This document shows positions 1 through 64,000 of a DNA stretch of 64,000 bases, one piece after another; the stretch's first letter is position 1, and every line of letters starts with the position of its first letter. Below the pieces are notes generated by a model that was given only the letters and a program-made list of their open reading frames with translations, was not told the origin of the DNA and made no database searches. A program made the translations under genes and the position numbers. Source of the DNA: Arthrobacter silviterrae (GTDB taxonomy: Bacteria > Actinomycetota > Actinomycetes > Actinomycetales > Micrococcaceae); NCBI RefSeq assembly GCF_011045165.1, contig NZ_JAAKZI010000003.1:62001-126000 (forward strand), written 5' to 3'.

Positions 1-96
1 TACCGCGGGCAGCTGCAGGAACGGGTGGGGCCGACGGAAATCAAGGGGCGCAATCCGAAATTTACGGTCGCCGTGTCGGTGAAGCCCGCCTTCTGA
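1..96 (+). CDS. C-terminal end of an unidentified protein (truncated by window edge)
   Basis: The first frame is open from the window edge to a TGA at 94-96 and gives 31 residues ending in VKPAF. The codons are GC-rich at third positions like the neighbouring genes, so this is probably the tail of a real gene that begins outside the window. The fragment is too short and carries no motif, so no function is assigned. The next gene starts 165 bases downstream on the same strand behind its own ribosome binding site. Confidence 0.5.
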   Translation, partial: YRGQLQERVGPTEIKGRNPKFTVAVSVKPAF

Positions 97-261
97 CGTC
101 CGCGGGCCGCACCCCGGAACCGGCCCCGCCACAACGTCCCAACGGGCGTCCGGACCCTGGCTGCCGTGGCGTGCGCGCACTGGGGCGCCCGGAAGGGTAA
201 TCTGTCAGCGGGGGCCATAGGGATGCGTGCATCCGACACATCAAAGCTTTGCAAGGAGAAA

Positions 262-1527
262 ATGTTGGGTGTTCCCGAGGTTGGTGTGCCGGCGCGCCGT
301 CGAGGCACGAACCTGCCCAAGATGGGTGATTTCAATCAATCGGTCATCCTGGACTCCATCCGCCGCTCCGAGGAGGGTCTCAGCCGCGTGGAGCTGGCCG
401 GTTCCGCAGGCCTGGCCGCACAGACCGTCTCCAACATTTGCCGCCGTCTCCTGGATTCCGGATTGATCGTGGAAGCCGGCAAGGAAACGTCCGGCCCCGG
501 CAAGCCGCGCACCATCCTCCGCCTGAACCCGAAAGGCATGTTTGCGGTGGGCGTCCACATCGACCCGGCCCTGACCAGCTTTGCCCTGGTGGACGCCGTC
601 GGCACCGTCCTTGAAGCCTTGGAGGTTCCCACAGACTTTTCCCAGCCGGCCGAAGATGCCGTCAGGGCCATGGGACGGGAAATCCGGTCCCTGGTGGCCC
701 GTTCCGGCGTTGACGAGGGCCGCATTGCCGGTGTGGGCGTGGCAACGCCGGGACCGGTGGACGCGGCCAGCGGCACGGTGGTGGCCCCGCCCCACATGCC
801 CGGCTGGACGCGGGTTCCGCTGCGGGACATCCTGGCCGAAGCCACAGGACTGCCGGTCGTGATGGACAAGGACGTGACCGCGGCGGCGGTGGCCGAACTG
901 TGGACGGGATCCGCGGGCGGGGCGTCCAACTTTGTGTACGTCTACATCGGCACCGGCATCGGCGCGGGGCTGGTTCTGGGCGATGAGGTGGTCCGCGGCT
1001 CGTCGGGCAACGTGGGGGAGATCGGCCACATCATCACCGATCCCGACGGGCCCCCCTGCGACTGTGGGCGACGCGGCTGCGTCAAGGTCACCTGCATGCC
1101 CGAAACCCTCGTGGCCGAAGCCCGCGCACTGGGGGCCCTGCCCGCCGCTGAAGGAGCACACCCGGCCACCCTGCAGGCCGACCTCGCCGCCCTGGCCGCG
1201 GCCGCCCAAGGCGGCAACGCGGAGGCGGCCGGCATTCTGGAACGAAGTGCCTGGCGCCTGGCCGGGGCCGTCTCCGTGCTGACAAACCTCCTGGACGTTG
1301 ACCAGGTGGTATTTGGCGGGCCTTTCTGGCCCTCCCTGGCCGACACCTACCTGGCCCGGTTCCCTGACCTGCTGGCGCAGCTGAGCGTCACCACGGACGT
1401 GCACTCCGTCGGTGTTGCCGGAACCCGCCTGCTAACCAGTGGGGAGGCGTTTGGGGCCGCCTGCCTCGTCATGGAAAAGACGTTCAGCCCCAACGCCGCC
1501 CAGCTGCTGCTGGACTCCAAGCCGTAG
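262..1527 (+). CDS. ROK-family transcriptional regulator / sugar kinase-like protein
   Basis: A 421-residue protein with an N-terminal winged helix-turn-helix (about residues 20-75, with the run SRVELAGSAGLAAQTVSN) followed by an actin-fold ROK domain. The ROK zinc motif C-x-C-G-x-x-G-C lies at about residues 266-273 inside the signature GNVGEIGH...CDCGRRGC. Family members of this length with an HTH are usually repressors of sugar catabolic genes that respond to a sugar or sugar phosphate; the ligand cannot be read here. The ATG at 262 is chosen because AAGGAG lies at 253-258 and the typical ROK start begins just before RRGTNLPKMGDFNQS; the frame stays open upstream to a GTG at 166 without a ribosome site. 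Its target may be the gene cut off at the left edge. Confidence 0.85.
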   Translation: MLGVPEVGVPARRRGTNLPKMGDFNQSVILDSIRRSEEGLSRVELAGSAGLAAQTVSNICRRLLDSGLIVEAGKETSGPGKPRTILRLNPKGMFAVGVHIDPALTSFALVDAVGTVLEALEVPTDFSQPAEDAVRAMGREIRSLVARSGVDEGRIAGVGVATPGPVDAASGTVVAPPHMPGWTRVPLRDILAEATGLPVVMDKDVTAAAVAELWTGSAGGASNFVYVYIGTGIGAGLVLGDEVVRGSSGNVGEIGHIITDPDGPPCDCGRRGCVKVTCMPETLVAEARALGALPAAEGAHPATLQADLAALAAAAQGGNAEAAGILERSAWRLAGAVSVLTNLLDVDQVVFGGPFWPSLADTYLARFPDLLAQLSVTTDVHSVGVAGTRLLTSGEAFGAACLVMEKTFSPNAAQLLLDSKP

Positions 1528-1555
1528 CCGGCCCGGGCTGCGGGGTCCGGCAGGG

Positions 1556-1753
1556 CTAGTCCACGTCCTCGACCACCGTGCCGAACGGCACGTGGCTGTC
1601 GAGGTGGGCCTGCAACAGGGGCGGATCGATCACCACCCTGACCCCGTGGTCTCCCTCGGCTGCGGACTGCTGCAGAATGGGCTTGACGGTGGCAATGAAG
1701 TCGTCGTCCTTGCCCGCCAGGTATGCCTCGTATGCCTCCGGTAACTGTTTCAT
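1556..1753 (-). CDS. Small conserved-looking hypothetical protein
   Basis: A 65-residue reading frame on the minus strand, beginning MKQLPEAYEAYLAGKDDDF and ending VPFGTVVEDVD. Composition is soluble and mildly acidic, with a helical first half and a hydrophobic strand-like second half (VRVVIDPPLL). No known motif is recognised. The ATG at 1753 is preferred; a GTG two codons upstream is an alternative and neither has a clear ribosome site. It converges with the ROK gene with 28 bases between stops. It could be a chance frame, but the sequence reads like a protein and no competing gene occupies this stretch. Confidence 0.5.
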   Translation of the reverse strand: MKQLPEAYEAYLAGKDDDFIATVKPILQQSAAEGDHGVRVVIDPPLLQAHLDSHVPFGTVVEDVD

Positions 1754-1897
1754 GAACACACACTAGCGCTGCCTGCCCGGCGTGGACAGGGCCCATGGGA
1801 AGTTCTGCCCATTGCGGCAGGACCCGCAATTGGATGGACTGGAGCGCAAGGGTCGCCGCAGTGGTGCTCCGGCGCGCCGCAAGAAAGGCCACAGGAA

Positions 1898-2905
1898 TTG
1901 TTGCAAGCAAGTGTGTCATCCAGGATCGACCCCGCCGAGCTGGACCGGGTGCAGCGAATTGCTGGCAGCATTTCCCGCAGTTTTGAAGCGAAGGTGGTGG
2001 GCCAGGCACGGCTCCGCGAGACGCTCCTGCTGTCCCTGCTGACCGGGGGCCATGTGCTGCTGGAGTCAGTTCCGGGCCTGGCCAAGACGACGGCGGCCCA
2101 GACGCTGGCGGACTCCATCAGTGCCGCCTTCCACCGGATCCAGTGCACGCCGGACCTGCTGCCCAGCGACATTGTGGGCACCCAGCTCTATGACGCCGCC
2201 CACGGCACATTCGTCACGCAGCTGGGCCCGGTCCATGCGAACATCGTGCTCCTTGATGAGATCAACCGTTCCAGCGCCAAGACGCAGTCGGCCATGCTGG
2301 AGGCCATGCAGGAACGCCAAACCACCATCGGCGGGCAAAACCATCCCCTGCCGTCGCCGTTTTTGGTCCTGGCCACCCAAAACCCGATTGAGCAGGAGGG
2401 CACCTACCAGCTTCCCGAGGCCCAGGTGGACAGGTTCATGCTCAAGGACGTGCTGGACTATCCGAGCCCCGTGGAGGAGGCGGAAATGATCCGGCGCATC
2501 GACGCCGGCGTGTACTCCGCTGAGGCCACCCCCACCGCGGTGGCTGGGCTGGATGATGTGCGCCTGCTCCAAAGGGCAGCCAAGAGGGTGTACCTGGACC
2601 CCTCACTGGTGCACTACATCGTGGGCCTGGTCTACGTCACCCGGCACGCGGCAAAATACATTGACCCGGCGCTTGCCTCGCTCATCGAGTTTGGCGCCAG
2701 CCCGCGTGCCAGCATTGCCTTTACACAGTCCGCACGCGCCCTGGCGCTGCTGCAGGGCCGCGACCACGTCATCCCGGAAGACGTGAAGGCCCTGGCGGCG
2801 CGGGTGCTGCGCCACAGGATCATCCTGGGTTTTGAGGCTGTGGCCGAAAACATTCCCGTGGAAACCGTCATAGATGCCATCGTGGCCTCGGTCCAGATCC
2901 CATAG
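1898..2905 (+). CDS. MoxR-family AAA+ ATPase
   Basis: A 335-residue AAA+ ATPase of the MoxR group, chaperone-like enzymes that act with von Willebrand A (VWA) proteins. A Walker-A-type loop (VPGLAKTT) sits at about residues 57-64, Walker B (LLDEINR) at about 118-124, followed by the diagnostic TQNPIEQEGTYQLPEAQ segment and the C-terminal lid with R-x-SPRAS-like residues (FGASPRASI). The start is a TTG at 1898 (a second TTG follows immediately) with AAAGG nine bases upstream; a GTG at 1913 is possible. It leads a six-gene run with DUF58 and two VWA proteins, the classical MoxR/Bat arrangement, and likely remodels or loads metal onto a partner of the VWA proteins. Confidence 0.9.
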   Translation: MLQASVSSRIDPAELDRVQRIAGSISRSFEAKVVGQARLRETLLLSLLTGGHVLLESVPGLAKTTAAQTLADSISAAFHRIQCTPDLLPSDIVGTQLYDAAHGTFVTQLGPVHANIVLLDEINRSSAKTQSAMLEAMQERQTTIGGQNHPLPSPFLVLATQNPIEQEGTYQLPEAQVDRFMLKDVLDYPSPVEEAEMIRRIDAGVYSAEATPTAVAGLDDVRLLQRAAKRVYLDPSLVHYIVGLVYVTRHAAKYIDPALASLIEFGASPRASIAFTQSARALALLQGRDHVIPEDVKALAARVLRHRIILGFEAVAENIPVETVIDAIVASVQIP

Positions 2906-2957
2906 CCAGACCCCATGGCCAGACCCGCAGCCTGCCGCCAGCGTCCCCAAGGAAACA

Positions 2958-3842
2958 GTGCCCTCCCTTCTCAAATCGGTGAAGTCAAGGATGTACATCT
3001 TTGCGCACCGCAAAGCCCGCGGCCTGCTCGAGGGCGAATACGCGTCCATATTTCATGGCCGGAGCCTGGATTTTGAGGACCTGCGGACCTATGTCCCCGG
3101 CGACGAAGTCCGTGACATTGACTGGAAGGCAACCGCCCGGGTGGGGACGCCCCTCGTCAAGCGCCACAAGGCCACGCGCCGGCAGCAACTCCTCTTTGTG
3201 GTGGACACCGGGCGCAACATGGCCGCCATTGCAAGGGGCGGGGAGACCAAGAAGGACATTGCGGTCATGGCCATGGGAATCCTTGGCTCGCTGGCGTTGA
3301 ACCACGGCGACCAGGTGGCGCTGGTGCACGGCGATCCCCGCGGCACCCATGCCCTGCCGGCCCAGGGCACCGAAAGGCACCTGGAAGGGCTGCTGCAACG
3401 GGTGGACGCGGCCGCGACCCTGGGCGCCGGTGAAAGCAGGCTGGCCGGGCAGCTGGAATATGCGGCGGCCCGCTTCAAGCGGCGGATGTTGCTGGTGGTC
3501 CTCGCGGACGAGGTCGCCGTTGACGCCCGGATCACCAAGGTGATGCGCCGGCTGGCAGCCCAGCACGAGATCCTGTGGGTTCAAATTGACGACGCCGAGC
3601 TGGCGGGGGCCGAGGCAGCAGCCAGGGCCAGCTATGACGTGGCGGGGATGGGCCCGGTGCTGACCGTGCTGGCGGCGGACCTGGAACTGGCGCGGGACTA
3701 TGCCCGGGACGCGGCGGCGCGGGCCGAGGCGCTGACCGGGCTGCTGGTGTCCCGGGGGATTGCCATGGCCCGGATCGGCCACACCGGACAGGTGGTCCAA
3801 AGCCTCTTTGCCCTGCTGGAAAGGCACCGCCGTGCACAGTGA
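2958..3842 (+). CDS. DUF58 family protein of the MoxR operon
   Basis: A 294-residue protein with the DUF58 signature LRTYVPGDEVRDIDWKATAR at about residues 36-56, followed by a VWA-like fold that starts FVVDTGRN. DUF58 proteins are regular partners of MoxR ATPases; their biochemical role is unresolved. The GTG at 2958 is chosen because AAGGA is at 2949-2953 and the peptide that follows (PSLLKSVKSRMYIFAHRKARG) matches the usual beginning of the family. The gene begins 52 bases after the moxR stop and its end overlaps the next gene by 11 bases, indicating one transcript. Confidence 0.85.
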   Translation: MPSLLKSVKSRMYIFAHRKARGLLEGEYASIFHGRSLDFEDLRTYVPGDEVRDIDWKATARVGTPLVKRHKATRRQQLLFVVDTGRNMAAIARGGETKKDIAVMAMGILGSLALNHGDQVALVHGDPRGTHALPAQGTERHLEGLLQRVDAAATLGAGESRLAGQLEYAAARFKRRMLLVVLADEVAVDARITKVMRRLAAQHEILWVQIDDAELAGAEAAARASYDVAGMGPVLTVLAADLELARDYARDAAARAEALTGLLVSRGIAMARIGHTGQVVQSLFALLERHRRAQ

Positions 3843-4344
3843 AGCCGTGGCGGCCCAGGGCGGTTTCTACGCGCTGGCCGGATATTCCATCCTGTGGCCC
3901 CTGCTGGGCGCCGCCCTGCTGGTGCTCTGTGCCGGATGGCTGGGGTGGGTGTGGATGTCCACACGGCCCGGGAACACGGCCGCTGTGCCCCACTTTGTCC
4001 GGCCGCGAAACGCCGCCACCATCAAGGGCAGGTACCTGGCCCGGATCGACACCCTGGTCCGCCAGCACGACGCCGGCGAACGGGGACTGCGGGAGACGCA
4101 CCAGGAACTCAGTGCCGCCGTCCGTTCCTTTGTCCACGACATGACCGGCCTCAAGGCCCAGCGCATGACCCTGGCGGAGCTGCGCGCGCACCAGCTGCCG
4201 TCCGTGGTCCGGGCCGTGGAAACGTTTTACCCCGCAGAATTCGCCCCACCGGACCCCGGCCGCGGCGAGGGCGGCCCGGCGGCACGCACGGACGTGGCAC
4301 TCGCTGCCCGGGTGGCCAGGGATGCGGTGGCCACGTGGAGTTGA
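3832..4344 (+). CDS. Single-pass membrane protein of the MoxR/VWA operon
   Basis: A 170-residue protein with one transmembrane helix near the N terminus (about residues 12-38, ending WLGWVWM) and a basic, helical cytoplasmic part rich in Arg and Leu. It occupies the position that DUF4381-like proteins take in other MoxR-Bat operons, which is an inference from context and topology rather than a sequence match. The GTG at 3832 is chosen because GGAAAGG lies about nine bases upstream; a GTG at 3847 is an alternative. It overlaps the DUF58 gene by 11 bases and the following VWA gene by 10 bases, so translation is probably coupled. Confidence 0.7.
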   Translation: MHSEAVAAQGGFYALAGYSILWPLLGAALLVLCAGWLGWVWMSTRPGNTAAVPHFVRPRNAATIKGRYLARIDTLVRQHDAGERGLRETHQELSAAVRSFVHDMTGLKAQRMTLAELRAHQLPSVVRAVETFYPAEFAPPDPGRGEGGPAARTDVALAARVARDAVATWS

Positions 4345-5318
4345 AATTCTGGTGGCTGCTGCCCGTGGGGATCGCCGCCCTCGCCGCCGCCGTCGTGCTT
4401 GCCCTGCGGAAGCCGGGAAGGGACGGCGCCCCGGTCCCGGTGGCGCATGCGGACCGGCTGACGGCGCTGCCGCGGTACCAGCGGGCCCTGGCCGCACAGC
4501 GGCGGTGGCTTGCCCTGGGCGTTGCGAGCGTGCTGCTGCTGGCCGGCTCGCTGCTCATGGCGGCTGCCCGGCCGGTGTCCGCCAGCACCACCATTCCCGG
4601 GCAGGTGAACCGCGACATCATCCTGTGCCTGGACGTGTCGGGCTCCATGGTGGGCACCGACGAGGCTATTGTGGGGGCGTTCGCGGAGCTGGTGACCCGG
4701 TTCAAGGGGGAGCGGATTGGCCTGACGATCTTTGACTCGAGCGCCGTGCAGGTGTTTCCGCTGACCGACGACTACGAATTCGTGGCCGAACAGCTCGCGG
4801 CGGCCAAGAAGGCCATGAACAAGGACACCGCCAACTTTGACTTCTTCGCCGGAACGTACCAGCAGCCCGGGTCCTCCCTGATTGGCGACGGCCTGGCCAG
4901 CTGTGTGACCGGTTTCCCCGGGGGCGACGGCCAACAACGCTCCCGCTCAATAGTCCTTTCCACTGACAACATGCTGGCCGGCAAGCCGCTCTTCACCCTG
5001 GGGGAAGCCGCAGCATTAGCGAAGGCGTCCAAGGTGCGCATATACAGCCTCAATCCCAACGACTACAGCGAAGGCACCTACGCCGACCCCGTTGCCCAGG
5101 GGCTCAAGGACGCGTCCGCCACGACCGGCGGCGCCTACTTTCCGCTCACCTCCCCGGCCGCAGTGAAGTCGATTGTGGCGGCTGTGCAGGGCACGGAGGC
5201 GAAACGGCTCAACGGCGCCGCCGTGGTGACCGTGGCGGACCGGCCGGACGTGCCCCTGGGCTTGGGCCTGCTGGCCCTGGCGGGCATGGGCGTGGCGGCC
5301 TGGAAGGTGCGTCCATGA
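4335..5318 (+). CDS. VWA domain membrane protein (BatA/BatB-like)
   Basis: A 327-residue protein with an N-terminal membrane helix (FWWLLPVGIAALAAAVVLAL), a second one near residue 70, a VWA domain and a C-terminal helix (LGLGLLALAGMGVAAW). The metal-ion-dependent adhesion site is intact: D-V-S-G-S at about residues 100-104. This layout matches the Bat proteins that sit beside MoxR and DUF58. The start overlaps the previous stop; GTG 4335 is used here, while TTG 4341 in the overlap TTGA is equally possible. Its TGA overlaps the next ATG (ATGA), so the two VWA proteins are probably made in fixed ratio. Confidence 0.85.
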   Translation: MELKFWWLLPVGIAALAAAVVLALRKPGRDGAPVPVAHADRLTALPRYQRALAAQRRWLALGVASVLLLAGSLLMAAARPVSASTTIPGQVNRDIILCLDVSGSMVGTDEAIVGAFAELVTRFKGERIGLTIFDSSAVQVFPLTDDYEFVAEQLAAAKKAMNKDTANFDFFAGTYQQPGSSLIGDGLASCVTGFPGGDGQQRSRSIVLSTDNMLAGKPLFTLGEAAALAKASKVRIYSLNPNDYSEGTYADPVAQGLKDASATTGGAYFPLTSPAAVKSIVAAVQGTEAKRLNGAAVVTVADRPDVPLGLGLLALAGMGVAAWKVRP

Positions 5319-6322
5319 CACTTGAGCCCATATTGCCGCCCTGGTTGTTTTGGATTTCGGCAGCCCTCCTGGCCGGCTTTGCCGCGGCGCTCCTGGCCCG
5401 GCGGCGCACACCCGCACGCTGGCGGTACGCCGCGCTGGTGCTGCTTGTGGTGGCGGCCGCCGCCCGCCCCGGAATTCCAGGTGCCTCCGCCCCCGTGGCA
5501 GCCGCCGAGCTGAACGTCTTCTTCGTGGTCGACACCACGCCCAGCGCCGGCGCCGAGGATTTCGACGGCAACAGGCTGCGGCTGGACGGGATGAAGGGCG
5601 ACATCAACGCCATTGCCGGCCGGCTGGCCGGGGCGCGGTTCTCACTCATCACCTTCGACAGCACAGCCAAGGTGGTCCTGCCCCTCACCACGGACGCCAC
5701 GGCCCTGCGCACGGCGGCGGACATCCTCTCCCCGCAAACGGCGTACGTGTCCCAGGGCAGCAGCGTGACCGGCGCCAACGCCCTGCTCGGTACACGGCTG
5801 GCCGCGGCAGCCAAGGCCCATCCCGAACGGCCCCGGCTGGTCTTCTACCTGGGCGACGGCGAACAAACGTCAGCCAATCCGCCGGAACCCTTTGCAGCCG
5901 GCACGAAACTGGTCGACGGCGGGGCCGTGCTGGGCTATGGCACCAGCAGCGGGGGAAAGATGCGGGACTACGCCTTTGGCACCAACAAGCCGGGGGACTA
6001 CATCACTGACAGGTCCACCCGGGACGGCCGACCCGCACTGTCCGTCATCGACGAGAAGACGCTGCAGGCCATTGCCGGCCAGCTGGGAGTGCCCTATGTA
6101 CACCGGCAAAAGGCCGCCGGCATTGACGCCGCACTGGCCGATTCGGCGCCCCGGGCCGCCATTGCCGCCGTCAACGGGGGAACTGAGGACCGCCAGGGTG
6201 CCGGGCGCACGGAACTTTACTGGCTGCCCGCGCTCGCAGGCTTTGGCGTGGCACTGGGCGGCCTGCTGGCCTCCGTGCGGGCCCTCGCGAGGCTGGGCCG
6301 TGTGCGGGGGCGTGCCGCATGA
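5315..6322 (+). CDS. Second VWA domain membrane protein (BatA/BatB-like)
   Basis: A 335-residue protein with two N-terminal hydrophobic helices (about residues 8-50), a VWA-like domain and a C-terminal helix before an Arg-rich tail. The metal site is altered: residues 73-77 read D-T-T-P-S in place of the usual D-x-S-x-S, so metal binding may be weak or different. It likely forms a membrane complex with the upstream VWA protein. It begins with ATG in an ATGA overlap and ends in another ATGA overlap with the next gene. Family membership is clear from position and fold; the exact partner is unknown. Confidence 0.8.
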   Translation: MTLEPILPPWLFWISAALLAGFAAALLARRRTPARWRYAALVLLVVAAAARPGIPGASAPVAAAELNVFFVVDTTPSAGAEDFDGNRLRLDGMKGDINAIAGRLAGARFSLITFDSTAKVVLPLTTDATALRTAADILSPQTAYVSQGSSVTGANALLGTRLAAAAKAHPERPRLVFYLGDGEQTSANPPEPFAAGTKLVDGGAVLGYGTSSGGKMRDYAFGTNKPGDYITDRSTRDGRPALSVIDEKTLQAIAGQLGVPYVHRQKAAGIDAALADSAPRAAIAAVNGGTEDRQGAGRTELYWLPALAGFGVALGGLLASVRALARLGRVRGRAA

Positions 6323-7035
6323 ATCGAACTCAGAGGCGCAGGCGCCTCCTCCTGTGGTCATCGCCCGTCCTGCTCCTGGCCGTTGCCATGGCCGGGAAGC
6401 TGCTGAGTCTGCCCATCCTTGCCGGCCAGGCAAATTCGTCTTTTGACGCGGGCAGCTCCGCAGCTGTGGTCCGGGCTGCACAGGGACTGGACACGGCCAA
6501 CTTTGTGGAGCCGTGGAAGGCCCACTTTGCGCTGGGTGACGGACACGTGCTTGGCGGCAACTTTGCCGCGGCCCGGAGCGAGTTTGCCGAAGCCCTGACA
6601 TTGCGGCCGGGGCCGGAGGAATGCAAGGTGCGTGTCAACCTGGCGCTGACACTTGAAGAACTTGGCGACGAAAACGCAAAGGCCGGGAACACTCTGCAGG
6701 CCGTGGACTTTTACCGCCAGGGCAGCCAGGTGGTCACGGACGCGCCCCGCGGCTGTTTTGCGCCAGAGGGTGAAGGCAACAAATCCGGTGAGGGGGAGAA
6801 GCTGAAGGCGGCCGGCGATCGCCTGGCGGAGAAGCAAAGCAAGTCTGCCACGGCGAAGGATGGGGGCAAGGACGGAAAAGGCCAGCAGCCGGCGGACGCC
6901 TCGGCGCCGCCGCAAAGCAAGCTGGACCAGCTCGAAAGCCGCAGCGGCAATGCCCAGCAGGAGCGTTCCCAAAGCGGCAAGCTGAAGGAATCCTTCTCCG
7001 ACTCGCCGCCCCTGTCGTACGACAAGCCCTGGTAA
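6319..7035 (+). CDS. TPR-containing membrane-anchored protein (BatC/BatE-like)
   Basis: A 238-residue protein with one N-terminal membrane helix (about residues 10-32), a tetratricopeptide-like helical repeat region at about 48-135 (WKAHFALGDGHVLGGNFAAA, then VNLALTLEELGDENAKAG) and a C-terminal low-complexity part rich in Lys, Gln, Ser and Gly. TPR proteins commonly end MoxR-Bat operons and are thought to scaffold the VWA partners outside the membrane. It is the last gene of the overlapped run and is followed by a 349-bp non-coding stretch before metF. No intrinsic terminator is evident directly behind it. Confidence 0.75.
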   Translation: MNRTQRRRRLLLWSSPVLLLAVAMAGKLLSLPILAGQANSSFDAGSSAAVVRAAQGLDTANFVEPWKAHFALGDGHVLGGNFAAARSEFAEALTLRPGPEECKVRVNLALTLEELGDENAKAGNTLQAVDFYRQGSQVVTDAPRGCFAPEGEGNKSGEGEKLKAAGDRLAEKQSKSATAKDGGKDGKGQQPADASAPPQSKLDQLESRSGNAQQERSQSGKLKESFSDSPPLSYDKPW

Positions 7036-7135
7036 ACGGGCAGCCGTTAATTCGGCCACGGCCAGCAGAAAGCGTGCCAGTCATTCAAATCGACTGAAAC
7101 AATCCGTAAAACTTGCGTCTCAATTCGGTGCCGGC

Positions 7136-7165
7136 TTGCCGGTCGTGTGGGGGCATGCGTAAAGT
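7136..7165 (+). promoter_or_regulatory. Predicted promoter of metF
   Basis: A -35-like TTGCCG at 7136-7141 and a -10-like TAAAGT at 7160-7165 are separated by 18 bases. This would start the RNA near 7171, exactly where a stable hairpin begins, leaving a leader of about 214 bases before metF. The bases 7036-7135 upstream show nothing else that I recognise. Confidence 0.45.
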
Positions 7166-7170
7166 TTGAA

Positions 7171-7384
7171 GCACGTTAGTTCCTCAACGTGTGTCAGCGA
7201 CCTCCATTGTTCGGGGGTGTGGGTGCCCCCATGTGGGCCTGACATTTGCTCAGCGGAACGCCAGCGTTGGGCCGTCCCTGACGGCTCCGCGGGTGTCAAT
7301 CGCCGCCTCCAAGAAAACTTGTCCTGCCGCCGGGTGCACCATTGCCCGCGACGCGCGGGGCGACCCATCGCCAAGGATCAGCAA
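7171..7384 (+). promoter_or_regulatory. Long structured 5' leader of metF
   Basis: No gene is supported in this 214-base stretch. It contains a six-pair stem CACGTT/AACGTG (7172-7177 with 7186-7191), a six-pair stem TGTCAG/CTGACA (7192-7197 with 7239-7244) and, inside it, a five-pair GGGGG/CCCCC hairpin (7213-7217 with 7226-7230). Methionine genes in actinobacteria are often controlled by RNA leaders, so a regulatory RNA is plausible. I cannot find the conserved core of SAM-I, SAM-IV or cobalamin riboswitches here. A ribosome site AAGGA is at 7373-7377. Confidence 0.45.
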
Positions 7385-8353
7385 ATGTCCCCACCCAGAC
7401 CCCTGCAGCCGACCCCGCTTTCCGGGGGAGCGGCGCCCACCGCGCTTTCCTATGAATTGTTTCCGCCACGCAACGAGACGGCATCTGCCTCCCTGTGGGC
7501 CACCATCCGCGAGCTGGAAACCACCAATCCCGACTACGTCTCCGTCACCTACGGGGCCAGCGGCAGCAACCGCGACACGGCCGTGGAACTGCTCCACCGA
7601 CTGCTGTCCGAAACCACCCTGCGCCCCCTGGCCCACCTGACTTGCGTAGGCAACACGGCGGAGGAACTGGCCGGAATCATCTCCGAGCTGCTGGACCACG
7701 GGGTGCGCGGCATCCTGGCCCTGCGTGGGGATCTCCCCAAGGACGCATCCGGTGCGCCGAAACGGGGATCGCTCACATACGCGCAGGACCTGATTGAACT
7801 GGTCCGCCGCGTGGAACAGCGCCGCTCGGCCCTGCTGTGCGCGGGCAGGGTGGCCATTGGTGTGGCCGCCTACCCGGCCAAGCACCCCGAATCACCGTCC
7901 ATAGAGCACGATGTGGAAGTGCTCCTGGCCAAGCAGCGTTCCGGCGCCGACTTCGCCATCACCCAGGTGTTCTTCCATGCGGACCAATACAAGTCCCTCG
8001 TGGCACGGGCACGCAGGGCCGGGGTCAGCATCCCCATCATCCCCGGCGTCATGCCGCTGACCAGCCTGCGGCGCGTGCAGCGCCTGGGCGAGCTGACCGG
8101 CGTCGAGCCCGCCCCTGCCCTGCTGGACGCCCTGGGGCGCGCGGACGACTCCGCCGCCTCGCGCCGCATCGGCGTGGCAGCCACGGTGGACCTGGCCCGT
8201 GCGGCGCTGGACGCCGGGGCACCCGGAATCCACCTGTACACCTTCAACGAACACGCCGCCGCGCTGGAGGTCCTGGACAAGCTGCAGCTGCTGCGTCCCG
8301 GACGGCCCGCCGTGGCCCGGCGTACGCCGTCCCCCCAACTTGTGCAGGCCTAG
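7385..8353 (+). CDS. metF: 5,10-methylenetetrahydrofolate reductase
   Basis: A 322-residue flavoprotein that reduces 5,10-methylene-THF to 5-methyl-THF, the methyl donor used by the MetE encoded next. Family marks are SYELFPPRNE near residues 22-30 (Glu24 is the probable catalytic acid), the SVTYGASGSNR loop at about 55-65, LRGDLPKD near 114-121, and ITQVFFHADQY in the flavin/folate pocket. The ATG at 7385 has AAGGA seven bases upstream, and the family's N-terminal beta strand begins just after it. It is 54 bases upstream of metE on the same strand, so the two are probably cotranscribed under the leader described above. Confidence 0.93.
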   Translation: MSPPRPLQPTPLSGGAAPTALSYELFPPRNETASASLWATIRELETTNPDYVSVTYGASGSNRDTAVELLHRLLSETTLRPLAHLTCVGNTAEELAGIISELLDHGVRGILALRGDLPKDASGAPKRGSLTYAQDLIELVRRVEQRRSALLCAGRVAIGVAAYPAKHPESPSIEHDVEVLLAKQRSGADFAITQVFFHADQYKSLVARARRAGVSIPIIPGVMPLTSLRRVQRLGELTGVEPAPALLDALGRADDSAASRRIGVAATVDLARAALDAGAPGIHLYTFNEHAAALEVLDKLQLLRPGRPAVARRTPSPQLVQA

Positions 8354-8407
8354 GCTCCGGCCTGGTCATTGCAACCACTCTTCAAGAAACAAACCCTAAG
8401 GAATCCC

Positions 8408-10723
8408 ATGTCGAACACCCCCGCATTCCCCGCAGCATCCCTCCTTGGCTACCCGCGCATCGGCCGCCGCCGCGAACTGAAGAAGGCCGTTGAATCCTTC
8501 TGGGCCGGCCGCATTGACGAGGCCGCCCTGGACGCCGCAGCGAAGGAAATCCAGCTTGGCACCGCCCGCCGCCTGGTGGAACTTGGCCTCACCGACGCCG
8601 CAGCGGTCCCTGGCACGTTTTCCTACTATGACCAGGTGCTGGATGCCATTACCCACCTCGGAGCTGAACCGGCCCGCTTCGGTGCGCTGCGCAACGCCGC
8701 CGGTGAATTGGACCTCAACGCTTACTTCACCCTGGCCCGCGGCTCCGCCGAGGTGCAGCCGCTGGAAATGACCAAGTGGTTTGACACCAACTACCACTAC
8801 CTGGTGCCTGAAATTGGGCCGGAAACCAACTTCGCCGCCACCTCCAACCGCATTGTGGAGCAGTTTGAATATGCCCTGGCCAACGGTGTTGAAACGCGCC
8901 CCTATCTGGTGGGCCCGGTCACGTTCCTGCTGCTGAGCAAGGCCTCCGACGACGCGCCGGCCGGCTTCAACCCGCTCTCCCGCCTCGAGGACGTGCTGCC
9001 CGTCTACGCGGAACTGCTTTCACGCCTGGCCGCCGCAGGTGCCACCTGGATCCAGCTGGACGAGCCGGCGCTTGTTGCCGACCAGGACATTCCCACGGCC
9101 GAACTCCAAGCCGCCGTGGCCCGCAGCTACTCCGTGCTCGCGGCCGACGGCGAGCGCCCCGCCATCCTGGTCTCCACGCCGTTTGGCGCCCTCACGGAGC
9201 TGCTGCCGACGCTGGCGCAGGCCCCCATCGAGGCGCTCCACATTGACGCGTTCAAGGGTGCCCTGCCCTCCCCGGCCGAGCTGGCGCTGCTGGCCGGCAA
9301 GACCGTGGTGGCCGGCGTGGTCGACGGGCACAACATCTGGCGCAACGACCTGGCCGCTTCCGCCGCGCGCCTGGACGTTTTGAAGGCTGCCGGCCTGAAC
9401 GTTACAGTCTCCACCTCCACCTCCACCCAGCACGTTCCCCACGACGCTGCCGAGGAAGCCCAGCTTCCCGCGGAACTGCGCAGCTGGCTGGCTTTTGCCG
9501 ACCAGAAGGCCACCGAAGTGGTGACGCTGGCCGCCTACCTGGGGGACCCGGCGTCGTCCGCGTCCGCGATTGCCGAGGCGACTGCCGTCATTGCCTCCCG
9601 GGCCGCAGCTGCCGGCGTCAAGCGCCCCGAGGTGCGTGCCCGGCTGGCCGCATTGACCACGGCGGACTTCAACCGCTCAGCCTACGCAGTCCGCGAGGCG
9701 GCCCAGGAACAGGCACTCCACCTGCCGCCCCTGCCCACCACCACCATCGGCTCCTTCCCCCAGACCAGCGAAATCCGCAGCGCACGGGCCCGGGCCAACA
9801 AGGGTGCCATCACGGGCGAGGAATACTCGCAGCTGATGAAGGACGAAATCAAGCGCGTGGTGGAGTTGCAGGAGGAACTCGATTTTGACGTGCTGGTCCA
9901 CGGCGAGCCCGAGCGCAACGACATGGTCCAGTACTTTGCCGAGAACCTGGAAGGCTTCGACGTCACCGTCCACGGCTGGGTCCAGTCCTATGGCAGCCGC
10001 TGCACCCGCCCCTCCATCCTGTGGGGCGACGTCACCCGGGAGAAGGCCATCACCGTGGAATGGGCCGAATTTGCGCAGTCGCTGACGCAGAAGCCCATGA
10101 AGGGCATGCTGACCGGCCCGGTCACGATCTTGGCCTGGAGCTTTGTCCGCGACGACCAGCCCCTGGGAGACACGGCAAACCAGGTGGCCCTGGCGTTGCG
10201 CGATGAAATTGCCGACCTGGAAGCCGCAGGCATCAAGATCATCCAGGTGGACGAGCCGGCCCTGCGCGAACTGCTGCCTCTGCGCCGTGCCGACCAGCCC
10301 GCCTACCTGGACTGGTCCGTGAATTCGTTCCGCCTTGCCACGGCGGGCGCCGGCGACGGCACGCAGATCCACACCCACCTGTGCTACTCCGAATTCGGCG
10401 TCATCATTGACGCCATCGACGGACTGGATGCCGACGTCACCTCCATCGAGGCCGCGCGCTCCCGCATGGAGGTTGTCAACGACCTGGAAACGCACGGCTT
10501 TGGCCGCGGCGTGGGCCCGGGCGTCTACGACATCCACAGCCCGCGCATCCCCGGCCAGGCCGAGGTGACCGAGCTGCTGGGCACGGCCGTCCAGCACGTG
10601 CCGGCCCGCCAGCTCTGGGTCAACCCCGACTGCGGCCTGAAGACCCGCGGCTACGCCGAGACCGAAGAGTCCCTGCGGAACCTGGTCGCCGCGACCAAGG
10701 AAGTGCGCGCACAGCTCGTGTAG
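8408..10723 (+). CDS. metE: Cobalamin-independent methionine synthase
   Basis: A 771-residue 5-methyltetrahydropteroyltriglutamate-homocysteine methyltransferase, the usual length for MetE with its two related barrels. The N-terminal part begins with the LGYPRIGRRRELKKA motif; the C-terminal catalytic half begins near LPTTTIGSFPQTSEIR and carries the zinc ligands His657 and Cys659 (HLCYSEF) and Cys742 (NPDCGLKTR). The ATG at 8408 has AAGGA five bases upstream. It uses the 5-methyl-THF made by MetF to methylate homocysteine. A strong terminator follows directly. No cobalamin riboswitch was seen upstream. Confidence 0.95.
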   Translation: MSNTPAFPAASLLGYPRIGRRRELKKAVESFWAGRIDEAALDAAAKEIQLGTARRLVELGLTDAAAVPGTFSYYDQVLDAITHLGAEPARFGALRNAAGELDLNAYFTLARGSAEVQPLEMTKWFDTNYHYLVPEIGPETNFAATSNRIVEQFEYALANGVETRPYLVGPVTFLLLSKASDDAPAGFNPLSRLEDVLPVYAELLSRLAAAGATWIQLDEPALVADQDIPTAELQAAVARSYSVLAADGERPAILVSTPFGALTELLPTLAQAPIEALHIDAFKGALPSPAELALLAGKTVVAGVVDGHNIWRNDLAASAARLDVLKAAGLNVTVSTSTSTQHVPHDAAEEAQLPAELRSWLAFADQKATEVVTLAAYLGDPASSASAIAEATAVIASRAAAAGVKRPEVRARLAALTTADFNRSAYAVREAAQEQALHLPPLPTTTIGSFPQTSEIRSARARANKGAITGEEYSQLMKDEIKRVVELQEELDFDVLVHGEPERNDMVQYFAENLEGFDVTVHGWVQSYGSRCTRPSILWGDVTREKAITVEWAEFAQSLTQKPMKGMLTGPVTILAWSFVRDDQPLGDTANQVALALRDEIADLEAAGIKIIQVDEPALRELLPLRRADQPAYLDWSVNSFRLATAGAGDGTQIHTHLCYSEFGVIIDAIDGLDADVTSIEAARSRMEVVNDLETHGFGRGVGPGVYDIHSPRIPGQAEVTELLGTAVQHVPARQLWVNPDCGLKTRGYAETEESLRNLVAATKEVRAQLV

Positions 10724-10752
10724 GCATTGCGGCTTCGCGGCTTTGCGGCCTG

Positions 10753-10810
10753 AAGCACGACGGCGGCACCCGACTCTCCCTGGAGGGACGGGCGCCGCCG
10801 TCGTGCTTTT
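10753..10810 (+). terminator. Rho-independent terminator of metE
   Basis: A 15-pair stem (10753-10767 with 10794-10808, core GCACGACGGCGGC/GCCGCCGTCGTGC) is followed by TTTT at 10807-10810. It closes the metF-metE unit. The stem core recurs in the hairpin behind nrdE. Confidence 0.85.
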
Positions 10811-10985
10811 AAGTGGTGCTTTTAAGTGGTGAAGGTCCCTCCACACGGGGAGCCGGGGTGGTGGTTGTGCACAGTGTGTGGAGTCGGACTTTTGACGGCC
10901 TCCCGGGTAGGCAAGGATGGGGGAAGAAGCGGGACGGCTGCCATGCGTGGCCAGTTCCGGCAAGGGTTGGGAGGAGGTGCGGGAC

Positions 10986-12575
10986 GTGGCGATGCCTGAG
11001 TGGTTGCAGGAAAGCGGCGGGGGTGGGGTGCCCGGCGCCGCCCCTGCCGCCCCTGGGGAATTTGCAGCTGACGGCTGGCCGTTGGCCCGTTCGGCGGAAG
11101 ACGTTTCCGTACAGGCCAAGTCCTTTCTTTCCGGTGTGGTGAATGAACTGGGAACCACCCTGCTGGATCTCGCCGAGCAGCAATTCGCCGAGGCCGCCGA
11201 ACTGGCCTCCGGTGCACGTCCAGGGGATCCCGTGGCCGTGGACGGACGGGTCCGGGACGTCGTCCAGGCGGCGGGTGCGGCTCTCATCGACGCCATACGG
11301 GAGCTGGAAAATGTCAAGAACGCTGCTTCTGCAGCCCAGGCCAAGGCCGAGGTCCTGTTCGAAGTTGTCGAGCGCACCCGTCAGGTGCGGGCCGGAGTGC
11401 GGGGGAGTGCCCTGGGCAGGGGAACCGTGCTGGCCGTGGCGCTGGCACGCCGCGAGTCACAGTGGACTGCCGGGCGGCACATGGCCTCGGCCACGCGGAT
11501 AGTCAGGGAAATGCCGCTAACGCTTGAGGCGTGTTCGAACGGTGTTCTAACGGAGCGCCGGGCTGCAATCATTGAGTCGGGCACGGAATTCCTTACCCGT
11601 GAACAGCGGGCGGCTGTTGATCAGGCAATTTCCGGTGACCCCGACACCCTTGAAGGCATGGGGGACAAGGAACTTGACGCCGCCGTCAAGCACATGGCGT
11701 ACGAGTTGGACAGTGAAGCCTTCACCAAGCGGCTGCGCAAAGCGGAGTCGGAACGCCACGTCGGGCTCAAGCCCGTGGCGGACGGGATGGCTGAGCTGAG
11801 GGCGCTGCTGCCCCTCAAACATGGTGTTGCCGTCCTGAAGTCGCTGACCGTCGTGGCCGAATCTGCGCGGAGCGCCGGGGACAAGCGCACCAAGGGGCAA
11901 TTGATGGCGGATGTGCTCACGCACAGGCTGCGCACCCACCTGCCGTGTGCCGGTGCGGATGCGGATTCCGACGCCGTCGGCTGCCTCACGGCGGCGGAAG
12001 CTGACATCCACCTGGATCTCATCATGACGGACAGGGCGCTGTTTGACGGCGCCACCGATCCCGCCGTCCTCACAGGTTTCAGTCCCATCCCGGCCCCTGC
12101 GGGTCGAGAGCTGCTCACCAGCACCGCAGGACAGGCGCAGGTATGGTTGAGGCGGCTGTACACCCACCCGGAATCCAACGCGCTCATGTCGATGGATTCC
12201 AGAAGCAGGCTCTTCACTGACACCATGAAGCGGTTCCTGTTCGACCAGGACCAGCTTTGCGCCAACCCATGGTGTGGCGCACCCATTCGGGATTATGACC
12301 ACGTCAAGTCCTTCATTTCGGGTGGGCCCACCTCCATTGGCAACGGGCAGGGACTCTGCCAGCGCTGCAACCTCGCCAAGGAAGTGCCCGGGTGGAGCAG
12401 CGAGGCCGTTCAGGGTCCCGGCGGCCGCCCCGGCACGGTGATCCGGACCCCGACGGGACACAGCTACAATGCATCCCGCCCGGTCCTGCCGGGAAAGGCA
12501 CGGCGGACGGTGCTGCCCTCGCGCGGCGCATCGGACGGTCCAGGTTCTTCAGCCGACGGGCCAAGGCCCGGGTAG
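10986..12575 (+). CDS. DUF222 domain protein with C-terminal HNH endonuclease motif
   Basis: A 529-residue protein of the DUF222/HNH type that occurs in many copies in actinobacterial genomes. The long helical N-terminal part (DUF222) covers about residues 60-390, and the HNH nuclease region lies at about 426-470 with the metal-binding cysteines and acidic/His residues in CANPWCG, DYDHV and LCQRCN. The GTG at 10986 is chosen because AGGAGG is at 10972-10977; ATG 10992 and ATG 10917 are alternatives. Members of this family are thought to be mobile-element derived or defence-related nucleases, but the role is not established. The last 37 codons run antisense through the end of the convergent SRPBCC gene. 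Confidence 0.75.
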   Translation: MAMPEWLQESGGGGVPGAAPAAPGEFAADGWPLARSAEDVSVQAKSFLSGVVNELGTTLLDLAEQQFAEAAELASGARPGDPVAVDGRVRDVVQAAGAALIDAIRELENVKNAASAAQAKAEVLFEVVERTRQVRAGVRGSALGRGTVLAVALARRESQWTAGRHMASATRIVREMPLTLEACSNGVLTERRAAIIESGTEFLTREQRAAVDQAISGDPDTLEGMGDKELDAAVKHMAYELDSEAFTKRLRKAESERHVGLKPVADGMAELRALLPLKHGVAVLKSLTVVAESARSAGDKRTKGQLMADVLTHRLRTHLPCAGADADSDAVGCLTAAEADIHLDLIMTDRALFDGATDPAVLTGFSPIPAPAGRELLTSTAGQAQVWLRRLYTHPESNALMSMDSRSRLFTDTMKRFLFDQDQLCANPWCGAPIRDYDHVKSFISGGPTSIGNGQGLCQRCNLAKEVPGWSSEAVQGPGGRPGTVIRTPTGHSYNASRPVLPGKARRTVLPSRGASDGPGSSADGPRPG

Positions 12576-13030
12576 CCGCTTCCGCTACGGGGGCGGCAGA
12601 GATATTCATTGCGCCGAATGATGAGCCGGCGCAGGTAGCGCGCCAGGACCAATCGTTCCGCGATCCGCCCGAGCATTCCAAAGGGCGCTGCAAACGCAAT
12701 TTCATCGACCATCAGGGTCCCGGCGGCTGAGGGCTCGAAGGTGTGGATGTGGTGAAAAGACGAGAACGGGCCCTTGACCTGGTGATCCACAAATCGCCGT
12801 GGATGGTCCACCTCCGTCACCAGCGACGTCATGCTGAAACGGACACAGAAATGGCGGGCCTTCCATGTGACCGTCTGGCCCGCCGCGATCTGGCCGGCTG
12901 TCACCCCGCCCACGGCGCGCTCGCCGGAGGCTGCCATGGAGGCGACATGTTCGTCGACGCTCAATGACCGGCGGAACAGGAGCTCCAGCGGCAGGTTGGA
13001 GTCGGTCTCGACGCGGAAATGGACGCTCAT
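12464..13030 (-). CDS. SRPBCC-family protein (polyketide cyclase/START-like)
   Basis: A 188-residue protein whose first 145 residues read like an SRPBCC ligand-binding fold: it opens with a strand (VHFRVETDSNLPLELLFRRSLSVDEH), has the central WKARHFCVRFSMTSLVTEVDHPRRFVDHQVKGPFSSFHHIHTFEP segment and ends in the long C-terminal helix (GRIAERLVLARYLRRLIIRRNEYL). The remaining 43 residues are Pro/Gly/Arg-rich, do not look folded and overlap the HNH gene on the other strand. The ATG overlaps the LysR stop (ATGA), so it is translated with that regulator. Such proteins bind hydrophobic ligands; the ligand here is unknown. Confidence 0.75.
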   Translation of the reverse strand: MSVHFRVETDSNLPLELLFRRSLSVDEHVASMAASGERAVGGVTAGQIAAGQTVTWKARHFCVRFSMTSLVTEVDHPRRFVDHQVKGPFSSFHHIHTFEPSAAGTLMVDEIAFAAPFGMLGRIAERLVLARYLRRLIIRRNEYLCRPRSGSGYPGLGPSAEEPGPSDAPREGSTVRRAFPGRTGRDAL

Positions 13031-13959
13031 GAGGGTGAGTCCAGGGAACTGGAACGGGTGGTTTCGCCCAAAATCCCGGACAGCTTGTCCATGAACACCT
13101 CAATCCGGGCTGTGCGCCTGTCGTTGAGCAGCAGGGCAAAGATATTGCGGGCCAGGCGAATTTCCGGCACGTCCAGCACCACCACGCCTTCCGGGCGGTG
13201 CGTCAGTGCCAGCTCCGGAACAAGCGCGGCTCCCAAACCAACAGAGGCCAGCTGGAGGCTGGCATTGAAGTCGTCACTGTAGGCGGCAACCCGGGGGTGG
13301 AGGTTGCAGCTTGCAAACAGCCGTTCGATGACGGTGGCGTCGCTGGTGCCCGGGTGGTGCATGATCCAGGGCATGTCGGACAGCTGGGCGGCAGCAATTT
13401 TCGCCCCGGGGCGGATCCCCCACGACTTGGGCAGGACCACCCTGAAGTTGTCGTCGCCCACCCACTGGCGATTGACGGTGTGCGGCCAGGCCAGGCCGGA
13501 CTGGCCCACTTGGTAGACGAGGGCCACATCCAGCTCGCCGCCAATCCGCAGCCCTGAAATGGTCTGTTGCGGTTCACCGACGGAGACATGAAGGTTGATT
13601 CCCAGTGCGGGCCAATCGGCGCTGCGCATCAACCGGGGGAGGACATAGGTTGCCAGCGAGGGGAAAATGCCCAGCCGCAGTTCCTGGCTGGTGCCGTGTT
13701 CCGTGCGTGTGCTGGCTGCCAGCAGGGCGTCAATGTCCGTCAGGACCTTGGCAGCGTGCCTGCTCATCACCATGGCGGCGTCCGTGGGAAGCACGCTGCG
13801 TGCTGAACGGTGGAACAAGGTCACGCCGGCGTCGCGCTCCAGGGCTGACATTTGCTGTGAAACGGCCGACGCCGTATATCCCAGGGCGGTGGCCGCTGCG
13901 GCAAAGGAGCCGCGGCGGACCACCTCCATCAGGGTCTTGAGGTGGATCGGATTGATCAC
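13027..13959 (-). CDS. LysR-family transcriptional regulator
   Basis: A 310-residue regulator with an N-terminal winged HTH (about residues 5-62: LKTLMEVVRRGSFAAAATAL, then SAVSQQMSALERDAGVTLFHR) and a periplasmic-binding-protein-like effector domain (about 90-295). The GTG at 13959 has AAGGAGC five bases upstream at 13965-13971; in-frame codons further upstream lack one. It is followed, with an ATGA overlap, by the SRPBCC gene, which may be its target or partner. It is divergent from the nrd operon across a 487-bp region, so its usual divergent target is not obvious. Confidence 0.88.
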   Translation of the reverse strand: MINPIHLKTLMEVVRRGSFAAAATALGYTASAVSQQMSALERDAGVTLFHRSARSVLPTDAAMVMSRHAAKVLTDIDALLAASTRTEHGTSQELRLGIFPSLATYVLPRLMRSADWPALGINLHVSVGEPQQTISGLRIGGELDVALVYQVGQSGLAWPHTVNRQWVGDDNFRVVLPKSWGIRPGAKIAAAQLSDMPWIMHHPGTSDATVIERLFASCNLHPRVAAYSDDFNASLQLASVGLGAALVPELALTHRPEGVVVLDVPEIRLARNIFALLLNDRRTARIEVFMDKLSGILGETTRSSSLDSPS

Positions 13960-14036
13960 TGCATGCTCCTTGTCGCACCGAGGTCCCGCCGCACCGGCTC
14001 GTCCAGCAAGCATATGCCGCGTGCGCCGGGTGAAAG

Positions 14037-14075
14037 CATTGGGAGGCGCGCGGCCCCTTCGCGCGCCTCCCAATG
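14037..14075. repeat. Perfect 15-bp inverted repeat upstream of the LysR gene
   Basis: The arms 14037-14051 (CATTGGGAGGCGCGC) and 14061-14075 are perfect reverse complements with a 9-base loop. The element has no run of T on the plus strand and only a short CTTT on the minus strand. It lies between two divergent genes, so it does not end any known transcript. The 13960-14446 stretch around it holds this hairpin, the DnaA-like boxes and the nrd promoter region; no gene is supported there. Confidence 0.6.
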
Positions 14076-14137
14076 GTCCATGCCGCGACACGCCGGGGCC
14101 GGCCGACACGCCGTTCAAAATTAAGTGGTTAACTCCT

Positions 14138-14208
14138 CCACAGCCTGTGGACAGAGGTGGCTTAAGCCCTGGATTTCTGCGCATTTAATCTCTGCAGGCT
14201 GTGGACTA
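14138..14208. promoter_or_regulatory. Pair of near-consensus DnaA boxes within a 10-bp inverted repeat
   Basis: The minus strand reads CTGTCCACA at 14146-14154 and TAGTCCACA at 14200-14208, each one base from the actinobacterial DnaA box TTGTCCACA. They are 54 bases apart. A larger inverted repeat, CCACAGCCTG at 14138-14147 and CAGGCTGTGG at 14195-14204, overlaps them. DnaA is known to regulate nrd genes in Escherichia coli; a similar role here is inference. Confidence 0.35.
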
Positions 14209-14253
14209 CCGGTGCATAAAATGACATACTTGTAATACATCATGTTGGGGTCG

Positions 14254-14282
14254 TTCCCGAGGTCGATCACTACATGTAGTAT
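14254..14282 (+). promoter_or_regulatory. Predicted nrd promoter with overlapping NrdR-like palindrome
   Basis: A -35-like TTCCCG (14254-14259) and -10-like TAGTAT (14277-14282) are 17 bases apart. A perfect 12-bp palindrome ACTACATGTAGT (14269-14280) overlaps the -10. The form resembles the NrdR box; NrdR usually binds two boxes, and a weaker candidate (TACTTGTA at 14227-14234) lies 44 bases upstream. The leader to nrdH would be about 160 bases. Confidence 0.4.
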
Positions 14283-14446
14283 CGAGTACATCAAAACAAG
14301 CACTTCGGGCCAACACCTGAAACGCTGGCGAGGCCGCAAGCAACAGCTGTCAGGCCCCACCGACAGTGGGCAGGTCCGTGCGGGACGCGAATGCTAATTC
14401 CAGACAGTGTTTGACGACAGTGATTTACGACAAGGGGATCTCGATC

Positions 14447-14692
14447 ATGACCGTAACGGTTTACACCAAGCCAGCGTGCGTGCAGTGCAATGCCACGTAC
14501 CGGGCATTGGACAAGAAGGGCATCGCCTACCAGAGCGTGGACATCACCGAAGATCCTGCCGCACTTGAGCGCCTGCTCAGCCTCGGATACCAACAGGCCC
14601 CTGTTGTCATTACGGATGCCGACCACTGGTCCGGGTTCCGCCCGGACAAAATTGCCGCCATCGGCCAGGATGCTGCGTCCTACGTAGCATGA
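14447..14692 (+). CDS. nrdH: Glutaredoxin-like NrdH redoxin
   Basis: An 81-residue redoxin that delivers electrons to class Ib ribonucleotide reductase. The active site C-V-Q-C is at residues 11-14 ([20 protein letters not shown]), and the C-terminal WSGFRPDKI segment is typical of NrdH and absent from ordinary glutaredoxins. The ATG at 14447 is preceded by AAGGGG nine bases upstream. It is the first gene of nrdHIE and is reduced in related organisms by thioredoxin reductase or mycothiol systems. Confidence 0.95.
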
Positions 14693-14831
14693 CTTTCGGC
14701 CGGGAATGAAACCGGCCAGAAAAAAATTTCACGTGCAGCACATGCACAAAAGTGGGGCTGACCGTCAAATGGTCGGCTCCACAACAGCAGGACCATGTAA
14801 AAGTATTCAAGCAGCGCAGGAAGCGAAGACC

Positions 14832-15308
14832 ATGTCAGCCGTTGCAGCGAAACCAGCTGTGAACCGGGAAACCGGAAGGCCCACCTCCAGCAGCCTGGTC
14901 TACTTTTCCTCCATCTCCGACAACACCCACCGGTTTGTTGAAAAGCTTCACATGGATGCAGCGCGCCTCCCGCTCTACACCCATGAAGAGACCCTGACAG
15001 CCCTTGAGCCCTTTGTCCTGGTCCTGCCGACCTACGGCGGCGACACCGGGCACGGGGCTGTCCCAAAGCAAGTCATCAAGTTCCTCAACGTTTCCGGAAA
15101 CCGGGAATTGATCCGCGGCGTCATTGGCGCCGGCAACACAAATTTTGGTGAAACCTACTGTCTGGCCGGGGACGTTATCTCGGTCAAATGCAAAGTACCG
15201 CATCTCTACCGTTTTGAATTGATGGGAACGTCGGAAGACGTGGACCGCGTTCACGAAGGATTGGAAGAATTTTGGACACGATTGTCTCAGCAGCAGACTC
15301 GGCCGTGA
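14832..15308 (+). CDS. nrdI: Flavodoxin-like NrdI, activator of class Ib RNR
   Basis: A 158-residue flavoprotein that helps assemble the dimanganese-tyrosyl radical cofactor of NrdF. The FMN phosphate loop [16 protein letters not shown] is near residues 20-36, and the flavin loop region [15 protein letters not shown] near 79-93 and [16 protein letters not shown] near 110-125 are characteristic. The ATG at 14832 has AGGAAG eight bases upstream. It lies 139 bases after nrdH and overlaps the nrdE start. Confidence 0.93.
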
Positions 15309-17443
15309 AGCCGTCAAAGGACATGCCCGCCGCGTGGGAGGGCCTTGGCTACCATGAGCTGAACGCCATGCTTAACCTGTACAACTCCGAGGGCAAGATC
15401 CAGTTCGACGCCGACCGCGCCGCCGCCCGCCAGTACTTCCTCCAGCACGTGAACAACAACACGGTGTTCTTCCATGACCTGGAAGAAAAGCTGGACTACC
15501 TGGTGAAGAACGAGTACTACGAGCGCGAAACGCTTGACCAGTACACAATGAACTTCATCCGCGACCTCTACAACCACGCGTACAAGAAGAAGTTCCGCTT
15601 TGAGACATTCCTGGGCGCCTTCAAGTTCTACACGTCCTACACGCTGAAGACTTTTGACGGCAACCGTTTCCTGGAGCGCTACGAAGACCGCGTGTGCATG
15701 GTCGCCCTGCACCTGGCCCGCGGCAATGAGCAACTGGCCATCAAGATGGTCGATGAAATCATCGAAGGCCGCTTCCAGCCCGCCACCCCCACGTTCCTGA
15801 ACGCCGGCAAGAAGCAGCGCGGCGAGCTTGTTTCCTGCTTCCTGCTGCGCATCGAAGACAACATGGAGTCGATTGGGCGCTCCATCAACTCGGCCCTGCA
15901 GCTGTCCAAGCGCGGCGGCGGCGTGGCGTTCGCCCTGACCAACATCCGCGAAGTTGGTGCACCGATCAAGCAGATCGAGAACCAGTCCTCCGGCGTCATC
16001 CCCGTCATGAAGCTCCTCGAGGACAGCTTCTCCTACGCCAACCAGCTCGGCGCCCGCCAGGGCGCCGGCGCGGTGTACTTGCACGCCCACCACCCGGACA
16101 TCAACCGCTTTCTGGACACCAAGCGTGAAAACGCCGACGAGAAGGTCCGCATCAAGACCCTGTCGTTGGGCGTCGTCGTCCCGGACATCACCTTTGACCT
16201 GGCCAAACGCGACGAGGACATGTACCTGTTCTCCCCGTACGACGTGGAAAAGGTCTACGGCGTGCCGTTCTCCGACATCTCGGTCACCGAAAAGTACTAC
16301 GAGATGGTGGACGACGCCCGGATCAAGAAGACCAAGATCAAGGCCCGTGAATTCTTCCAGACACTGGCTGAAATCCAGTTCGAGTCCGGCTACCCGTACA
16401 TCATGTTCGAAGACACCGTGAACCGGGCCAACCCGATCGACGGCAAGATCATCATGAGCAACCTGTGCTCGGAGATCCTCCAGGTTTCCGCACCCACCAG
16501 CTACCATGACGACCTGTCCTACGACGAGACCGGCAAGGACATTTCCTGCAACCTCGGCTCCCTGAACATTGCCAAGACCATGGACTCTCCGGACTTCGGC
16601 AGCACCATCGAGACGTCCATCCGCACCCTGACGGCCGTCTCCGACATGTCCCACATCGGCTCCGTGCCCTCCATTGCCAAGGGCAACGACCAGTCGCACG
16701 CCATTGGCTTGGGCCAGATGAACCTGCACGGCTACCTTGCCCGCGAGCACGTCCACTACGGCTCCGAAGAAGGCCTGGACTTCACCAACATCTACTTCTA
16801 CACGGTGCTCTACCACTGCCTGCGCGCCTCGAACATGATCGCGATGGAGACAGGTTCCACCTTTGCCGGGTTTGAAAAGTCGAAGTACGCTTCCGGCGAG
16901 TTCTTCGACAAGTACACGGACGCCGAATGGGTTCCCCAGACCGAGCGCGTAGCTGAGTTGTTCGACGGCATCCACATCCCCACGCAGGACGACTGGCGCC
17001 AGCTGAAGGCTTCCGTCATGGAACACGGCATCTACAACCAGAACCTGCAGGCCGTCCCGCCCACGGGCTCGATCAGCTACATCAACAACTCCACCTCCTC
17101 CATCCACCCGGTGGCGTCGAAGATTGAGATCCGCAAGGAAGGGAAGCTGGGCCGCGTCTACTACCCGGCCCCGTACCTGACGAACGAAAACCTTGACTAC
17201 TACCACGATGCCTACGAAATTGGCTACGAGAAGATCATCGACACGTACGCCGCCGCCACCCAGCACGTGGACCAGGGCCTGTCGCTGACGCTGTTCTTCA
17301 AGGACACCGCCACCACCCGTGACATCAACAAGGCCCAGATCTATGCATGGCGCAAGGGCATCAAGACCATCTACTACATCCGCCTCCGCCAGCTCGCGCT
17401 GGAAGGCACTGAGGTGGAGGGTTGCGTCAGCTGCATGCTGTAG
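15272..17443 (+). CDS. nrdE: Class Ib ribonucleoside-diphosphate reductase, large subunit
   Basis: A protein of about 710-723 residues that reduces NDPs to dNDPs. The radical-bearing Cys and its Asn/Glu neighbours sit in NLCSEI (Cys399 when counted from the TTG), the conserved [18 protein letters not shown] loop precedes the C-terminal half, and the last residues CVSCML carry the swinging cysteine pair reduced by NrdH. The N terminus is uncertain: TTG 15272 (GGAAG four bases upstream, overlap 37 bases with nrdI), GTG 15305 (GTGA overlap) and ATG 15323 are all in frame. The conserved [14 protein letters not shown] block begins just after 15323. It is followed by a hairpin before nrdF. Confidence 0.93.
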
Positions 17444-18532
<1,089 letters not shown>

Positions 18533-18541
18533 CCCTTGTCC

Positions 18542-19087
18542 ATGCCTGAGCCTGCAGAAGCCGGCGACACAGCCGCGGCAGCCCGTTTCATCCGGGATGC
18601 CGCGGCTGTTGTGCGCCCGGGGCACATCACCGGTGCCCGCGACCCCGGCGACGCCTGGGTGGACGGGGCGGCGGGAAAGTTTTGGGGCAAGTTTGGCTCT
18701 GCCGGGCTCTTGGTTTTCGACGCCGGCCGCGGAATCCTGCTGCAGCACCGGGCCATCTGGTCACACCACGGCGGCACGTGGGGCTTGCCCGGCGGCGCCC
18801 TCCATGAGGGGGAAGCAGCCGTGGACGGCGCCCTGCGTGAGGCGTGGGAAGAGGCCGGTGTGCCCCGCCTGAATGTGGAGCTGCTGTTCACCTCCGTCTT
18901 CGACGTCGGCTACTGGAGTTACACCACGGTGGCCGTGCTGGCAAGGACGCCGTTTGAGGCAATTGTCAGCGACCCGGAAAGCCTGGCGCTGGAATGGGTG
19001 AAGCCCGACGGCGTCGCCCGGCTGCCGCTGCACCCGGGCTTCGCGAGCGCCTGGCCCGGGCTGAGGCGCCGTCTGCCGGGGGCTTAG
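18542..19087 (+). CDS. NUDIX hydrolase
   Basis: A 181-residue protein with a complete Nudix box (G-x5-E-x7-REUxEExGU) running from GALHEGE to REAWEEAGV at about residues 81-103, preceded by [13 protein letters not shown]. It probably hydrolyses a nucleoside diphosphate-linked substrate; the substrate is not evident, though location behind nrdF suggests nucleotide pool cleaning. The ATG at 18542 is used (a TTG two codons upstream is open) and lacks a clear ribosome site. Its stop overlaps the stop of the convergent acyl-CoA synthetase gene by three bases. Confidence 0.85.
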
Positions 19088-20718
19088 CTGCCCAAACCCA
19101 GAATCTCCACTGTCCGTTCACGCATGTCCATCTTGCGCACCTTGCCCGTGACGGTCATCGGGAAGTCATCCACGACAAGCACGTATCGGGGCACTTTGTG
19201 CCGGGAAAGGTGCCCCTCGCAGAATGCTGCGACGGCGGCCTGGTCAAGCGGTTCGGTGCCGGGCTTCATGAGGATCCAGGCGCACAGCTCCTCGCCGTAC
19301 TTTTCATCGGGAACGCCAATGACCTGCACATCGGCAATGTCCGGATGCTGGTACAGGAATTCCTCGATTTCGCGCGGGTACAGGTTTTCCCCGCCCCGGA
19401 TCACCATGTCCTTGATGCGGCCCACGATGTTGGTGTAGCCGTCCTCCAGCATGACGGCCAGGTCGCCTGTGTGCATCCAGCGGGCCGGATCAATGGCGGC
19501 GGCAGTCTTTTCGGGATCGTTCCAGTAGCCCAGCATGACCGAGTATCCGCGCGTGCAAAACTCGCCGGGGGTCCCGCGGGGGACGGTCAGCCCGGTCGCC
19601 GGGTCCACGATCTTGACCTCGAGGTGCGGGTGCACCCGGCCCACGGTCTCCGTGCGGTGGGCGACGTCGTCGTCCATCAGGGTTTGCATCGACACTGGCG
19701 AAGTCTCAGTCATGCCATAGGCAATCGAGACACCCTCCATGTGCATTTCAGTCATGGTCCGCTTCATCACCTCGACGGGGCAGGGGGAGCCTGCCATGAT
19801 GCCGGTGCGCAGACTCGAGAGGTCGTAGGTGGCGAAGTCGGGCAGGTTGAGCTCGGCGATGAACATGGTGGGAACCCCGTACAGGGCGGTGCAGTGTTCC
19901 GACTGGACGGCCTGCAGGGTGGCCGCTGCATTGAAGGACGCCGCCGGGATGACGATGGCCGCCCCGTGCGTCGAGGCCCCCAGGTTGGCCATGACCATGC
20001 CGAAGCAGTGGTAGAACGGCACCGGCACACACAGCCTGTCCGCTTCTGTGAACCCGATGGTTTCCGTCACAAAGTAGCCGTTGTTGAGGATGTTGTGGTG
20101 GCTGAGTGTGGCTCCCTTCGGGTAGCCCGTGGTCCCGGAGGTGTACTGGATGTTGATGGGCTCGTCGGTGCCCAGTTCTGCCATGGCGCGTTCGACGGCG
20201 TCACTGGCCACTGCCTTCCCGCCCGCCACGAGCGCGTCCCAGGAAGGCGTCCCGATGTAGACGGCCTCCGTCAGCTCCGGGCAGTCAGGGCGGACCTGCT
20301 CGATCATGGCCTGGTACTCGGAGCCGGCGAATTGGGGCAGTGCCACGATCATGCGCATGCCCGACTGCTGGACGGCATACTTCAATTCGTGGGCGCGATA
20401 GGACGGGTTGACATTGACCAGGATCACGCCAAGCTTTGCCGTCGCATACTGGATGAGCACCCATTCGGGGACGTTGGGTGCCCAGATGCCCAGCCGGTCA
20501 CCCTTGCCGACCCCGACGGCGAGCAAGCCGCGGGCCAGGGCATCGACGTCGTTGTTGAGTGCGGCGTAGCTCCACCGCCTGCCGGACGGCATGTCCACCA
20601 GGGCATCGCGATCGGGGAAGCGCGTGGCAGTACGGAGGAAATTGGCCCCAATGGTGTCACCCAGAAGCGGAATCGTGGACGTGCCGGACGTGTAGGAAGT
20701 CTGAACATCAGTGGTCAT
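19084..20718 (-). CDS. AMP-forming acyl-CoA synthetase
   Basis: A 544-residue ligase that activates a carboxylic acid as acyl-AMP and transfers it to CoA. The adenylating-enzyme motifs are all present: the phosphate loop [16 protein letters not shown] near residues 186-201, YGMTETSP near 324, the HTGDLA...[16 protein letters not shown] block near 416-445, and the C-terminal catalytic Lys in [11 protein letters not shown] near 525. It resembles medium/long-chain fatty acid ligases of actinobacteria. It follows the FAD monooxygenase gene on the same strand after 39 bases that contain its own predicted promoter and palindrome. Confidence 0.9.
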
Positions 20719-20727
20719 GTGATGATG

Positions 20728-20758
20728 CTAGTACTAAATCAGTTAATGTGCGCTAACT
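20728..20758 (-). promoter_or_regulatory. Predicted promoter and operator of the acyl-CoA synthetase gene
   Basis: Read on the minus strand, TTAGCG (20751-20756) and TACTAG (20728-20733) are spaced 17 bases apart, and the ATG at 20718 lies only nine bases past the -10, so the mRNA may be leaderless or nearly so. An inverted repeat AGTTA-8-TAACT (20741-20758) covers the -35, a typical place for a repressor such as a TetR-type fatty acid regulator. Confidence 0.45.
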
Positions 20759-21987
20759 CACCTCCGGAGGTCCTTTCGGCCTTTCCGGCGGAGCCGCTCG
20801 GGCCGGAAACCCCGTCCGACGAGGCGGGCCGTGATGGGCCGGGCTGCCTTTGACGCCAATGTGGCAAGACGTGCCTGCCACGGCGGCATCGAGTCCACGC
20901 CGCCCGCCCCTGCAAGCAGTTTGTGGACCTGTGCCTGCAGCGGCTGCATCAGGCGCACCGGCCACTCGCGCCGGCGCTGGAAACGTCGCATGGCATTGGC
21001 CGTGGGGAGGCCGGCGAGGAGGGGCGGCGCCAGCAGGCGGGCGGCGGCCACTGCATCCTGCACCGCATAGTTGACGCCCACCCCAAAGACGGGGCTCATT
21101 GCATGGGCCGCATCGCCTATGCAAAGCAGGCCCGGCACCGACCAGTCCGGGAGGCGGTCCAGCTGCACCGAGAGGAGCCGGATCTGGTCCCAGTCCCGCA
21201 GGGATTCCGCGGCCGCCGCAAGGAATGGCGTATTCGTGCGGATGTGCGCTTTCAACGCGTCCAGCCCGCCGGCCTTGATCGTGGTGAAGCCGTTCTTGGG
21301 GATCAGCAGGCCCATCTGGTAGTAGCCGGTGCGGGGGATGGTGATGAGAATGGAGCCATTGCGGAGGTATCCCAAGGTGTCCGGTGGCGGTGACGGGGGA
21401 GTGGGCAGGCGGAACCAGAGGACATCGATGGGAACGCCCAGCGCCTTCGGGTGCAGGCCGGCCGCCCCTCGAATCGTGGAGCCGCGGCCATCGGCAGCGA
21501 CCGTAAGGTCTGCGGCGATTGCCAGGGCGCCCTCGGGGCCCGCAGCCTGCACGCCGGTGACTTCGGCACCGTCGTGGAGCAGCCCCGTTGCCCCGGTCTC
21601 CATCAACAGGCGGAAATTGTCGAGTGTGCGCCCTTCCTGGGCAAGGAGGTCCAGGAAGTCCCACTGTGGCATGAGGGCTATGCGCTTGTTCGGCCCCCGC
21701 AGTGTGCCGAAGTCCACGGGAGTCAGGCGCGTCCCCCCAACTACGACATCCAGCGTGGTGATGCTGTTTTGTGGAATCCGCAGGAATTCCTCTCTCAGGC
21801 CAAGCTGGTCTATCAGGTCAAGTGTGGAGGCATGAATGGTGTCGCCGCGGAAATCACGAAAGAAATCTGCATGCTTTTCCAAGACAACAACGTCTACGCC
21901 CGCCCGGGCCAGCAGCAAGCCCAGCATCATGCCGGCGGGCCCGGCACCCACGATGCAGCATGTGGTTGACATTTCGGACCCAGCCAT
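20758..21987 (-). CDS. FAD-dependent monooxygenase/oxidoreductase (PHBH-like)
   Basis: A 409-residue flavoprotein of the FAD_binding_3 group. The Rossmann motif GAGPAGMMLGLLLARAGVDV is near residues 14-33, the DG motif VAADGRGSTIRGAAG near 155-170, and the GDAAHAMSPVFGVGVNYAVQDA block near 290-311. Such enzymes hydroxylate aromatic or other organic substrates or oxidise them; the substrate is unknown. The ATG at 21987 is chosen over 22014 because GGGAGG lies five bases upstream. Upstream of the ribosome site are two direct 16-bp repeats. It is divergent from the DedA-like gene and precedes the acyl-CoA synthetase. Confidence 0.85.
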   Translation of the reverse strand: MAGSEMSTTCCIVGAGPAGMMLGLLLARAGVDVVVLEKHADFFRDFRGDTIHASTLDLIDQLGLREEFLRIPQNSITTLDVVVGGTRLTPVDFGTLRGPNKRIALMPQWDFLDLLAQEGRTLDNFRLLMETGATGLLHDGAEVTGVQAAGPEGALAIAADLTVAADGRGSTIRGAAGLHPKALGVPIDVLWFRLPTPPSPPPDTLGYLRNGSILITIPRTGYYQMGLLIPKNGFTTIKAGGLDALKAHIRTNTPFLAAAAESLRDWDQIRLLSVQLDRLPDWSVPGLLCIGDAAHAMSPVFGVGVNYAVQDAVAAARLLAPPLLAGLPTANAMRRFQRRREWPVRLMQPLQAQVHKLLAGAGGVDSMPPWQARLATLASKAARPITARLVGRGFRPERLRRKGRKDLRR

Positions 21988-22004
21988 CGTCGCCTCCCGC
22001 GCCT

Positions 22005-22037
22005 TGCCGCCCATTTGGACGTGCCGCCCATTTGGAC
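22005..22037. repeat. Two tandem 16-bp direct repeats upstream of the FAD monooxygenase gene
   Basis: TGCCGCCCATTTGGAC occurs at 22005-22020 and again, perfectly, at 22022-22037, a period of 17 bases. The pair ends 18 bases from the monooxygenase ATG on the minus strand. It may be a tandem operator or a recent duplication. Confidence 0.7.
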
Positions 22038-22219
22038 CTGCGGCGGAACATTCCCTATCGATGCTACGCCGCGCCCACCAGCCGCGACAGCGCCAGTGCG
22101 GTGCGGATCACCTCCGGGCAATTAGCTGAACTTCGCGTTCGTTGGCTAAGATGGACGGAGTAAATTAGCGCAGGTTTCTGTCGCTGAATTCTCGTTTGTT
22201 CCCAGGGGGTGGCGCGCTC

Positions 22220-22798
22220 ATGATGGACACGATCGCCTCCCTGCCCTTTGCGTGGGCGTACCTGCTCTTGTTTGCGGTGGTGATGCTTCGTTCCAATGCC
22301 ACCTACTGGGCCGGCCGTGGCGTGGCCGCCGGCGGCCGGAAGACACGGCTTCAAAAGTACCTGAAGTCCCCGTCCGTGGCCCGCGCCGAGGCGGCGATTG
22401 CCCGATGGGGTGCGCCAGCCGTCAGTGTGAGTTTCTTGACCATTGGCGTGCAGACGGCCGTGAACATGGCCGCGGGCCTGGCCAGGATGCCGCTGCGACG
22501 CTACATTCCTGCTACCGTGGTGGGCGCCCTGGCCTGGGCGGCCATCTACGCCACTGTGGGGCTGGCAGCATTTGACGCTGCCGTGGCTGCAGCCGCCGGT
22601 TCGCCCGTCGCGTTGATTTCCTTGGCCGTGTTGGCGGCCGCCGCCGTCCTGGGCCTGCACCTGGTCCGGGTGGCCCGCCGCAGGAAACTGGACAGCTCAG
22701 CCCTGGCGGACTGCCCCGTCATGAACCCGGTCATGAACCCCGTCATGAACCCGGCCGGCAACCAGACGGCGCCGGAGGGCCCAGTGGGCAGCGCCTGA
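22220..22798 (+). CDS. DedA/VTT-family membrane protein
   Basis: A 192-residue polytopic protein with about four hydrophobic helices. The stretch from FLTIGVQTAVNMAAGLARMPLRRYIPATVVGALAWAAIYATVG matches the VTT (DedA) core pattern, including the amphipathic membrane-re-entrant part and the Arg pair. DedA proteins are lipid or solute transporters that support membrane homeostasis. The ATG at 22220 follows AGGGGG about ten bases upstream; a second ATG is adjacent. The C terminus holds three copies of the tetrapeptide VMNP and is probably disordered. Confidence 0.75.
   Translation: MMDTIASLPFAWAYLLLFAVVMLRSNATYWAGRGVAAGGRKTRLQKYLKSPSVARAEAAIARWGAPAVSVSFLTIGVQTAVNMAAGLARMPLRRYIPATVVGALAWAAIYATVGLAAFDAAVAAAAGSPVALISLAVLAAAAVLGLHLVRVARRRKLDSSALADCPVMNPVMNPVMNPAGNQTAPEGPVGSA
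22718..22753 (+). repeat. Three tandem copies of a 12-bp coding repeat
   Basis: GTCATGAACCCG-type units occupy 22718-22753 in frame and encode V-M-N-P three times at the C terminus of the DedA-like protein. Copies differ at one wobble base. Slippage at this site could change the tail length without breaking the frame. Confidence 0.8.
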
Positions 22799-22818
22799 GA
22801 ACAGGTAGAGTCTTAGGC

Positions 22819-23637
22819 ATGCACCAATCCACCTCACTGTCGGCCGTTGAGGCCACCTCGTACTACCGCCACTTGGGCGGCGAAGACTATGAATCCACCA
22901 TCCACACCCAAGGTGCATGGAACCCCCATGAACAGCACATGGCCCCGGTGACAGGTGTTTTGGTGCACGCGCTGGAGCAGTTTCAGCCGCGGGATGGCAT
23001 GAGGCTGGTTCGGTTCAACTTTGACATCCTGGGCTTGATTCCTGCCGGCCCCTTCTCCATTGAGACCACCATGCTGCGCCCCGGCAAGACGATCGAGCTG
23101 TTGCAGGCCGAACTTGTCGCGCACGGCCGCCCCACCGTGCGCGTGACTGCCTGGCGCCTGCAGACCGGAGATACCGGGGCCGTGGAAGCACTGGAGGACC
23201 CCTCCATGGGCAGCCCGGATGATGCTGAGCCGTGGGACGGCATGGAGATTTGGCCAGGCGGCTTCATCAGGAGCCTTGAGGGCAGGGTCGAACCAGGGCA
23301 CCGCCCGGGCCGCGGCCGGGCATGGCTGCGCAGCCCCTATTCCATGCTCGACGGCGTTCCCACGTCCCCGCTGGTCCGCCTCCTCGGGCTGGTGGACAGT
23401 GCCAACGGCATTTCAGCACGGGTGGTGCCGGGACCGGGAGGCTACATGTTCCCCAACGTGGACCTGTCCGTCCACGTGCACCGTGAACCTGTGGGTGAGT
23501 GGCTTGGCCTGGAGACGCATGTGACGTTTGCGGCGGACGGCGTCGGGCTGACATCATCCGTCCTGCACGACATCAAGGGCCCGTTCGGCCGTTCCGAACA
23601 GATCCTGACGGTCCGCCCCATTCCCGACGCCAAATGA
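22819..23637 (+). CDS. Acyl-CoA thioesterase-like protein (double hotdog)
   Basis: A 272-residue protein with the arrangement of TesB-like thioesterases: an N-terminal hotdog segment (GAWNPHEQHMAPVTGVLVHALEQF and RLVRFNFDILGLIPAGPFSIETTMLRPGKTIELLQAEL) and a C-terminal one (SPLVRLLGLVDSANGISARV and NVDLSVHVHREPVGEWLGLETHV). Members hydrolyse acyl-CoA, or are catalytically poor relatives. The ATG at 22819 has only AGGTAGAG upstream. The stop overlaps the lipoate-ligase-like gene (ATGA), so the two proteins are probably functionally linked. Confidence 0.8.
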   Translation: MHQSTSLSAVEATSYYRHLGGEDYESTIHTQGAWNPHEQHMAPVTGVLVHALEQFQPRDGMRLVRFNFDILGLIPAGPFSIETTMLRPGKTIELLQAELVAHGRPTVRVTAWRLQTGDTGAVEALEDPSMGSPDDAEPWDGMEIWPGGFIRSLEGRVEPGHRPGRGRAWLRSPYSMLDGVPTSPLVRLLGLVDSANGISARVVPGPGGYMFPNVDLSVHVHREPVGEWLGLETHVTFAADGVGLTSSVLHDIKGPFGRSEQILTVRPIPDAK

Positions 23638-24392
23638 CAGCAGACAGCCCCGGCCTGATGGCCGCCTCACTCGTGGTCCACAGGCAGCAGGAGACCCTGG
23701 GTGCCGGGGCCGACCTCAATCGTGGCCTGGACCTGCTGTCAGAGGTCCGCAGCGGGGCGCGGCCGGCCATGCTGCGCCTTTACCGCCCCCAGCCCACCGT
23801 CGCATTTGGCCAGCGAGACACCCGCCTGCCGGGCTACGCCAAGGCCGCCCGTGCAGCCGCAGCCCGCGGGTTCGTCCCGGCCGTGCGGCGGGCAGGCGGC
23901 AGGGCTGCGGCCTACCACGAGGGCACGCTGGTGGTGGACCACATCCAGCCCGAGGCGGACGCCATTGCGGGCGCCAAGGCCAGGTTTGGCTTTTTTGGTG
24001 AACTGTTCACGGAGGCACTGCGCTCACTGGGGCTTGACGCAGGCGTAGGGGAAATTCCCGGCGAGTACTGCCCCGGCGAGTTCAGCGTGTTCGGGCGGGT
24101 TCCCGGGCCCGCGGCCGGGCCTGGCAGGGGTCTGGAGGGCGCCCTCAAGCTGGCAGGCACGGCCCAGCGCGTCGTGGCAGGGGCCTGGCTGTTCAGCTCG
24201 GTGATTGTGGTGGAAAATTCTGCACCCATCCGGGATGTGCTCGTTGATACCTACAGCGCCCTGGGCCTGGAATGGGACCCGCACACCGCCGGGGCGGCGG
24301 AAGACTTGGTCCCGGGCATCACCGTGGACGCCGTGGAGGCAGCCGTGCTGGCCGTCTACGCCCGCCACGCAAAACTGCTTACGGAGAGCTGA
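23634..24392 (+). CDS. Lipoate-protein ligase A-like acyltransferase
   Basis: A 252-residue protein of the BPL/LPL catalytic superfamily. The substrate loop [18 protein letters not shown] corresponds to the RR-x-SGGGAVYHD motif of LplA, here with R-A in place of the last G-A, and the catalytic-lysine motif [13 protein letters not shown] is clear. It could attach lipoate or octanoate to a protein or transfer an acyl group between carriers. The ATG overlaps the thioesterase stop (ATGA). Its last 14 bases overlap the end of the convergent mycothiol dehydrogenase gene. The GGR change in the loop makes substrate choice uncertain. Confidence 0.8.
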
Positions 24393-25497
24393 GGTCCGTC
24401 TGGGGCCGGGCTTGGAGTTCTACGACTGATCGAAGCACGGAACCCTGCCCCATCCTGGTGAACGCGGCATCAATGTCGTTGATGGTGATTCGTTCGCTGA
24501 CGAATGTGTCAAGGTCCAAGCGGCCCTGTTTGTAGAGCTCGATCAGCATTGGAATGTCACGGGACGGGAGGCAGTCCCCGTACCAGGAGGACTTGAGGGA
24601 GCCACCGCGCCCAAACACGTCCAGCAAGGGCAGCTCCAGGAGCATCTCCGGTGCAGGCACGCCCACCAGCACCACCGTGCCGGCCAGGTCGCGGGCGTAG
24701 AACGCCTGCCGGTACGTCTCGGGACGTCCCACGGCGTCAATCACCACGTCGGCGCCGAATCCGCCCGTGAGTCCACGGATGGCCGCCACTGCATCCTCTG
24801 AGGCCGAGTCGACCGTGTGTGTGGCGCCGAGTTTCCTTGCCGTTGCCAGCTTTCGCGGGTCCCGGTCCACGGCGATGATGGTGGTGGCACCGGCCAGGGC
24901 GGCGCCGGCAACGGCTGCGGAACCCACGCCGCCGCAGCCGATCACGGCCACGGAGTCACCGCGCTTGACCCCGCCCGTGTTGATGGCTGCCCCGATGCCC
25001 GCCATGACGCCGCAGCCCAGCAGGCCGACGGCGGCGGGATCAACGTCGGCATCCACCTTGGTGCATTGCCCCGCGGCGACCAGGGTCTTGTCAATGAACG
25101 CGCCAATGCCGAGGGCAGGAGTCAGCGGGGTGCCGTCCTCCAACGTCATCTTCTGCGTGGCATTGGCCGTATTGAAGCAGTATTGCGGCTGACCCTTGGC
25201 GCATGCTCGGCAGGTGCCGCACACGGCCCGCCAATTCAGCACCACCCTGTCGCCCAGTGCAACATTGCTCACGTCCGGGCCCACCGCGCTGACCACGCCG
25301 GTGGCTTCATGGCCCAGCAGGAAGGGAAAGTCGTCGCTGATGCCGCCCTGTTTGTAGTGCAGGTCGGTGTGGCACACGCCGCTGGTGAGGATGTCCACCA
25401 GCGCCTCGCCGGGGCCGGGGTCCGGCACCCTTACAGTTTGCAGTGTGACGGGGGCATCCTTGGACAACACGACTGCGCCCTGGACCAGGTGGACCAT
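24379..25497 (-). CDS. S-(hydroxymethyl)mycothiol dehydrogenase (zinc alcohol dehydrogenase)
   Basis: A 372-residue class III-type medium-chain dehydrogenase. Catalytic zinc ligands are in GVCHTDLH and LLGHEATG, structural zinc ligands are the four cysteines of [15 protein letters not shown], and the NAD-binding motif is [13 protein letters not shown]. The sequence matches the mycothiol-dependent formaldehyde dehydrogenase (MscR/FadH) of actinobacteria, which oxidises the formaldehyde-mycothiol adduct and can reduce S-nitrosomycothiol. The ATG at 25497 has AAGGAGTA just upstream. It lies 35 bases behind the mycoredoxin gene on the same strand, supporting a mycothiol role. Confidence 0.88.
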
Positions 25498-25532
25498 GTC
25501 TTACTCCTTGTATTTGCGGAAGGGAAGGCGGT

Positions 25533-25790
25533 TCAGACTCCCAGCTTCGCCATGACGTCATTGAGGGACGGGTTGGTTGCAGCGGAGCCGTCCGGATAGA
25601 TCACGGTGGGCACAGTCTGGTTCCCGTTGTTCAGCTTCTCCACCAATTCGGCGGTGCCGGGAGTGTCTTCAATGTTGATTTCGGTGTAGCCAATCCCCTT
25701 GGCGTCTAGCTGCTTCTTCAAGCGCTTGCAGTAACCGCACCAAACGGTCGAAAACATCGTGATGGTGCCGGTTTCCGGGGTGTATTCCAC
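25533..25790 (-). CDS. mrx1: Mycoredoxin (mycothiol-dependent glutaredoxin-like protein)
   Basis: An 85-residue glutaredoxin-fold protein with active site W-C-G-Y-C at residues 17-21, the form found in mycoredoxin-1, which reduces protein-mycothiol mixed disulfides. The TVPTVIYPDGSAATNPS segment carries the cis-proline loop. The start is GTG at 25790 with AGGAG eight bases upstream. It is the first gene of a two-gene unit with the S-hydroxymethylmycothiol dehydrogenase, so both products depend on mycothiol. Confidence 0.9.
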   Translation of the reverse strand: MEYTPETGTITMFSTVWCGYCKRLKKQLDAKGIGYTEINIEDTPGTAELVEKLNNGNQTVPTVIYPDGSAATNPSLNDVMAKLGV

Positions 25791-25895
25791 GTTATTTCTC
25801 CTACGAATCTATTTCTGTGCCGTCGTAGCCACAACGCTACCGGCTCGCCCGGCTATTCCCGCCATTGGGGCGCCGGAAGTGGCACGATGGATGGC

Positions 25896-26615
25896 ATGTG
25901 CGGACGATATGTGATGGCCCGGGCCGTGGGCGACCTGGTTGCGGAACTGGAAGCCGAGGCGGACGAGAACCTGGAGCTGCGCGCTTCCTGGAATGTGGCG
26001 CCGACTTCGGATGTGCCCATTGTGCTGGAGCGGCTTGTTGACGGCGTGGCCCACAGGCAGGTGCACGTGGCCAAGTGGGGTTTGGTGCCGCGCTGGGCCA
26101 AGGATGCCTCGGTGGGAGTGTGGGCCTTTAATGCCCGGACCGAAACAGTCCTGGAGAAGCCCACCTTTCGCACCGCCGCCAAGTCCAGGCGCTGCGCCGT
26201 CCCGGTGGAGGGGTACTACGAATGGAAGAAGCTTCCCGGAGGCGCCAAACAGCCGTACTTTGTCCACAATCCCGGCGGCCGGCTTATTTCCTTCGCCGGG
26301 CTGTACGAGTGGTGGAAGGACCCGGCCCTGGCGGACGGGGATCCGGGCCAGTGGCTGCTGTCCTGCACCATCCTCACCATGGCTTCACCGCCCGACGGCG
26401 AACTGGCAACCCTCCACGACCGGCTTCCTGTTCCGCTGGGGCAGGACACCCTGGGTGAATGGCTGGACCCGGGAAATACGACGCCGAAAACTGTCTTGGA
26501 CGCAGTCCTGGCAGAGTCCTACAGCCTGGCTGCCGGTTGGGTGCTGGACCTGGTGGGCCCCGAGGTTGGCAATGTTCGCAACGATTCGCCGGAGCTCATG
26601 GCACGTCAGGCCTGA
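25896..26615 (+). CDS. SRAP-domain protein (YedK/HMCES family)
   Basis: A 239-residue protein that forms a covalent thiazolidine link to abasic sites in single-stranded DNA. All key residues are present: Cys2 after the start Met (M-C-G-R-Y), the Asn in SWNVAPTSDVP, Glu105 in VEGYYEWKK and His174 in TLHDRLPVPL. The mechanism requires Cys2 to become the N-terminal residue, so the ATG at 25896 is the start rather than the in-frame ATG three codons upstream at 25887. It is a single gene divergent from mycoredoxin with about 105 bases between them. Confidence 0.93.
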   Translation: MCGRYVMARAVGDLVAELEAEADENLELRASWNVAPTSDVPIVLERLVDGVAHRQVHVAKWGLVPRWAKDASVGVWAFNARTETVLEKPTFRTAAKSRRCAVPVEGYYEWKKLPGGAKQPYFVHNPGGRLISFAGLYEWWKDPALADGDPGQWLLSCTILTMASPPDGELATLHDRLPVPLGQDTLGEWLDPGNTTPKTVLDAVLAESYSLAAGWVLDLVGPEVGNVRNDSPELMARQA

Positions 26616-26667
26616 GCGAATGTCAGGCCAGGCCGGCCGCCGGACCAGCGGCTGCGGCACCATCCCG

Positions 26668-27198
26668 TTAGATAATGCTGAACAGGCACAGGGCCAGCGC
26701 CACCGCGGCGAGGGCTTCCTGCACCCCGAGTGCCGGCTGGATTCTTGGCGCTGAATCCTTCGGCATGGCGAAGGTGCCCAGCAGCCAGCCCGCGCAGGAG
26801 AGGCTCAGGATCACGGCCACTGCCATGTGTTGGATGATGGTGGCCAGTTCCTGGCTGGCACCGGCATGGTGCACGGTGTTCAGTGCCAGGGAGGCCCACA
26901 GGGCGACGGCCGAATATAGCAGGCGGTAAACTGCCGCCCCCCTCCCGGTCCCGGGAGGGCGTTCGCCTCTGCCCGCCGGTGCAGCCACCCGCCAGAGGAA
27001 CCACATTCCCGCGCAGCCGGCGGCAGCGGCGGCAGCCGGAGACCCTATCAAGCTCCACAGCATTGCACCCGGGGCGAGGGCGGCAACTGCCAGTGCGGCA
27101 CCATCCACCCTGGCCGGAGCCGATGGTGCCGTGACGGCCCGGGCGGCGCCCGCCAGGACGACGAGCACCAGGAGTGCTGCAACTGCTATGGGGATCAT
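26668..27198 (-). CDS. Multi-pass membrane protein of unknown function
   Basis: A 176-residue hydrophobic protein with about five predicted transmembrane helices: residues 3-20, 38-60, 90-107, 120-145 and 157-175. A conserved-looking HH motif (LNTVHHAGASQELATIIQHMAV) sits before the fourth helix, similar to DUF5134-type actinobacterial proteins and to some copper- or haem-linked membrane families. The function is not assigned. It converges with the SRAP gene. The 164 bases upstream (27199-27362) hold no gene. Confidence 0.65.
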   Translation of the reverse strand: MIPIAVAALLVLVVLAGAARAVTAPSAPARVDGAALAVAALAPGAMLWSLIGSPAAAAAAGCAGMWFLWRVAAPAGRGERPPGTGRGAAVYRLLYSAVALWASLALNTVHHAGASQELATIIQHMAVAVILSLSCAGWLLGTFAMPKDSAPRIQPALGVQEALAAVALALCLFSII

Positions 27199-27362
27199 GG
27201 CCGGGGCCGCCTTACTCTGTGCATGCGAAAGTGCCGTCCTCTACGGGTGTGGGCACAGCCAATGGTCACACGCCAAGCTGGGGGAATTGGCGGGACATGT
27301 CGCGGGCGCAGCAATTTCGGGCAGATTCCCAGCCTGTTCACAGCGGGGATCCACATGGGGAA

Positions 27363-27797
27363 TTAAACTGTGACGCGGCCCGTGTCGTCCACATCCCAGG
27401 TGGGGTTGTAGGCCACTTCCCAGCGGAAGCCGTCCGGGTCCGCGAAGTAGCCGCTGTAGCCTCCCCATGACTGGCGCGCCGGGTCGCGGACGACGGCGGC
27501 GCCGGCCTTGCGGGCCTGTCCCACCACGGCGTCCACCGCCTCCGGGCTGGACACGTTGTGGCTGAGCGTCACAGGCGGGATGGGACAGGCATCAAGGGCG
27601 GCTGGGTCCGTGCCAAGCTCTGCAGCCATGGCGGCCCTGTCCCACAGTGACAAAATGAGGCCATGGTTGACCTGGAGGAAAATGACCTCACCGGGGACGT
27701 CAAGCCGTGCCTCGCAGCCGAGTCCCGTGACGTAGAAGTCCCGGGAACGCGAAACGTCACGGACCCCCAGTGATATGAAATTCAGCCGTTGTTCCAT
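27363..27797 (-). CDS. VOC-family protein (glyoxalase/dioxygenase-like)
   Basis: A 144-residue protein with the paired beta-alpha-beta-beta-beta modules of the vicinal oxygen chelate superfamily: RLNFISLGVRDVSRSRDFYV at the start and VTLSHNVSSPEAVDAVVGQA, then GYFADPDGFRWEVAYNP at the end. The His of the SLGV strand is replaced, while the terminal Glu (WEVAYN) is kept, so metal binding is uncertain. The ATG at 27797 has AGGGGGC upstream. It follows the GNAT gene on the same strand with 43 bases between them. Confidence 0.8.
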   Translation of the reverse strand: MEQRLNFISLGVRDVSRSRDFYVTGLGCEARLDVPGEVIFLQVNHGLILSLWDRAAMAAELGTDPAALDACPIPPVTLSHNVSSPEAVDAVVGQARKAGAAVVRDPARQSWGGYSGYFADPDGFRWEVAYNPTWDVDDTGRVTV

Positions 27798-27840
27798 GAT
27801 GCCCCCTGTGTGTGGTCTGTTGGCACTCTGCAGCGCCGCC

Positions 27841-28347
27841 TCAGTCCTCGCCCTCTTCGGGCGACCAGCGGCGGAAGTCCAGGGACAGGTAGAGGGCAAG
27901 GGCGGCCGAGTTGCTGGCCTCCACCCGCAGGGCCACGTCCTTTTGGCCGTCGTTGAACAGGGTGTCCATGGTGGCCAATACCAGGTCCTCGGCCAATCCT
28001 TGCCGGCGGTGGAGGCGGTCGGTGATGAGTTCAATGATAAAGGGGGCGTCGGGCGTGTCGCTGCCGATGGCTCGTTCCACGACAAGGATTGCTGCCACGA
28101 TTTTGCCGTCTTCATCCAGCGCAACATGGGAGGCGTTCGGCAGAAAATTCCCGTACTTCCCGGCCATGGAGGCCTTGATGTCTTCCAGGGCGGCTTGGAG
28201 CGATTCGCCGGCAACTCCGGGGTCATAGGCCGTGAAGTACAGTTCGCCCAGGCGGGGAAGGTCTGTTTCTTCCACCGTGCGGGAGGTTGTTTTGAGCTCG
28301 CGCTCCAACGGTGTGGTCCTGGCGATGAGGGTGACCATGTCAGTCAT
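27841..28347 (-). CDS. GNAT-family N-acetyltransferase
   Basis: A 168-residue acetyltransferase. The acetyl-CoA loop is in the RRQGLAEDLVLATMDTLF segment at about residues 113-130 (R-x-x-G-x-A pattern), followed by the NSAALALYLSLDFRRW C-terminal strand-helix that marks the GNAT fold. The ATG at 28347 is chosen for AAGGAGCG nearby; codons upstream lack a ribosome site. The substrate is unknown. It is divergent from the dnaE2 unit across about 240 bases that contain the strong palindrome described next. Confidence 0.8.
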   Translation of the reverse strand: MTDMVTLIARTTPLERELKTTSRTVEETDLPRLGELYFTAYDPGVAGESLQAALEDIKASMAGKYGNFLPNASHVALDEDGKIVAAILVVERAIGSDTPDAPFIIELITDRLHRRQGLAEDLVLATMDTLFNDGQKDVALRVEASNSAALALYLSLDFRRWSPEEGED

Positions 28348-28536
28348 GGAACGCTCCTTATAGTCGTTTTGCGCCAGCAGCGTGGTCACGCCGATGACTA
28401 TAAAGCCATGCTAGACGCCTCATGCCCTGGCAGCTATGTACATAACGCCCTGCGGCTGCTGTGAATGCCCGGCCCGGCGAGATGCTTCCCAATTGACGGC
28501 TTTCATGCCGCGTGATGTGAGCGTACACTGAATTAC

Positions 28537-28580
28537 ACTAGAATATACATTCTAGTAATTTTCGAAATCCCTGTAATAAT
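28537..28580 (+). promoter_or_regulatory. Predicted promoter of the dnaE2 unit overlapped by a strong palindrome
   Basis: A 20-bp palindrome with 8-base arms (ACTAGAAT and ATTCTAGT around ATAC) occupies 28537-28556. An extended -10-like TG-T-AATAAT is at 28572-28580, and the first ATG is nine bases further, so the transcript is probably leaderless. The palindrome would sit over the -35, as expected for a repressor operator. It does not match the actinobacterial LexA box. Confidence 0.5.
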
Positions 28581-28589
28581 GTTCCTTCC

Positions 28590-28997
28590 ATGGACCGCCC
28601 TGCGGTGCCGGAGGTGGCCGGGTTTTTTGCGGTATGGACGGAGGTGGCAGCTTGGGTGGGCACATTTAGTGACTCCGTTGAGGTGTCCCTGTCGACAGCC
28701 GGCGTGCCGCTGCACTTGCTGTGGCAGGGGCGCCGTTACACCCTGGCGGCAGAACCCCTGTGCTGGTACCAGCGGCGGAACTGGTGGGATGAGGAAACCC
28801 GGGCCGCCCGGGGGGATGGGATTGGGCTGGTGGACCGCCAAATCTGGCGGGTCCAGGTCCACCGCGACGGCGCACCCGCCGGTGCTGCCCTGACCACCTT
28901 CGACCTGGTGCGGTACCAGCCGGGGGAGCGGTGGCGCATCATCAAGGTCCATGATGCCGTGGTTGAGCTGGCGGAAGGGCAGGATTTCAGTGCCTGA
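28590..28997 (+). CDS. Small DnaE2-associated protein (DUF6504-like)
   Basis: A 135-residue soluble protein rich in Trp (eight residues), with PLHLLWQGRRYTLAAEPLCWYQRRNWWDEETRA in the centre and a strand-rich WRVQVHR...TFDLVRYQPGERWRIIKVHD end. It resembles the small DUF6504-type proteins that accompany translesion polymerase genes in actinobacteria; this family match is from memory and moderate. The ATG at 28590 has no ribosome site and lies just after a -10-like element. The stop overlaps the dnaE2 start by eight bases, so the two are translated together. Confidence 0.65.
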   Translation: MDRPAVPEVAGFFAVWTEVAAWVGTFSDSVEVSLSTAGVPLHLLWQGRRYTLAAEPLCWYQRRNWWDEETRAARGDGIGLVDRQIWRVQVHRDGAPAGAALTTFDLVRYQPGERWRIIKVHDAVVELAEGQDFSA

Positions 28998-31900
28998 GAA
29001 CCGGCATAAATTCGTACACCTCCATGCGGCCTCCGCTTACAGCGCCCACTACGGTGTTTCCTGGCCGGTCGATCTGGTGGAGGCTGCGGCCGCGGACGGA
29101 GCAGATGCACTGGCCATCACTGACCGGGACGGGCTGTATGGGGTGGTCAAGCATGTCAAGGCCTGCATGGCCTCCGGGATCGATCCGCTGCTGGGCGTGG
29201 ACCTGGCCATCGTGGAACCAGGCGGGCTGGAACAGGCCGGGCAAGGCCTTGGGGGCCCGCCGGGACCGCGGCTGGCCCCACAGCCTGGCCAACGCCAGGG
29301 ACCGGGTCCGGAGCAGGACGGCCGCGGGCTGGTGGAGTGTGGCCGGGTGGCCATTTTGGCGCATGGGGGCAGGGACCTGCCCGCCGGTGCCGGCTATGCC
29401 GCCCTGTGCCGGCTGGTGTCCTCAGCCCACTCCCGGCCCAGGGGACCCGTTGGGCTCACCATGGCGCAACTGGCGGCCGGGGTGCTGGATCCGGAAACCG
29501 GTGAACCGGCCTTGACAGTCCTGCTTGGCCCCTTTTCCAATGTGGGCCTTGCCATGGCCGGACGCAGGTATCTCCTGCCGCGCACCAAGTTTCAGGCCTG
29601 GGCGGCAATCATGCCCGCCGGCAGCATGGCGGTGGAAATTGTCAGCCACTTCAGCGAACCTGGCACCGCCCTGAGCACCACCCACGCGGTGCGCATGCTG
29701 AAGCTGGCCGAGGAATTCGGCGTGCCGGCGGTGCTGGCCAATGCCGTGCGCTACTGCACCCGGGACGACGCCCCCACGGCTGATGTTCTTGACGCGGCCC
29801 GGGCCATCGCCCCCATGCGGCGTGCGCCGGACCTGCAGCCCACCGGACAGGGCTGGCTCAAGGGCGCCACGGACATGCATGCCATGGTTCGTGAAATCGG
29901 ACGCCAGGGTGGCTTCGGCGCACGGGAGCTTTCCCTCCTGTGGGCCAATACGCACCAGCTGGCGGACAAGTGCCGCCTCGATCCGGTCCATGACCTCGGC
30001 TGGAAACAACCCAGCACCCCTGAACCCGGCGTGCTGGGGCTGGCGCAGCCGGCGGAGCGCGAACTCTGGCAGCGGGTTGACGCCGGGCTGGGCTGGCGCT
30101 TCCCCGGGCTGCAGGGCGGACGGCTGGCCGCTGTGCGGGACCGGCTGACCCGGGAGATGGAAACCATCAACGAACTGGGGTTTGCCTCCTACTTCCTGAC
30201 AGTCGCGGAAGTCTCCGAAATGATCCGCACCATGGGGGTGCGCCGGGCTGCCCGGGGCTCCGGGGCGTCGTCGCTGGTCAACTACCTGCTGGGGATCAGC
30301 GCCGTGGACCCCATCGCCAACGGGCTCTTGTTTGAACGATTCCTCTCCCGTGACCGCTCCACCCTGCCGGACATCGACCTGGACGTCGAAAGCGCCGAAC
30401 GGCATGCCGTGTACCGGCGCATCTTTGAACGCTTTGGTTCCCAGCGGGTGACCTTGATGAGCATGCAAAACGCCTACCGGGCCCGGGGTGCCGTGCGGGA
30501 CGCCGGACTGGCCCTGGGGATGGAGCAGGAGGACGTTGACGGGATCGCCAAGCAGCTGTGGCGGTTCTCGGCCAGTTCCTTCCGGGAAGCCCTGGCGGAA
30601 AAACCCGAGCTGCGTGACTTTGCCGCCAGGGTCGAGCAATCCCGGCGTGAAAACTCACTGCCCGAGCATTCCCTGGATGACCGGCCCCCGAAAGGAGGCG
30701 CCCAGCTGGACATGCTCGTGGACCTGACCGAAAGGCTGGACCGCCTGCCCCGGCACATCTCCATGCACCCGTGCGGGGTGATCCTGGGGGACTCCACACT
30801 GCTGAACCGCACCCCGGTGCAGCCCAGCGGGCTGGGCCTGCCCATGAGCCAGTTCGACAAACATGACATGGACGCCATGGGCATGCTCAAGCTCGATGTC
30901 CTGGGGGTGCGCATGCAAAGTGCCATGGCATACGCCGTGCGCGAAGTCATCCGCCTGCACCCTTCCAAGGAGGAGGTGGTCGCCGCCGGCAAACACCCGG
31001 TGGACAGCAATGGGCAGGGACCGGCCTATGTGGGGGAGGACGGAACCATTGACCTGGACGCCGTCCCGCTCGACGACGAACCCACCTACGAACTGATCCG
31101 CAGCACACACACCCTGGGGTGCTTCCAGATCGAGTCCCCGGGCCAGCGCGAACTGGTGGGCAAAATGGCGCCGGCCGAATTCAATGACCTGATCATCGAC
31201 ATCTCGCTGTTCCGCCCCGGCCCCATGAAGTCCAACATGGTGAAGCCGTTCCTGGAAAACAGGGCCGGGTTCACCCCGGCACACTACGCCCATCCGGACC
31301 TGATGCCGGCCCTGGCCGAAACCCATGGGGTGACTGTTTTCCATGAACAGGTGTTGCGGACCCTCCACATCATGACCGGCTGCACCCTTTCACAGGCCGA
31401 CGAGTACCGCCGCAAACTGGGGAACCCCTCGCAGGAGCCTGCCGTGGAAGAGTTCTTTCGGAATGCCACCCGGAAACGCCGCTACAGCCCGGACGTCATT
31501 GAGGAGGTGTGGGGCACGCTGAAGGCCTTTGGCAGTTTTGGTTTTTGCAAGGCACATGGGGCGGCCTTCGCCATGCCCACCTACCAGTCGGCCTGGCTGA
31601 AGGCGCACCATCCGGCGGAATTCCTGGCGGGGCTGTGGGAACACGATCCCGGAATGTACCCGCGGCGGCTGCTGGTGGCCGAGGCAAGGCGCATGGGCAT
31701 CCCCATCCTGCCACTGGACATCAATGCCAGCACCGGGCATTACCGGGCTGAACGTTTGGCAGCCGCGGAAGGGCCAGTGACGGGCATCCGGTTGAGCCTG
31801 TCGGACATTTATGGGCTTTCCGGCACTGAACTCAAGCGCATTGTGGCCGGCCAGCCCTATGACTCGCTGGCAGACCTCCGCGACCGTGCCAGGGTGTCCC

Positions 31901-32625
31901 GGCCCATCCTCAAGCGGCTGGCGCAGCTGGGCGCCCTGGATTCCCTGCAGCGTGAAGCCCAAAAAGGGAGCGGCAACACCGCCAACCGCGCCGACCTCAT
32001 TGCCCACGTGAACAGCCTGCCTGCGGCCAGGCAGACAAGGCGCAGCGAGCCCATGGAGGGGCAGCTGCACCTGCCGCTGGGGGAGCTGGAACTGGGCACC
32101 CTTGCCGCGGAACTGCCTGCCCCCACCCTGGCGGAGACGGTGCGGACGGAGCTGGACCTGCTCTCCCTGGATGCCAGCGCCCACCTGATGGACAGCCATG
32201 CGGCGTTGCTGAAGGAGCTGGGGGTGACAAAGTCGGACCAGCTGCTGGGCTTGCGCAACAACACCGAGGTGCTGGTCGCCGGGGTGCGGGTGGCCACCCA
32301 AACTCCGCCCATGCGCGGGGGGAAGCGGGTGGTGTTCATCAGCATCGACGACGGCACCGGCTGTGTGGACGCCACCTTTTTCACGGAGGCGCAGGAAAAG
32401 TCAGGCCCGCTGCTGTTTGGCACCCGGCTGCTGCTGATCCGCGGCCTGACCCGGCGGACGGGCCCGCGCGGCATCAGCCTGCAGGCGCTGGAGGCCTGGG
32501 ACCTGGCCGAGCTGCCCTCACTGCCCCTCCCGCAGCCGGTGTTGGTTGGGGCAGCAGCAAACCGATACGATCAAGGAGGCCCCCAGCACCCCCCGTATGT
32601 TGCCGGGACTTATGGCCGGACATGA
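28990..32625 (+). CDS. dnaE2: Error-prone DNA polymerase III alpha subunit DnaE2
   Basis: A 1211-residue C-family polymerase that performs translesion synthesis after DNA damage. The N-terminal PHP domain starts at FVHLHAASAYSAHYG and ITDRDGLYGVVKHVKA; the catalytic aspartates lie in LPDIDLDVES (about residue 465) and KLDVLGV (about 637); the helix-hairpin-helix and OB-fold parts follow, the latter near FISIDDGTGCVDATFF. A Gly/Pro/Gln-rich insert in the PHP domain (about residues 80-118) and a Pro-rich C-terminal tail make it longer than most DnaE2. The GTG at 28990 has AGGGCAGGA upstream and overlaps the preceding stop. No imuA or imuB is adjacent. Confidence 0.92.
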   Translation: MPENRHKFVHLHAASAYSAHYGVSWPVDLVEAAAADGADALAITDRDGLYGVVKHVKACMASGIDPLLGVDLAIVEPGGLEQAGQGLGGPPGPRLAPQPGQRQGPGPEQDGRGLVECGRVAILAHGGRDLPAGAGYAALCRLVSSAHSRPRGPVGLTMAQLAAGVLDPETGEPALTVLLGPFSNVGLAMAGRRYLLPRTKFQAWAAIMPAGSMAVEIVSHFSEPGTALSTTHAVRMLKLAEEFGVPAVLANAVRYCTRDDAPTADVLDAARAIAPMRRAPDLQPTGQGWLKGATDMHAMVREIGRQGGFGARELSLLWANTHQLADKCRLDPVHDLGWKQPSTPEPGVLGLAQPAERELWQRVDAGLGWRFPGLQGGRLAAVRDRLTREMETINELGFASYFLTVAEVSEMIRTMGVRRAARGSGASSLVNYLLGISAVDPIANGLLFERFLSRDRSTLPDIDLDVESAERHAVYRRIFERFGSQRVTLMSMQNAYRARGAVRDAGLALGMEQEDVDGIAKQLWRFSASSFREALAEKPELRDFAARVEQSRRENSLPEHSLDDRPPKGGAQLDMLVDLTERLDRLPRHISMHPCGVILGDSTLLNRTPVQPSGLGLPMSQFDKHDMDAMGMLKLDVLGVRMQSAMAYAVREVIRLHPSKEEVVAAGKHPVDSNGQGPAYVGEDGTIDLDAVPLDDEPTYELIRSTHTLGCFQIESPGQRELVGKMAPAEFNDLIIDISLFRPGPMKSNMVKPFLENRAGFTPAHYAHPDLMPALAETHGVTVFHEQVLRTLHIMTGCTLSQADEYRRKLGNPSQEPAVEEFFRNATRKRRYSPDVIEEVWGTLKAFGSFGFCKAHGAAFAMPTYQSAWLKAHHPAEFLAGLWEHDPGMYPRRLLVAEARRMGIPILPLDINASTGHYRAERLAAAEGPVTGIRLSLSDIYGLSGTELKRIVAGQPYDSLADLRDRARVSRPILKRLAQLGALDSLQREAQKGSGNTANRADLIAHVNSLPAARQTRRSEPMEGQLHLPLGELELGTLAAELPAPTLAETVRTELDLLSLDASAHLMDSHAALLKELGVTKSDQLLGLRNNTEVLVAGVRVATQTPPMRGGKRVVFISIDDGTGCVDATFFTEAQEKSGPLLFGTRLLLIRGLTRRTGPRGISLQALEAWDLAELPSLPLPQPVLVGAAANRYDQGGPQHPPYVAGTYGRT

Positions 32626-32643
32626 CGAATCAAGGAGTTACAC

Positions 32644-34653
32644 GTGCCAGTGGATACGCAGATCACCATCAATGTCGACGGCGAGACGACGACGGTGGCC
32701 ACCGGCACCACCGGCGCCGAGCTGTTCTTTGAACGCCGCGACGTCGTCGTCGCCCGGGTCAACGGGGTCCTGACGGACCTGGACAGCCCCCTCGAGGAGG
32801 GCGCCGCCGTCGAGCCCGTCACCTTGGACTCCCCGGACGGGCTGAACGTGCTTCGCCACTCCACCGCCCACGTCATGGCCCAGGCCGTGCAGCAGCTGCG
32901 CCCGGATGCCAAGCTGGGCATCGGCCCGTACATCACGGACGGCTTTTACTTCGACTTTGACGTGGCCGAGCCCTTCACGCCCGAGGACCTGAAGACGCTG
33001 GAGAAGATGATGCAGAAGATCATCAACCAGAACCAAAAGTTCGCCCGCCGCGTGGTTTCCGAGGACGAGGCCCGCGAGGCCATGGCCAACGAGCCCTACA
33101 AGCTGGAGCTGCTGGGCAAAAAGTCCGACGCCGACACGGCCGGCGAGGGCGTCAATGTTGAGGTGGGTGCCGGGGACATCACCATCTATGCCAACATCGA
33201 CCGCAAGAGCGGTGAGGAAGTGTGGTGCGACCTCTGCCGCGGCCCGCACCTGCCCAACACCAAGCTGATCTCCAACGCCTTCGCGCTGACCCGCAGCTCG
33301 GCAGCCTACTGGCTGGGCAACCAGAAAAACCAGCAGCTGCAGCGGATCTACGGCACGGCCTGGCCCACCAAGGACGCCCTGAAGGCATACCAGGAGCGCA
33401 TTGCCGAGGCCGAGCGCCGCGACCACCGCAAGCTGGGCGTGGAACTCGACCTGTTCTCCTTCCCGGACGAGCTGGGTTCCGGCCTGCCGGTCTTCCACCC
33501 CAAGGGCGGAATCATCCGCAAGGAGATGGAGGACTACTCCCGCAAGCGCCACGTCGAGGCCGGCTACGAGTTCGTGTACACCCCGCACATCACCAAGGCC
33601 AACCTGTATGAGGTTTCCGGCCACCTGGACTGGTACCGGGACGGCATGTTCCCCCCGATGCACGTTGATGCGGAGATTGGTGAGGACGGCGAGGTCCGCA
33701 AGCCCGGCCAGGACTACTACCTCAAGCCCATGAACTGCCCCATGCACAACCTGATCTTCCGCTCCCGCGGACGCTCCTACCGGGAGCTGCCGCTGCGCCT
33801 GTTCGAGTTCGGCTCGGTGTACCGCTATGAGAAGTCCGGGGTGATCCACGGGCTGACGCGCGTGCGCGGCATGACACAGGACGACGCACACATCTACTGC
33901 ACCAAGGAGCAGATGAAGGATGAGCTCACCAACACGCTGAACTTTGTGCTGTCGCTGCTCAAGGACTACGGCCTGAACGACTTTTACCTGGAACTGTCCA
34001 CGAAGGACCCGGAAAAGTTTGTCGGCTCCGATGACGTGTGGGAAGAAGCCACCGCCACGCTGGCCGAGGTCGCCACGGCGTCGGGGCTGGAGCTCGTGGC
34101 CGATCCCGGCGGCGCCGCCTTCTACGGCCCGAAGATCTCCGTGCAGGCCAAGGACGCGCTGGGCCGCACCTGGCAGATGTCCACCATCCAGCTGGACTTC
34201 AACCTCCCCGAGCGCTTTGAACTGGAATACCAGGCGGCCGACGGCACGCGCCAGCGCCCCGTCATGATCCACCGGGCCCTGTTCGGCTCCGTGGAACGGT
34301 TCATGGGCGTGCTGACCGAACACTATGCGGGGGCCTTCCCGGCCTGGCTCTCACCGGTTCAGGTGGTGGCCATCCCCGTGGCCGAGGCGTTCAACGACTA
34401 CATGTTCGACGTCGTTGCGCAGCTTAAGAAGGAAGGCATCCGCGCCGAGGTGGACGTCTCCAGCGACAGGTTCCCGAAGAAGATCCGCACGGCCAGCAAG
34501 GACAAGGTCCCGTTTGTGCTGATCGCCGGAGGGGACGACGCCGACGCGAAGGCAGTCTCCTTCCGCTTCCGCGACGGCAGCCAGGACAACGGCGTGCCCG
34601 TTGAAGAGGCCGTGGCCAGGATTGTCGAAGCAGTCAGGAACCGCACGGCGTGA
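32644..34653 (+). CDS. thrS: Threonine-tRNA ligase
   Basis: A 669-residue class II synthetase with the full bacterial layout: TGS domain (residues 1-65), editing domain with H-x3-H (HSTAHVM) and CRGPHLP, catalytic domain from about 245 with the zinc-binding Cys in MNCPMHNL, motif 2 [23 protein letters not shown] and motif 3 [15 protein letters not shown], then the anticodon-binding domain after [14 protein letters not shown]. The GTG at 32644 has AAGGAG eight bases upstream. It lies 18 bases after dnaE2 and overlaps the HIT gene (GTGA). No T-box leader is present. Confidence 0.96.
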
Positions 34654-35219
34654 GCGAACAGGGTGTGGCGTCCATGCAGGACGACTTTGAGCTTCCGGGA
34701 GTCCCTGATGCCTTTCAGCGGCTGTGGACGCCGCACCGGCTCGCCTATGTCAAGGGCGGGCAGGAACAGGTCACCGGTTCGCACAACTGCCCGTTCTGCG
34801 AGGCCCCGGGACGGTCGGACGCCGAATCCCTCATTGTCCACCGCGGGGAGCTGGCGTATGTGGTGCTGAACCTGTTTCCGTACAACCCGGGGCACCTGCT
34901 CGTCTGCCCCTACCGCCATGTCCCCGACTACACGGACCTGACGGTGGAGGAGACTGCCGAGTTTGCGGCCCTCTCCCAGCAGGCCATGCGCGTGCTGCGG
35001 GCCGTATCGGGCCCTTCCGGCTTCAACCTGGGCATGAACCAGGGGGTTACGGGCGGGGCTGGAATCGCAGCCCACCTGCACCAGCACATTGTTCCGCGCT
35101 GGGGCGGGGACGGAAACTTCCTGCCGATCATTGCCGGCACCAAGGCCATCACGCAGACGCTCGGCGACGTCCGCAGCCAGGTTGCGGCCGCCTGGGATAC
35201 GGTTGAACAGGGAGCTTAG
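34650..35219 (+). CDS. HIT-domain nucleotide phosphorylase/hydrolase
   Basis: A 189-residue HIT protein with the catalytic histidine triad HLHQHIV at about residues 142-148, an N-terminal zinc-type C-P-F-C pair and the [22 protein letters not shown] core. The orthologue in M. tuberculosis next to thrS (Rv2613c) is an AP4A phosphorylase, so the same activity is likely. The GTG start overlaps the thrS stop in GTGA; an internal ATG at 34674 is an alternative start. It is followed by pgsA after 26 bases. Confidence 0.9.
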
Positions 35220-35245
35220 GACTAGAAGTTGAATAAGGTTATCCA

Positions 35246-35872
35246 ATGCTGAACAAGTATGCCCGCGCGCTATTCGCAGCCATCTTCACCCCGGTTGCCG
35301 CCTTGCTGGTGCGCCTGAAAGTTTCCCCCGACGCCGTCACGATCATCGGCACGCTGGGCGTGGCCGGCGGGGCACTTGTCGGCTACCCCCTGGGCCAGCT
35401 GTTCTGGGGCACCGTGGTGATCACCGTTTTCGTCTTTTCCGACATTATTGACGGACTCATGGCCCGGATGACGGGCCGCACCGGCACGTGGGGGGCGTTT
35501 CTGGATTCCACCCTTGACCGCGTGGGCGACGGCGCAGTCTTTGCCGGCATCGTGATTTGGTTCTACACCGGCGGACACAACAGCTTCATCGCCGCCATGG
35601 CCCTGACCTGCCTGGTGCTCGGCTCCATCGTCTCCTACGCCAAGGCCCGTGCCGAGGGGCTGGGCATGAGCGCCAATGTCGGCATTGCCGAGCGCTCCGA
35701 CCGCCTCGTGGTGGTCCTCGTGGCGACCGGGCTGGTAGGCCTGGGCATCCCCGAAGCCGTGCTCGCCGTCGTGCTTGTCCTCCTGGCCGTTGCCAGCCTG
35801 GTGACCATTTTCCAGCGGGTGGGCACGGTCCGCCGCCAGGCCCTCCACGACAGCCAACCCGCCGGGAAGTAA
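35246..35872 (+). CDS. pgsA: CDP-alcohol phosphatidyltransferase, probably phosphatidylinositol phosphate synthase
   Basis: A 208-residue membrane enzyme with about six helices. The complete CDP-alcohol phosphotransferase motif D-x2-D-G-x2-A-R-x8-G-x3-D-x3-D runs from Asp66 to Asp91 (DIIDGLMAR...GAFLDSTLD). Its position after thrS and the HIT gene equals that of pgsA1 of M. tuberculosis, which makes phosphatidylinositol phosphate from CDP-diacylglycerol and inositol phosphate. The ATG at 35246 has AAGGTT upstream. The acyltransferase and PimA mannosyltransferase genes that follow pgsA1 in mycobacteria are missing here. Confidence 0.88.
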   Translation: MLNKYARALFAAIFTPVAALLVRLKVSPDAVTIIGTLGVAGGALVGYPLGQLFWGTVVITVFVFSDIIDGLMARMTGRTGTWGAFLDSTLDRVGDGAVFAGIVIWFYTGGHNSFIAAMALTCLVLGSIVSYAKARAEGLGMSANVGIAERSDRLVVVLVATGLVGLGIPEAVLAVVLVLLAVASLVTIFQRVGTVRRQALHDSQPAGK

Positions 35873-35980
35873 CGCCGGTTTCAGCCCCCGGGGTTTCCGG
35901 GAATAGAATGGGCGTACCCGTGCGGCGGAACCCGATCGCCGGCAAGCCAACTTTTTTCGTTCCTTCCCAGAGGGGTTTTT

Positions 35981-36883
35981 GTGTCTACAAGCGATGTATC
36001 AGCGGTGACTGGCAGCAGCCGGGTCAAGCGTGGAATGGCCGAGATGCTCAAGGGCGGCGTCATCATGGACGTGGTCAACGTTGAGCAGGCCAAGATTGCC
36101 GAGGATGCCGGCGCCGTTGCCGTCATGGCCTTGGAGCGTGTGCCGGCCGACATCCGCGCCCAGGGCGGCGTGTCCCGTGCCAGCGACCCGGACATGATTG
36201 ACGCGATCATTGCCGCTGTGTCCATTCCCGTCATGGCCAAGGCCCGGATCGGCCACTTTGTTGAGGCCCAGGTCCTGGAGTCCCTCGGGGTGGACTACGT
36301 GGACGAGTCCGAGGTCCTGACCCCGGCCGACTACGAGCACCACATCGACAAGTGGAACTTCAAGGTTCCCTTTGTCTGCGGCGCCACCAACCTCGGCGAG
36401 GCGCTGCGCCGCATTAATGAGGGCGCGGCCATGATCCGCTCCAAGGGCGAGGCCGGCACCGGTGACGTCTCCAACGCCACGGGCCACATGCGCAAGATCC
36501 GGGCCCAGATAGCCAAGCTGGCGGCCCTGCCGGAGGACGAGCTGTACGTTGCCGCGAAGGAACTGGCAGCCCCGTATGAGCTGGTGAAGGAAGTTGCCGC
36601 GAGCGGCAAGCTGCCCGTGGTCCTGTTCACCGCCGGCGGCATCGCCACCCCGGCCGACGCCGCCATGATGATGCAGCTCGGCGCCGACGGCGTGTTTGTC
36701 GGCTCCGGCATCTTCAAGTCCGGCAACCCGGCCCAGCGCGCCGCCGCCGTGGTGAAGGCCACCACCTTCTTCGACGACGCCAAGGTCATCGCGGACGTTT
36801 CCCGCGGCCTGGGAGAGGCCATGGTCGGCATCAACGTCGCCGACATCCCCGAGCCGCACCGCCTCGCCGAGCGCGGCTGGTAA
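35981..36883 (+). CDS. pdxS: Pyridoxal 5'-phosphate synthase, lyase subunit
   Basis: A 300-residue PdxS that makes PLP from ribose 5-phosphate, glyceraldehyde 3-phosphate and ammonia supplied by PdxT. The family blocks [37 protein letters not shown], the catalytic Lys regions [11 protein letters not shown] and [10 protein letters not shown], and the phosphate-binding [16 protein letters not shown] are present. The GTG at 35981 has AGAGGGG upstream. Its partner pdxT lies 3.6 kb downstream, beyond two opposite-strand genes. Confidence 0.96.
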
Positions 36884-36902
36884 CACCCAAGCCGCCGGTT
36901 GA

Positions 36903-36938
36903 CGGGCCTGTCGGAACCCCAGGGTTTCGGCAGGCCCG
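36903..36938. terminator. Hairpin between convergent pdxS and GNAT genes
   Basis: Arms 36903-36918 and 36923-36938 pair along 16 positions (two wobble pairs) with a four-base loop. No clear T run follows on either strand, but the place between two stops fits a shared terminator. Confidence 0.6.
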
Positions 36939-36958
36939 ACGGCGTTAACCCGCGTCCC

Positions 36959-37630
36959 CTAATGGGGCAGGTGGTGCCACCAGGTCTGGCCCTTGCCAAC
37001 GAGCTCAAAGCCGCGCGTCCGGTACAGGCGCTGCCCTTCCGGGGTGGCGTTGAGCAGCAGGTGCTCAGCACCGGCAATGGCGGCCGTCACGGCCAGCCTG
37101 TCCAGGAGTGCCGTGCCCAGGCCTGTGCGCCGGTGGTCCAGCGCGACTTCCATGTCATAGATGCCGGCCAAGTGCTTGCCGCCTTGCTCCGGGGGCATGA
37201 AGGCATATGCGCGGCCGGCCCATTCGCCGCCCAACCGTGCAGTGGCGAGCCACGCCTGGTTCTCCGCCACGCAGGTGAGAGTGACACGTTCATCCGCAGG
37301 CCCCTCGGCAGGAATTCCCGCGTCCACGGGCGCCGTCATCCACCACGGCTGCCAGCCGCGCTCAAAGCGGTGACGGGGAAGAATGCCCTCGCGAACGGCG
37401 GCATTCAACCAGATTCCCACGGTGGCGGCCCCGCGCCGCCGGGCCTCCGCCATGGCCGGCAGCAAGCCGGATTCGGTGATCTCCGTAGGAAACAGGCACA
37501 GCATTTCCCGGGTTTCCGGCAGCCACACCCATTCCATGCGGTGGGTGGAAAATGACCTCCCGCCCGTTGCCTCCGCCAGGGCCTTGAACCAGGCATGCTG
37601 GGTCCGCTGGCAATCGGCAATCGTGACCAT
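36959..37630 (-). CDS. GNAT-family N-acetyltransferase
   Basis: A 223-residue protein with a C-terminal GNAT domain: MEVALDHRRTGLGTALLDRL gives the acetyl-CoA loop (R-R-x-G-x-G-x-A variant R-R-T-G-L-G-T-A) at about residues 160-178, and NATPEGQRLYRTRGFELVG closes the fold. The first 110 residues, rich in Trp and Arg, form an extra N-terminal half that could be a degenerate second GNAT unit. The ATG at 37630 is 25 bases after the asnB stop on the same strand, so both are probably cotranscribed. The substrate is unknown. Confidence 0.78.
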   Translation of the reverse strand: MVTIADCQRTQHAWFKALAEATGGRSFSTHRMEWVWLPETREMLCLFPTEITESGLLPAMAEARRRGAATVGIWLNAAVREGILPRHRFERGWQPWWMTAPVDAGIPAEGPADERVTLTCVAENQAWLATARLGGEWAGRAYAFMPPEQGGKHLAGIYDMEVALDHRRTGLGTALLDRLAVTAAIAGAEHLLLNATPEGQRLYRTRGFELVGKGQTWWHHLPH

Positions 37631-37655
37631 GGGATTCCTTCACTGCGGCAGGCGG

Positions 37656-40340
37656 CTACTTTTGGGTGAAGACCAGGGACATGGGCGTGGTCTCCGTGGT
37701 CTGGCCCTGCGGGTTGTCGCGGAAGATGTTTTCCAGGGTTTCCTTGCCCAGCTTGGTGTCGTGTCCCAGGGCCACCACGCCAAGGTCGTTGGCATCCATG
37801 ATGGCAGTGCCGGCAAACGTCTTGGCGTACTCGGCCGGTACGCTCTCCCTGACGAGCCTGCTCAGGCGGGAGGCGACGCCGTCGGGGTCAAGCGGGGCGT
37901 ACTTCACCGAGTGGGTGGAGGTCCCCACCTGGTAGCCGGCAGCGCCGTCGATCGCGTTGATGTTGTGGCCCACCACCTCATAGAACACGCCGGACTTGCC
38001 CTGCAGCTTGCCGATGACGCTGCGTGCGGACGCGTACATGATGCGCGGCAGCCCCACCTCGTCGATGGCCAATTGCATGGACCAGGGGCTGGCCAGGCCG
38101 ATTCCCCCGGGGTTGCGGGTGACGAACTTGGAGAAGAAGCGTGCTGCGCCGGAAACCTTGATGTCCCAGACCGGGATGGAGCGGCCCTGGGTCATGGCCA
38201 CGATCTTTTCCGAGAGGAACAGGTACCACGGGGTGTCTGCGGTGGCGGTGCCGTGGTCGCCGCCGGCTTCCGGCAGCCCGTCAAAGAAGCGCTTCACATA
38301 GCTCACGACGGCGGGGTCGAAGTCGGTTTCCTTGTAGAAGACTTCGGTACGCAGCGGATAGCGCCGGAAGGTGCCGGCTGCGCCGGGCAGCACGATGTCG
38401 AGCTGCTTGTCGGCATTGGGGATGTAGTCGCTCTTGCCCACGATGCCGGCGAGGACGGGCGGCTCGTCAAAGAACTCGCGCAGCCACAGCTCGGTGTTGA
38501 TCAGGCGCCAGAACACCATGGTGGAGCCGGCGCTCTTGCCGCTGAGGTACTCCTCAAAGGCGTAGATGACGTGGTCCTGGTTCCAGTACGGGCGGGAGCC
38601 GAAGGAAGAGGAAAGGAAGATCTCATAAATCTTTTCCTTCATGAGCGAGAACCACTCGGCTTCGGGTGTGGTGAAGCCGATCTTGTTGCGGCGGTTGCTG
38701 ATCATCTCCGGCAGAAGTTCGCGGGTGGCATCGCGCAGGATCCGCTTGTTCCAGCCGCCCTTGATGATGGACTCGTCGTCCAGGCTGAAGAGGAACTTCA
38801 CCACTTCCTTGTCCAGGAACGGCACGCGGCCCTCCAGGGAGAAGCGCATGGTGTTCTTGTCCTCGTAGCGCAGCACGGCCGGCAGTGACTTGTGGAAGAG
38901 GTCGTCGATGAGGCGCAGTTTGAGGTTGTCCGGGATGTTGGAGAATTTCTCGGCCTTGTGGGCGGCGACAAACTTTTTGTCCAGCAGCGGGGCAATGCCG
39001 GCGTCCTTCTTGAACGTCAGCATGCCCTGGATGCGGAAGCGGGCCAGGCGCAGCAGGATGTCCGCGCTGGAGGCGAGCTCCTTGGCCAGCTTGGCATTCG
39101 CACCGCTCTTCTTCAGCTGGCGCAGGTAGGCGAAGTAGTAGGGGATGTAGCCGGCCATCATTTCGTCGGCGCCCTGGCCGTCCAGCAGCACTGTCACGTG
39201 CTTGGAGGCTTCACGCATCACCTGGTACTGGGCGTACGGCCCGGAGGAGATGATGGGCTCCTCCATGGTGCGCACAAAGTCCTCCAGGTCAGCCACGAAC
39301 TCGGAGGCCTGCGGGCGGATCTTGTGGCTGGTGACATTGCCTTCGCAACGGGCCAGGACGGCGTCGGCGTACTTTTCCTCATCGTTGATGGAGTTGGGGA
39401 AAATGGCGGAGAACGTCTGCTGCTTGGCGCCGAGGGAATCAGTGGCGGCCGCGTTTTCCTGCATGAGCTTGTTGATGGTGGCCACCACGGCTGACGAGTC
39501 CAGGCCTCCGGAGAGGGCCGTTCCAACAGGGACCTCGGACTGCAGGCGCAGGCGCACGCCCTCGGTGAAGCGCTGGCGGTACTCCTCAATGACGGCCGGC
39601 GAGTACGGGGTCTCAATCTTGGCGAGCTCCGACAGTTCCTCCTTCAGCCGGGTGTAGGGGCTGACGGTGATGGTGCCGGCCGGTCCTGCTTCGGTGTCCA
39701 CCGTGCTGAGCACCAGCTTTTCGCCGGGCATGAGCTTGTGGATGCCGGCAAAGAATGTCTCGGCTTCCTCGTCGTGGATCCGGAACTGCAGGTAGCGGAA
39801 TAGAATCCGCTCATTGACTGCGGCATCGATCTTCCCGGCAGCCAGCAGGGGCTTGATTTCCGAGCCGAACAGCAGCGCGGGGGCTTCGGGCGTGCCGGCG
39901 GTGGCGTAGTAGAGGGGCTTGATGCCAAAGTGGTCGCGGGCCAGGACCAGCCGGTTGTTCTTCCGGTCGTGGATGGCGAAGCCAAACATGCCGTTGAACT
40001 TGTCGAACGCGGCGTCTCCCCATTCCTCGTACGCCTGCAGCACCACTTCGGTGTCCGACTTGGTGGAGAAGGAGCGCCCCAGGGCCTCGAGCTCGGCCCG
40101 CAGGTCAAGGTAGTTGTACACCTCGCCGTTGTAGACCAGCACGGTTTCGCCGTCGGCGCTGAACATGGGTTCCTGGCCGTGGGCCACGTCAATGATGGAA
40201 AGCCGGCGGTGGGCCAGTCCCACGTTGCCGTTGGCGTAGATGCCCTCGCCATCGGGGCCGCGGTGCTCAATGCACGCATTCATGGCATGCAGGAGGGTTT
40301 CGTCTTCCCCATAACCGTAGTAACCGGCGATTCCGCACAT
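37656..40340 (-). CDS. asnB: Asparagine synthetase (glutamine-hydrolysing) fused to a F420-0:gamma-glutamyl ligase-like domain
   Basis: An 894-residue protein, about 250 residues longer than AsnB. Residues 1-215 are the Ntn glutaminase with Cys2 (MCGIAGYYG), HRRLSIID and VYNGEVYN; residues 230-620 are the synthetase with the PP-loop SGGLDSS near 276-282. From about residue 637 (genomic 37656-38432) a further domain follows: LSEKIVAMTQGRSIPVWD, NPGGIGLASPWSMQLAIDE, GVFYEVVGHNINAIDGA, YAPLDPDGVA and IMDANDLGVVALG. These blocks resemble the COG1478-like group of F420-0:gamma-glutamyl ligases. The ATG at 40340 is fixed by Cys2. The C-terminal activity is unproven; ligation of Glu or a related amine is an inference. 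Confidence 0.85.
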   Translation of the reverse strand: MCGIAGYYGYGEDETLLHAMNACIEHRGPDGEGIYANGNVGLAHRRLSIIDVAHGQEPMFSADGETVLVYNGEVYNYLDLRAELEALGRSFSTKSDTEVVLQAYEEWGDAAFDKFNGMFGFAIHDRKNNRLVLARDHFGIKPLYYATAGTPEAPALLFGSEIKPLLAAGKIDAAVNERILFRYLQFRIHDEEAETFFAGIHKLMPGEKLVLSTVDTEAGPAGTITVSPYTRLKEELSELAKIETPYSPAVIEEYRQRFTEGVRLRLQSEVPVGTALSGGLDSSAVVATINKLMQENAAATDSLGAKQQTFSAIFPNSINDEEKYADAVLARCEGNVTSHKIRPQASEFVADLEDFVRTMEEPIISSGPYAQYQVMREASKHVTVLLDGQGADEMMAGYIPYYFAYLRQLKKSGANAKLAKELASSADILLRLARFRIQGMLTFKKDAGIAPLLDKKFVAAHKAEKFSNIPDNLKLRLIDDLFHKSLPAVLRYEDKNTMRFSLEGRVPFLDKEVVKFLFSLDDESIIKGGWNKRILRDATRELLPEMISNRRNKIGFTTPEAEWFSLMKEKIYEIFLSSSFGSRPYWNQDHVIYAFEEYLSGKSAGSTMVFWRLINTELWLREFFDEPPVLAGIVGKSDYIPNADKQLDIVLPGAAGTFRRYPLRTEVFYKETDFDPAVVSYVKRFFDGLPEAGGDHGTATADTPWYLFLSEKIVAMTQGRSIPVWDIKVSGAARFFSKFVTRNPGGIGLASPWSMQLAIDEVGLPRIMYASARSVIGKLQGKSGVFYEVVGHNINAIDGAAGYQVGTSTHSVKYAPLDPDGVASRLSRLVRESVPAEYAKTFAGTAIMDANDLGVVALGHDTKLGKETLENIFRDNPQGQTTETTPMSLVFTQK

Positions 40341-40460
40341 ACTTGGTTTACCTCATCTTTAGTACGTCAGTCCTCGCACAATGCTACTTGCTCACGGCCT
40401 GCCAGGCGGCCAGGCGGCCCCGCCGGCTGGGCATGTGATGTTGGCGACCCTGGGCCGAAC

Positions 40461-40475
40461 TATGATGGAAAAGTG
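40461..40475 (+). promoter_or_regulatory. Predicted -10 element for a leaderless pdxT mRNA
   Basis: TATGAT at 40461-40466 lies six bases before the pdxT GTG at 40473, the spacing expected between a -10 and a transcription start. No Shine-Dalgarno sequence precedes the GTG. A convincing -35 is not seen. Confidence 0.4.
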
Positions 40476-41171
40476 ACTCTCACCGACTTAACCCAGGCAA
40501 TTTCCACCACCCGCACCCAGCCCCTGATCGGCATTTTGGCCCTCCAGGGCGATGTCCGCGAGCACGCCCGCGCCATTGAGGCCTGCGGGGCCAGGGTGGT
40601 GGGGGTCCGGCGCCCCGGCGAGCTGGCGGACCTGGACGGGCTGGTGCTTCCCGGAGGTGAATCCACCACCATCGACAAGCTCACCAGGATTTTTGGCCTG
40701 CGCGAGCCGCTGGTGGAGCGCATCCACGGAGGGCTGCCGGTGTATGGCAGCTGCGCCGGCATGATCCTGCTGGCCAACGACATTGCAGACCCGGCGCGCG
40801 ACATGGACGGGAATCCGCAGCAGACACTGGGCGGCCTGGACATCACGGTGCGGCGCAACGCCTTTGGCCGGCAGGTGGACTCCTTTGAAACGGAGCTGCA
40901 ATTCAGCGCCCTGGCACGCGCCGGCGAAGCGGACGAACCAGTCCACGCCGTGTTCATCCGGGCACCCTGGGTGGAACGGGTGGGGGGCGCCGTGGAAGTG
41001 CTTGCCAGCGTGGAACTGCCCCCGGATGGACAAAACGCTAGGATTGAACCAGAAGTCCGTGCGGTAGCCGTTCGTTCGCAGCACTTGCTGGCCACCTCCT
41101 TCCATCCGGAAGTGACGGGTGAGCGCCGCATCCACGAACTTTTTATTCGAATGATTAGAGGAGAAGCGTAA
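40473..41171 (+). CDS. pdxT: Pyridoxal 5'-phosphate synthase, glutaminase subunit
   Basis: A 232-residue class I glutaminase that feeds ammonia to PdxS. The oxyanion and nucleophile motifs are [12 protein letters not shown] and [11 protein letters not shown] (Cys94), and the His/Glu dyad is in [15 protein letters not shown]. The [16 protein letters not shown] start of the domain is 17 residues in, so the protein has a short N-terminal extension from the GTG at 40473. It runs into yebC with only two bases between stop and start. Confidence 0.95.
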
Positions 41172-41173
41172 CC

Positions 41174-41929
41174 ATGTCAGGCCACTCCAAATGGGCGACC
41201 ACGAAACACAAAAAAGCCATCATTGACAGCCGCCGTGCCAAGTCGTTCGCCAAACTCATCAAGAACATTGAAGTCGCCGCCCGCATCGGCGGTGCCGACA
41301 TTGTCGGCAACCCGTCCCTTGAACTTGCCGTCACAAAGGCCAAGAAGACCTCGGTGCCTGCGGACAACATCGAACGGGCCATCAAGCGCGGCGCAGGCCT
41401 GCTGGGCGACGCCGTCGACTACCAGACCATCATGTACGAAGGCTACGGCCCCCAGGGCACGGCCATCCTGATCGAGTGCCTCACGGACAACAAAAACCGT
41501 GCCGCCTCCGAGGTCCGCCTTGCCGTGGGCCGCAACGGCGGCAACATGGGCGACCCCGGCTCGGTGGCCTACATGTTCACCCGCAAGGGCATCGTGGACC
41601 TTCCCAAGAACGGCCTCACCGAGGATGACCTGCTCATGGCCGTGCTGGAAGCCGGGGCCGAGGAGGTCAAGGACGAGGGCGAAACCTTCGAGATCATCTC
41701 CGACCCCGCGGACCTTCCCGCCATCCGCACGGCGTTGGCCGAAGCCGGTATCGAGTACGACTCCGACGAGGCCGGCTTTGTCCCCTCCATGCAGGTGGAA
41801 CTCGATGTCGAGCACGCCCGCAAGTTCATGCGGCTCTATGACGCGCTGGAGGACCTGGACGACGTCCAGAACATCTACTCCAACGCAGACATCAGCGCAG
41901 AGGTCCTCGCCCAGCTTGACGAGGACTAG
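41174..41929 (+). CDS. yebC: YebC/PmpR-family DNA-binding regulatory protein
   Basis: A 251-residue protein of the TACO1/YebC family with the [28 protein letters not shown] start, the [17 protein letters not shown] helix and [28 protein letters not shown] core. Family members act as transcriptional regulators or as helpers of translation at proline stretches. AGAGGAGAAG precedes the ATG. In actinobacteria it lies ahead of ruvCAB, as here. Its TAG is in the same frame as ruvC and is followed after one codon by the ruvC start. Confidence 0.95.
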
Positions 41930-41932
41930 GAA

Positions 41933-42520
41933 CTGCGCGTCCTTGGTGTCGACCCCGGCCTGACCCGCTGCGGGCTGGGCGTGGTGGACGTCGCCGCAAA
42001 CCGCACGGCCACCATGGTGGCCGTGGGCGTGGTGGGCAGCTCCCACGAACAATCACTGGACGGCCGGCTGCTGGTCATCGCGGAAGCGATCGACCAGTGG
42101 CTGGACGCGTTTAAGCCCGACGTGCTGGCGATTGAACGCGTCTTTGCCCAGACCAACCTCAGCACCGTCATGGGCGTGGCCCAGGTGTCCGGTGTGGTCA
42201 TGGTGGCGGCGGCCCGGCGCCGCATTCCCGTCGCCATGCACACCCCGTCGGAGGTCAAGGCCGCCGTGACCGGCAGCGGCCGTGCGGACAAGGCATCGGT
42301 GACGGCCATGGTGGTGCGGATCCTCCGGCTCACCGAGCCCCCGCGCCCGGCTGATGCCGCGGACGCGCTGGCCCTGGCCATTGCCCATGCCTGGCGCAGC
42401 GGCAACTCCCTGGCCTCCGGCCCTGAAGGCACGACGGCGGCGCAACAGCTCTGGCGCGACGCTGAGACCCGGGCGAAAACCAAGAAGAACAAAGAAAAGC
42501 CGGGCCACGCCTGGCGGTAA
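41933..42520 (+). CDS. ruvC: Crossover junction endodeoxyribonuclease RuvC (CTG start)
   Basis: A 195-residue Holliday junction resolvase. The catalytic Asp7 ([14 protein letters not shown]), Glu68 ([11 protein letters not shown]) and the C-terminal acidic pair in [15 protein letters not shown] are present. The family N terminus M-R-V[11 protein letters not shown] begins precisely at a CTG codon at 41933; the frame has no ATG, GTG or TTG between the yebC TAG (41927-41929) and the first GTG at 41981, which would remove Asp7. GAGGA at 41921-41925 is seven bases before the CTG. A CTG start with coupling to yebC is the simplest reading; stop readthrough or a sequence error are alternatives. Confidence 0.88.
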
Positions 42521-42524
42521 TTGT

Positions 42525-42540
42525 TCGGAAGTATGTTCGA
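42525..42540. promoter_or_regulatory. LexA (SOS) box-like operator upstream of ruvA
   Basis: TCGGAAGTATGTTCGA matches the actinobacterial LexA consensus TCGAAC-N4-GTTCGA at 10 of 12 positions, with a perfect right half. It lies five bases after the ruvC stop and is followed by an A/T-rich TAAATAT at 42541. An SOS-inducible promoter for ruvA-ruvB is likely. Confidence 0.65.
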
Positions 42541-42595
42541 TAAATATGGTGTAGCTTTGTCTGTAACCAGCCAGGCACACCCCAGGAGCAGTCCC

Positions 42596-43231
42596 ATGAT
42601 TAGTTTTGTCCGCGGTCCGGTGGCCCACCTCACCCTGGCCCAGGCCGTGATTGACGTCAACGGCGTGGGCATGCTGGTGCACGCCACACCCAAGACGCTC
42701 GGCAGCCTCGCGGTGGGGGAAGAGGCCACGCTCACCACTGCCATGATCGTGCGTGAGGACTCCATGACGCTCTACGGCTTTGCCGATGCGGGGGAGCGGG
42801 AAGTCTTCGACACCCTGCTGAGCGTCAGCGGCATCGGTCCGCGCCTGGCCCTGGCCATCCTTGCCGTGTTGGAACCGGAGGCCATCAGGCTGGCAGTCTC
42901 CGGCGGCGACGGCAAGGCCTTCACGAAGGTCCCGGGCGTCGGGCCCAAGGTGGCCGGGCGCATCGTTTTGGAACTCAAGGGCAAGCTCAAGCCGACGGGT
43001 TCCGCCGGTGCCGCCGCACCGGCGTCGAACGCGCCCATGGAATGGAAGGACCAAGTCGTGGCCGCCATGACAAGCCTGGGGTGGAATGAACGGGAGGCGC
43101 TCAAGAGCATTGACGCCGCCTTGGCCGCAGAGCCGGAACTGGCCGAAAGCCCGCAGGTGCCGGCCATTCTCCGCGCCACCCTCCGCTGGCTGGGCCAGGA
43201 CAATTCCCGCACCGCAAGCCGGGTGCGTTAG
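42596..43231 (+). CDS. ruvA: Holliday junction branch migration complex subunit RuvA
   Basis: A 211-residue RuvA with N-terminal OB domain (ISFVRGPVAHLTLAQAVIDVNGVG, REDSMTLYGFADAGER), two helix-hairpin-helix motifs (LLSVSGIGPRLALAIL and FTKVPGVGPKVAGRIVLELK) and the C-terminal RuvB-binding three-helix domain (VAAMTSLGWNEREALKSIDAAL). The ATG at 42596 has AGGAG eight bases upstream. It is separated from ruvC by 75 bases with the LexA-like box and is followed by ruvB after three bases. Confidence 0.95.
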   Translation: MISFVRGPVAHLTLAQAVIDVNGVGMLVHATPKTLGSLAVGEEATLTTAMIVREDSMTLYGFADAGEREVFDTLLSVSGIGPRLALAILAVLEPEAIRLAVSGGDGKAFTKVPGVGPKVAGRIVLELKGKLKPTGSAGAAAPASNAPMEWKDQVVAAMTSLGWNEREALKSIDAALAAEPELAESPQVPAILRATLRWLGQDNSRTASRVR

Positions 43232-43234
43232 GCC

Positions 43235-44350
43235 ATGGAACAAGCGCAGGGCGCCGGCCTGCCCGGCCAGATCAGCCTGGGGGCCGCCGCGCGCACCCCC
43301 GCACCCCCGTCGGGGCTGGCGGCCGCGGCCGAACCCGAGGAACGGGAGCTCGAGGCGGCACTGCGGCCCAAAACCCTTGACGACTTTGTAGGCCAGGAAC
43401 GGGTGCGCAAGCAGCTGGCCCTGGTCCTGGCGGCCTCCAGGATCCGTGGCCGCAGCGCGGACCACGTGCTCATGTCCGGACCCCCCGGCTTGGGCAAGAC
43501 CACCCTCGCCATGATCATCGCCTCGGAGATGAATGCGCCCCTGCGCATCAGCTCAGGCCCTGCCATCCAGCATGCCGGCGACCTTGCCGCCATCCTCTCC
43601 TCCCTGACCGAGGGGGAGGTCTTGTTCCTGGATGAAATCCACCGCATGTCCCGGCCGGCAGAGGAAATGCTTTACATGGCCATGGAAGACTACCGTGTGG
43701 ACATCATTGTCGGCAAGGGTGCCGGAGCCACCGCCATTCCGCTGGAGCTGCCACCCTTCACCCTGGTGGGCGCCACCACCCGCGCCGGACTCCTGCCCGG
43801 TCCACTGCGGGACCGCTTCGGATTTACCGGGCACCTGGAGTTCTACTCGGTGGCCGAGCTGGAACTGGTCCTCCGGAGGTCGGCCGGCATGCTTGACCTC
43901 AAGCTGACCAGCGCCGGATTCGCCGAAATTGCCGGGCGCTCCCGCGGCACGCCCCGCATCGCGAACCGGCTGCTGCGGCGAGTGCGCGACTGGGCCCTGG
44001 TGCACGGGATTGAAACCATTGACACAAGCACGGCGTCGGCTGCACTGGACATGTACGAGGTGGATGCGCGCGGGCTGGACCGGCTTGACCGTTCCGTGCT
44101 GGAGGCCCTGGTCAACAAGTTCAACGGCGGGCCGGTGGGCTTGTCCACCCTCGCCATCGCCGTGGGCGAGGAACCGGAAACCGTGGAAACCGTGGCTGAG
44201 CCTTTCCTGGTCCGCGAGGGGCTCCTGGGGCGCACCCCCCGCGGGCGGATCGCCATGCCGGCCGCCTGGGACCATCTGGGCCTGCGGATGCCAGGGAATG
44301 CCGTGGCTGCGGCCATGCTGCCCTTCGATGAGGATGACATCGACGACTAA
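43235..44350 (+). CDS. ruvB: Holliday junction branch migration ATPase RuvB
   Basis: A 371-residue AAA+ helicase motor. Walker [11 protein letters not shown] lies at about residues 82-91, Walker [10 protein letters not shown] near 131, sensor 1 in GATTRAGLL, the arginine finger region PLRDRFGF and the C-terminal winged helix [18 protein letters not shown]. The first 40 residues are an Ala/Pro-rich extension before the usual [12 protein letters not shown] start. The ATG at 43235 directly follows the ruvA stop. Confidence 0.96.
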
Positions 44351-44539
44351 GCTGTGGGCGATCAGCCACGTCCGCGGGCGCCCCCAGGAGGGGATTCACC
44401 GTTCGGGGGCCGTGGATCGGACCCCGTGGGCGGATTTTTGACCGCACGCCCAGCTTTACCCCCTAGACTGGTATGACGCCCGGCACGTTCTTCGCGGCCC
44501 GGCACCAACTGTTGACTTATCTGAAATGGAACCTTCGCT

Positions 44540-44989
44540 GTGACTGTGAGTAGCATTCTCGCCGCCGACCAGGCCGCCGCCGCGCCAGGTGGCGGCTTCA
44601 TGAATTACATCTTGTTCGCCCTGTTTGGTGTGCTCATCCTCATGATGATCCGCAAGTCGCGCAAGACCAAGGCTGCTGCGCAGGAAAAGCAGTCCAAGCT
44701 GGCCCCCGGCGTGGACATCATGACGAACTTTGGCCTCTTTGGGCACGTGAAGGATGTCGACCAGGCGAACAACAAGATCAAGCTGGAAATCAGCCCCGGC
44801 GTCATTGTTGAAGTGCACAGCCAGACTGTCGCCAAGATTGTCGAGCCCGAGGACACCGCCCTGCCCGAGGAATCCATTCCGGACGATGTCTCCTCCCTGA
44901 CCGGGGGATTGGGAAACCGGGACGCCAGCCAGGAAACCGTCGAGGAGACCGTGGCGCGCTTGAACAAAGAAAACAATAAAGACAACTAG
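44540..44989 (+). CDS. yajC: Preprotein translocase accessory subunit YajC
   Basis: A 149-residue protein with a single membrane helix at about residues 20-39 (MNYILFALFGVLILMMIRKSRK), the basic region that follows and a short cytoplasmic beta-rich domain (LAPGVDIMTNFGLFGHVKDVD, ISPGVIVEVHSQTVAKIVEP). The long acidic C-terminal extension is common in actinobacteria. The GTG at 44540 lacks a strong ribosome site. It is the first gene of yajC-secD-secF; the 189 bases before it hold no gene. Confidence 0.92.
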   Translation: MTVSSILAADQAAAAPGGGFMNYILFALFGVLILMMIRKSRKTKAAAQEKQSKLAPGVDIMTNFGLFGHVKDVDQANNKIKLEISPGVIVEVHSQTVAKIVEPEDTALPEESIPDDVSSLTGGLGNRDASQETVEETVARLNKENNKDN

Positions 44990-45083
44990 GCTTACTCGAG
45001 TTTGGCGCTGCTGCAGCAAAGCGATTTGCTGCGGCAGCATTGCCATGTTCATAACTCCCGTGACCCAATAGAAGGATCCCTTG

Positions 45084-46889
45084 ATGGCACGAACCGGCCC
45101 GACGTCCAAGGCCCGCAGAACCCTGCTCTGGCTTGCGGCGCTCATAATTGTTTGCATTTTGGCAGTGAGCGGCGGTGTGCTCAACGGTGCCGCTTCGTGG
45201 ATGCCGAAGCTCGGACTGGACCTTGAGGGCGGCACCGAAATGATCCTTTCCCCGAAGGTGGAGGGGAATGCCGCCATCTCGGCGGACCAGCTGAACCAGG
45301 CCGTCTCCATCATCCGCCAGCGCGTGGACGGTTCGGGCGTCTCCGAAGCACAGATCGCCACCGAGGGCGGGCGCAACGTGGTGGTGCAGATGCCGGGCAA
45401 GCCCACCGACGAACAGCGCAACCTCATCAAGGCCTCCGCCAACATGAACTTCCGTGCCGTCATTGTCTCCAGCAACGCCCCCTCACCGGCGGTCCCGCTT
45501 GCGCAGCAGACGCCGGCGGACAAGCTGAGCACGTTTGTGGCCGCCAACGTCCTCACGCCGAACCCGGACCCGAAGGCCGCTCCCGCCAACGACAGCGATT
45601 CCAACTGGATCACCGCGGCGCTCATGAAACAATATGAGAGCACCAGCTGTGTGGCCCCCATCACCGAACTGCCGGCCAATACCGACCCCGCCAAGCCGAC
45701 CGTGGCGTGTGAGCCGGGCACGGGTGTCAAGTACATCCTTGGCCCCGTTGAAATCCCCGGAAAATGGATCAACACCGCCTCCTATGGATTGCAGTCCGGC
45801 GCGCAGGGCGTCACCACGAACACCTGGGCCGTCCAGCTGACCCTGAACAAGCCGGAAGGCTCCACGGCGTTCAAGACCGTCACCCAGCGCCTCAACTCGA
45901 AGTACCTGGTCAATCCCAATGATCCCCAGGCCCGCTTCGCCATCGTGCTCGACGGCAACGTCATTTCCGCCCCGGCCTCCATGGCCGTCATCACGGACGG
46001 GCAGTCCTCCATTACGGGCAACTTCACGGAGGCCAGCGCCAAGGCCCTGGCCGACCAGTTGAAGTTCGGCGCCCTTCCCATTAGCTTCAACATCCAGTCC
46101 GAACAGCAGATCTCGGCCACGCTGGGTCTCCAGCAGCTGGAAATGGGCCTCCTGGCCGGTCTCATCGGCCTGGGCCTGGTGGTCATCTACTCCCTGTTCC
46201 AATACCGGGCACTCGGTTTTGTCACGATCCTCTCCCTGGTGATTGCAGGCGGCCTGACGTACCTGGCCATCATCCTGCTCGGCTGGGGCGAAAACTACCG
46301 CCTGTCCCTCGCCGGCGTCGCCGGCATCATCGTCTCCATCGGGCAGACGGCGGACTCCTTCATCGTCTACTTTGAACGTGTCAGGGACGAGTTGCGTGAC
46401 GGTCGCGGCCTGGTGGCCGCCGTCGACAATGGCTGGTTGCGTGCCAAGCGCACCATCCTGGCCTCCAAGGCCGTCAACATCCTGGCTTCCCTGGTCCTGT
46501 ACTTTGTGTCCGTGGGCAACGTGAAGGGCTTCGCGTTCACCCTGGGCCTGACCGCCGTGGCCGACCTCATCGTGGTCTTCATGTTTACGCACCCCACCCT
46601 GCTGCTGCTTGCGCGCACCAAGTTCTTCGGCGAAGGCCACCACTTCTCGGGCCTGGACCCGAAGCAGCTCGGCGCGGTGCCGCTGTACCGTGGCGCGGGA
46701 CGCATCCGCACACCGGAAGAGTCGCTGGCAGTGGCCAAGGGCAAGAACGCCAAGGCTGCCGGCGAGGCCGAACGCCGCCAGACGATTGCCGAACGGCGGC
46801 TTGCCGCCAAGGAAGCTGAAATGGTGGGCAGCCGCGGAGCGGGAGCCGCCAAGTCCGAGTCCTCCGACGACTCCAAGGAGAACAACTAA
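45084..46889 (+). CDS. secD: Protein translocase subunit SecD
   Basis: A 601-residue RND-like membrane protein that uses the proton gradient to complete export through SecYEG. The N-terminal helix is at about residues 12-35, the periplasmic P1 part starts LGLDLEGGTEMIL, and six C-terminal helices contain the family motifs FERVRDELRDG and SKAVNILASLVLYFVSVG. An actinobacteria-type insert in P1 (about residues 130-225) and an acidic/basic C-terminal tail lengthen it. The ATG at 45084 has AAGGA seven bases upstream. Stop and secF start overlap in TAATG. Confidence 0.95.
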   Translation: MARTGPTSKARRTLLWLAALIIVCILAVSGGVLNGAASWMPKLGLDLEGGTEMILSPKVEGNAAISADQLNQAVSIIRQRVDGSGVSEAQIATEGGRNVVVQMPGKPTDEQRNLIKASANMNFRAVIVSSNAPSPAVPLAQQTPADKLSTFVAANVLTPNPDPKAAPANDSDSNWITAALMKQYESTSCVAPITELPANTDPAKPTVACEPGTGVKYILGPVEIPGKWINTASYGLQSGAQGVTTNTWAVQLTLNKPEGSTAFKTVTQRLNSKYLVNPNDPQARFAIVLDGNVISAPASMAVITDGQSSITGNFTEASAKALADQLKFGALPISFNIQSEQQISATLGLQQLEMGLLAGLIGLGLVVIYSLFQYRALGFVTILSLVIAGGLTYLAIILLGWGENYRLSLAGVAGIIVSIGQTADSFIVYFERVRDELRDGRGLVAAVDNGWLRAKRTILASKAVNILASLVLYFVSVGNVKGFAFTLGLTAVADLIVVFMFTHPTLLLLARTKFFGEGHHFSGLDPKQLGAVPLYRGAGRIRTPEESLAVAKGKNAKAAGEAERRQTIAERRLAAKEAEMVGSRGAGAAKSESSDDSKENN

Positions 46890-47881
46890 TGAAAAGCTTC
46901 GCTACCTTTGGCAATGAGCTTTACACGGGCGAGCGATCCTACGAGTTTGTGGGAAAGCGCAACATCTGGTTCGCCATCACCGGCGTGGCCGTGCTGCTCT
47001 CGATCCTGGTTCCCATCCTGGTGGGCGGCTTCAACTTCGGCATTGAGTTCCGCGGCGGCTCGCAGTTCACCGTCTCCGACGTTGCCCACACCGACGTTTC
47101 GATCGGTGAGAGGGCAGTCTCGGCTGCCATTCCGGGGCAGGTGGCCGTGGTGACCAATGTGGCCGGAAACACCATGCAGGTCCAGACCGACCAGCTTTCC
47201 GATGACCAGACCATCAAGGTCAAGGACGCACTCAAGACGGCGTACGGGGTCACCGAAAACCAGATCACGTCCACGTTTGTCGGGCCGACCTGGGGCCAGG
47301 ACGTGTCCAGGCAGGCCATCATCGGCTTCGTGGTGTTTGTGCTGCTGGCCACCGTATTGATGGCCCTGTATTTCCGCACGTGGCGCATGTCGATTGCCGC
47401 CACGATAGGCCTGCTGGTGGTCATGGTGGTCACGGCGGGCTTCTACGGCGCCTCCCGGTTTGAGGTGACGCCGTCGGCCATCATTGGCTTCCTGACCATC
47501 CTCAGCTACTCGCTGTACGACACAGTGGTGGTGTTCGACAAGATCCGGGAAAACACCGCGGACATATCCTCCTCCACGCGAAGAACCTTTGGGGAGGAAG
47601 TGAACCTGGCCGTGAACCAGACGCTGGTCCGTTCCATCAACACCATGATGGTGGCCGTGCTCCCCGTGGGCTCGATTCTGTTCATCGGTGCCTTGCTGCT
47701 GGGCGCGGGAACGCTGCGCGACCTGTCACTGGCCTTGTTCATCGGCATTATTGTCAGTACCTTCTCCACTGTTTTCGTTGCCGCCCCTGTGTATTCATGG
47801 CTGCGCGAGAAGGAGCCGGAGCTGGTCAAGCAGGCCAAGAAGGTGGCCAGCCGCCGTTCGGCTGAGGCCGTTAACGCCTGA
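46889..47881 (+). CDS. secF: Protein translocase subunit SecF
   Basis: A 330-residue partner of SecD with N-terminal helix (IWFAITGVAVLLSILVPILVGGFNFGIEFRGG), a small periplasmic domain and five C-terminal helices with the signature YSLYDTVVVFDKIREN and NQTLVRSINTMMVAVLPVGSILF. It starts in the TAATG overlap with secD. A terminator follows 33 bases after its stop. In M. tuberculosis a lipoprotein gene and apt follow; neither is present. Confidence 0.95.
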   Translation: MKSFATFGNELYTGERSYEFVGKRNIWFAITGVAVLLSILVPILVGGFNFGIEFRGGSQFTVSDVAHTDVSIGERAVSAAIPGQVAVVTNVAGNTMQVQTDQLSDDQTIKVKDALKTAYGVTENQITSTFVGPTWGQDVSRQAIIGFVVFVLLATVLMALYFRTWRMSIAATIGLLVVMVVTAGFYGASRFEVTPSAIIGFLTILSYSLYDTVVVFDKIRENTADISSSTRRTFGEEVNLAVNQTLVRSINTMMVAVLPVGSILFIGALLLGAGTLRDLSLALFIGIIVSTFSTVFVAAPVYSWLREKEPELVKQAKKVASRRSAEAVNA

Positions 47882-47914
47882 GTCAGCTGCAGGCCCCGTT
47901 CCAGGGGCCCGCGG

Positions 47915-47963
47915 AAGGGCCGTGGGGGATGCATGCATCCGCCCCGCGGCCCTTTGGTTTTTG
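47915..47963 (+). terminator. Rho-independent terminator of yajC-secD-secF
   Basis: A 13-pair stem (47915-47927 with 47942-47954, one wobble) encloses the self-complementary GGATGCATGCATCC and is followed by TTTGGTTTTTGG. Confidence 0.8.
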
Positions 47964-48050
47964 GTCATGGGTGCCGGCACGCCGGGATTACACTAGGTAA
48001 ATGCCCGGTGTGGCGGTGTCGGGCAAGGGATTCGAGGGAGGCAATGCGCT

Positions 48051-50402
48051 GTGAGTGACCAATCACCCCCTCATGAGCTTTTGGCCGGAGTTCCCGGGGA
48101 CGGCAAGGACGACGGCGGCGCCCAGCCGGCCAGGCACCCCGTGGAGGTGCGGCCCACATTTCCCGGCCGCCGTGAGCGCACCCGCTCGCGCCTGGCGCGG
48201 CTGACGGGCTGGAACACTGAAACGCATTCACCCATACTTGAACCGTTGTTGCGGATTGTGCGGGCCAACAACCCCAAGGAAGACTTCGACCTCATCCAGC
48301 GGGCCTTTGCCGTGGCCGAAAAGTACCACGAAGGCCAAAAGCGCAAAAGCGGCGACCCCTACATCACCCATCCGGTGGCCGTGGCCACCATCCTGGCCGA
48401 ACTGGGCATGAGCGGGCCCACCTTGGCCGCGGCCCTGCTCCACGACACCGTCGAAGACACCCCGTACACCCTGGATGAACTGCGCCGGGACTTCAGCGAT
48501 GAAATTGCCATGCTGGTTGACGGGGTCACCAAGCTGGACAAGGTGGAGTTTGGCGACACGGCCCAGGCGGAGACTGTCCGCAAAATGGTCATTGCCATGG
48601 CCAAGGACATCCGCGTGCTGGTGATCAAGCTGGCCGACAGGCTGCACAATGCACGCACCTGGCGGTTTGTCTCCGCGGAATCCTCCGGCCGCAAGGCGCG
48701 CGAGACCCTCGACATTTTTGCCCCGCTGGCCCACCGCCTGGGCATGAACACCATCAAGTGGGAGCTGGAGGACCTTTCCTTCGCCGCGCTGTACCCGAAG
48801 GTGTATGAGGAACTAGTCCGCATGGTCCAGGACCGTTCCCCCGAGCGTGAAAAGCAGCTTGGCGCCATCCGCCGGCAAATTGCCGATGACCTCAGGGTTG
48901 CGAAGATCAAGGCTGAAATCACCGGCCGGCCCAAGCATTACTATTCCGTGTACCAAAAAATGGTGCAGCGGGCCAAGGACTTTGACGACATCAATGACTT
49001 GATGGGCGTGCGCGTGCTGGTGGACACGGTGCGGGACTGTTATGCCGCACTGGGCACCGTCCATGCCCGCTGGAACCCGCTGCCCGGCCGGTTCAAGGAC
49101 TACATCGCCATGCCGAAGTTCAACATGTACCAGTCGCTGCACACCACGGTGATCGGCCCGGACGGCAAATCGGTGGAGATTCAAATCCGCACGCATGAAA
49201 TGCACCAACGGGCCGAATACGGGGTTGCCGCCCACTGGAAGTACAAGACCGGCAGCAAGAACCCGGTGTCCGGCCAGGAGGACATGAACTGGCTGCGCAC
49301 GCTGGTGGACTGGCAGCAGGAGACGTCAGACCCCAACGAGTTCCTCGACTCGCTGCGGTACGAGATGAACGCCCGCGAAGTGTTTGTCTACACGCCCAGG
49401 GGGCAGGTCATTGCCCTGCCTGCCGGGTCCACGCCGGTGGACTTCGCCTACGCCGTGCACACAGAGGTGGGCCACCGCACCGTGGGGGCCCGCGTCAACG
49501 GCAAGCTGGTGCCGCTGAACAGCGAGCTCGAACATGGCGACACGGTGGAGATCTTCACGTCCAAGGCCGAAGGTGCCGGGCCCAGCCAGGACTGGCAAAA
49601 CTTTGTCAAGAGTGCTCGGGCGCGGAACAAGATCCGGCAGTGGTTCAGCAAGGAACGCCGCGAAGAGTCCATTGAAAAGGGCAAGGAACTGCTGACCAAG
49701 GCAATGCGCAAGCAGAACCTTCCCCTGCAGAAAATGATGACCCACGACGTCCTCATGGCCGTCACCCAACACTTTCGCTATGTGGACATTGCCGGGCTGT
49801 ACGCGGCCGTGGGCGACGGCCACACCTCGGCGCAGTCCGTCGTCGAACGCCTCGTGGACGTCCTGGGGGTCAGTGACGACATCGAGGACGCGGCGCCCCC
49901 GCTGGACACTCACGTCTCCAACACCCGCTCCAGGGTCTCCGATTCAGGGGTCATCGTGCACGGCGTGGGCGAGGTGCTGGTGAAGCTGGCGCGCTGCTGC
50001 ACCCCCGTGCCGCCGGACCCCATTGCCGGTTACGTCACCAAGGGGTCGGGGGTCTCGGTGCACCGGGAGGACTGCCCCAACCTGATCCACCTGAAGAATG
50101 AACCCGACAAGCTGGTGGAGGTGGAATGGGCGCCCACGCAGTCAGGTGTGTTCCTGGTGGAGATCCAGGTCGAGGCGCTTGACCGCAAGAGCCTTTTGTC
50201 CGACGTCACCCGGGTCCTGTCCGAAAGCCACGTCAACATCCTGGCCGCCAGCGTGAACACCTCACGCGACCGGGTGGCGCTCTCCCGCTTCGCCTTCGAA
50301 ATGGGGGACCCGAAGTACCTGCACCACGTACTGAATGCCGTGCGTCGCATTGACGGGGTCTATGACGTCTACCGGACGTCCGGTTCGCAACGCAGGAACT
50401 AG
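48051..50402 (+). CDS. rel: Bifunctional (p)ppGpp synthetase/hydrolase
   Basis: A 783-residue Rel protein that makes and degrades the stringent alarmone. The HD hydrolase domain is intact with His131-Asp132 (HDTVEDT), the synthetase domain carries R-A-K-D at residues 307-310 (the form found in bifunctional enzymes) and FKDYIAMPKFNMYQSLHT; TGS (VFVYTPRGQVIALPAGSTPVDFAYAVH), zinc-finger (CCTPVPPDPIAGYVTKGSGVSVHREDC) and ACT domains follow. The GTG at 48051 has GGGAGG about twelve bases upstream. It converges with the AbiEi-like gene, sharing a CTAG. Confidence 0.95.
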   Translation: MSDQSPPHELLAGVPGDGKDDGGAQPARHPVEVRPTFPGRRERTRSRLARLTGWNTETHSPILEPLLRIVRANNPKEDFDLIQRAFAVAEKYHEGQKRKSGDPYITHPVAVATILAELGMSGPTLAAALLHDTVEDTPYTLDELRRDFSDEIAMLVDGVTKLDKVEFGDTAQAETVRKMVIAMAKDIRVLVIKLADRLHNARTWRFVSAESSGRKARETLDIFAPLAHRLGMNTIKWELEDLSFAALYPKVYEELVRMVQDRSPEREKQLGAIRRQIADDLRVAKIKAEITGRPKHYYSVYQKMVQRAKDFDDINDLMGVRVLVDTVRDCYAALGTVHARWNPLPGRFKDYIAMPKFNMYQSLHTTVIGPDGKSVEIQIRTHEMHQRAEYGVAAHWKYKTGSKNPVSGQEDMNWLRTLVDWQQETSDPNEFLDSLRYEMNAREVFVYTPRGQVIALPAGSTPVDFAYAVHTEVGHRTVGARVNGKLVPLNSELEHGDTVEIFTSKAEGAGPSQDWQNFVKSARARNKIRQWFSKERREESIEKGKELLTKAMRKQNLPLQKMMTHDVLMAVTQHFRYVDIAGLYAAVGDGHTSAQSVVERLVDVLGVSDDIEDAAPPLDTHVSNTRSRVSDSGVIVHGVGEVLVKLARCCTPVPPDPIAGYVTKGSGVSVHREDCPNLIHLKNEPDKLVEVEWAPTQSGVFLVEIQVEALDRKSLLSDVTRVLSESHVNILAASVNTSRDRVALSRFAFEMGDPKYLHHVLNAVRRIDGVYDVYRTSGSQRRN

Positions 50403-51019
50403 GCAAGGGCGCCGCCTTCCGTGGCAGCTTGTCCCCATGCACGGCCGCCAGCGAGCATGTCGTCGATGAGCTCCAGCGCACGGCGCTTACCGGGAACGTG
50501 GGAGGCTGCCGCCACGGCCGCCCTGATTCGCCCCAGCGGGCAGTTCAGGGATGCACTGGACGCCAGGGACCAGAGCGTGGCCGTGGCCAATTCGGCCGAT
50601 TCAGTGACGGCCACATCAACTGCCGTGCGCAGCGCGCAGGTGACCTGCGCGCCGCCCAGGCGTTCGACGTCGAGCGGATCCAGCCGGACTTCGTGCAGGC
50701 TGCAGCCGCTTCGGGCCGGCAGGGCACTGCTGCGGTGCCCGCTGCTGATCAGCAGGCACACAATGGCCGGCCGCGGGGCGCAGCCGTAGACCCAGGCAGC
50801 CGACATCCGGCCCAGGGCCGCCCGCCCCGCCAGGTTGTCCGGCACCAGGCTGGCCATGGCGGCCGCCCTCAGCGCCGGGGTCTCCGGCTCGGCGACCGAA
50901 CGGAAGGCCTGGCCGAACACCGGCACCACCACATGGTCCAGCACCATGGCGCACAGCTCAGGCACCTCGAACTCGCAGCCGGGGGAGAGGATGCCGAATG
51001 CTTCCTGGGGATCACTCAT
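50399..51019 (-). CDS. AbiEi-like antitoxin-domain protein without visible toxin partner
   Basis: A 206-residue protein with the AbiEi-like core order seen in actinobacterial type IV antitoxins: AAWVYGC, a Val/Leu-rich strand, DPLDVERLGGAQVTCALRTAVDVAVT and a long C-terminal helical part ending KRRALELIDDML. The N-terminal part lacks a clear winged helix. The assignment is moderate and rests on the pattern lgG-VT-x2-RT-x-D. The ATG at 51019 lies 32 bases after the terminator of the DUF349 gene. No nucleotidyltransferase-type toxin gene is adjacent. Its stop overlaps the rel stop in CTAG. Confidence 0.6.
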   Translation of the reverse strand: MSDPQEAFGILSPGCEFEVPELCAMVLDHVVVPVFGQAFRSVAEPETPALRAAAMASLVPDNLAGRAALGRMSAAWVYGCAPRPAIVCLLISSGHRSSALPARSGCSLHEVRLDPLDVERLGGAQVTCALRTAVDVAVTESAELATATLWSLASSASLNCPLGRIRAAVAAASHVPGKRRALELIDDMLAGGRAWGQAATEGGALA

Positions 51020-51050
51020 GCCTACAGCTTGCACGCCCATGAGGGCACAT

Positions 51051-51094
51051 AAAAGGCCCCTGGGCCGGATTGTGGACAACCCGGCCCGGGGGCC
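51051..51094 (-). terminator. Rho-independent terminator of the DUF349 gene
   Basis: Arms 51055-51068 and 51081-51094 pair at 14 positions (one wobble) around a 12-base loop; on the minus strand the stem is followed by TTTT (51054-51051). Confidence 0.82.
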
Positions 51095-51103
51095 CATTGT
51101 TTG

Positions 51104-52636
51104 CTAGGAGAAGTCTTCGGCTGCCTTGCGAATCTGCTCCAGCCACAGTTCGCGGGCGGCCAGGGCCTCCTGGGCCTTGGCGACCTTGCGGGCGTCTCCG
51201 GCCAGTTCGGCGGCTGACAACTCGTCCCGCAGCCCCGCGATGGTCGCCTCGAGCTGGCTCAGTGCGCTGCTGGTGCGGGCCTTGGCTTCCGGGTCGCTGC
51301 GGCGCCAGTTGTCCTCGTCGGCGGCGCGGACGGCGTCCTCCACCTTGCGCAGCCCTGCCTCGATGCGCTGCATGTCGGCACGGGGAACCTTGCCGGCCTC
51401 TTCCCAGCGGTCGCGGATGGACTGCAGCGCCTTCTTGGTGGCGGTCAGGTCCTTGACGGGGAGCAGGGCCTGGGCCTCGGCGACAAGTGCCTCCTTGACC
51501 ACCAGGTTGGCACCAAACTCCTCATCCAGGGCCGCGTTGGCATTCTGGCGTGCCGTGAAGAACTTGTCCTGGGCCGCGCGGAAGCGGTTCCACAGGGCGT
51601 CGTCGTCCTTGCGGCTGGCCCGCGGGGACGCCTTCCACTGGTCCATGAGCTGGCGGTATTCGCCGGCGGCATGGCCCCAGTCGGTGGAGGTGGAAAGGTC
51701 CTCGGCCGCCTTGATCAAGGCTTCCTTGGCAGTCTTTGCGGAGGCGTTGTTATTGTCCAGCTGGGAGAAGTAGGCGCGGCGGTGGCGGTCGAAGACCGTC
51801 CGGGCTGCCCGGAAGCGCTTCCACAGCCCCTCCTCCGTGGCGCGGCCCAGGCGGATGCCCGTCTTCTGCGCCTGCTTCCACGATTCAAAGAGTTCATTCA
51901 TGCGGGCACTGCTGACCTTCCACAGGATTGCGGAAGGGTCTTCGCCGGCGATCGTTTCAGCCTCGGCCACGATGGCTTCGCGGGCTGCCAGCTCCACGCT
52001 GCGCGCGGCTTCATGGGAGGCACGCTCGGCGCCTTGGAGAGCCTTGATGCTTTCCGACAGGGCGTCCAGCCGGGCCAGCGCGGCCGCAACGTCGCCCACC
52101 GAGGTCCGCTCACCGAGCTGGTCGCGCAGGTGACTGAGTGTCTTGTTCATGTCCGCGGTGGGTGCCTTGGCTTCGACACGCTGTTCCAGCAGGGTCAGCT
52201 GGGCGGTGATGTCCTCGAACTTGCGGGCAAAGTAGGCCAGGGCCTCATCCTTGCTGGCGCCGGGGTACTGGCCCACGGGGAATTCTTCGCCGTTCAGGAG
52301 CAGGAAGACTGTGCCGTCATCTTCGGCACGGCCAAACTTGGCGGCTTCTTCCAGGTCCACGGCCGGCGGCGCAGCCGGAGCGGGTGCCGGTGCGGCAAGG
52401 GGAGCAGCGGCCGGGGCCTTGGGACGGGCCGCGAAGGCTGCCGGCGAGGGCGCGGGAGCTGATGGCAACGGAGCCGATGGAGCTGCATCGGGCGCCGACT
52501 GCCCGGCGGGGGCCTCGGCCGCAGGAGCCTCGGGGGCCTCAGGGGCCTCGGCCGCAGGGGCTGTGACGGTGGAATCGTCAATGCCCTGTTCAGTGAGTGT
52601 GGCCGTTGTTTCGTCGGATTCTTGACTGTGTGTCAC
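51104..52636 (-). CDS. DUF349 domain protein with Ala/Pro-rich N terminus
   Basis: A 510-residue protein. The first 120 residues are Ala/Pro/Glu-rich (PEAPEAPAAEAPAG) and probably disordered; the rest is nearly all helix with repeated DUF349 units of the form W-K...-L-W-x-RFRAA (TEEGLWKRFRAARTVFDRHRRAYF and DDDALWNRFRAAQDKFFTARQ). DUF349 proteins are widespread in actinobacteria and of unknown function; some have been tied to DNA repair or stress. The GTG at 52636 has no clear ribosome site. It follows the cyclophilin gene on the same strand after 125 bases and ends in a strong terminator. Confidence 0.82.
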   Translation of the reverse strand: MTHSQESDETTATLTEQGIDDSTVTAPAAEAPEAPEAPAAEAPAGQSAPDAAPSAPLPSAPAPSPAAFAARPKAPAAAPLAAPAPAPAAPPAVDLEEAAKFGRAEDDGTVFLLLNGEEFPVGQYPGASKDEALAYFARKFEDITAQLTLLEQRVEAKAPTADMNKTLSHLRDQLGERTSVGDVAAALARLDALSESIKALQGAERASHEAARSVELAAREAIVAEAETIAGEDPSAILWKVSSARMNELFESWKQAQKTGIRLGRATEEGLWKRFRAARTVFDRHRRAYFSQLDNNNASAKTAKEALIKAAEDLSTSTDWGHAAGEYRQLMDQWKASPRASRKDDDALWNRFRAAQDKFFTARQNANAALDEEFGANLVVKEALVAEAQALLPVKDLTATKKALQSIRDRWEEAGKVPRADMQRIEAGLRKVEDAVRAADEDNWRRSDPEAKARTSSALSQLEATIAGLRDELSAAELAGDARKVAKAQEALAARELWLEQIRKAAEDFS

Positions 52637-52761
52637 CGCTAAAAGTCTTTCGCGTCGAGGGAAATCTGGCAGGTCTGTGGTGCAGTTCGATGTGGCCGGC
52701 ATCGAGGGTGCTGCCAACCGGTGCTTCGCATGCGCCGCCCGGGTGGTGGGGCCATTCGTGA

Positions 52762-53559
52762 TTACTTCAGCGTAAGCGAGTCTATCGTGACCTTTGTCTT
52801 GGGTGCACCGTCAGTGGCCCCGCCCGCGCCCGGGGTGATGCCGCCGGCGGCGATTTTCGTCACCACGTCCAGGCCGCTGGTCACCTTGCCGACAATCGTG
52901 TAACCGCCGGTGTCCTGGGGGAGGATGGTGTCCTTGAACGTGATGAAGAACTGGGTGCCGTTGGAATAGGTGCTGGAGCCCCGTGCCACGGCAATGGTCC
53001 CGGCAGGGTACTTCCCGTCGGCCGGCGAGTTCTCCACCGGCCCCCACTGGTAGTTGGGGTCCCCGTTGCCGTCGCCCTTGAGGGAGCCGCACTGGAGCAC
53101 GCCAAAGTTGGCCGCATCGGCGAGCCGGTGGCAGACCTTGCCGTTCATGAACTTGCTGTCCGCCAGGGACTTGAACACGGCAGCCGCCTGGGGGGCCTTG
53201 GTGCCGTCAAACTCCACTCCCAGGGGCTGGCCGTTGAGCGTCAGCGTTCCCGTGAAGACCTTGCCCGCAGCCGTGTCGGCCTTCGGAACCGTGGGGCTGT
53301 TCGTTTGGGCCGGCGCGGCAGTGGGGGACGCGCTGGAGGTGGCGGAGGGATTGTCGGTGGCAGCGGCGTCGTTCCTGGAACCGGAAAAAACCGTCAGGGC
53401 CAGGACGACGGCGACGCCGACGGCGACCACCATGGCCGCTGCGGCGATCAGGTTGTCCCGCTTGCGGCGTGCCAGCCCGTCCTGGTGCATGCGCTGGTTC
53501 GCCTGCATCCGGGCCACGCGTGCCTTGGCCTCACGGTCGTCCTTTTTACTGTTAGCCAA
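52762..53559 (-). CDS. Membrane-anchored cyclophilin-type peptidyl-prolyl isomerase
   Basis: A 265-residue protein with a basic cytoplasmic start, one transmembrane helix at about residues 38-57 (NLIAAAAMVVAVGVAVVLALTVF), a Ser/Thr/Ala/Pro linker and an extracytoplasmic cyclophilin domain (KAPQAAAVFKSLADSKFMNGKVCHRL, GTIAVARGSSTYSNGTQFFITFKD). The usual catalytic Arg position reads H-R in VCHRL. It probably helps folding of exported proteins. The TTG at 53559 gives the expected MANSKKDDREAK start with AGAGAG upstream; GTG 53577 is an alternative. The same gene lies before hisS in M. tuberculosis. Confidence 0.85.
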   Translation of the reverse strand: MANSKKDDREAKARVARMQANQRMHQDGLARRKRDNLIAAAAMVVAVGVAVVLALTVFSGSRNDAAATDNPSATSSASPTAAPAQTNSPTVPKADTAAGKVFTGTLTLNGQPLGVEFDGTKAPQAAAVFKSLADSKFMNGKVCHRLADAANFGVLQCGSLKGDGNGDPNYQWGPVENSPADGKYPAGTIAVARGSSTYSNGTQFFITFKDTILPQDTGGYTIVGKVTSGLDVVTKIAAGGITPGAGGATDGAPKTKVTIDSLTLK

Positions 53560-53802
53560 CGCTGACTCTCTTTTCACTTCTTCACGGTCCGGGCGCAAGC
53601 CGCGGGAACCCGGCGGGGACAAGTTGGGGCGGCCCGCGAAATCTTATAAAATGGCAGCCGGATGCCAGTTTACCCATGTATTTGATTTACCGATGCGTGC
53701 GTGGCACCGTGCACTTCACACCATCACTTTTCCCTGTACCAGCCCCTGCCGCGCCAAACCGTGGCGGGATCGGTGCGCAGGCATGTAAGGAGAGCCCCAC
53801 CC

Positions 53803-55149
53803 ATGGCCCGCAACGCCTCCCTGTCAGGTTTCCACGAGTGGCTGCCGCAGGAGCGGCTGGTGGAGCAGCATGTGCTGGACACGCTGCGCCGCACCTTTGA
53901 ACTGCACGGCTTCAGTTCCGTGGAAACACGGGCCGTGGAAACCGTGGGGCAGCTGCTGCGCAAGGGCGAGATCGACAAGGAGGTGTATGCCCTTTCCCGC
54001 CTCCAGGACGACGACGGCAATGCTGCCGCGAGTGCCAAGGCCGACCCAAGCCAGCTGGCCCTGCACTTTGACCTGACCGTGCCGTTTGCCCGCTACGTGG
54101 TGGAAAACGCCGGCTACCTTTCCTTCCCTTTCCGCCGCTACCAGATCCAGAAGGTGTGGCGCGGCGAGCGCCCCCAGGAAGGACGGGCCCGCGAGTTTAC
54201 GCAGGCTGACATTGACGTGGTGGCCGACGGCGAGCTGCCCTTCCGCTACGACGTGGAGCTGGCGCTGGTCATTGCCGAGGCGCTTTCGGCCCTGCCCATA
54301 CCTGCCTTCAAGCTCCGCATCAACAACCGCAAGCTCGCCGAAGGCTTCTACCGCGGCATTGGCCTGGAGGACACCGCCGGCGTGCTGCGCAGCATTGACA
54401 AGCTGGAAAAGATCGGCGCGGACAAGGTGGCGGAACTGCTCCAGACGGAGCTGGGTGCCACCGCGGAGCAGGCCGCCAAGGCCCTTGCCCTGGCCTCCAT
54501 CCGCACGGAGGACACTTCCTTCGTGGGCCAGGTGCGCGCCCTTGGCGTGAGCAACGAGCTCATGGAGGAGGGCCTGAATGAACTGGAGCAGGTCATCGCC
54601 GCGGCCGTGAAGAGCGCCCCGGGCTCCGTGGTCGCGGACCTCTCCATTGCCCGCGGCCTGGACTACTACACGGGCACCGTCTACGAAACCGTGCTGGTGG
54701 GCCACGAACAGCTCGGCTCCATCTGCTCCGGCGGGCGGTACGACGCCCTGGCGTCCAAGGGCAGCCGCAAGTTCCCCGGCGTCGGGCTGTCCATCGGGGT
54801 GACCCGGCTGGTTTCGCGCATCCTCAGCCAGGAGTTCGCCACTGCCTCCCGCAGCGTCCCCACGGCGGTGCTGGTCACCCTGGCGGACGACGACAGCTGG
54901 ACCTCGGCCCAGGAAGTTGCCGCCGCGCTGCGCGCCCGCGGGATCTCCACCGAGGTGGCGGCCAAGGCGGACAAGTTCGGCAAGCAGATCAAGTACGCCG
55001 ACAAGCGCGGCATCCCGTTCGTCTGGTTCACCGATGACGACGGCGCCCACCAGGTCAAGGACATCCGTTCCGGCGAGCAGCTGCCCGCCGATCCGAATTC
55101 CTGGATGCCGCCGGCCGAGGACCTCAAGCCGCAAATCCTCACGGCGTAG
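53803..55149 (+). CDS. hisS: Histidine-tRNA ligase
   Basis: A 448-residue class II synthetase. Motif 2 is in FRRYQIQKVWRGERPQEGRAREFTQADIDVV, the histidine-specific motif RGLDYYTGTVYE is near residue 285, motif 3 is GGRYDALASKG...FPGVGLSIGVTRL, and the C-terminal anticodon-binding domain begins near PTAVLVTLADDD. The ATG at 53803 has AAGGAG ten bases upstream. It is followed by a 341-bp region of inverted repeats before aspS. Confidence 0.95.
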   Translation: MARNASLSGFHEWLPQERLVEQHVLDTLRRTFELHGFSSVETRAVETVGQLLRKGEIDKEVYALSRLQDDDGNAAASAKADPSQLALHFDLTVPFARYVVENAGYLSFPFRRYQIQKVWRGERPQEGRAREFTQADIDVVADGELPFRYDVELALVIAEALSALPIPAFKLRINNRKLAEGFYRGIGLEDTAGVLRSIDKLEKIGADKVAELLQTELGATAEQAAKALALASIRTEDTSFVGQVRALGVSNELMEEGLNELEQVIAAAVKSAPGSVVADLSIARGLDYYTGTVYETVLVGHEQLGSICSGGRYDALASKGSRKFPGVGLSIGVTRLVSRILSQEFATASRSVPTAVLVTLADDDSWTSAQEVAAALRARGISTEVAAKADKFGKQIKYADKRGIPFVWFTDDDGAHQVKDIRSGEQLPADPNSWMPPAEDLKPQILTA

Positions 55150-55150
55150 T

Positions 55151-55390
55151 CGGCGCCCCTTGGTCACCTAACGGGGCAGGCCCGGCATTTTTCCGGCGAC
55201 TATCCGCCGCGTCGGCCGCGGGCGGCCTTTGGCGTCTCCTTTACGTCGCCTACAAAAAATGCCGGCTCCTGCCCCTGCGGGCACGTCACCACCGCCCGTC
55301 GGACCAAGGCGCCGGAGCCGCCGTTTTTCTAGCCCGGCGTAAAGGAGACGGAGGCCGCCCGCGGCCGATCGTCGGATAGCCGGGCGGGAA
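55151..55390. repeat. Nested inverted repeats filling the hisS-aspS interval
   Basis: The 341-bp interval 55150-55490 has no gene. A unit of about 70 bases at 55192-55264 recurs in inverted orientation at about 55323-55390; their cores are a 15-base GGCCGCGGGCGGCCT (55214-55228 with 55352-55366) and a 12-base GTCTCCTTTACG (55234-55245 with 55338-55349). Two further arm pairs, 55173-55192 with 55255-55275 and 55151-55165 with 55302-55314, lie across the first, so the structures compete. Runs of five or six A/T flank several arms. It could be a terminator cluster or a REP/MITE-like element. Confidence 0.75.
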
Positions 55391-55490
55391 ACGGCGGTCC
55401 GGCGCAGCCACGGTAAACTTCTAGACAAATCACTTTGCGTCACTTTGCGGCCGCATTCGCGGGCCGTTCACCACCATTGAAAGGAATGCT

Positions 55491-57266
55491 GTGCTGCGCA
55501 CACATGACCTGGGCTCCTTGCGGGCTGAACACATTGGACAGACCGTAACCCTTGCCGGGTGGGTCGCCCGCCGGCGCGACCATGGCGGTGTTGCGTTCCT
55601 TGACTTGCGTGATGCCTCGGGCGTGTCGCAGATCGTGGTGCGCGAAGAAGACGTGTTCCATGCGCTGCGCAACGAATATGTGCTCAAGGTCACGGGCACC
55701 GTCTCCCGCCGCCCCGAAGGCAATGAAAACCCGGCCCTCGCCACGGGTGAGATCGAAGTGGTGGCGGATGACGTCGTCGTGCTTAACGAAGCGGCGCCCC
55801 TGCCGTTCCAGGTGGATGAGCACGTGGAGGTGGGTGAGGAGGCGCGCCTGAAGCACCGGTACCTGGACCTGCGCCGGCCGGCCATGCAGCGCAACCTGCG
55901 CCTGCGCTCGGAAGCCAACCGCGTGGCCCGCGAGCTGCTGCACGAGCAGGGCTACGTGGAGATCGAGACGCCCACGCTGACCCGTTCGACGCCGGAAGGA
56001 GCCCGTGACTTCCTGGTTCCCGCCCGCCTGGCGCCCGGGTCCTGGTACGCCCTGCCGCAGTCCCCGCAGCTGTTCAAGCAGCTGCTGCAGGTGGGCGGCT
56101 TTGAGAAGTACTACCAGATCGCCCGCTGCTACCGCGACGAGGACTTCCGCGCCGACCGCCAGCCGGAGTTCACCCAGCTGGACATCGAGGCCAGCTTTGT
56201 GGACCAGGATGACATCATCGCCCTGGGCGAGAAGATCGTCGCCGCCCTGTGGAAGCTGATTGACGTTGAGATCCCCACGCCGATCCGGCGCATGACGTAC
56301 CGCGACGCCATGGCCCGCTACGGTTCGGACAAGCCGGACCTGCGCTTCGGCCTGGAACTGACCGACCTGACGGAATTCTTCAAGGACACCAATTTCGGCG
56401 TGTTCAAGGCCCCCTACGTGGGTGCCGTGGTCATGCCCGGCGGGGCCGCCCAGCCGCGCCGCCAGCTGGATGCCTGGCAGGAATGGGCCAAGCAGCGCGG
56501 TGCCAAGGGCCTGGCCTATGTCCTGTTCAAAGACGACGGCGAGCTGGCCGGCCCCGTGGCCAAGAACCTGACGGACACCGAGCGTGCCGGCCTGGCCGGC
56601 GCCGTGGGCGCTAAGCCCGGCGACTGCATCTTCTTCGCCGCCGGCGAGGTCAACCCGTCCCGCGCACTGCTCGGTGCTGCCCGCGTGGAGATCGGCCACC
56701 GCACAGGCCTCATCGACCCCAAGGACTGGGCCTTCGTGTGGGTTGTCGACGCGCCGATGTTTGAGCGTGCGGCGGACGCCGTGGCTTCAGGCGACGTCGC
56801 AGTGGGCAGCGGGCAGTGGACGGCAGTGCACCACGCGTTCACGTCCCCGAAGCCTGAGTTCCTGGACACCTTTGACAAGGACCCGGAGAGCGCCTTGTCC
56901 TACGCCTACGACATCGTGTGCAACGGCAACGAAATTGGCGGCGGTTCCATCCGCATCCACCAGCGCGACGTCCAGGAGCGGGTCTTTGAACTCATGGGAC
57001 TGGACAAGGAGTCCGCCCAGACCAAGTTCGGCTTCCTCCTCGAAGGCTTCAAGTTCGGCGCCCCGCCGCACGGCGGCATCGCCATCGGCTGGGACCGTGC
57101 GGTGTCCCTGCTGGCCGGCGTTGACTCCATCCGCGACGTCATTGCCTTCCCGAAGTCCGGCGGCGGCTACGACCCCCTGACCGCGGCCCCGGCCCCCATC
57201 ACTGCCCAGCAGCGCAAGGAAGCCGGCGTGGACTTCAAGCCGGAGGCCAAGCCCGAAGCCAAATAG
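55491..57266 (+). CDS. aspS: Aspartate-tRNA ligase
   Basis: A 591-residue bacterial-type class II synthetase with N-terminal OB anticodon domain ([24 protein letters not shown]), motif 2 in [30 protein letters not shown], a GAD insertion domain (about residues 300-420) and motif 3 [20 protein letters not shown]. The GTG at 55491 has AAAGGAAT upstream. The C terminus ends in a short Pro-Glu-Ala-Lys repeat. A bidirectional hairpin follows after nine bases. Confidence 0.95.
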
Positions 57267-57275
57267 CAAAAGCCG

Positions 57276-57310
57276 GGAATGCCGGCCTCCCGCGGGGAGG
57301 CCGGCATTCC
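57276..57310. terminator. Bidirectional terminator between aspS and the beta-helix gene
   Basis: A perfect 16-pair stem (57276-57291 with 57295-57310) with a three-base loop. On the minus strand it is followed by CTTTT; on the plus strand by a weaker GTCCTT. Confidence 0.8.
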
Positions 57311-57314
57311 GTCC

Positions 57315-58616
57315 TTAACGGCCTTCCATGGTGAGTCCGGCGATGGCCGCGGCCAGTGCCGGGACAGCCCGGACGACGTCGGACGCGTCACCCGCCGCCG
57401 TGACCTTGCCGCCCACGGTGATCGAATCCAGCTCGCCTTCCAGCTCCATGGCCGGCACTCCGGCGCCCTCGGTGCGCACGTTTCCGCCAATGCTTGCCGT
57501 TCCGATGCGGCCTCCGGGCTTGATGCTCAGCGCAATGGCGGACAGGGGGAGCAGCACGCCCTTGACCAGGGATTCGCCCATGCCGCCCTCGGTGCGCAAG
57601 TCGCCGCGGATGGTCAGCGCCGGCAGGTCCCGGCTGACCTGCACGCCCACGGAACCGTCGCCGTGGGTCGTGATGGAGTCGAACACGGCCTCGCGCAGGG
57701 AGCCGTCGTAGACATTGAAGCCGCGCGCGCCGAGGCCATAGGTCTCCACCGGTGCGTCAACCGTCAGGACTCCGATGTCGCCAAAGTTCACAAAGCCGAT
57801 CCCGCTGGGCCCCCACGACGTCACGGCGCCGCGGGCATTCCATGCGGTGACGGCGCCCCAGTTGTCCAAGACCATGTCATTTTGGCCGTAGGTGGTGGTG
57901 GTGCCCAGGTTGCGCACCTCGGCAACATTGGCCCCGCTGATGACAAATACGCCGCCGCTGATCAGGTCCGGCGTGCCGGGGGCGATGCCGCCGTTGGAGA
58001 ACACGTCCACAGTGCTGAGCAGTTCAACGTCGATGGTGCCGCCGTCGGCCTTCCCCGCGGTGTCACCGTGCCCGCCGACAAAAACGCCGCTCCCATGGAC
58101 GGGTTCCGCGGCGCTGCCGGCGGAGATGCGTTCAAGCCGGGCCGTGAGCCTCACGGCGGCATCGGCCTGGCGGTTCCACACCGTAAAGGCGCCCTGCAGG
58201 GCCTCCACGCCGAAGCCGGTGGGGCGGTGGAAGCGCCCGCGCGTGTCCGCTGCGGTGACGTGGACGCCGTCGGCCTCAATGCGGCCCGCCCGGACATTGT
58301 TGTCGGCGGCGAGGTACACCTGTCCGGTGGTGGTGACATTGGCCAGGGCCAGGGTGCCAAGGTCCGGCACGGACGTGTCGTTGTAGATGGCCACCTCGTG
58401 CGGTGACGTGGTGATGGTGGTGTCCTGCACGGTGTTGTCGCTGGTGAGGCGCAGGCCCTTCGCGCCGAAGGTGAGTTCGCCGCCGCGCAACTTCGTTCCG
58501 GGCGGCAAGGTCACGGATGGCATGCCCTTGAGGCGGCCGATCACTTCAATGTTGGCGGCGCCCGAGGCGAGGGCCTGGGTGAGAGCGCCGGCGCTTGTTA
58601 CTTGTGTCCGTCCCAT
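57315..58616 (-). CDS. Predicted right-handed beta-helix protein without signal peptide
   Basis: A 433-residue protein made almost wholly of short hydrophobic strands separated by Gly/Asn/Asp turns (LRGGELTFGAKGLRLTSDNTVQDTTI, GQVYLAADNNVRAGRIEADGVHV, GIGFVNFGDIGVLTVDAPVETYG, LPALTIRGDLRTEGG). The spacing of about 20-25 residues suggests coils of a parallel beta-helix. No catalytic motif of pectate lyases, no signal peptide and no membrane helix were seen, so it may act in the cytoplasm. The ATG at 58616 is used; the frame stays open upstream to 58754 without a ribosome site. Function unknown. It is convergent with aspS. Confidence 0.7.
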   Translation of the reverse strand: MGRTQVTSAGALTQALASGAANIEVIGRLKGMPSVTLPPGTKLRGGELTFGAKGLRLTSDNTVQDTTITTSPHEVAIYNDTSVPDLGTLALANVTTTGQVYLAADNNVRAGRIEADGVHVTAADTRGRFHRPTGFGVEALQGAFTVWNRQADAAVRLTARLERISAGSAAEPVHGSGVFVGGHGDTAGKADGGTIDVELLSTVDVFSNGGIAPGTPDLISGGVFVISGANVAEVRNLGTTTTYGQNDMVLDNWGAVTAWNARGAVTSWGPSGIGFVNFGDIGVLTVDAPVETYGLGARGFNVYDGSLREAVFDSITTHGDGSVGVQVSRDLPALTIRGDLRTEGGMGESLVKGVLLPLSAIALSIKPGGRIGTASIGGNVRTEGAGVPAMELEGELDSITVGGKVTAAGDASDVVRAVPALAAAIAGLTMEGR

Positions 58617-58794
58617 TGCTGAACCACCATTTCCGAAGACGATTCCGAACCGGCACCCGGACAGCCGTGGGCACCTGAATGAGACTGTAGCCCCGTTTTC
58701 CGGTGCCGTGCAGCTTTTTCGGAGGACATTTTTCCGCCGCGCCATTCCTGTCAAGCGACGCAGTGTGGTGGCCGCCGGGGCCTACCATGTGGAC

Positions 58795-59586
58795 ATGGAT
58801 GAACAACGCCTGGACCTGCTGGAATCGCTCATGGCTGCGGCCTGGCCCGCCCTGGAAAGTTCGACGGCGGACGGCTGGGTTTTGCGGTCGGCCGGCGGGG
58901 TCACCCAGCGCGCCAACTCCATTTGGCCCGCGGAATCCACCAGTGACGGGCCGGCCGCCCTGAGGACCGCGGAAAACTGGTACGCCGCACGGCGCCAGCC
59001 CGTCATCTTCCAATTGACCCGCCGGGAGGAAAATGCGCCGCTGGAGTCATTCCTGGACACGCGGGGCTACTCGAAGCAGTCCGAGACCATCGTCATGACG
59101 GCGCCGGTCACGCCTTCAGTGCCTCTCCCGGTGGCGCCCGCCGCAAAAGGCGCCGCCCTGCGCGTGGAAGTTGGGGACGCGCCGTCGGACGAGTGGCTCG
59201 AGCTCTGGTGGCGGGTGGACGGCAGGGGAGGGGAAGCGGAAAAGGTGATCGCGCGGCAGGTGCTGTTGGGGGCCACCTCCCTGTACGCCACTGCGCGCAA
59301 TGGGGAGGGTGTTGCCGTGGGCACGGGCCGGTTGACGCTCGTGGAAGGCTGGGCCGGCGTGTACTGCATGGCCACGCACCCGGACTTCCGGCGGCAGGGA
59401 GTGGCGTCGGCAGTGCTGGCGGAACTGGTGCGGCAGGCGTCTGCGGCCGGAGCTGCCGCACTGTGGCTCATGGTGACGGCGGCCAACACGGGAGCACAAG
59501 CCCTGTACGGCGCGGCGGGATTCGCCGAGGCCGGCCGCTACCACTACAGGCAGGCCCCTCTTCGGCGGGCGTTCGGCGCCTGCTGA
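58795..59586 (+). CDS. GNAT-family N-acetyltransferase (Rv0428c/CG3035-like)
   Basis: A 263-residue protein with a degenerate N-terminal GNAT half (DGWVLRSAGGVTQRANSIWP, TAENWYAARRQPVIFQLTR) and an intact C-terminal GNAT domain in which THPDFRRQGVASAVLAEL forms the acetyl-CoA loop (R-R-Q-G-V-A) and ANTGAQALYGAAGFAEAGRYHYR ends the fold. The pattern resembles the actinobacterial family sometimes annotated as N-acetylglutamate synthase CG3035/Rv0428c; that substrate is a family-level guess. The ATG at 58795 is used, without a clear ribosome site. Confidence 0.78.
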   Translation: MDEQRLDLLESLMAAAWPALESSTADGWVLRSAGGVTQRANSIWPAESTSDGPAALRTAENWYAARRQPVIFQLTRREENAPLESFLDTRGYSKQSETIVMTAPVTPSVPLPVAPAAKGAALRVEVGDAPSDEWLELWWRVDGRGGEAEKVIARQVLLGATSLYATARNGEGVAVGTGRLTLVEGWAGVYCMATHPDFRRQGVASAVLAELVRQASAAGAAALWLMVTAANTGAQALYGAAGFAEAGRYHYRQAPLRRAFGAC

Positions 59587-59617
59587 CTCGGCGTCCCGTT
59601 CCGGCCCCGTCCCTGCG

Positions 59618-59685
59618 CGAGGTAGCGGGTGCGCGCCGAAACCCGTCCGCCTGGGGGCGAGTCTCGGCGCGGAACCGCTATCTCG
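59618..59685. terminator. Two-part hairpin between convergent GNAT and acVLRF1-like genes
   Basis: An outer 11-pair stem (59618-59628 with 59675-59685, one wobble) and an inner 8-pair stem (59632-59639 with 59664-59671). It overlaps the last codons of the minus-strand gene. No clear T run is seen. Confidence 0.5.
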
Positions 59686-60334
59686 GCGCCGAAGGCGGGT
59701 CGGTGACCTGGATGCGGATGGCGGAAAAGTCCGCGGCGGCCCGGACCAGCACTGCCATGTTCGGGTCGGGCACGGGCAGGGGCGCCAGGCGCGGGCGGGC
59801 GGCAAATGGCCGCAGGAGGGGTTCGGCCAGGACGGCGTCGACCAGGGCCTTGTCACCACCGGTGGCCAGGTATTCAAAGGGCCCGGACGCGAAAATGCGG
59901 GCGGCTTCCTCGGCAGCCTTGACCACCAGTGCATCGGCCTGGTTGCCGCGGCGCCGGGCGAACCGGTGCTGTGACTGGCCGCCGGCAGCCGTGCGCGACT
60001 GTATGTACTTGGTGCCGCACTTGTGGGCCAGGAGCGTTCCGCCCACGGCGGTGCCCACGGCATATCCGCCACGGCGCACCAGCACCAGGCCCATGGACCG
60101 TTCCTGGGATGCCAGCGACACAAGGCGGTCCAGCAACGTGGCACCGCGCCCGGGCCGGCCGGCGTCGGGCCAGGGAGGTGAGAGCAGCGCAACGGCGCCG
60201 TCCAGCATGGCCAGCCTGACGCCGTCGTCCGTGTCTTGGAGGACGTCCAGGCCTCCATGCGCAGCGGAGAACCTGTCCACCCAGCCGGTGAGCCGGGCGG
60301 CGGGGACAAAGGCTGTGCGGGTTGGCGGGGTCAC
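59678..60334 (-). CDS. acVLRF1-family (Vms1-like) peptidyl-tRNA hydrolase
   Basis: A 218-residue protein with the release-factor-like VLRF1 fold. The diagnostic segment is GTKYIQSRTAAGGQSQHRFARRRGNQADALV at about residues 105-135, in which a Gln-containing loop replaces the GGQ of release factors. Such proteins cleave peptidyl-tRNA on stalled or split ribosomes. The GTG at 60334 is chosen as the start of the conserved part; a GTG at 60343 is possible. It is divergent from rarA with 57 bases between them. Confidence 0.78.
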   Translation of the reverse strand: MTPPTRTAFVPAARLTGWVDRFSAAHGGLDVLQDTDDGVRLAMLDGAVALLSPPWPDAGRPGRGATLLDRLVSLASQERSMGLVLVRRGGYAVGTAVGGTLLAHKCGTKYIQSRTAAGGQSQHRFARRRGNQADALVVKAAEEAARIFASGPFEYLATGGDKALVDAVLAEPLLRPFAARPRLAPLPVPDPNMAVLVRAAADFSAIRIQVTDPPSAPR

Positions 60335-60379
60335 CCCAGCCACGATACCGGGCGCGGCCCGGGCAGGCGGTGCGGCGGA

Positions 60380-60394
60380 TAGGCTAAGGGGGTG
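60380..60394 (+). promoter_or_regulatory. Predicted -10 element for a leaderless rarA mRNA
   Basis: TAGGCT at 60380-60385 lies six bases before the GTG at 60392. The AAGGGG between them abuts the start codon and is too close to act as a ribosome site. Confidence 0.35.
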
Positions 60395-61828
60395 ACTGAC
60401 CTTTTTGACAGTGCGTTTTGGGACGACGACGGGGACGACGGACCCGCGTCCCCCTTCGCCTCCGCGCCTGACACGGGATCGCGGCCTCGCAGCCCGCTGG
60501 CCGTCCGCATGCGCCCGCGCAGCCTGGAAGAAGTGGTGGGCCAGCAGCACCTGTTGGGGCCCGGGTCCCCCCTGCAGCTGCTGGCCGGTGGCGGCACGTC
60601 CGGCGGCCCGGCCGGCCCGGCGTCCGTCATGCTGTGGGGGCCTCCTGGAACGGGGAAGACCACCCTGGCCCACGTCATCGCACGCGGACCCGGGCGAAAG
60701 TTTGTCGAACTTTCCGCCATCACGGCGGGCGTCAAGGACGTGCGGCGGGTCATGGACCAGGCCCTCACGGACCGGGACCTGCACGGGCGCACCACGGTCC
60801 TGTTCCTCGACGAGATCCATCGCTTCAACAAGGCCCAGCAGGACGCCCTGCTGCCCGGGGTGGAAAACCGCTGGGTGGTGCTCATTGCGGCCACCACGGA
60901 AAACCCGTCCTTCTCCGTGGTCTCACCCCTGCTCTCGCGCTCCATCCTCCTCACCCTCAAGCCCCTGACCAACGACGACATCCGCGGGCTGGTGGAGCGT
61001 GCCGTCACCGACCCCCGGGGTCTGGACGGCATGGTCACGCTCACGGAGGAGGCGCTGGACCACCTGGTGTGGCTGGCCAGCGGCGATGCGCGCCGCGCGC
61101 TGACCACGCTGGAGGCGGCCGCCGGGGTGGCGCTGTCGGAAAGGTCTGCAGGAGAGGCCGGCGGCGATGCGCCGGTCGCCATTGACCTGGCCATTGCCGA
61201 ACGGGCCATTGATGCCGCTGCCGTTCGCTACGACAGGGCAGGGGACCAGCACTACGACATCATCAGCGCCTTCATCAAGTCGGTGCGGGGCTCCGACGTT
61301 GACGCGGCCCTGCACTACCTGGCCCGCATGCTCGAGGCCGGTGAGGACCCCCGTTTCATCAGCCGCCGCATCATGATCTCGGCCGCCGAGGACGTTGGCA
61401 TGGCCGATCCCACCGCACTGCAAACTGCAGTCGCAGCGGCCCAGGCGGTGGCCCTGATCGGCATGCCCGAGGCAAGGATCATTCTGGCGGAGGCCGTGGT
61501 CCACGTTGCCACGGCGCCGAAGTCAAACGCCGCCTACATGGGCATCAATGCCGCCCTGGCCGATGTCCGGGCGGGCAAGGGAACCATGGTTCCGGCGCCG
61601 CTGCGCGACGCCCACTACGCAGGCTCTGCCGCGCTGGGCCACGGCAAGGGGTACATCTACTCCCATGATTCCCCGCACTCCATCGCCACCCAGCAGTACC
61701 CGCCGGACGACCTGGTGGGCCGCAACTACTATGTCCCGACCGCCAACGGATACGAACGCGACATGGGCGTGCGCATGGAACGGCTGCGCGCGATCATCCG
61801 CGGCACGTCCCCGGCGTCGGGCACGTAG
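60392..61828 (+). CDS. rarA: Replication-associated recombination ATPase RarA (MgsA)
   Basis: A 478-residue AAA+ protein of the RarA/MgsA/WRNIP1 family that acts at stalled replication forks. Walker [16 protein letters not shown] is near residues 83-97, Walker [20 protein letters not shown] near 145, and the C-terminal tetramerisation and MgsA part is marked by [33 protein letters not shown] and [22 protein letters not shown]. The GTG at 60392 follows the -10-like element. The same gene precedes alaS in M. tuberculosis. Confidence 0.94.
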
Positions 61829-62081
61829 CGCCCGGGACCCAGCGCCCGGCAATTACGGGTCTCACGGCGTCGGGCAGGCAGCCGGGCAGGTGGTAAAGTT
61901 GATGGCGCACTGGCAAGCCCCGGCTCCATGTCCAACTCCCTGAATCATTCACGGCCCAGCGCCGCGGTTTGAAAGGCGTGGGTGGCCATGCCCGGGTGCT
62001 GTAGCGAAGAGGCCGCAATAGCCTCAACTCTCCACAATGGAGGCCAGACATACATGTATTGCAAATATTGGAAGGACACAA
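61829..62081 (+). promoter_or_regulatory. Intergenic leader upstream of rpsD
   Basis: No gene is supported in these 253 bases. A TAAAGT at 61892-61897 could be a -10 element. A short hairpin GAGGC/GCCTC (62009-62013 with 62021-62025) and a nearby GGAGGCC lie in the 75 bases before rpsD. Ribosomal protein S4 represses its own mRNA in other bacteria through leader structures; whether this leader does so cannot be read here. Confidence 0.3.
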
Positions 62082-62708
62082 GTGGCTAACAACACACGTG
62101 CCCGCCGTCAGGCCCGCCTTTCGCGGTCCCTCGGCATTGCCCTGACCCCCAAGGCCGCCAAGTACCTCGAGCGCCGTCCGTACGGCCCCGGTGAGCATGG
62201 CCGCGCCCGCAAGAAGCAGGACAGCGACTACGCAGTCCGCCTGCGCGAAAAGCAGCGCCTGCGTGCCCAGTACGGCATCCGCGAAGCACAGATGACCCGT
62301 GCCTTCGAAGAAGCCAAGCACACCAAGGGCATGACCGGTGAAAACCTGGTCGAGATCCTGGAAACCCGCCTGGACGCCCTGGTCCTGCGTGCCGGCTTTG
62401 CCCGCACCACCGCCCAGGCACGCCAGCTGGTTGTGCACCGCCACATCATGGTTGACGGCGCCCGCGTGGACCGCCCGTCGTTCCGCGTTGCCGAGGGTCA
62501 GCTGATCCACGTGCACCCGCGCAGCCAGACCATGGTTCCCCTGCAGCTTGCCGCTGCCGGCGCGCACCGCGACGTGCTCCCTGCCGTCCCGGCCTACTTG
62601 GATGTGAAGCTGGAGAGCCTGCAGGCCCGCCTGGTTCGCAAGCCCAAGCGCGTCGAGGTTCCCGTAACCTGTGAAGAGCAGCTGGTCGTTGAATTCTACT
62701 CGCGCTAA
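62082..62708 (+). CDS. rpsD: 30S ribosomal protein S4
   Basis: A 208-residue primary 16S rRNA-binding protein. It has the NNTRARRQARLSRSLGIAL start, the central KTRLDALVLRAGFARTTAQARQLVVHRHIMVDGARVD S4 RNA-binding motif and the C-terminal EEQLVVEFYSR end. The GTG at 62082 has AAGGA five bases upstream. A strong terminator follows. It is not clustered with other ribosomal protein genes. Confidence 0.97.
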   Translation: MANNTRARRQARLSRSLGIALTPKAAKYLERRPYGPGEHGRARKKQDSDYAVRLREKQRLRAQYGIREAQMTRAFEEAKHTKGMTGENLVEILETRLDALVLRAGFARTTAQARQLVVHRHIMVDGARVDRPSFRVAEGQLIHVHPRSQTMVPLQLAAAGAHRDVLPAVPAYLDVKLESLQARLVRKPKRVEVPVTCEEQLVVEFYSR

Positions 62709-62754
62709 ACCGTGAGCGGGATGTAGGGCCGGATCGCTCCGGCCCCACCTCGAA

Positions 62755-62788
62755 AGCAGCCCGTGGCACGCGCCGCGGGCTGCTTTTT
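62755..62788 (+). terminator. Rho-independent terminator of rpsD
   Basis: A 12-pair stem (62755-62766 with 62773-62784, one wobble) with a six-base loop, followed by TTTTT at 62784-62788. Confidence 0.88.
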
Positions 62789-62840
62789 AGTAAGGTACGT
62801 ATGGGTAACATCTGGCTATTCGGAAATGAGGCGGCCCTCC

Positions 62841-63215
62841 ATGACTGGTGGAGACATTGCAGGACTGATTGCAGCGGGGGTATTTGCCATCCTGGTTGCC
62901 CTTTTGGCCGTGCCGATCTTCAAGCTGGGCAAGGTGTTTGACGAAATCCGTGTGACCATCCGCCAGATCGGGGACGGCACCACACCCCTCATTGACGAAG
63001 TCACCACCACGGTTGCCACCACCAACACACAGCTGGGCAAGGTGGACGGGATTTCCAGCAACATTTCCGACGCCACGGCAAACATCTCGGCGCTGTCCTC
63101 CCTGCTGGCCGCCACGGTGGGATCCCCGGTCATCAAGATTGCAGCCTTCTCCTACGGCGTGCGCCAGGCCTTTGCCGGGCGCGACAAAAGCGTCCGCGCA
63201 CGCCGCAGCCGCTAA
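62841..63215 (+). CDS. DUF948 membrane protein
   Basis: A 124-residue protein with one N-terminal helix (about residues 5-25, IAGLIAAGVFAILVALLAVPIFKLGKV) and a helical, coiled-coil-like extracytoplasmic or cytoplasmic part with Thr/Ser-rich heptads (LIDEVTTTVATTNTQLGKVDGISSNISDATANIS). This matches DUF948 proteins, which lie upstream of alaS in many actinobacteria. Function unknown. The ATG at 62841 is used; ATG 62826 is an alternative. It precedes the DUF6167-like gene by 27 bases. Confidence 0.8.
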   Translation: MTGGDIAGLIAAGVFAILVALLAVPIFKLGKVFDEIRVTIRQIGDGTTPLIDEVTTTVATTNTQLGKVDGISSNISDATANISALSSLLAATVGSPVIKIAAFSYGVRQAFAGRDKSVRARRSR

Positions 63216-63242
63216 CGTCCACAGGTTTTTGGAAAGGCACGC

Positions 63243-63479
63243 ATGAAAAAGATCTTCTGGCTTGGCCTCGGCATCACCGTCGGCGTCCTGGCCGCACGCA
63301 AGGTGGCCGCCGCGAAAGGCGCCATTGGCCCGGACGGCCTCAATCGCGCCGTGGGCAGGGCGGCCGACGCCGTCCACGACTTCGCGGACGCCCTGCGCGA
63401 GAACATGGACCACCGTGAATCGGAGCTCCGGGGAGCACTGGGCCTGGACCCGGACCGTCCCGTGGGCCCCCGCCACTAA
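63243..63479 (+). CDS. Small DUF6167-like membrane-associated protein
   Basis: A 78-residue protein with one N-terminal hydrophobic helix (IFWLGLGITVGVLAARKV) and an amphipathic, charged remainder (VGRAADAVHDFADALRENMDHRESELRGAL). It matches the small protein that sits between the DUF948 gene and alaS in other actinobacteria (DUF6167), a match by memory and context. The ATG at 63243 has GGAAAGG seven bases upstream. Function unknown. Confidence 0.75.
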   Translation: MKKIFWLGLGITVGVLAARKVAAAKGAIGPDGLNRAVGRAADAVHDFADALRENMDHRESELRGALGLDPDRPVGPRH

Positions 63480-63624
63480 GAGCTGCAGCCGCACCGCAGC
63501 GCCGCGCCACCGCCCCGGGGCGGCGGAACCACGGGGCCGCCCCGGTACCGGGTGCAGGACGCCCGGCATTGCCCGGGCCACGAATTTTTGAACCGTTTTC
63601 ACTATTGAAGGAGCCACCAGGCTA

Positions 63625-64000
63625 ATGAAATCCCACGAAATTGCAGAGCGCTGGATTGAGTTCTTCACCAGTAAGGGCCACACCCCCGTGCCCTCGGCGT
63701 CGCTGATCTCGTCGGATCCCTCGCTGCTGTTTACTGTGGCCGGCATGGTGCCCTTTATCCCGTACCTCACGGCCCGCGAGGAGCCGCCCTACAAGCGCGC
63801 CACCAGCGTGCAGAAGTGCATCCGCACCGGCGACATCGACGAGGTCGGCAAGACCGTCCGCCACGGCACCTTCTTCCAGATGTGCGGCAACTTCTCCTTT
63901 GGCGACTACTTCAAGGAAACCGCCATCCCCTACGCCTGGGAGCTGCTCACCACACCCCTGGCCGACGGCGGCTTCGGGCTTCCCGTGGACAGGCTCTGGG
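63625..64000 (+). CDS. alaS: Alanine-tRNA ligase, N-terminal part (truncated by window edge)
   Basis: The frame is open from ATG 63625 to the window end and gives the first 125 residues of AlaRS. It begins [22 protein letters not shown], then [26 protein letters not shown] (motif 1), [35 protein letters not shown] (motif 2), which are distinctive for this class II synthetase. AAGGAG lies about eleven bases upstream. It follows the DUF948 and DUF6167-like genes, the usual actinobacterial order. The 145 bases before it hold no gene. Confidence 0.95.

Follow-up and report, generated by a model that had tools for sequence, protein, structure and literature searches.

An asparagine synthetase joined to a CofE-like ligase domain in Actinomycetota: a possible modifier of peptidoglycan precursors

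A single open reading frame in the window, by which we mean the whole stretch of Arthrobacter silviterrae DNA that was analysed (64,000 nucleotides), encodes an AsnB-type glutamine amidotransferase with a C-terminal CofE-like domain fused to it (Table 1). As the first-pass annotation had described, the frame stays open for 894 codons and its AsnB part is intact, with the PP-loop SGGLDSS starting at residue 277 and a Cys at residue 2, which we take to be the glutaminase nucleophile. The blocks quoted there for a separate ligase-like domain are found in the translated frame, and the motif residues of this domain are kept.

Table 1. Features of the fused gene and its neighbours (positions in the window)
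Feature	Position	Strand	Basis
Fused asnB-cofE-like gene, 894 aa	37656-40340	minus	single ORF
AsnB-type amidotransferase region, residues 1-625 (GATase_7 + Asn_synthase)	38466-40340	minus	Pfam/NCBIfam matches
Cys2	40335-40337	minus	sequence
PP-loop SGGLDSS, residues 277-283	39492-39512	minus	sequence
AsnB C-terminal tail, residues 561-625, retained where the AsnB core is lost	38466-38660	minus	
CofE-like domain, residues 637-894	37659-38432	minus	
SEKIVAMTQGR block	38181-38213	minus	alignment A4
IDG block	37944-37952	minus	alignment A4
MDANDLG block	37779-37799	minus	alignment A4
GNAT acetyltransferase, downstream of the fusion	36959-37630	minus	
pdxT (SNO), divergent neighbour	40473-41171	plus	
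pdxS (SOR_SNZ)	35981-36883	plus	

Pfam matches on the window protein include GATase_7 (E 3.8e-45), GATase_6 and Asn_synthase (E 1.6e-63, residues 254-621), and the NCBIfam model for asparagine synthase, TIGR01536, scores 419 bits, above its equivalog cut-off of 267. The model for N-acetylglutaminylglutamine amidotransferase, TIGR03104, reaches 329 bits, below its cut-off of 570.1. Among the PHROGs, phrog_16728, which carries no function, covers residues 1-624, and two further matches are weak. The fusion is the sole TIGR01536 match over cut-off in its own genome, so ordinary asparagine synthesis by this protein is possible. Such a match does not settle free-asparagine synthesis, since LtsA is described as highly homologous to asparagine synthetases, yet as failing to complement an asparagine auxotroph (PMC7920481). 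With the C-terminal 264 residues as query, the domain was found in 63 of 295 genomes of the window's family (f1), in 61 of them within a frame of 889-1237 aa that leaves room for an AsnB part, whose presence was checked in those loci that were read; the other two (genus g15) have frames of 564 and 588 aa. The fused frame is therefore not a product of chance or an artefact.

The fusion is flanked by the GNAT gene and pdxS on one side and by the divergent pdxT on the other. Neighbours seen by eye in f1 are pdxT, pdxS, an M3-type peptidase or a GNAT, with transporter-like genes in Micrococcus luteus. A constant partnership with GNAT was ruled out, as a GNAT-like protein was seen by eye near only two (L001 and L015) of 13 f1 loci. 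In many Micrococcaceae an M3 peptidase-like gene lies 3' of the fusion in the same orientation, in some cases after one intervening gene (L012, L015, L018, L023, L028, L036, L037, L039 and L040; Pfam-confirmed in L028 only), and the window locus has its GNAT in this place.

The CofE fold of the C-terminal domain is well supported. Structural comparison with CofE-like ligases, on which the first-pass annotation had staked this assignment, gave a clear match. Sequence searches of the PDB returned no match for the domain alone, four weak and unrelated matches for profile A1, and CofE as the only match for the wider profile A3 (E 0.005). The Pfam F420_ligase model aligns to residues 707-834 of the window protein with E 0.09 and 12.7 bits, below its gathering cut-off of 25, which is passed by two free-standing relatives from family f19 (45.9 and 56.6 bits). 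In alignment A4, 26 columns are invariant across 21 rows, the window row included. They include E711, K712, G719 and R720, of which G719-R720 align with the EGR of CofE and K712 with a Lys in actinobacterial CofE rows and a Thr in A. fulgidus CofE; D798 of the IDG block, aligned to the Asp of CofE VDASN; and D849, N851, D852 and G854 of the MDANDLG block, with D849 aligned to the Asp of CofE SDS/TDTN. The two Asp of CofE to which D798 and D849 align are those that bind its metal ions. Only 143 columns can be aligned between the domain and CofE, and the FGR-WR stretch that follows the second Asp in CofE is replaced by ND-L/I-G.

A CofE fold invites the reading that the protein is an F420-0:gamma-glutamyl ligase in the strict sense, and one genome with a fused relative (G743) does have CofH over cut-off, the only such case among 39 clade-bearing genomes, while three f19 genomes have CofH matches below cut-off in frames of 839-901 aa. 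The remaining 35 have no match at 1e-20, and in the genome of the window the best CofH score is 30.5 bits against a cut-off of 374.1; CofH was the gene covered by this test of the F420 core. Beside the fusion domain itself, no F420_ligase match was found in that genome at E up to 1. At E up to 1 the family model TIGR01916 (cut-off 180.65 bits) does not list the window protein, and it gives the relatives 35.8 bits at most. In a tree of 54 rows, the six CofE rows are set apart by a branch of 3.35 with support of 100/100. The domain thus belongs to a CofE-like clade that spans the Actinomycetota and is separate from CofE. F420 is an unlikely substrate, the strict reading is highly improbable, and the earlier suggestion that the domain serves another substrate is likely correct.

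The genomes searched were those of Actinomycetota, and one search of all bacterial and archaeal contigs reached near relatives only, with 28 loci from named genomes, chiefly Arthrobacter and its kin. One contig filed as Sporosarcina beigongshangi (L006) carries an Arthrobacter-like fusion domain of 89% identity and is likely contamination. At the level of the order, the domain was found in 37 of 297 genomes: 27 have it in frames of 809-1016 aa (families f1, f11 and f17), nine in frames of 236-330 aa (f19, where it stands alone as a protein of some 230-240 aa), and G565 in a frame of 496 aa. In this last genome the AsnB and cofE-like parts lie in different overlapping frames (L060:5976-8722), the AsnB frame ending at 8144 and the ligase frame running from 7235 to 8722, which may be a split gene or a sequencing slip. 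Samples at class and phylum level gave 17 of 394 genomes at E up to 1e-3 and 24 of 396 at E up to 1e-10. These samples hold fused copies in f36, f68 and f121 (L086, L159, L160 and L189), free-standing copies, copies joined to TPR-like repeats recognised by eye, and one locus (L163) at which a separate asnB is followed 3 bases on by a cofE-like gene. The TPR-like repeats are N-terminal to the CofE-like domain in L197, L202 and L203, and L197 and L203 lie near MurJ. Restriction of the fusion to Micrococcaceae, which had been raised earlier, is wrong, as fused copies occur in f11, f36, f68 and f121. The gene is patchy: seven f19 genomes are listed without a match, and the domain was not matched in G014, a genus-mate of M. 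luteus. A plasmid search with one f19 relative as query found no match in 72,556 records.

The AsnB partner also forms a clade of its own, fused to the ligase or, once (L163), in an operon with it. In the AsnB tree, 14 fusion AsnB parts and the L163 AsnB group together with support of 100/100, and the eight unfused AsnB proteins examined fall outside; branches among the unfused are long, and L096, L107, L111 and L112 were cut without a start motif being found. None of these eight carries the C-terminal extension, which is therefore not general to ordinary AsnB. The partnership of AsnB and ligase in Actinomycetota is old.

The two partners have not fared equally. Comparison was made across 34 proteins, a table of 36 loci less L163 and L060, which have no AsnB in the same frame. 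In nine of the 34 (L034, L035, L061, L063-L066, L068 and L070) the AsnB core is decayed or missing: the SGG(L/I)DS pattern is gone and Cys2 is replaced by Ser or not found. Against a model of Micrococcaceae fusions, the AsnB part of these nine scores 40-516 bits versus 536-1310 in the others, ranges so close that the score by itself does not tell the best-scoring decayed copies from the worst-scoring intact ones, and their cofE-like part retains 324-369 bits. Identity to the window protein in the nine is 10-42% over the core, 31-51% over the AsnB tail and 43-53% over the ligase; the figures for core and ligase are 55-60% and 43-47% in intact f11 copies, and 42-45% and 34-36% in L086, L159 and L189. 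Given the starred branches of the ligase tree, the intact/decayed AsnB label must have changed three times or more. The ligase is thus the durable part, persisting with the AsnB tail where the core is decayed or gone. In these proteins amidation by the same chain is not needed for ligase function, which weakens the earlier idea of a single obligatory two-step enzyme.

A survey of 64 genomes with TIGR01536 (E up to 1e-30) places this decay in context. Six genomes with decayed proteins (G124, G044, G304, G321, G443 and G456) have no AsnB at this threshold; in three (G550, G434 and G479) the one match is the remnant within the fusion itself, at 170.8, 120.4 and 270.6 bits; and G352 has no match in the fusion frame and two other AsnB proteins. 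The remnant of G479 (L070) is just above the cut-off of 267.1 despite the loss of Cys2 and the PP-loop. Among Micrococcaceae, a second AsnB match is absent in nine of 11 genomes with the fusion, and no AsnB was found in 13 of 14 without it.

Two of the decayed proteins come from M. luteus (L034:7942-9468) and a near relative. The catalase of G124 shows no difference over 502 aligned residues from PDB 1GWE, which we take to be the catalase of M. luteus (lysodeikticus), and G044 is a near relative of G124. In both, the alignment to the window protein is limited to the AsnB tail and the ligase. Their ligase domains (L034 and L035) group with f11 copies (87/81), apart from those of other Micrococcaceae, and a placement of this kind makes transfer possible. 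Katz et al. in 1967 reportedly studied the biochemistry of glycine incorporation in M. lysodeikticus, with a glycine-adding step on D-Glu that is said to be ATP-dependent and tRNA-independent, and we know of no gene for this step. Glycine on D-Glu in M. luteus peptidoglycan is given in PMC11534333. LtsA acts on lipid intermediates (PMC7920481), AsnB1/LtsA on diaminopimelate (PMC4632607) and MurT/GatD on the alpha-carboxyl of D-Glu (PMC3266927). Searches of the open-access literature turned up neither a description of an AsnB-CofE fusion nor a gene assigned to glycine addition in M. luteus, and no wall data for species with the fused gene.

The neighbourhoods of some relatives hint at the cell wall. 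Upstream of the free-standing relative L192 lie genes for a transglycosylase and a MurT_C/Mur_ligase_M protein, and the L163 pair is bracketed by SepF and DivIVA. MurJ lies at most 2.1 kb away in ten of 72 loci with a cofE-like frame, belonging to f38, f82, f90, f93 and f98; five of these calls are Pfam-confirmed and five come from a model built from those five, and the set omits L162, which has no cofE-like frame, and counts L022 and L042 as one locus. One f11 locus holds DapB, ThyX and DapA, and another an aspartokinase and a semialdehyde dehydrogenase. In f19, ATPgrasp_ST (L054 and L067) and an alanine racemase (L093) were found, the ATPgrasp_ST (polysaccharide) link having been seen in this family alone. 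In most cases the start of the free-standing f19 ligase (L054-L058, L067, L093 and L094) coincides with the stop codon of a sigma-70 gene (Pfam: L054), with the ATPgrasp_ST gene after it on the opposite strand (Pfam: L054, L067) and the alanine racemase nearby in some (Pfam: L093). Two distant free-standing relatives directly precede an Orn/Lys/Arg decarboxylase (L199:8653-10823) and a class III aminotransferase (L200:7909-9940), hinting at an amine substrate.

We tentatively favour a reading to which we give somewhat less than an even chance: a predicted ligase that adds an amino acid to a carboxylate of a peptidoglycan precursor, and an AsnB that amidates the same precursor. The computed domain make-up is that of an AsnB-type glutamine amidotransferase followed by a CofE-fold domain from a clade distinct from the F420 ligases, which together would form a two-domain enzyme. 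Judging by its CofE fold, the C-terminal domain would phosphorylate a carboxylate with a nucleoside triphosphate and then couple the amine of an amino acid to the acyl phosphate. The neighbours of its cousins (MurT, MurJ, DivIVA/SepF and dap genes) and the wall of M. luteus suggest, less surely, a carboxylate on a (lipid-linked) precursor of peptidoglycan, the alpha-carboxyl of D-Glu being the simplest choice. The AsnB-less M. luteus protein would then be the glycine-adding ligase, and in intact fusions AsnB would amidate that newly attached residue or a different carboxylate on the precursor, in the way that LtsA/AsnB1 amidates diaminopimelate. Other observations count against this. The MurJ and MurT loci are those of free-standing cousins, some on long branches, and 62 of the 72 loci show no MurJ; in the window's own clade, 26 f1 loci (L022 and L042 being identical) have neither MurJ nor a MurT-like protein nearby, the MurT query being the L192 protein alone. 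No match was found in the genus-mate of M. luteus and the seven f19 genomes mentioned above, and Intrasporangium calvum has alpha-Gly (PMC3035309) with the family not demonstrated there. The L070 remnant still passes TIGR01536, and the decarboxylase and aminotransferase beside distant cousins suggest that substrates may differ among clade members.

Alternatively, the protein may make a soluble small peptide, AsnB supplying Asn or an amide, the CofE-like domain coupling it to an amino acid and GNAT capping the product. This would resemble N-acetylglutaminylglutamine amide synthesis, in keeping with the TIGR03104 score (though below cut-off), with the presence of AsnB, ligase and GNAT together in the window, and with the fusion being the only TIGR01536 match over cut-off in its genome. 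We consider it unlikely: the GNAT is found near two of 13 f1 loci, the AsnB core is lost in nine of 34 proteins that keep the ligase, and nearly all Micrococcaceae surveyed without the fusion do without any AsnB match at 1e-30. Loss of the core also bears on whether the C-terminal domain lacks catalysis and serves AsnB as a sensor or scaffold, as the few columns shared with CofE and the replaced FGR-WR stretch might suggest; a domain that outlasts AsnB, stands alone in f19 and keeps 26 invariant columns across the A4 rows makes this improbable. Folate polyglutamylation, with the domain adding gamma-Glu to folate, has a small chance of much the same size. An E. coli folC mutant is rescued by CT611, the CofE homologue of Chlamydia (PMC1971073), and ThyX adjoins the gene in L070, but TIGR04132 (cut-off 350) matches only three of nine relatives, at 11.7-14.4 bits, and does not list the window protein.

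The first-pass interpretation is partly supported: it stands in its intact AsnB, its CofE-like domain and a probable substrate other than F420, its two-step ligase is weakened, and gamma-glutamyl transfer, the example it gave, would be conjectural. The analysis defines a clade of CofE-fold ligases in Actinomycetota for which F420 is an unlikely substrate, and annotating its members with F420 on the strength of a Pfam match would be misleading. The clade also provides, in a harmless laboratory species, a candidate gene for amino acid addition to a cell-wall precursor. The fused AsnB has decayed beside a preserved ligase three or more times according to the tree, which cleanly illustrates how one domain can outlast its partner. 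A fuller reading is on the unlikely side: the clade would be a class of ligases not described before, separate from Mur ligases and Fem transferases, that attach amino acids to peptidoglycan precursors; its M. luteus member would be the gene for glycine addition to D-Glu; the fused AsnB would amidate the same precursor; and the repeated decay of AsnB would mark lineages whose product is not amidated.

Among known systems, CofE and the N-terminal domain of FbiB (PF01996, 2PHN/7ULD) share with the fusion the fold, the (E/Q)GR block and a pair of aligned Asp blocks, and presumably also amide ligation through an acyl phosphate. CofE itself adds Glu to F420-0 in a GTP-dependent manner; the fusion domain, by contrast, lies in its own clade, scores below the family cut-offs, has no CofH over cut-off in its genome and is joined to AsnB. 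AsnB proteins of the TIGR01536 type and LtsA/AsnB1 resemble the N-terminal part in the Cys2 glutaminase and the SGGLDSS PP-loop, and the fusion is over the TIGR01536 cut-off; however, its AsnB is a distinct clade with a CofE-like partner and decays in several lineages, whereas LtsA/AsnB1, with LtsA compared by description, amidates diaminopimelate and has a conserved C-terminal Pro (P559 of LtsA). CT611 (FolC2) of Chlamydia, also compared by description, is likewise homologous to CofE and belongs to organisms for which a lack of F420 synthesis is predicted, but has a folate role by complementation (PMC1971073). MurT/GatD targets the alpha-carboxyl of D-Glu (PMC3266927), and a MurT-like gene lies beside the free-standing L192; unlike the predicted ligase, MurT/GatD combines a homologue of the Mur ligases and a glutamine amidotransferase, and it amidates without adding an amino acid.
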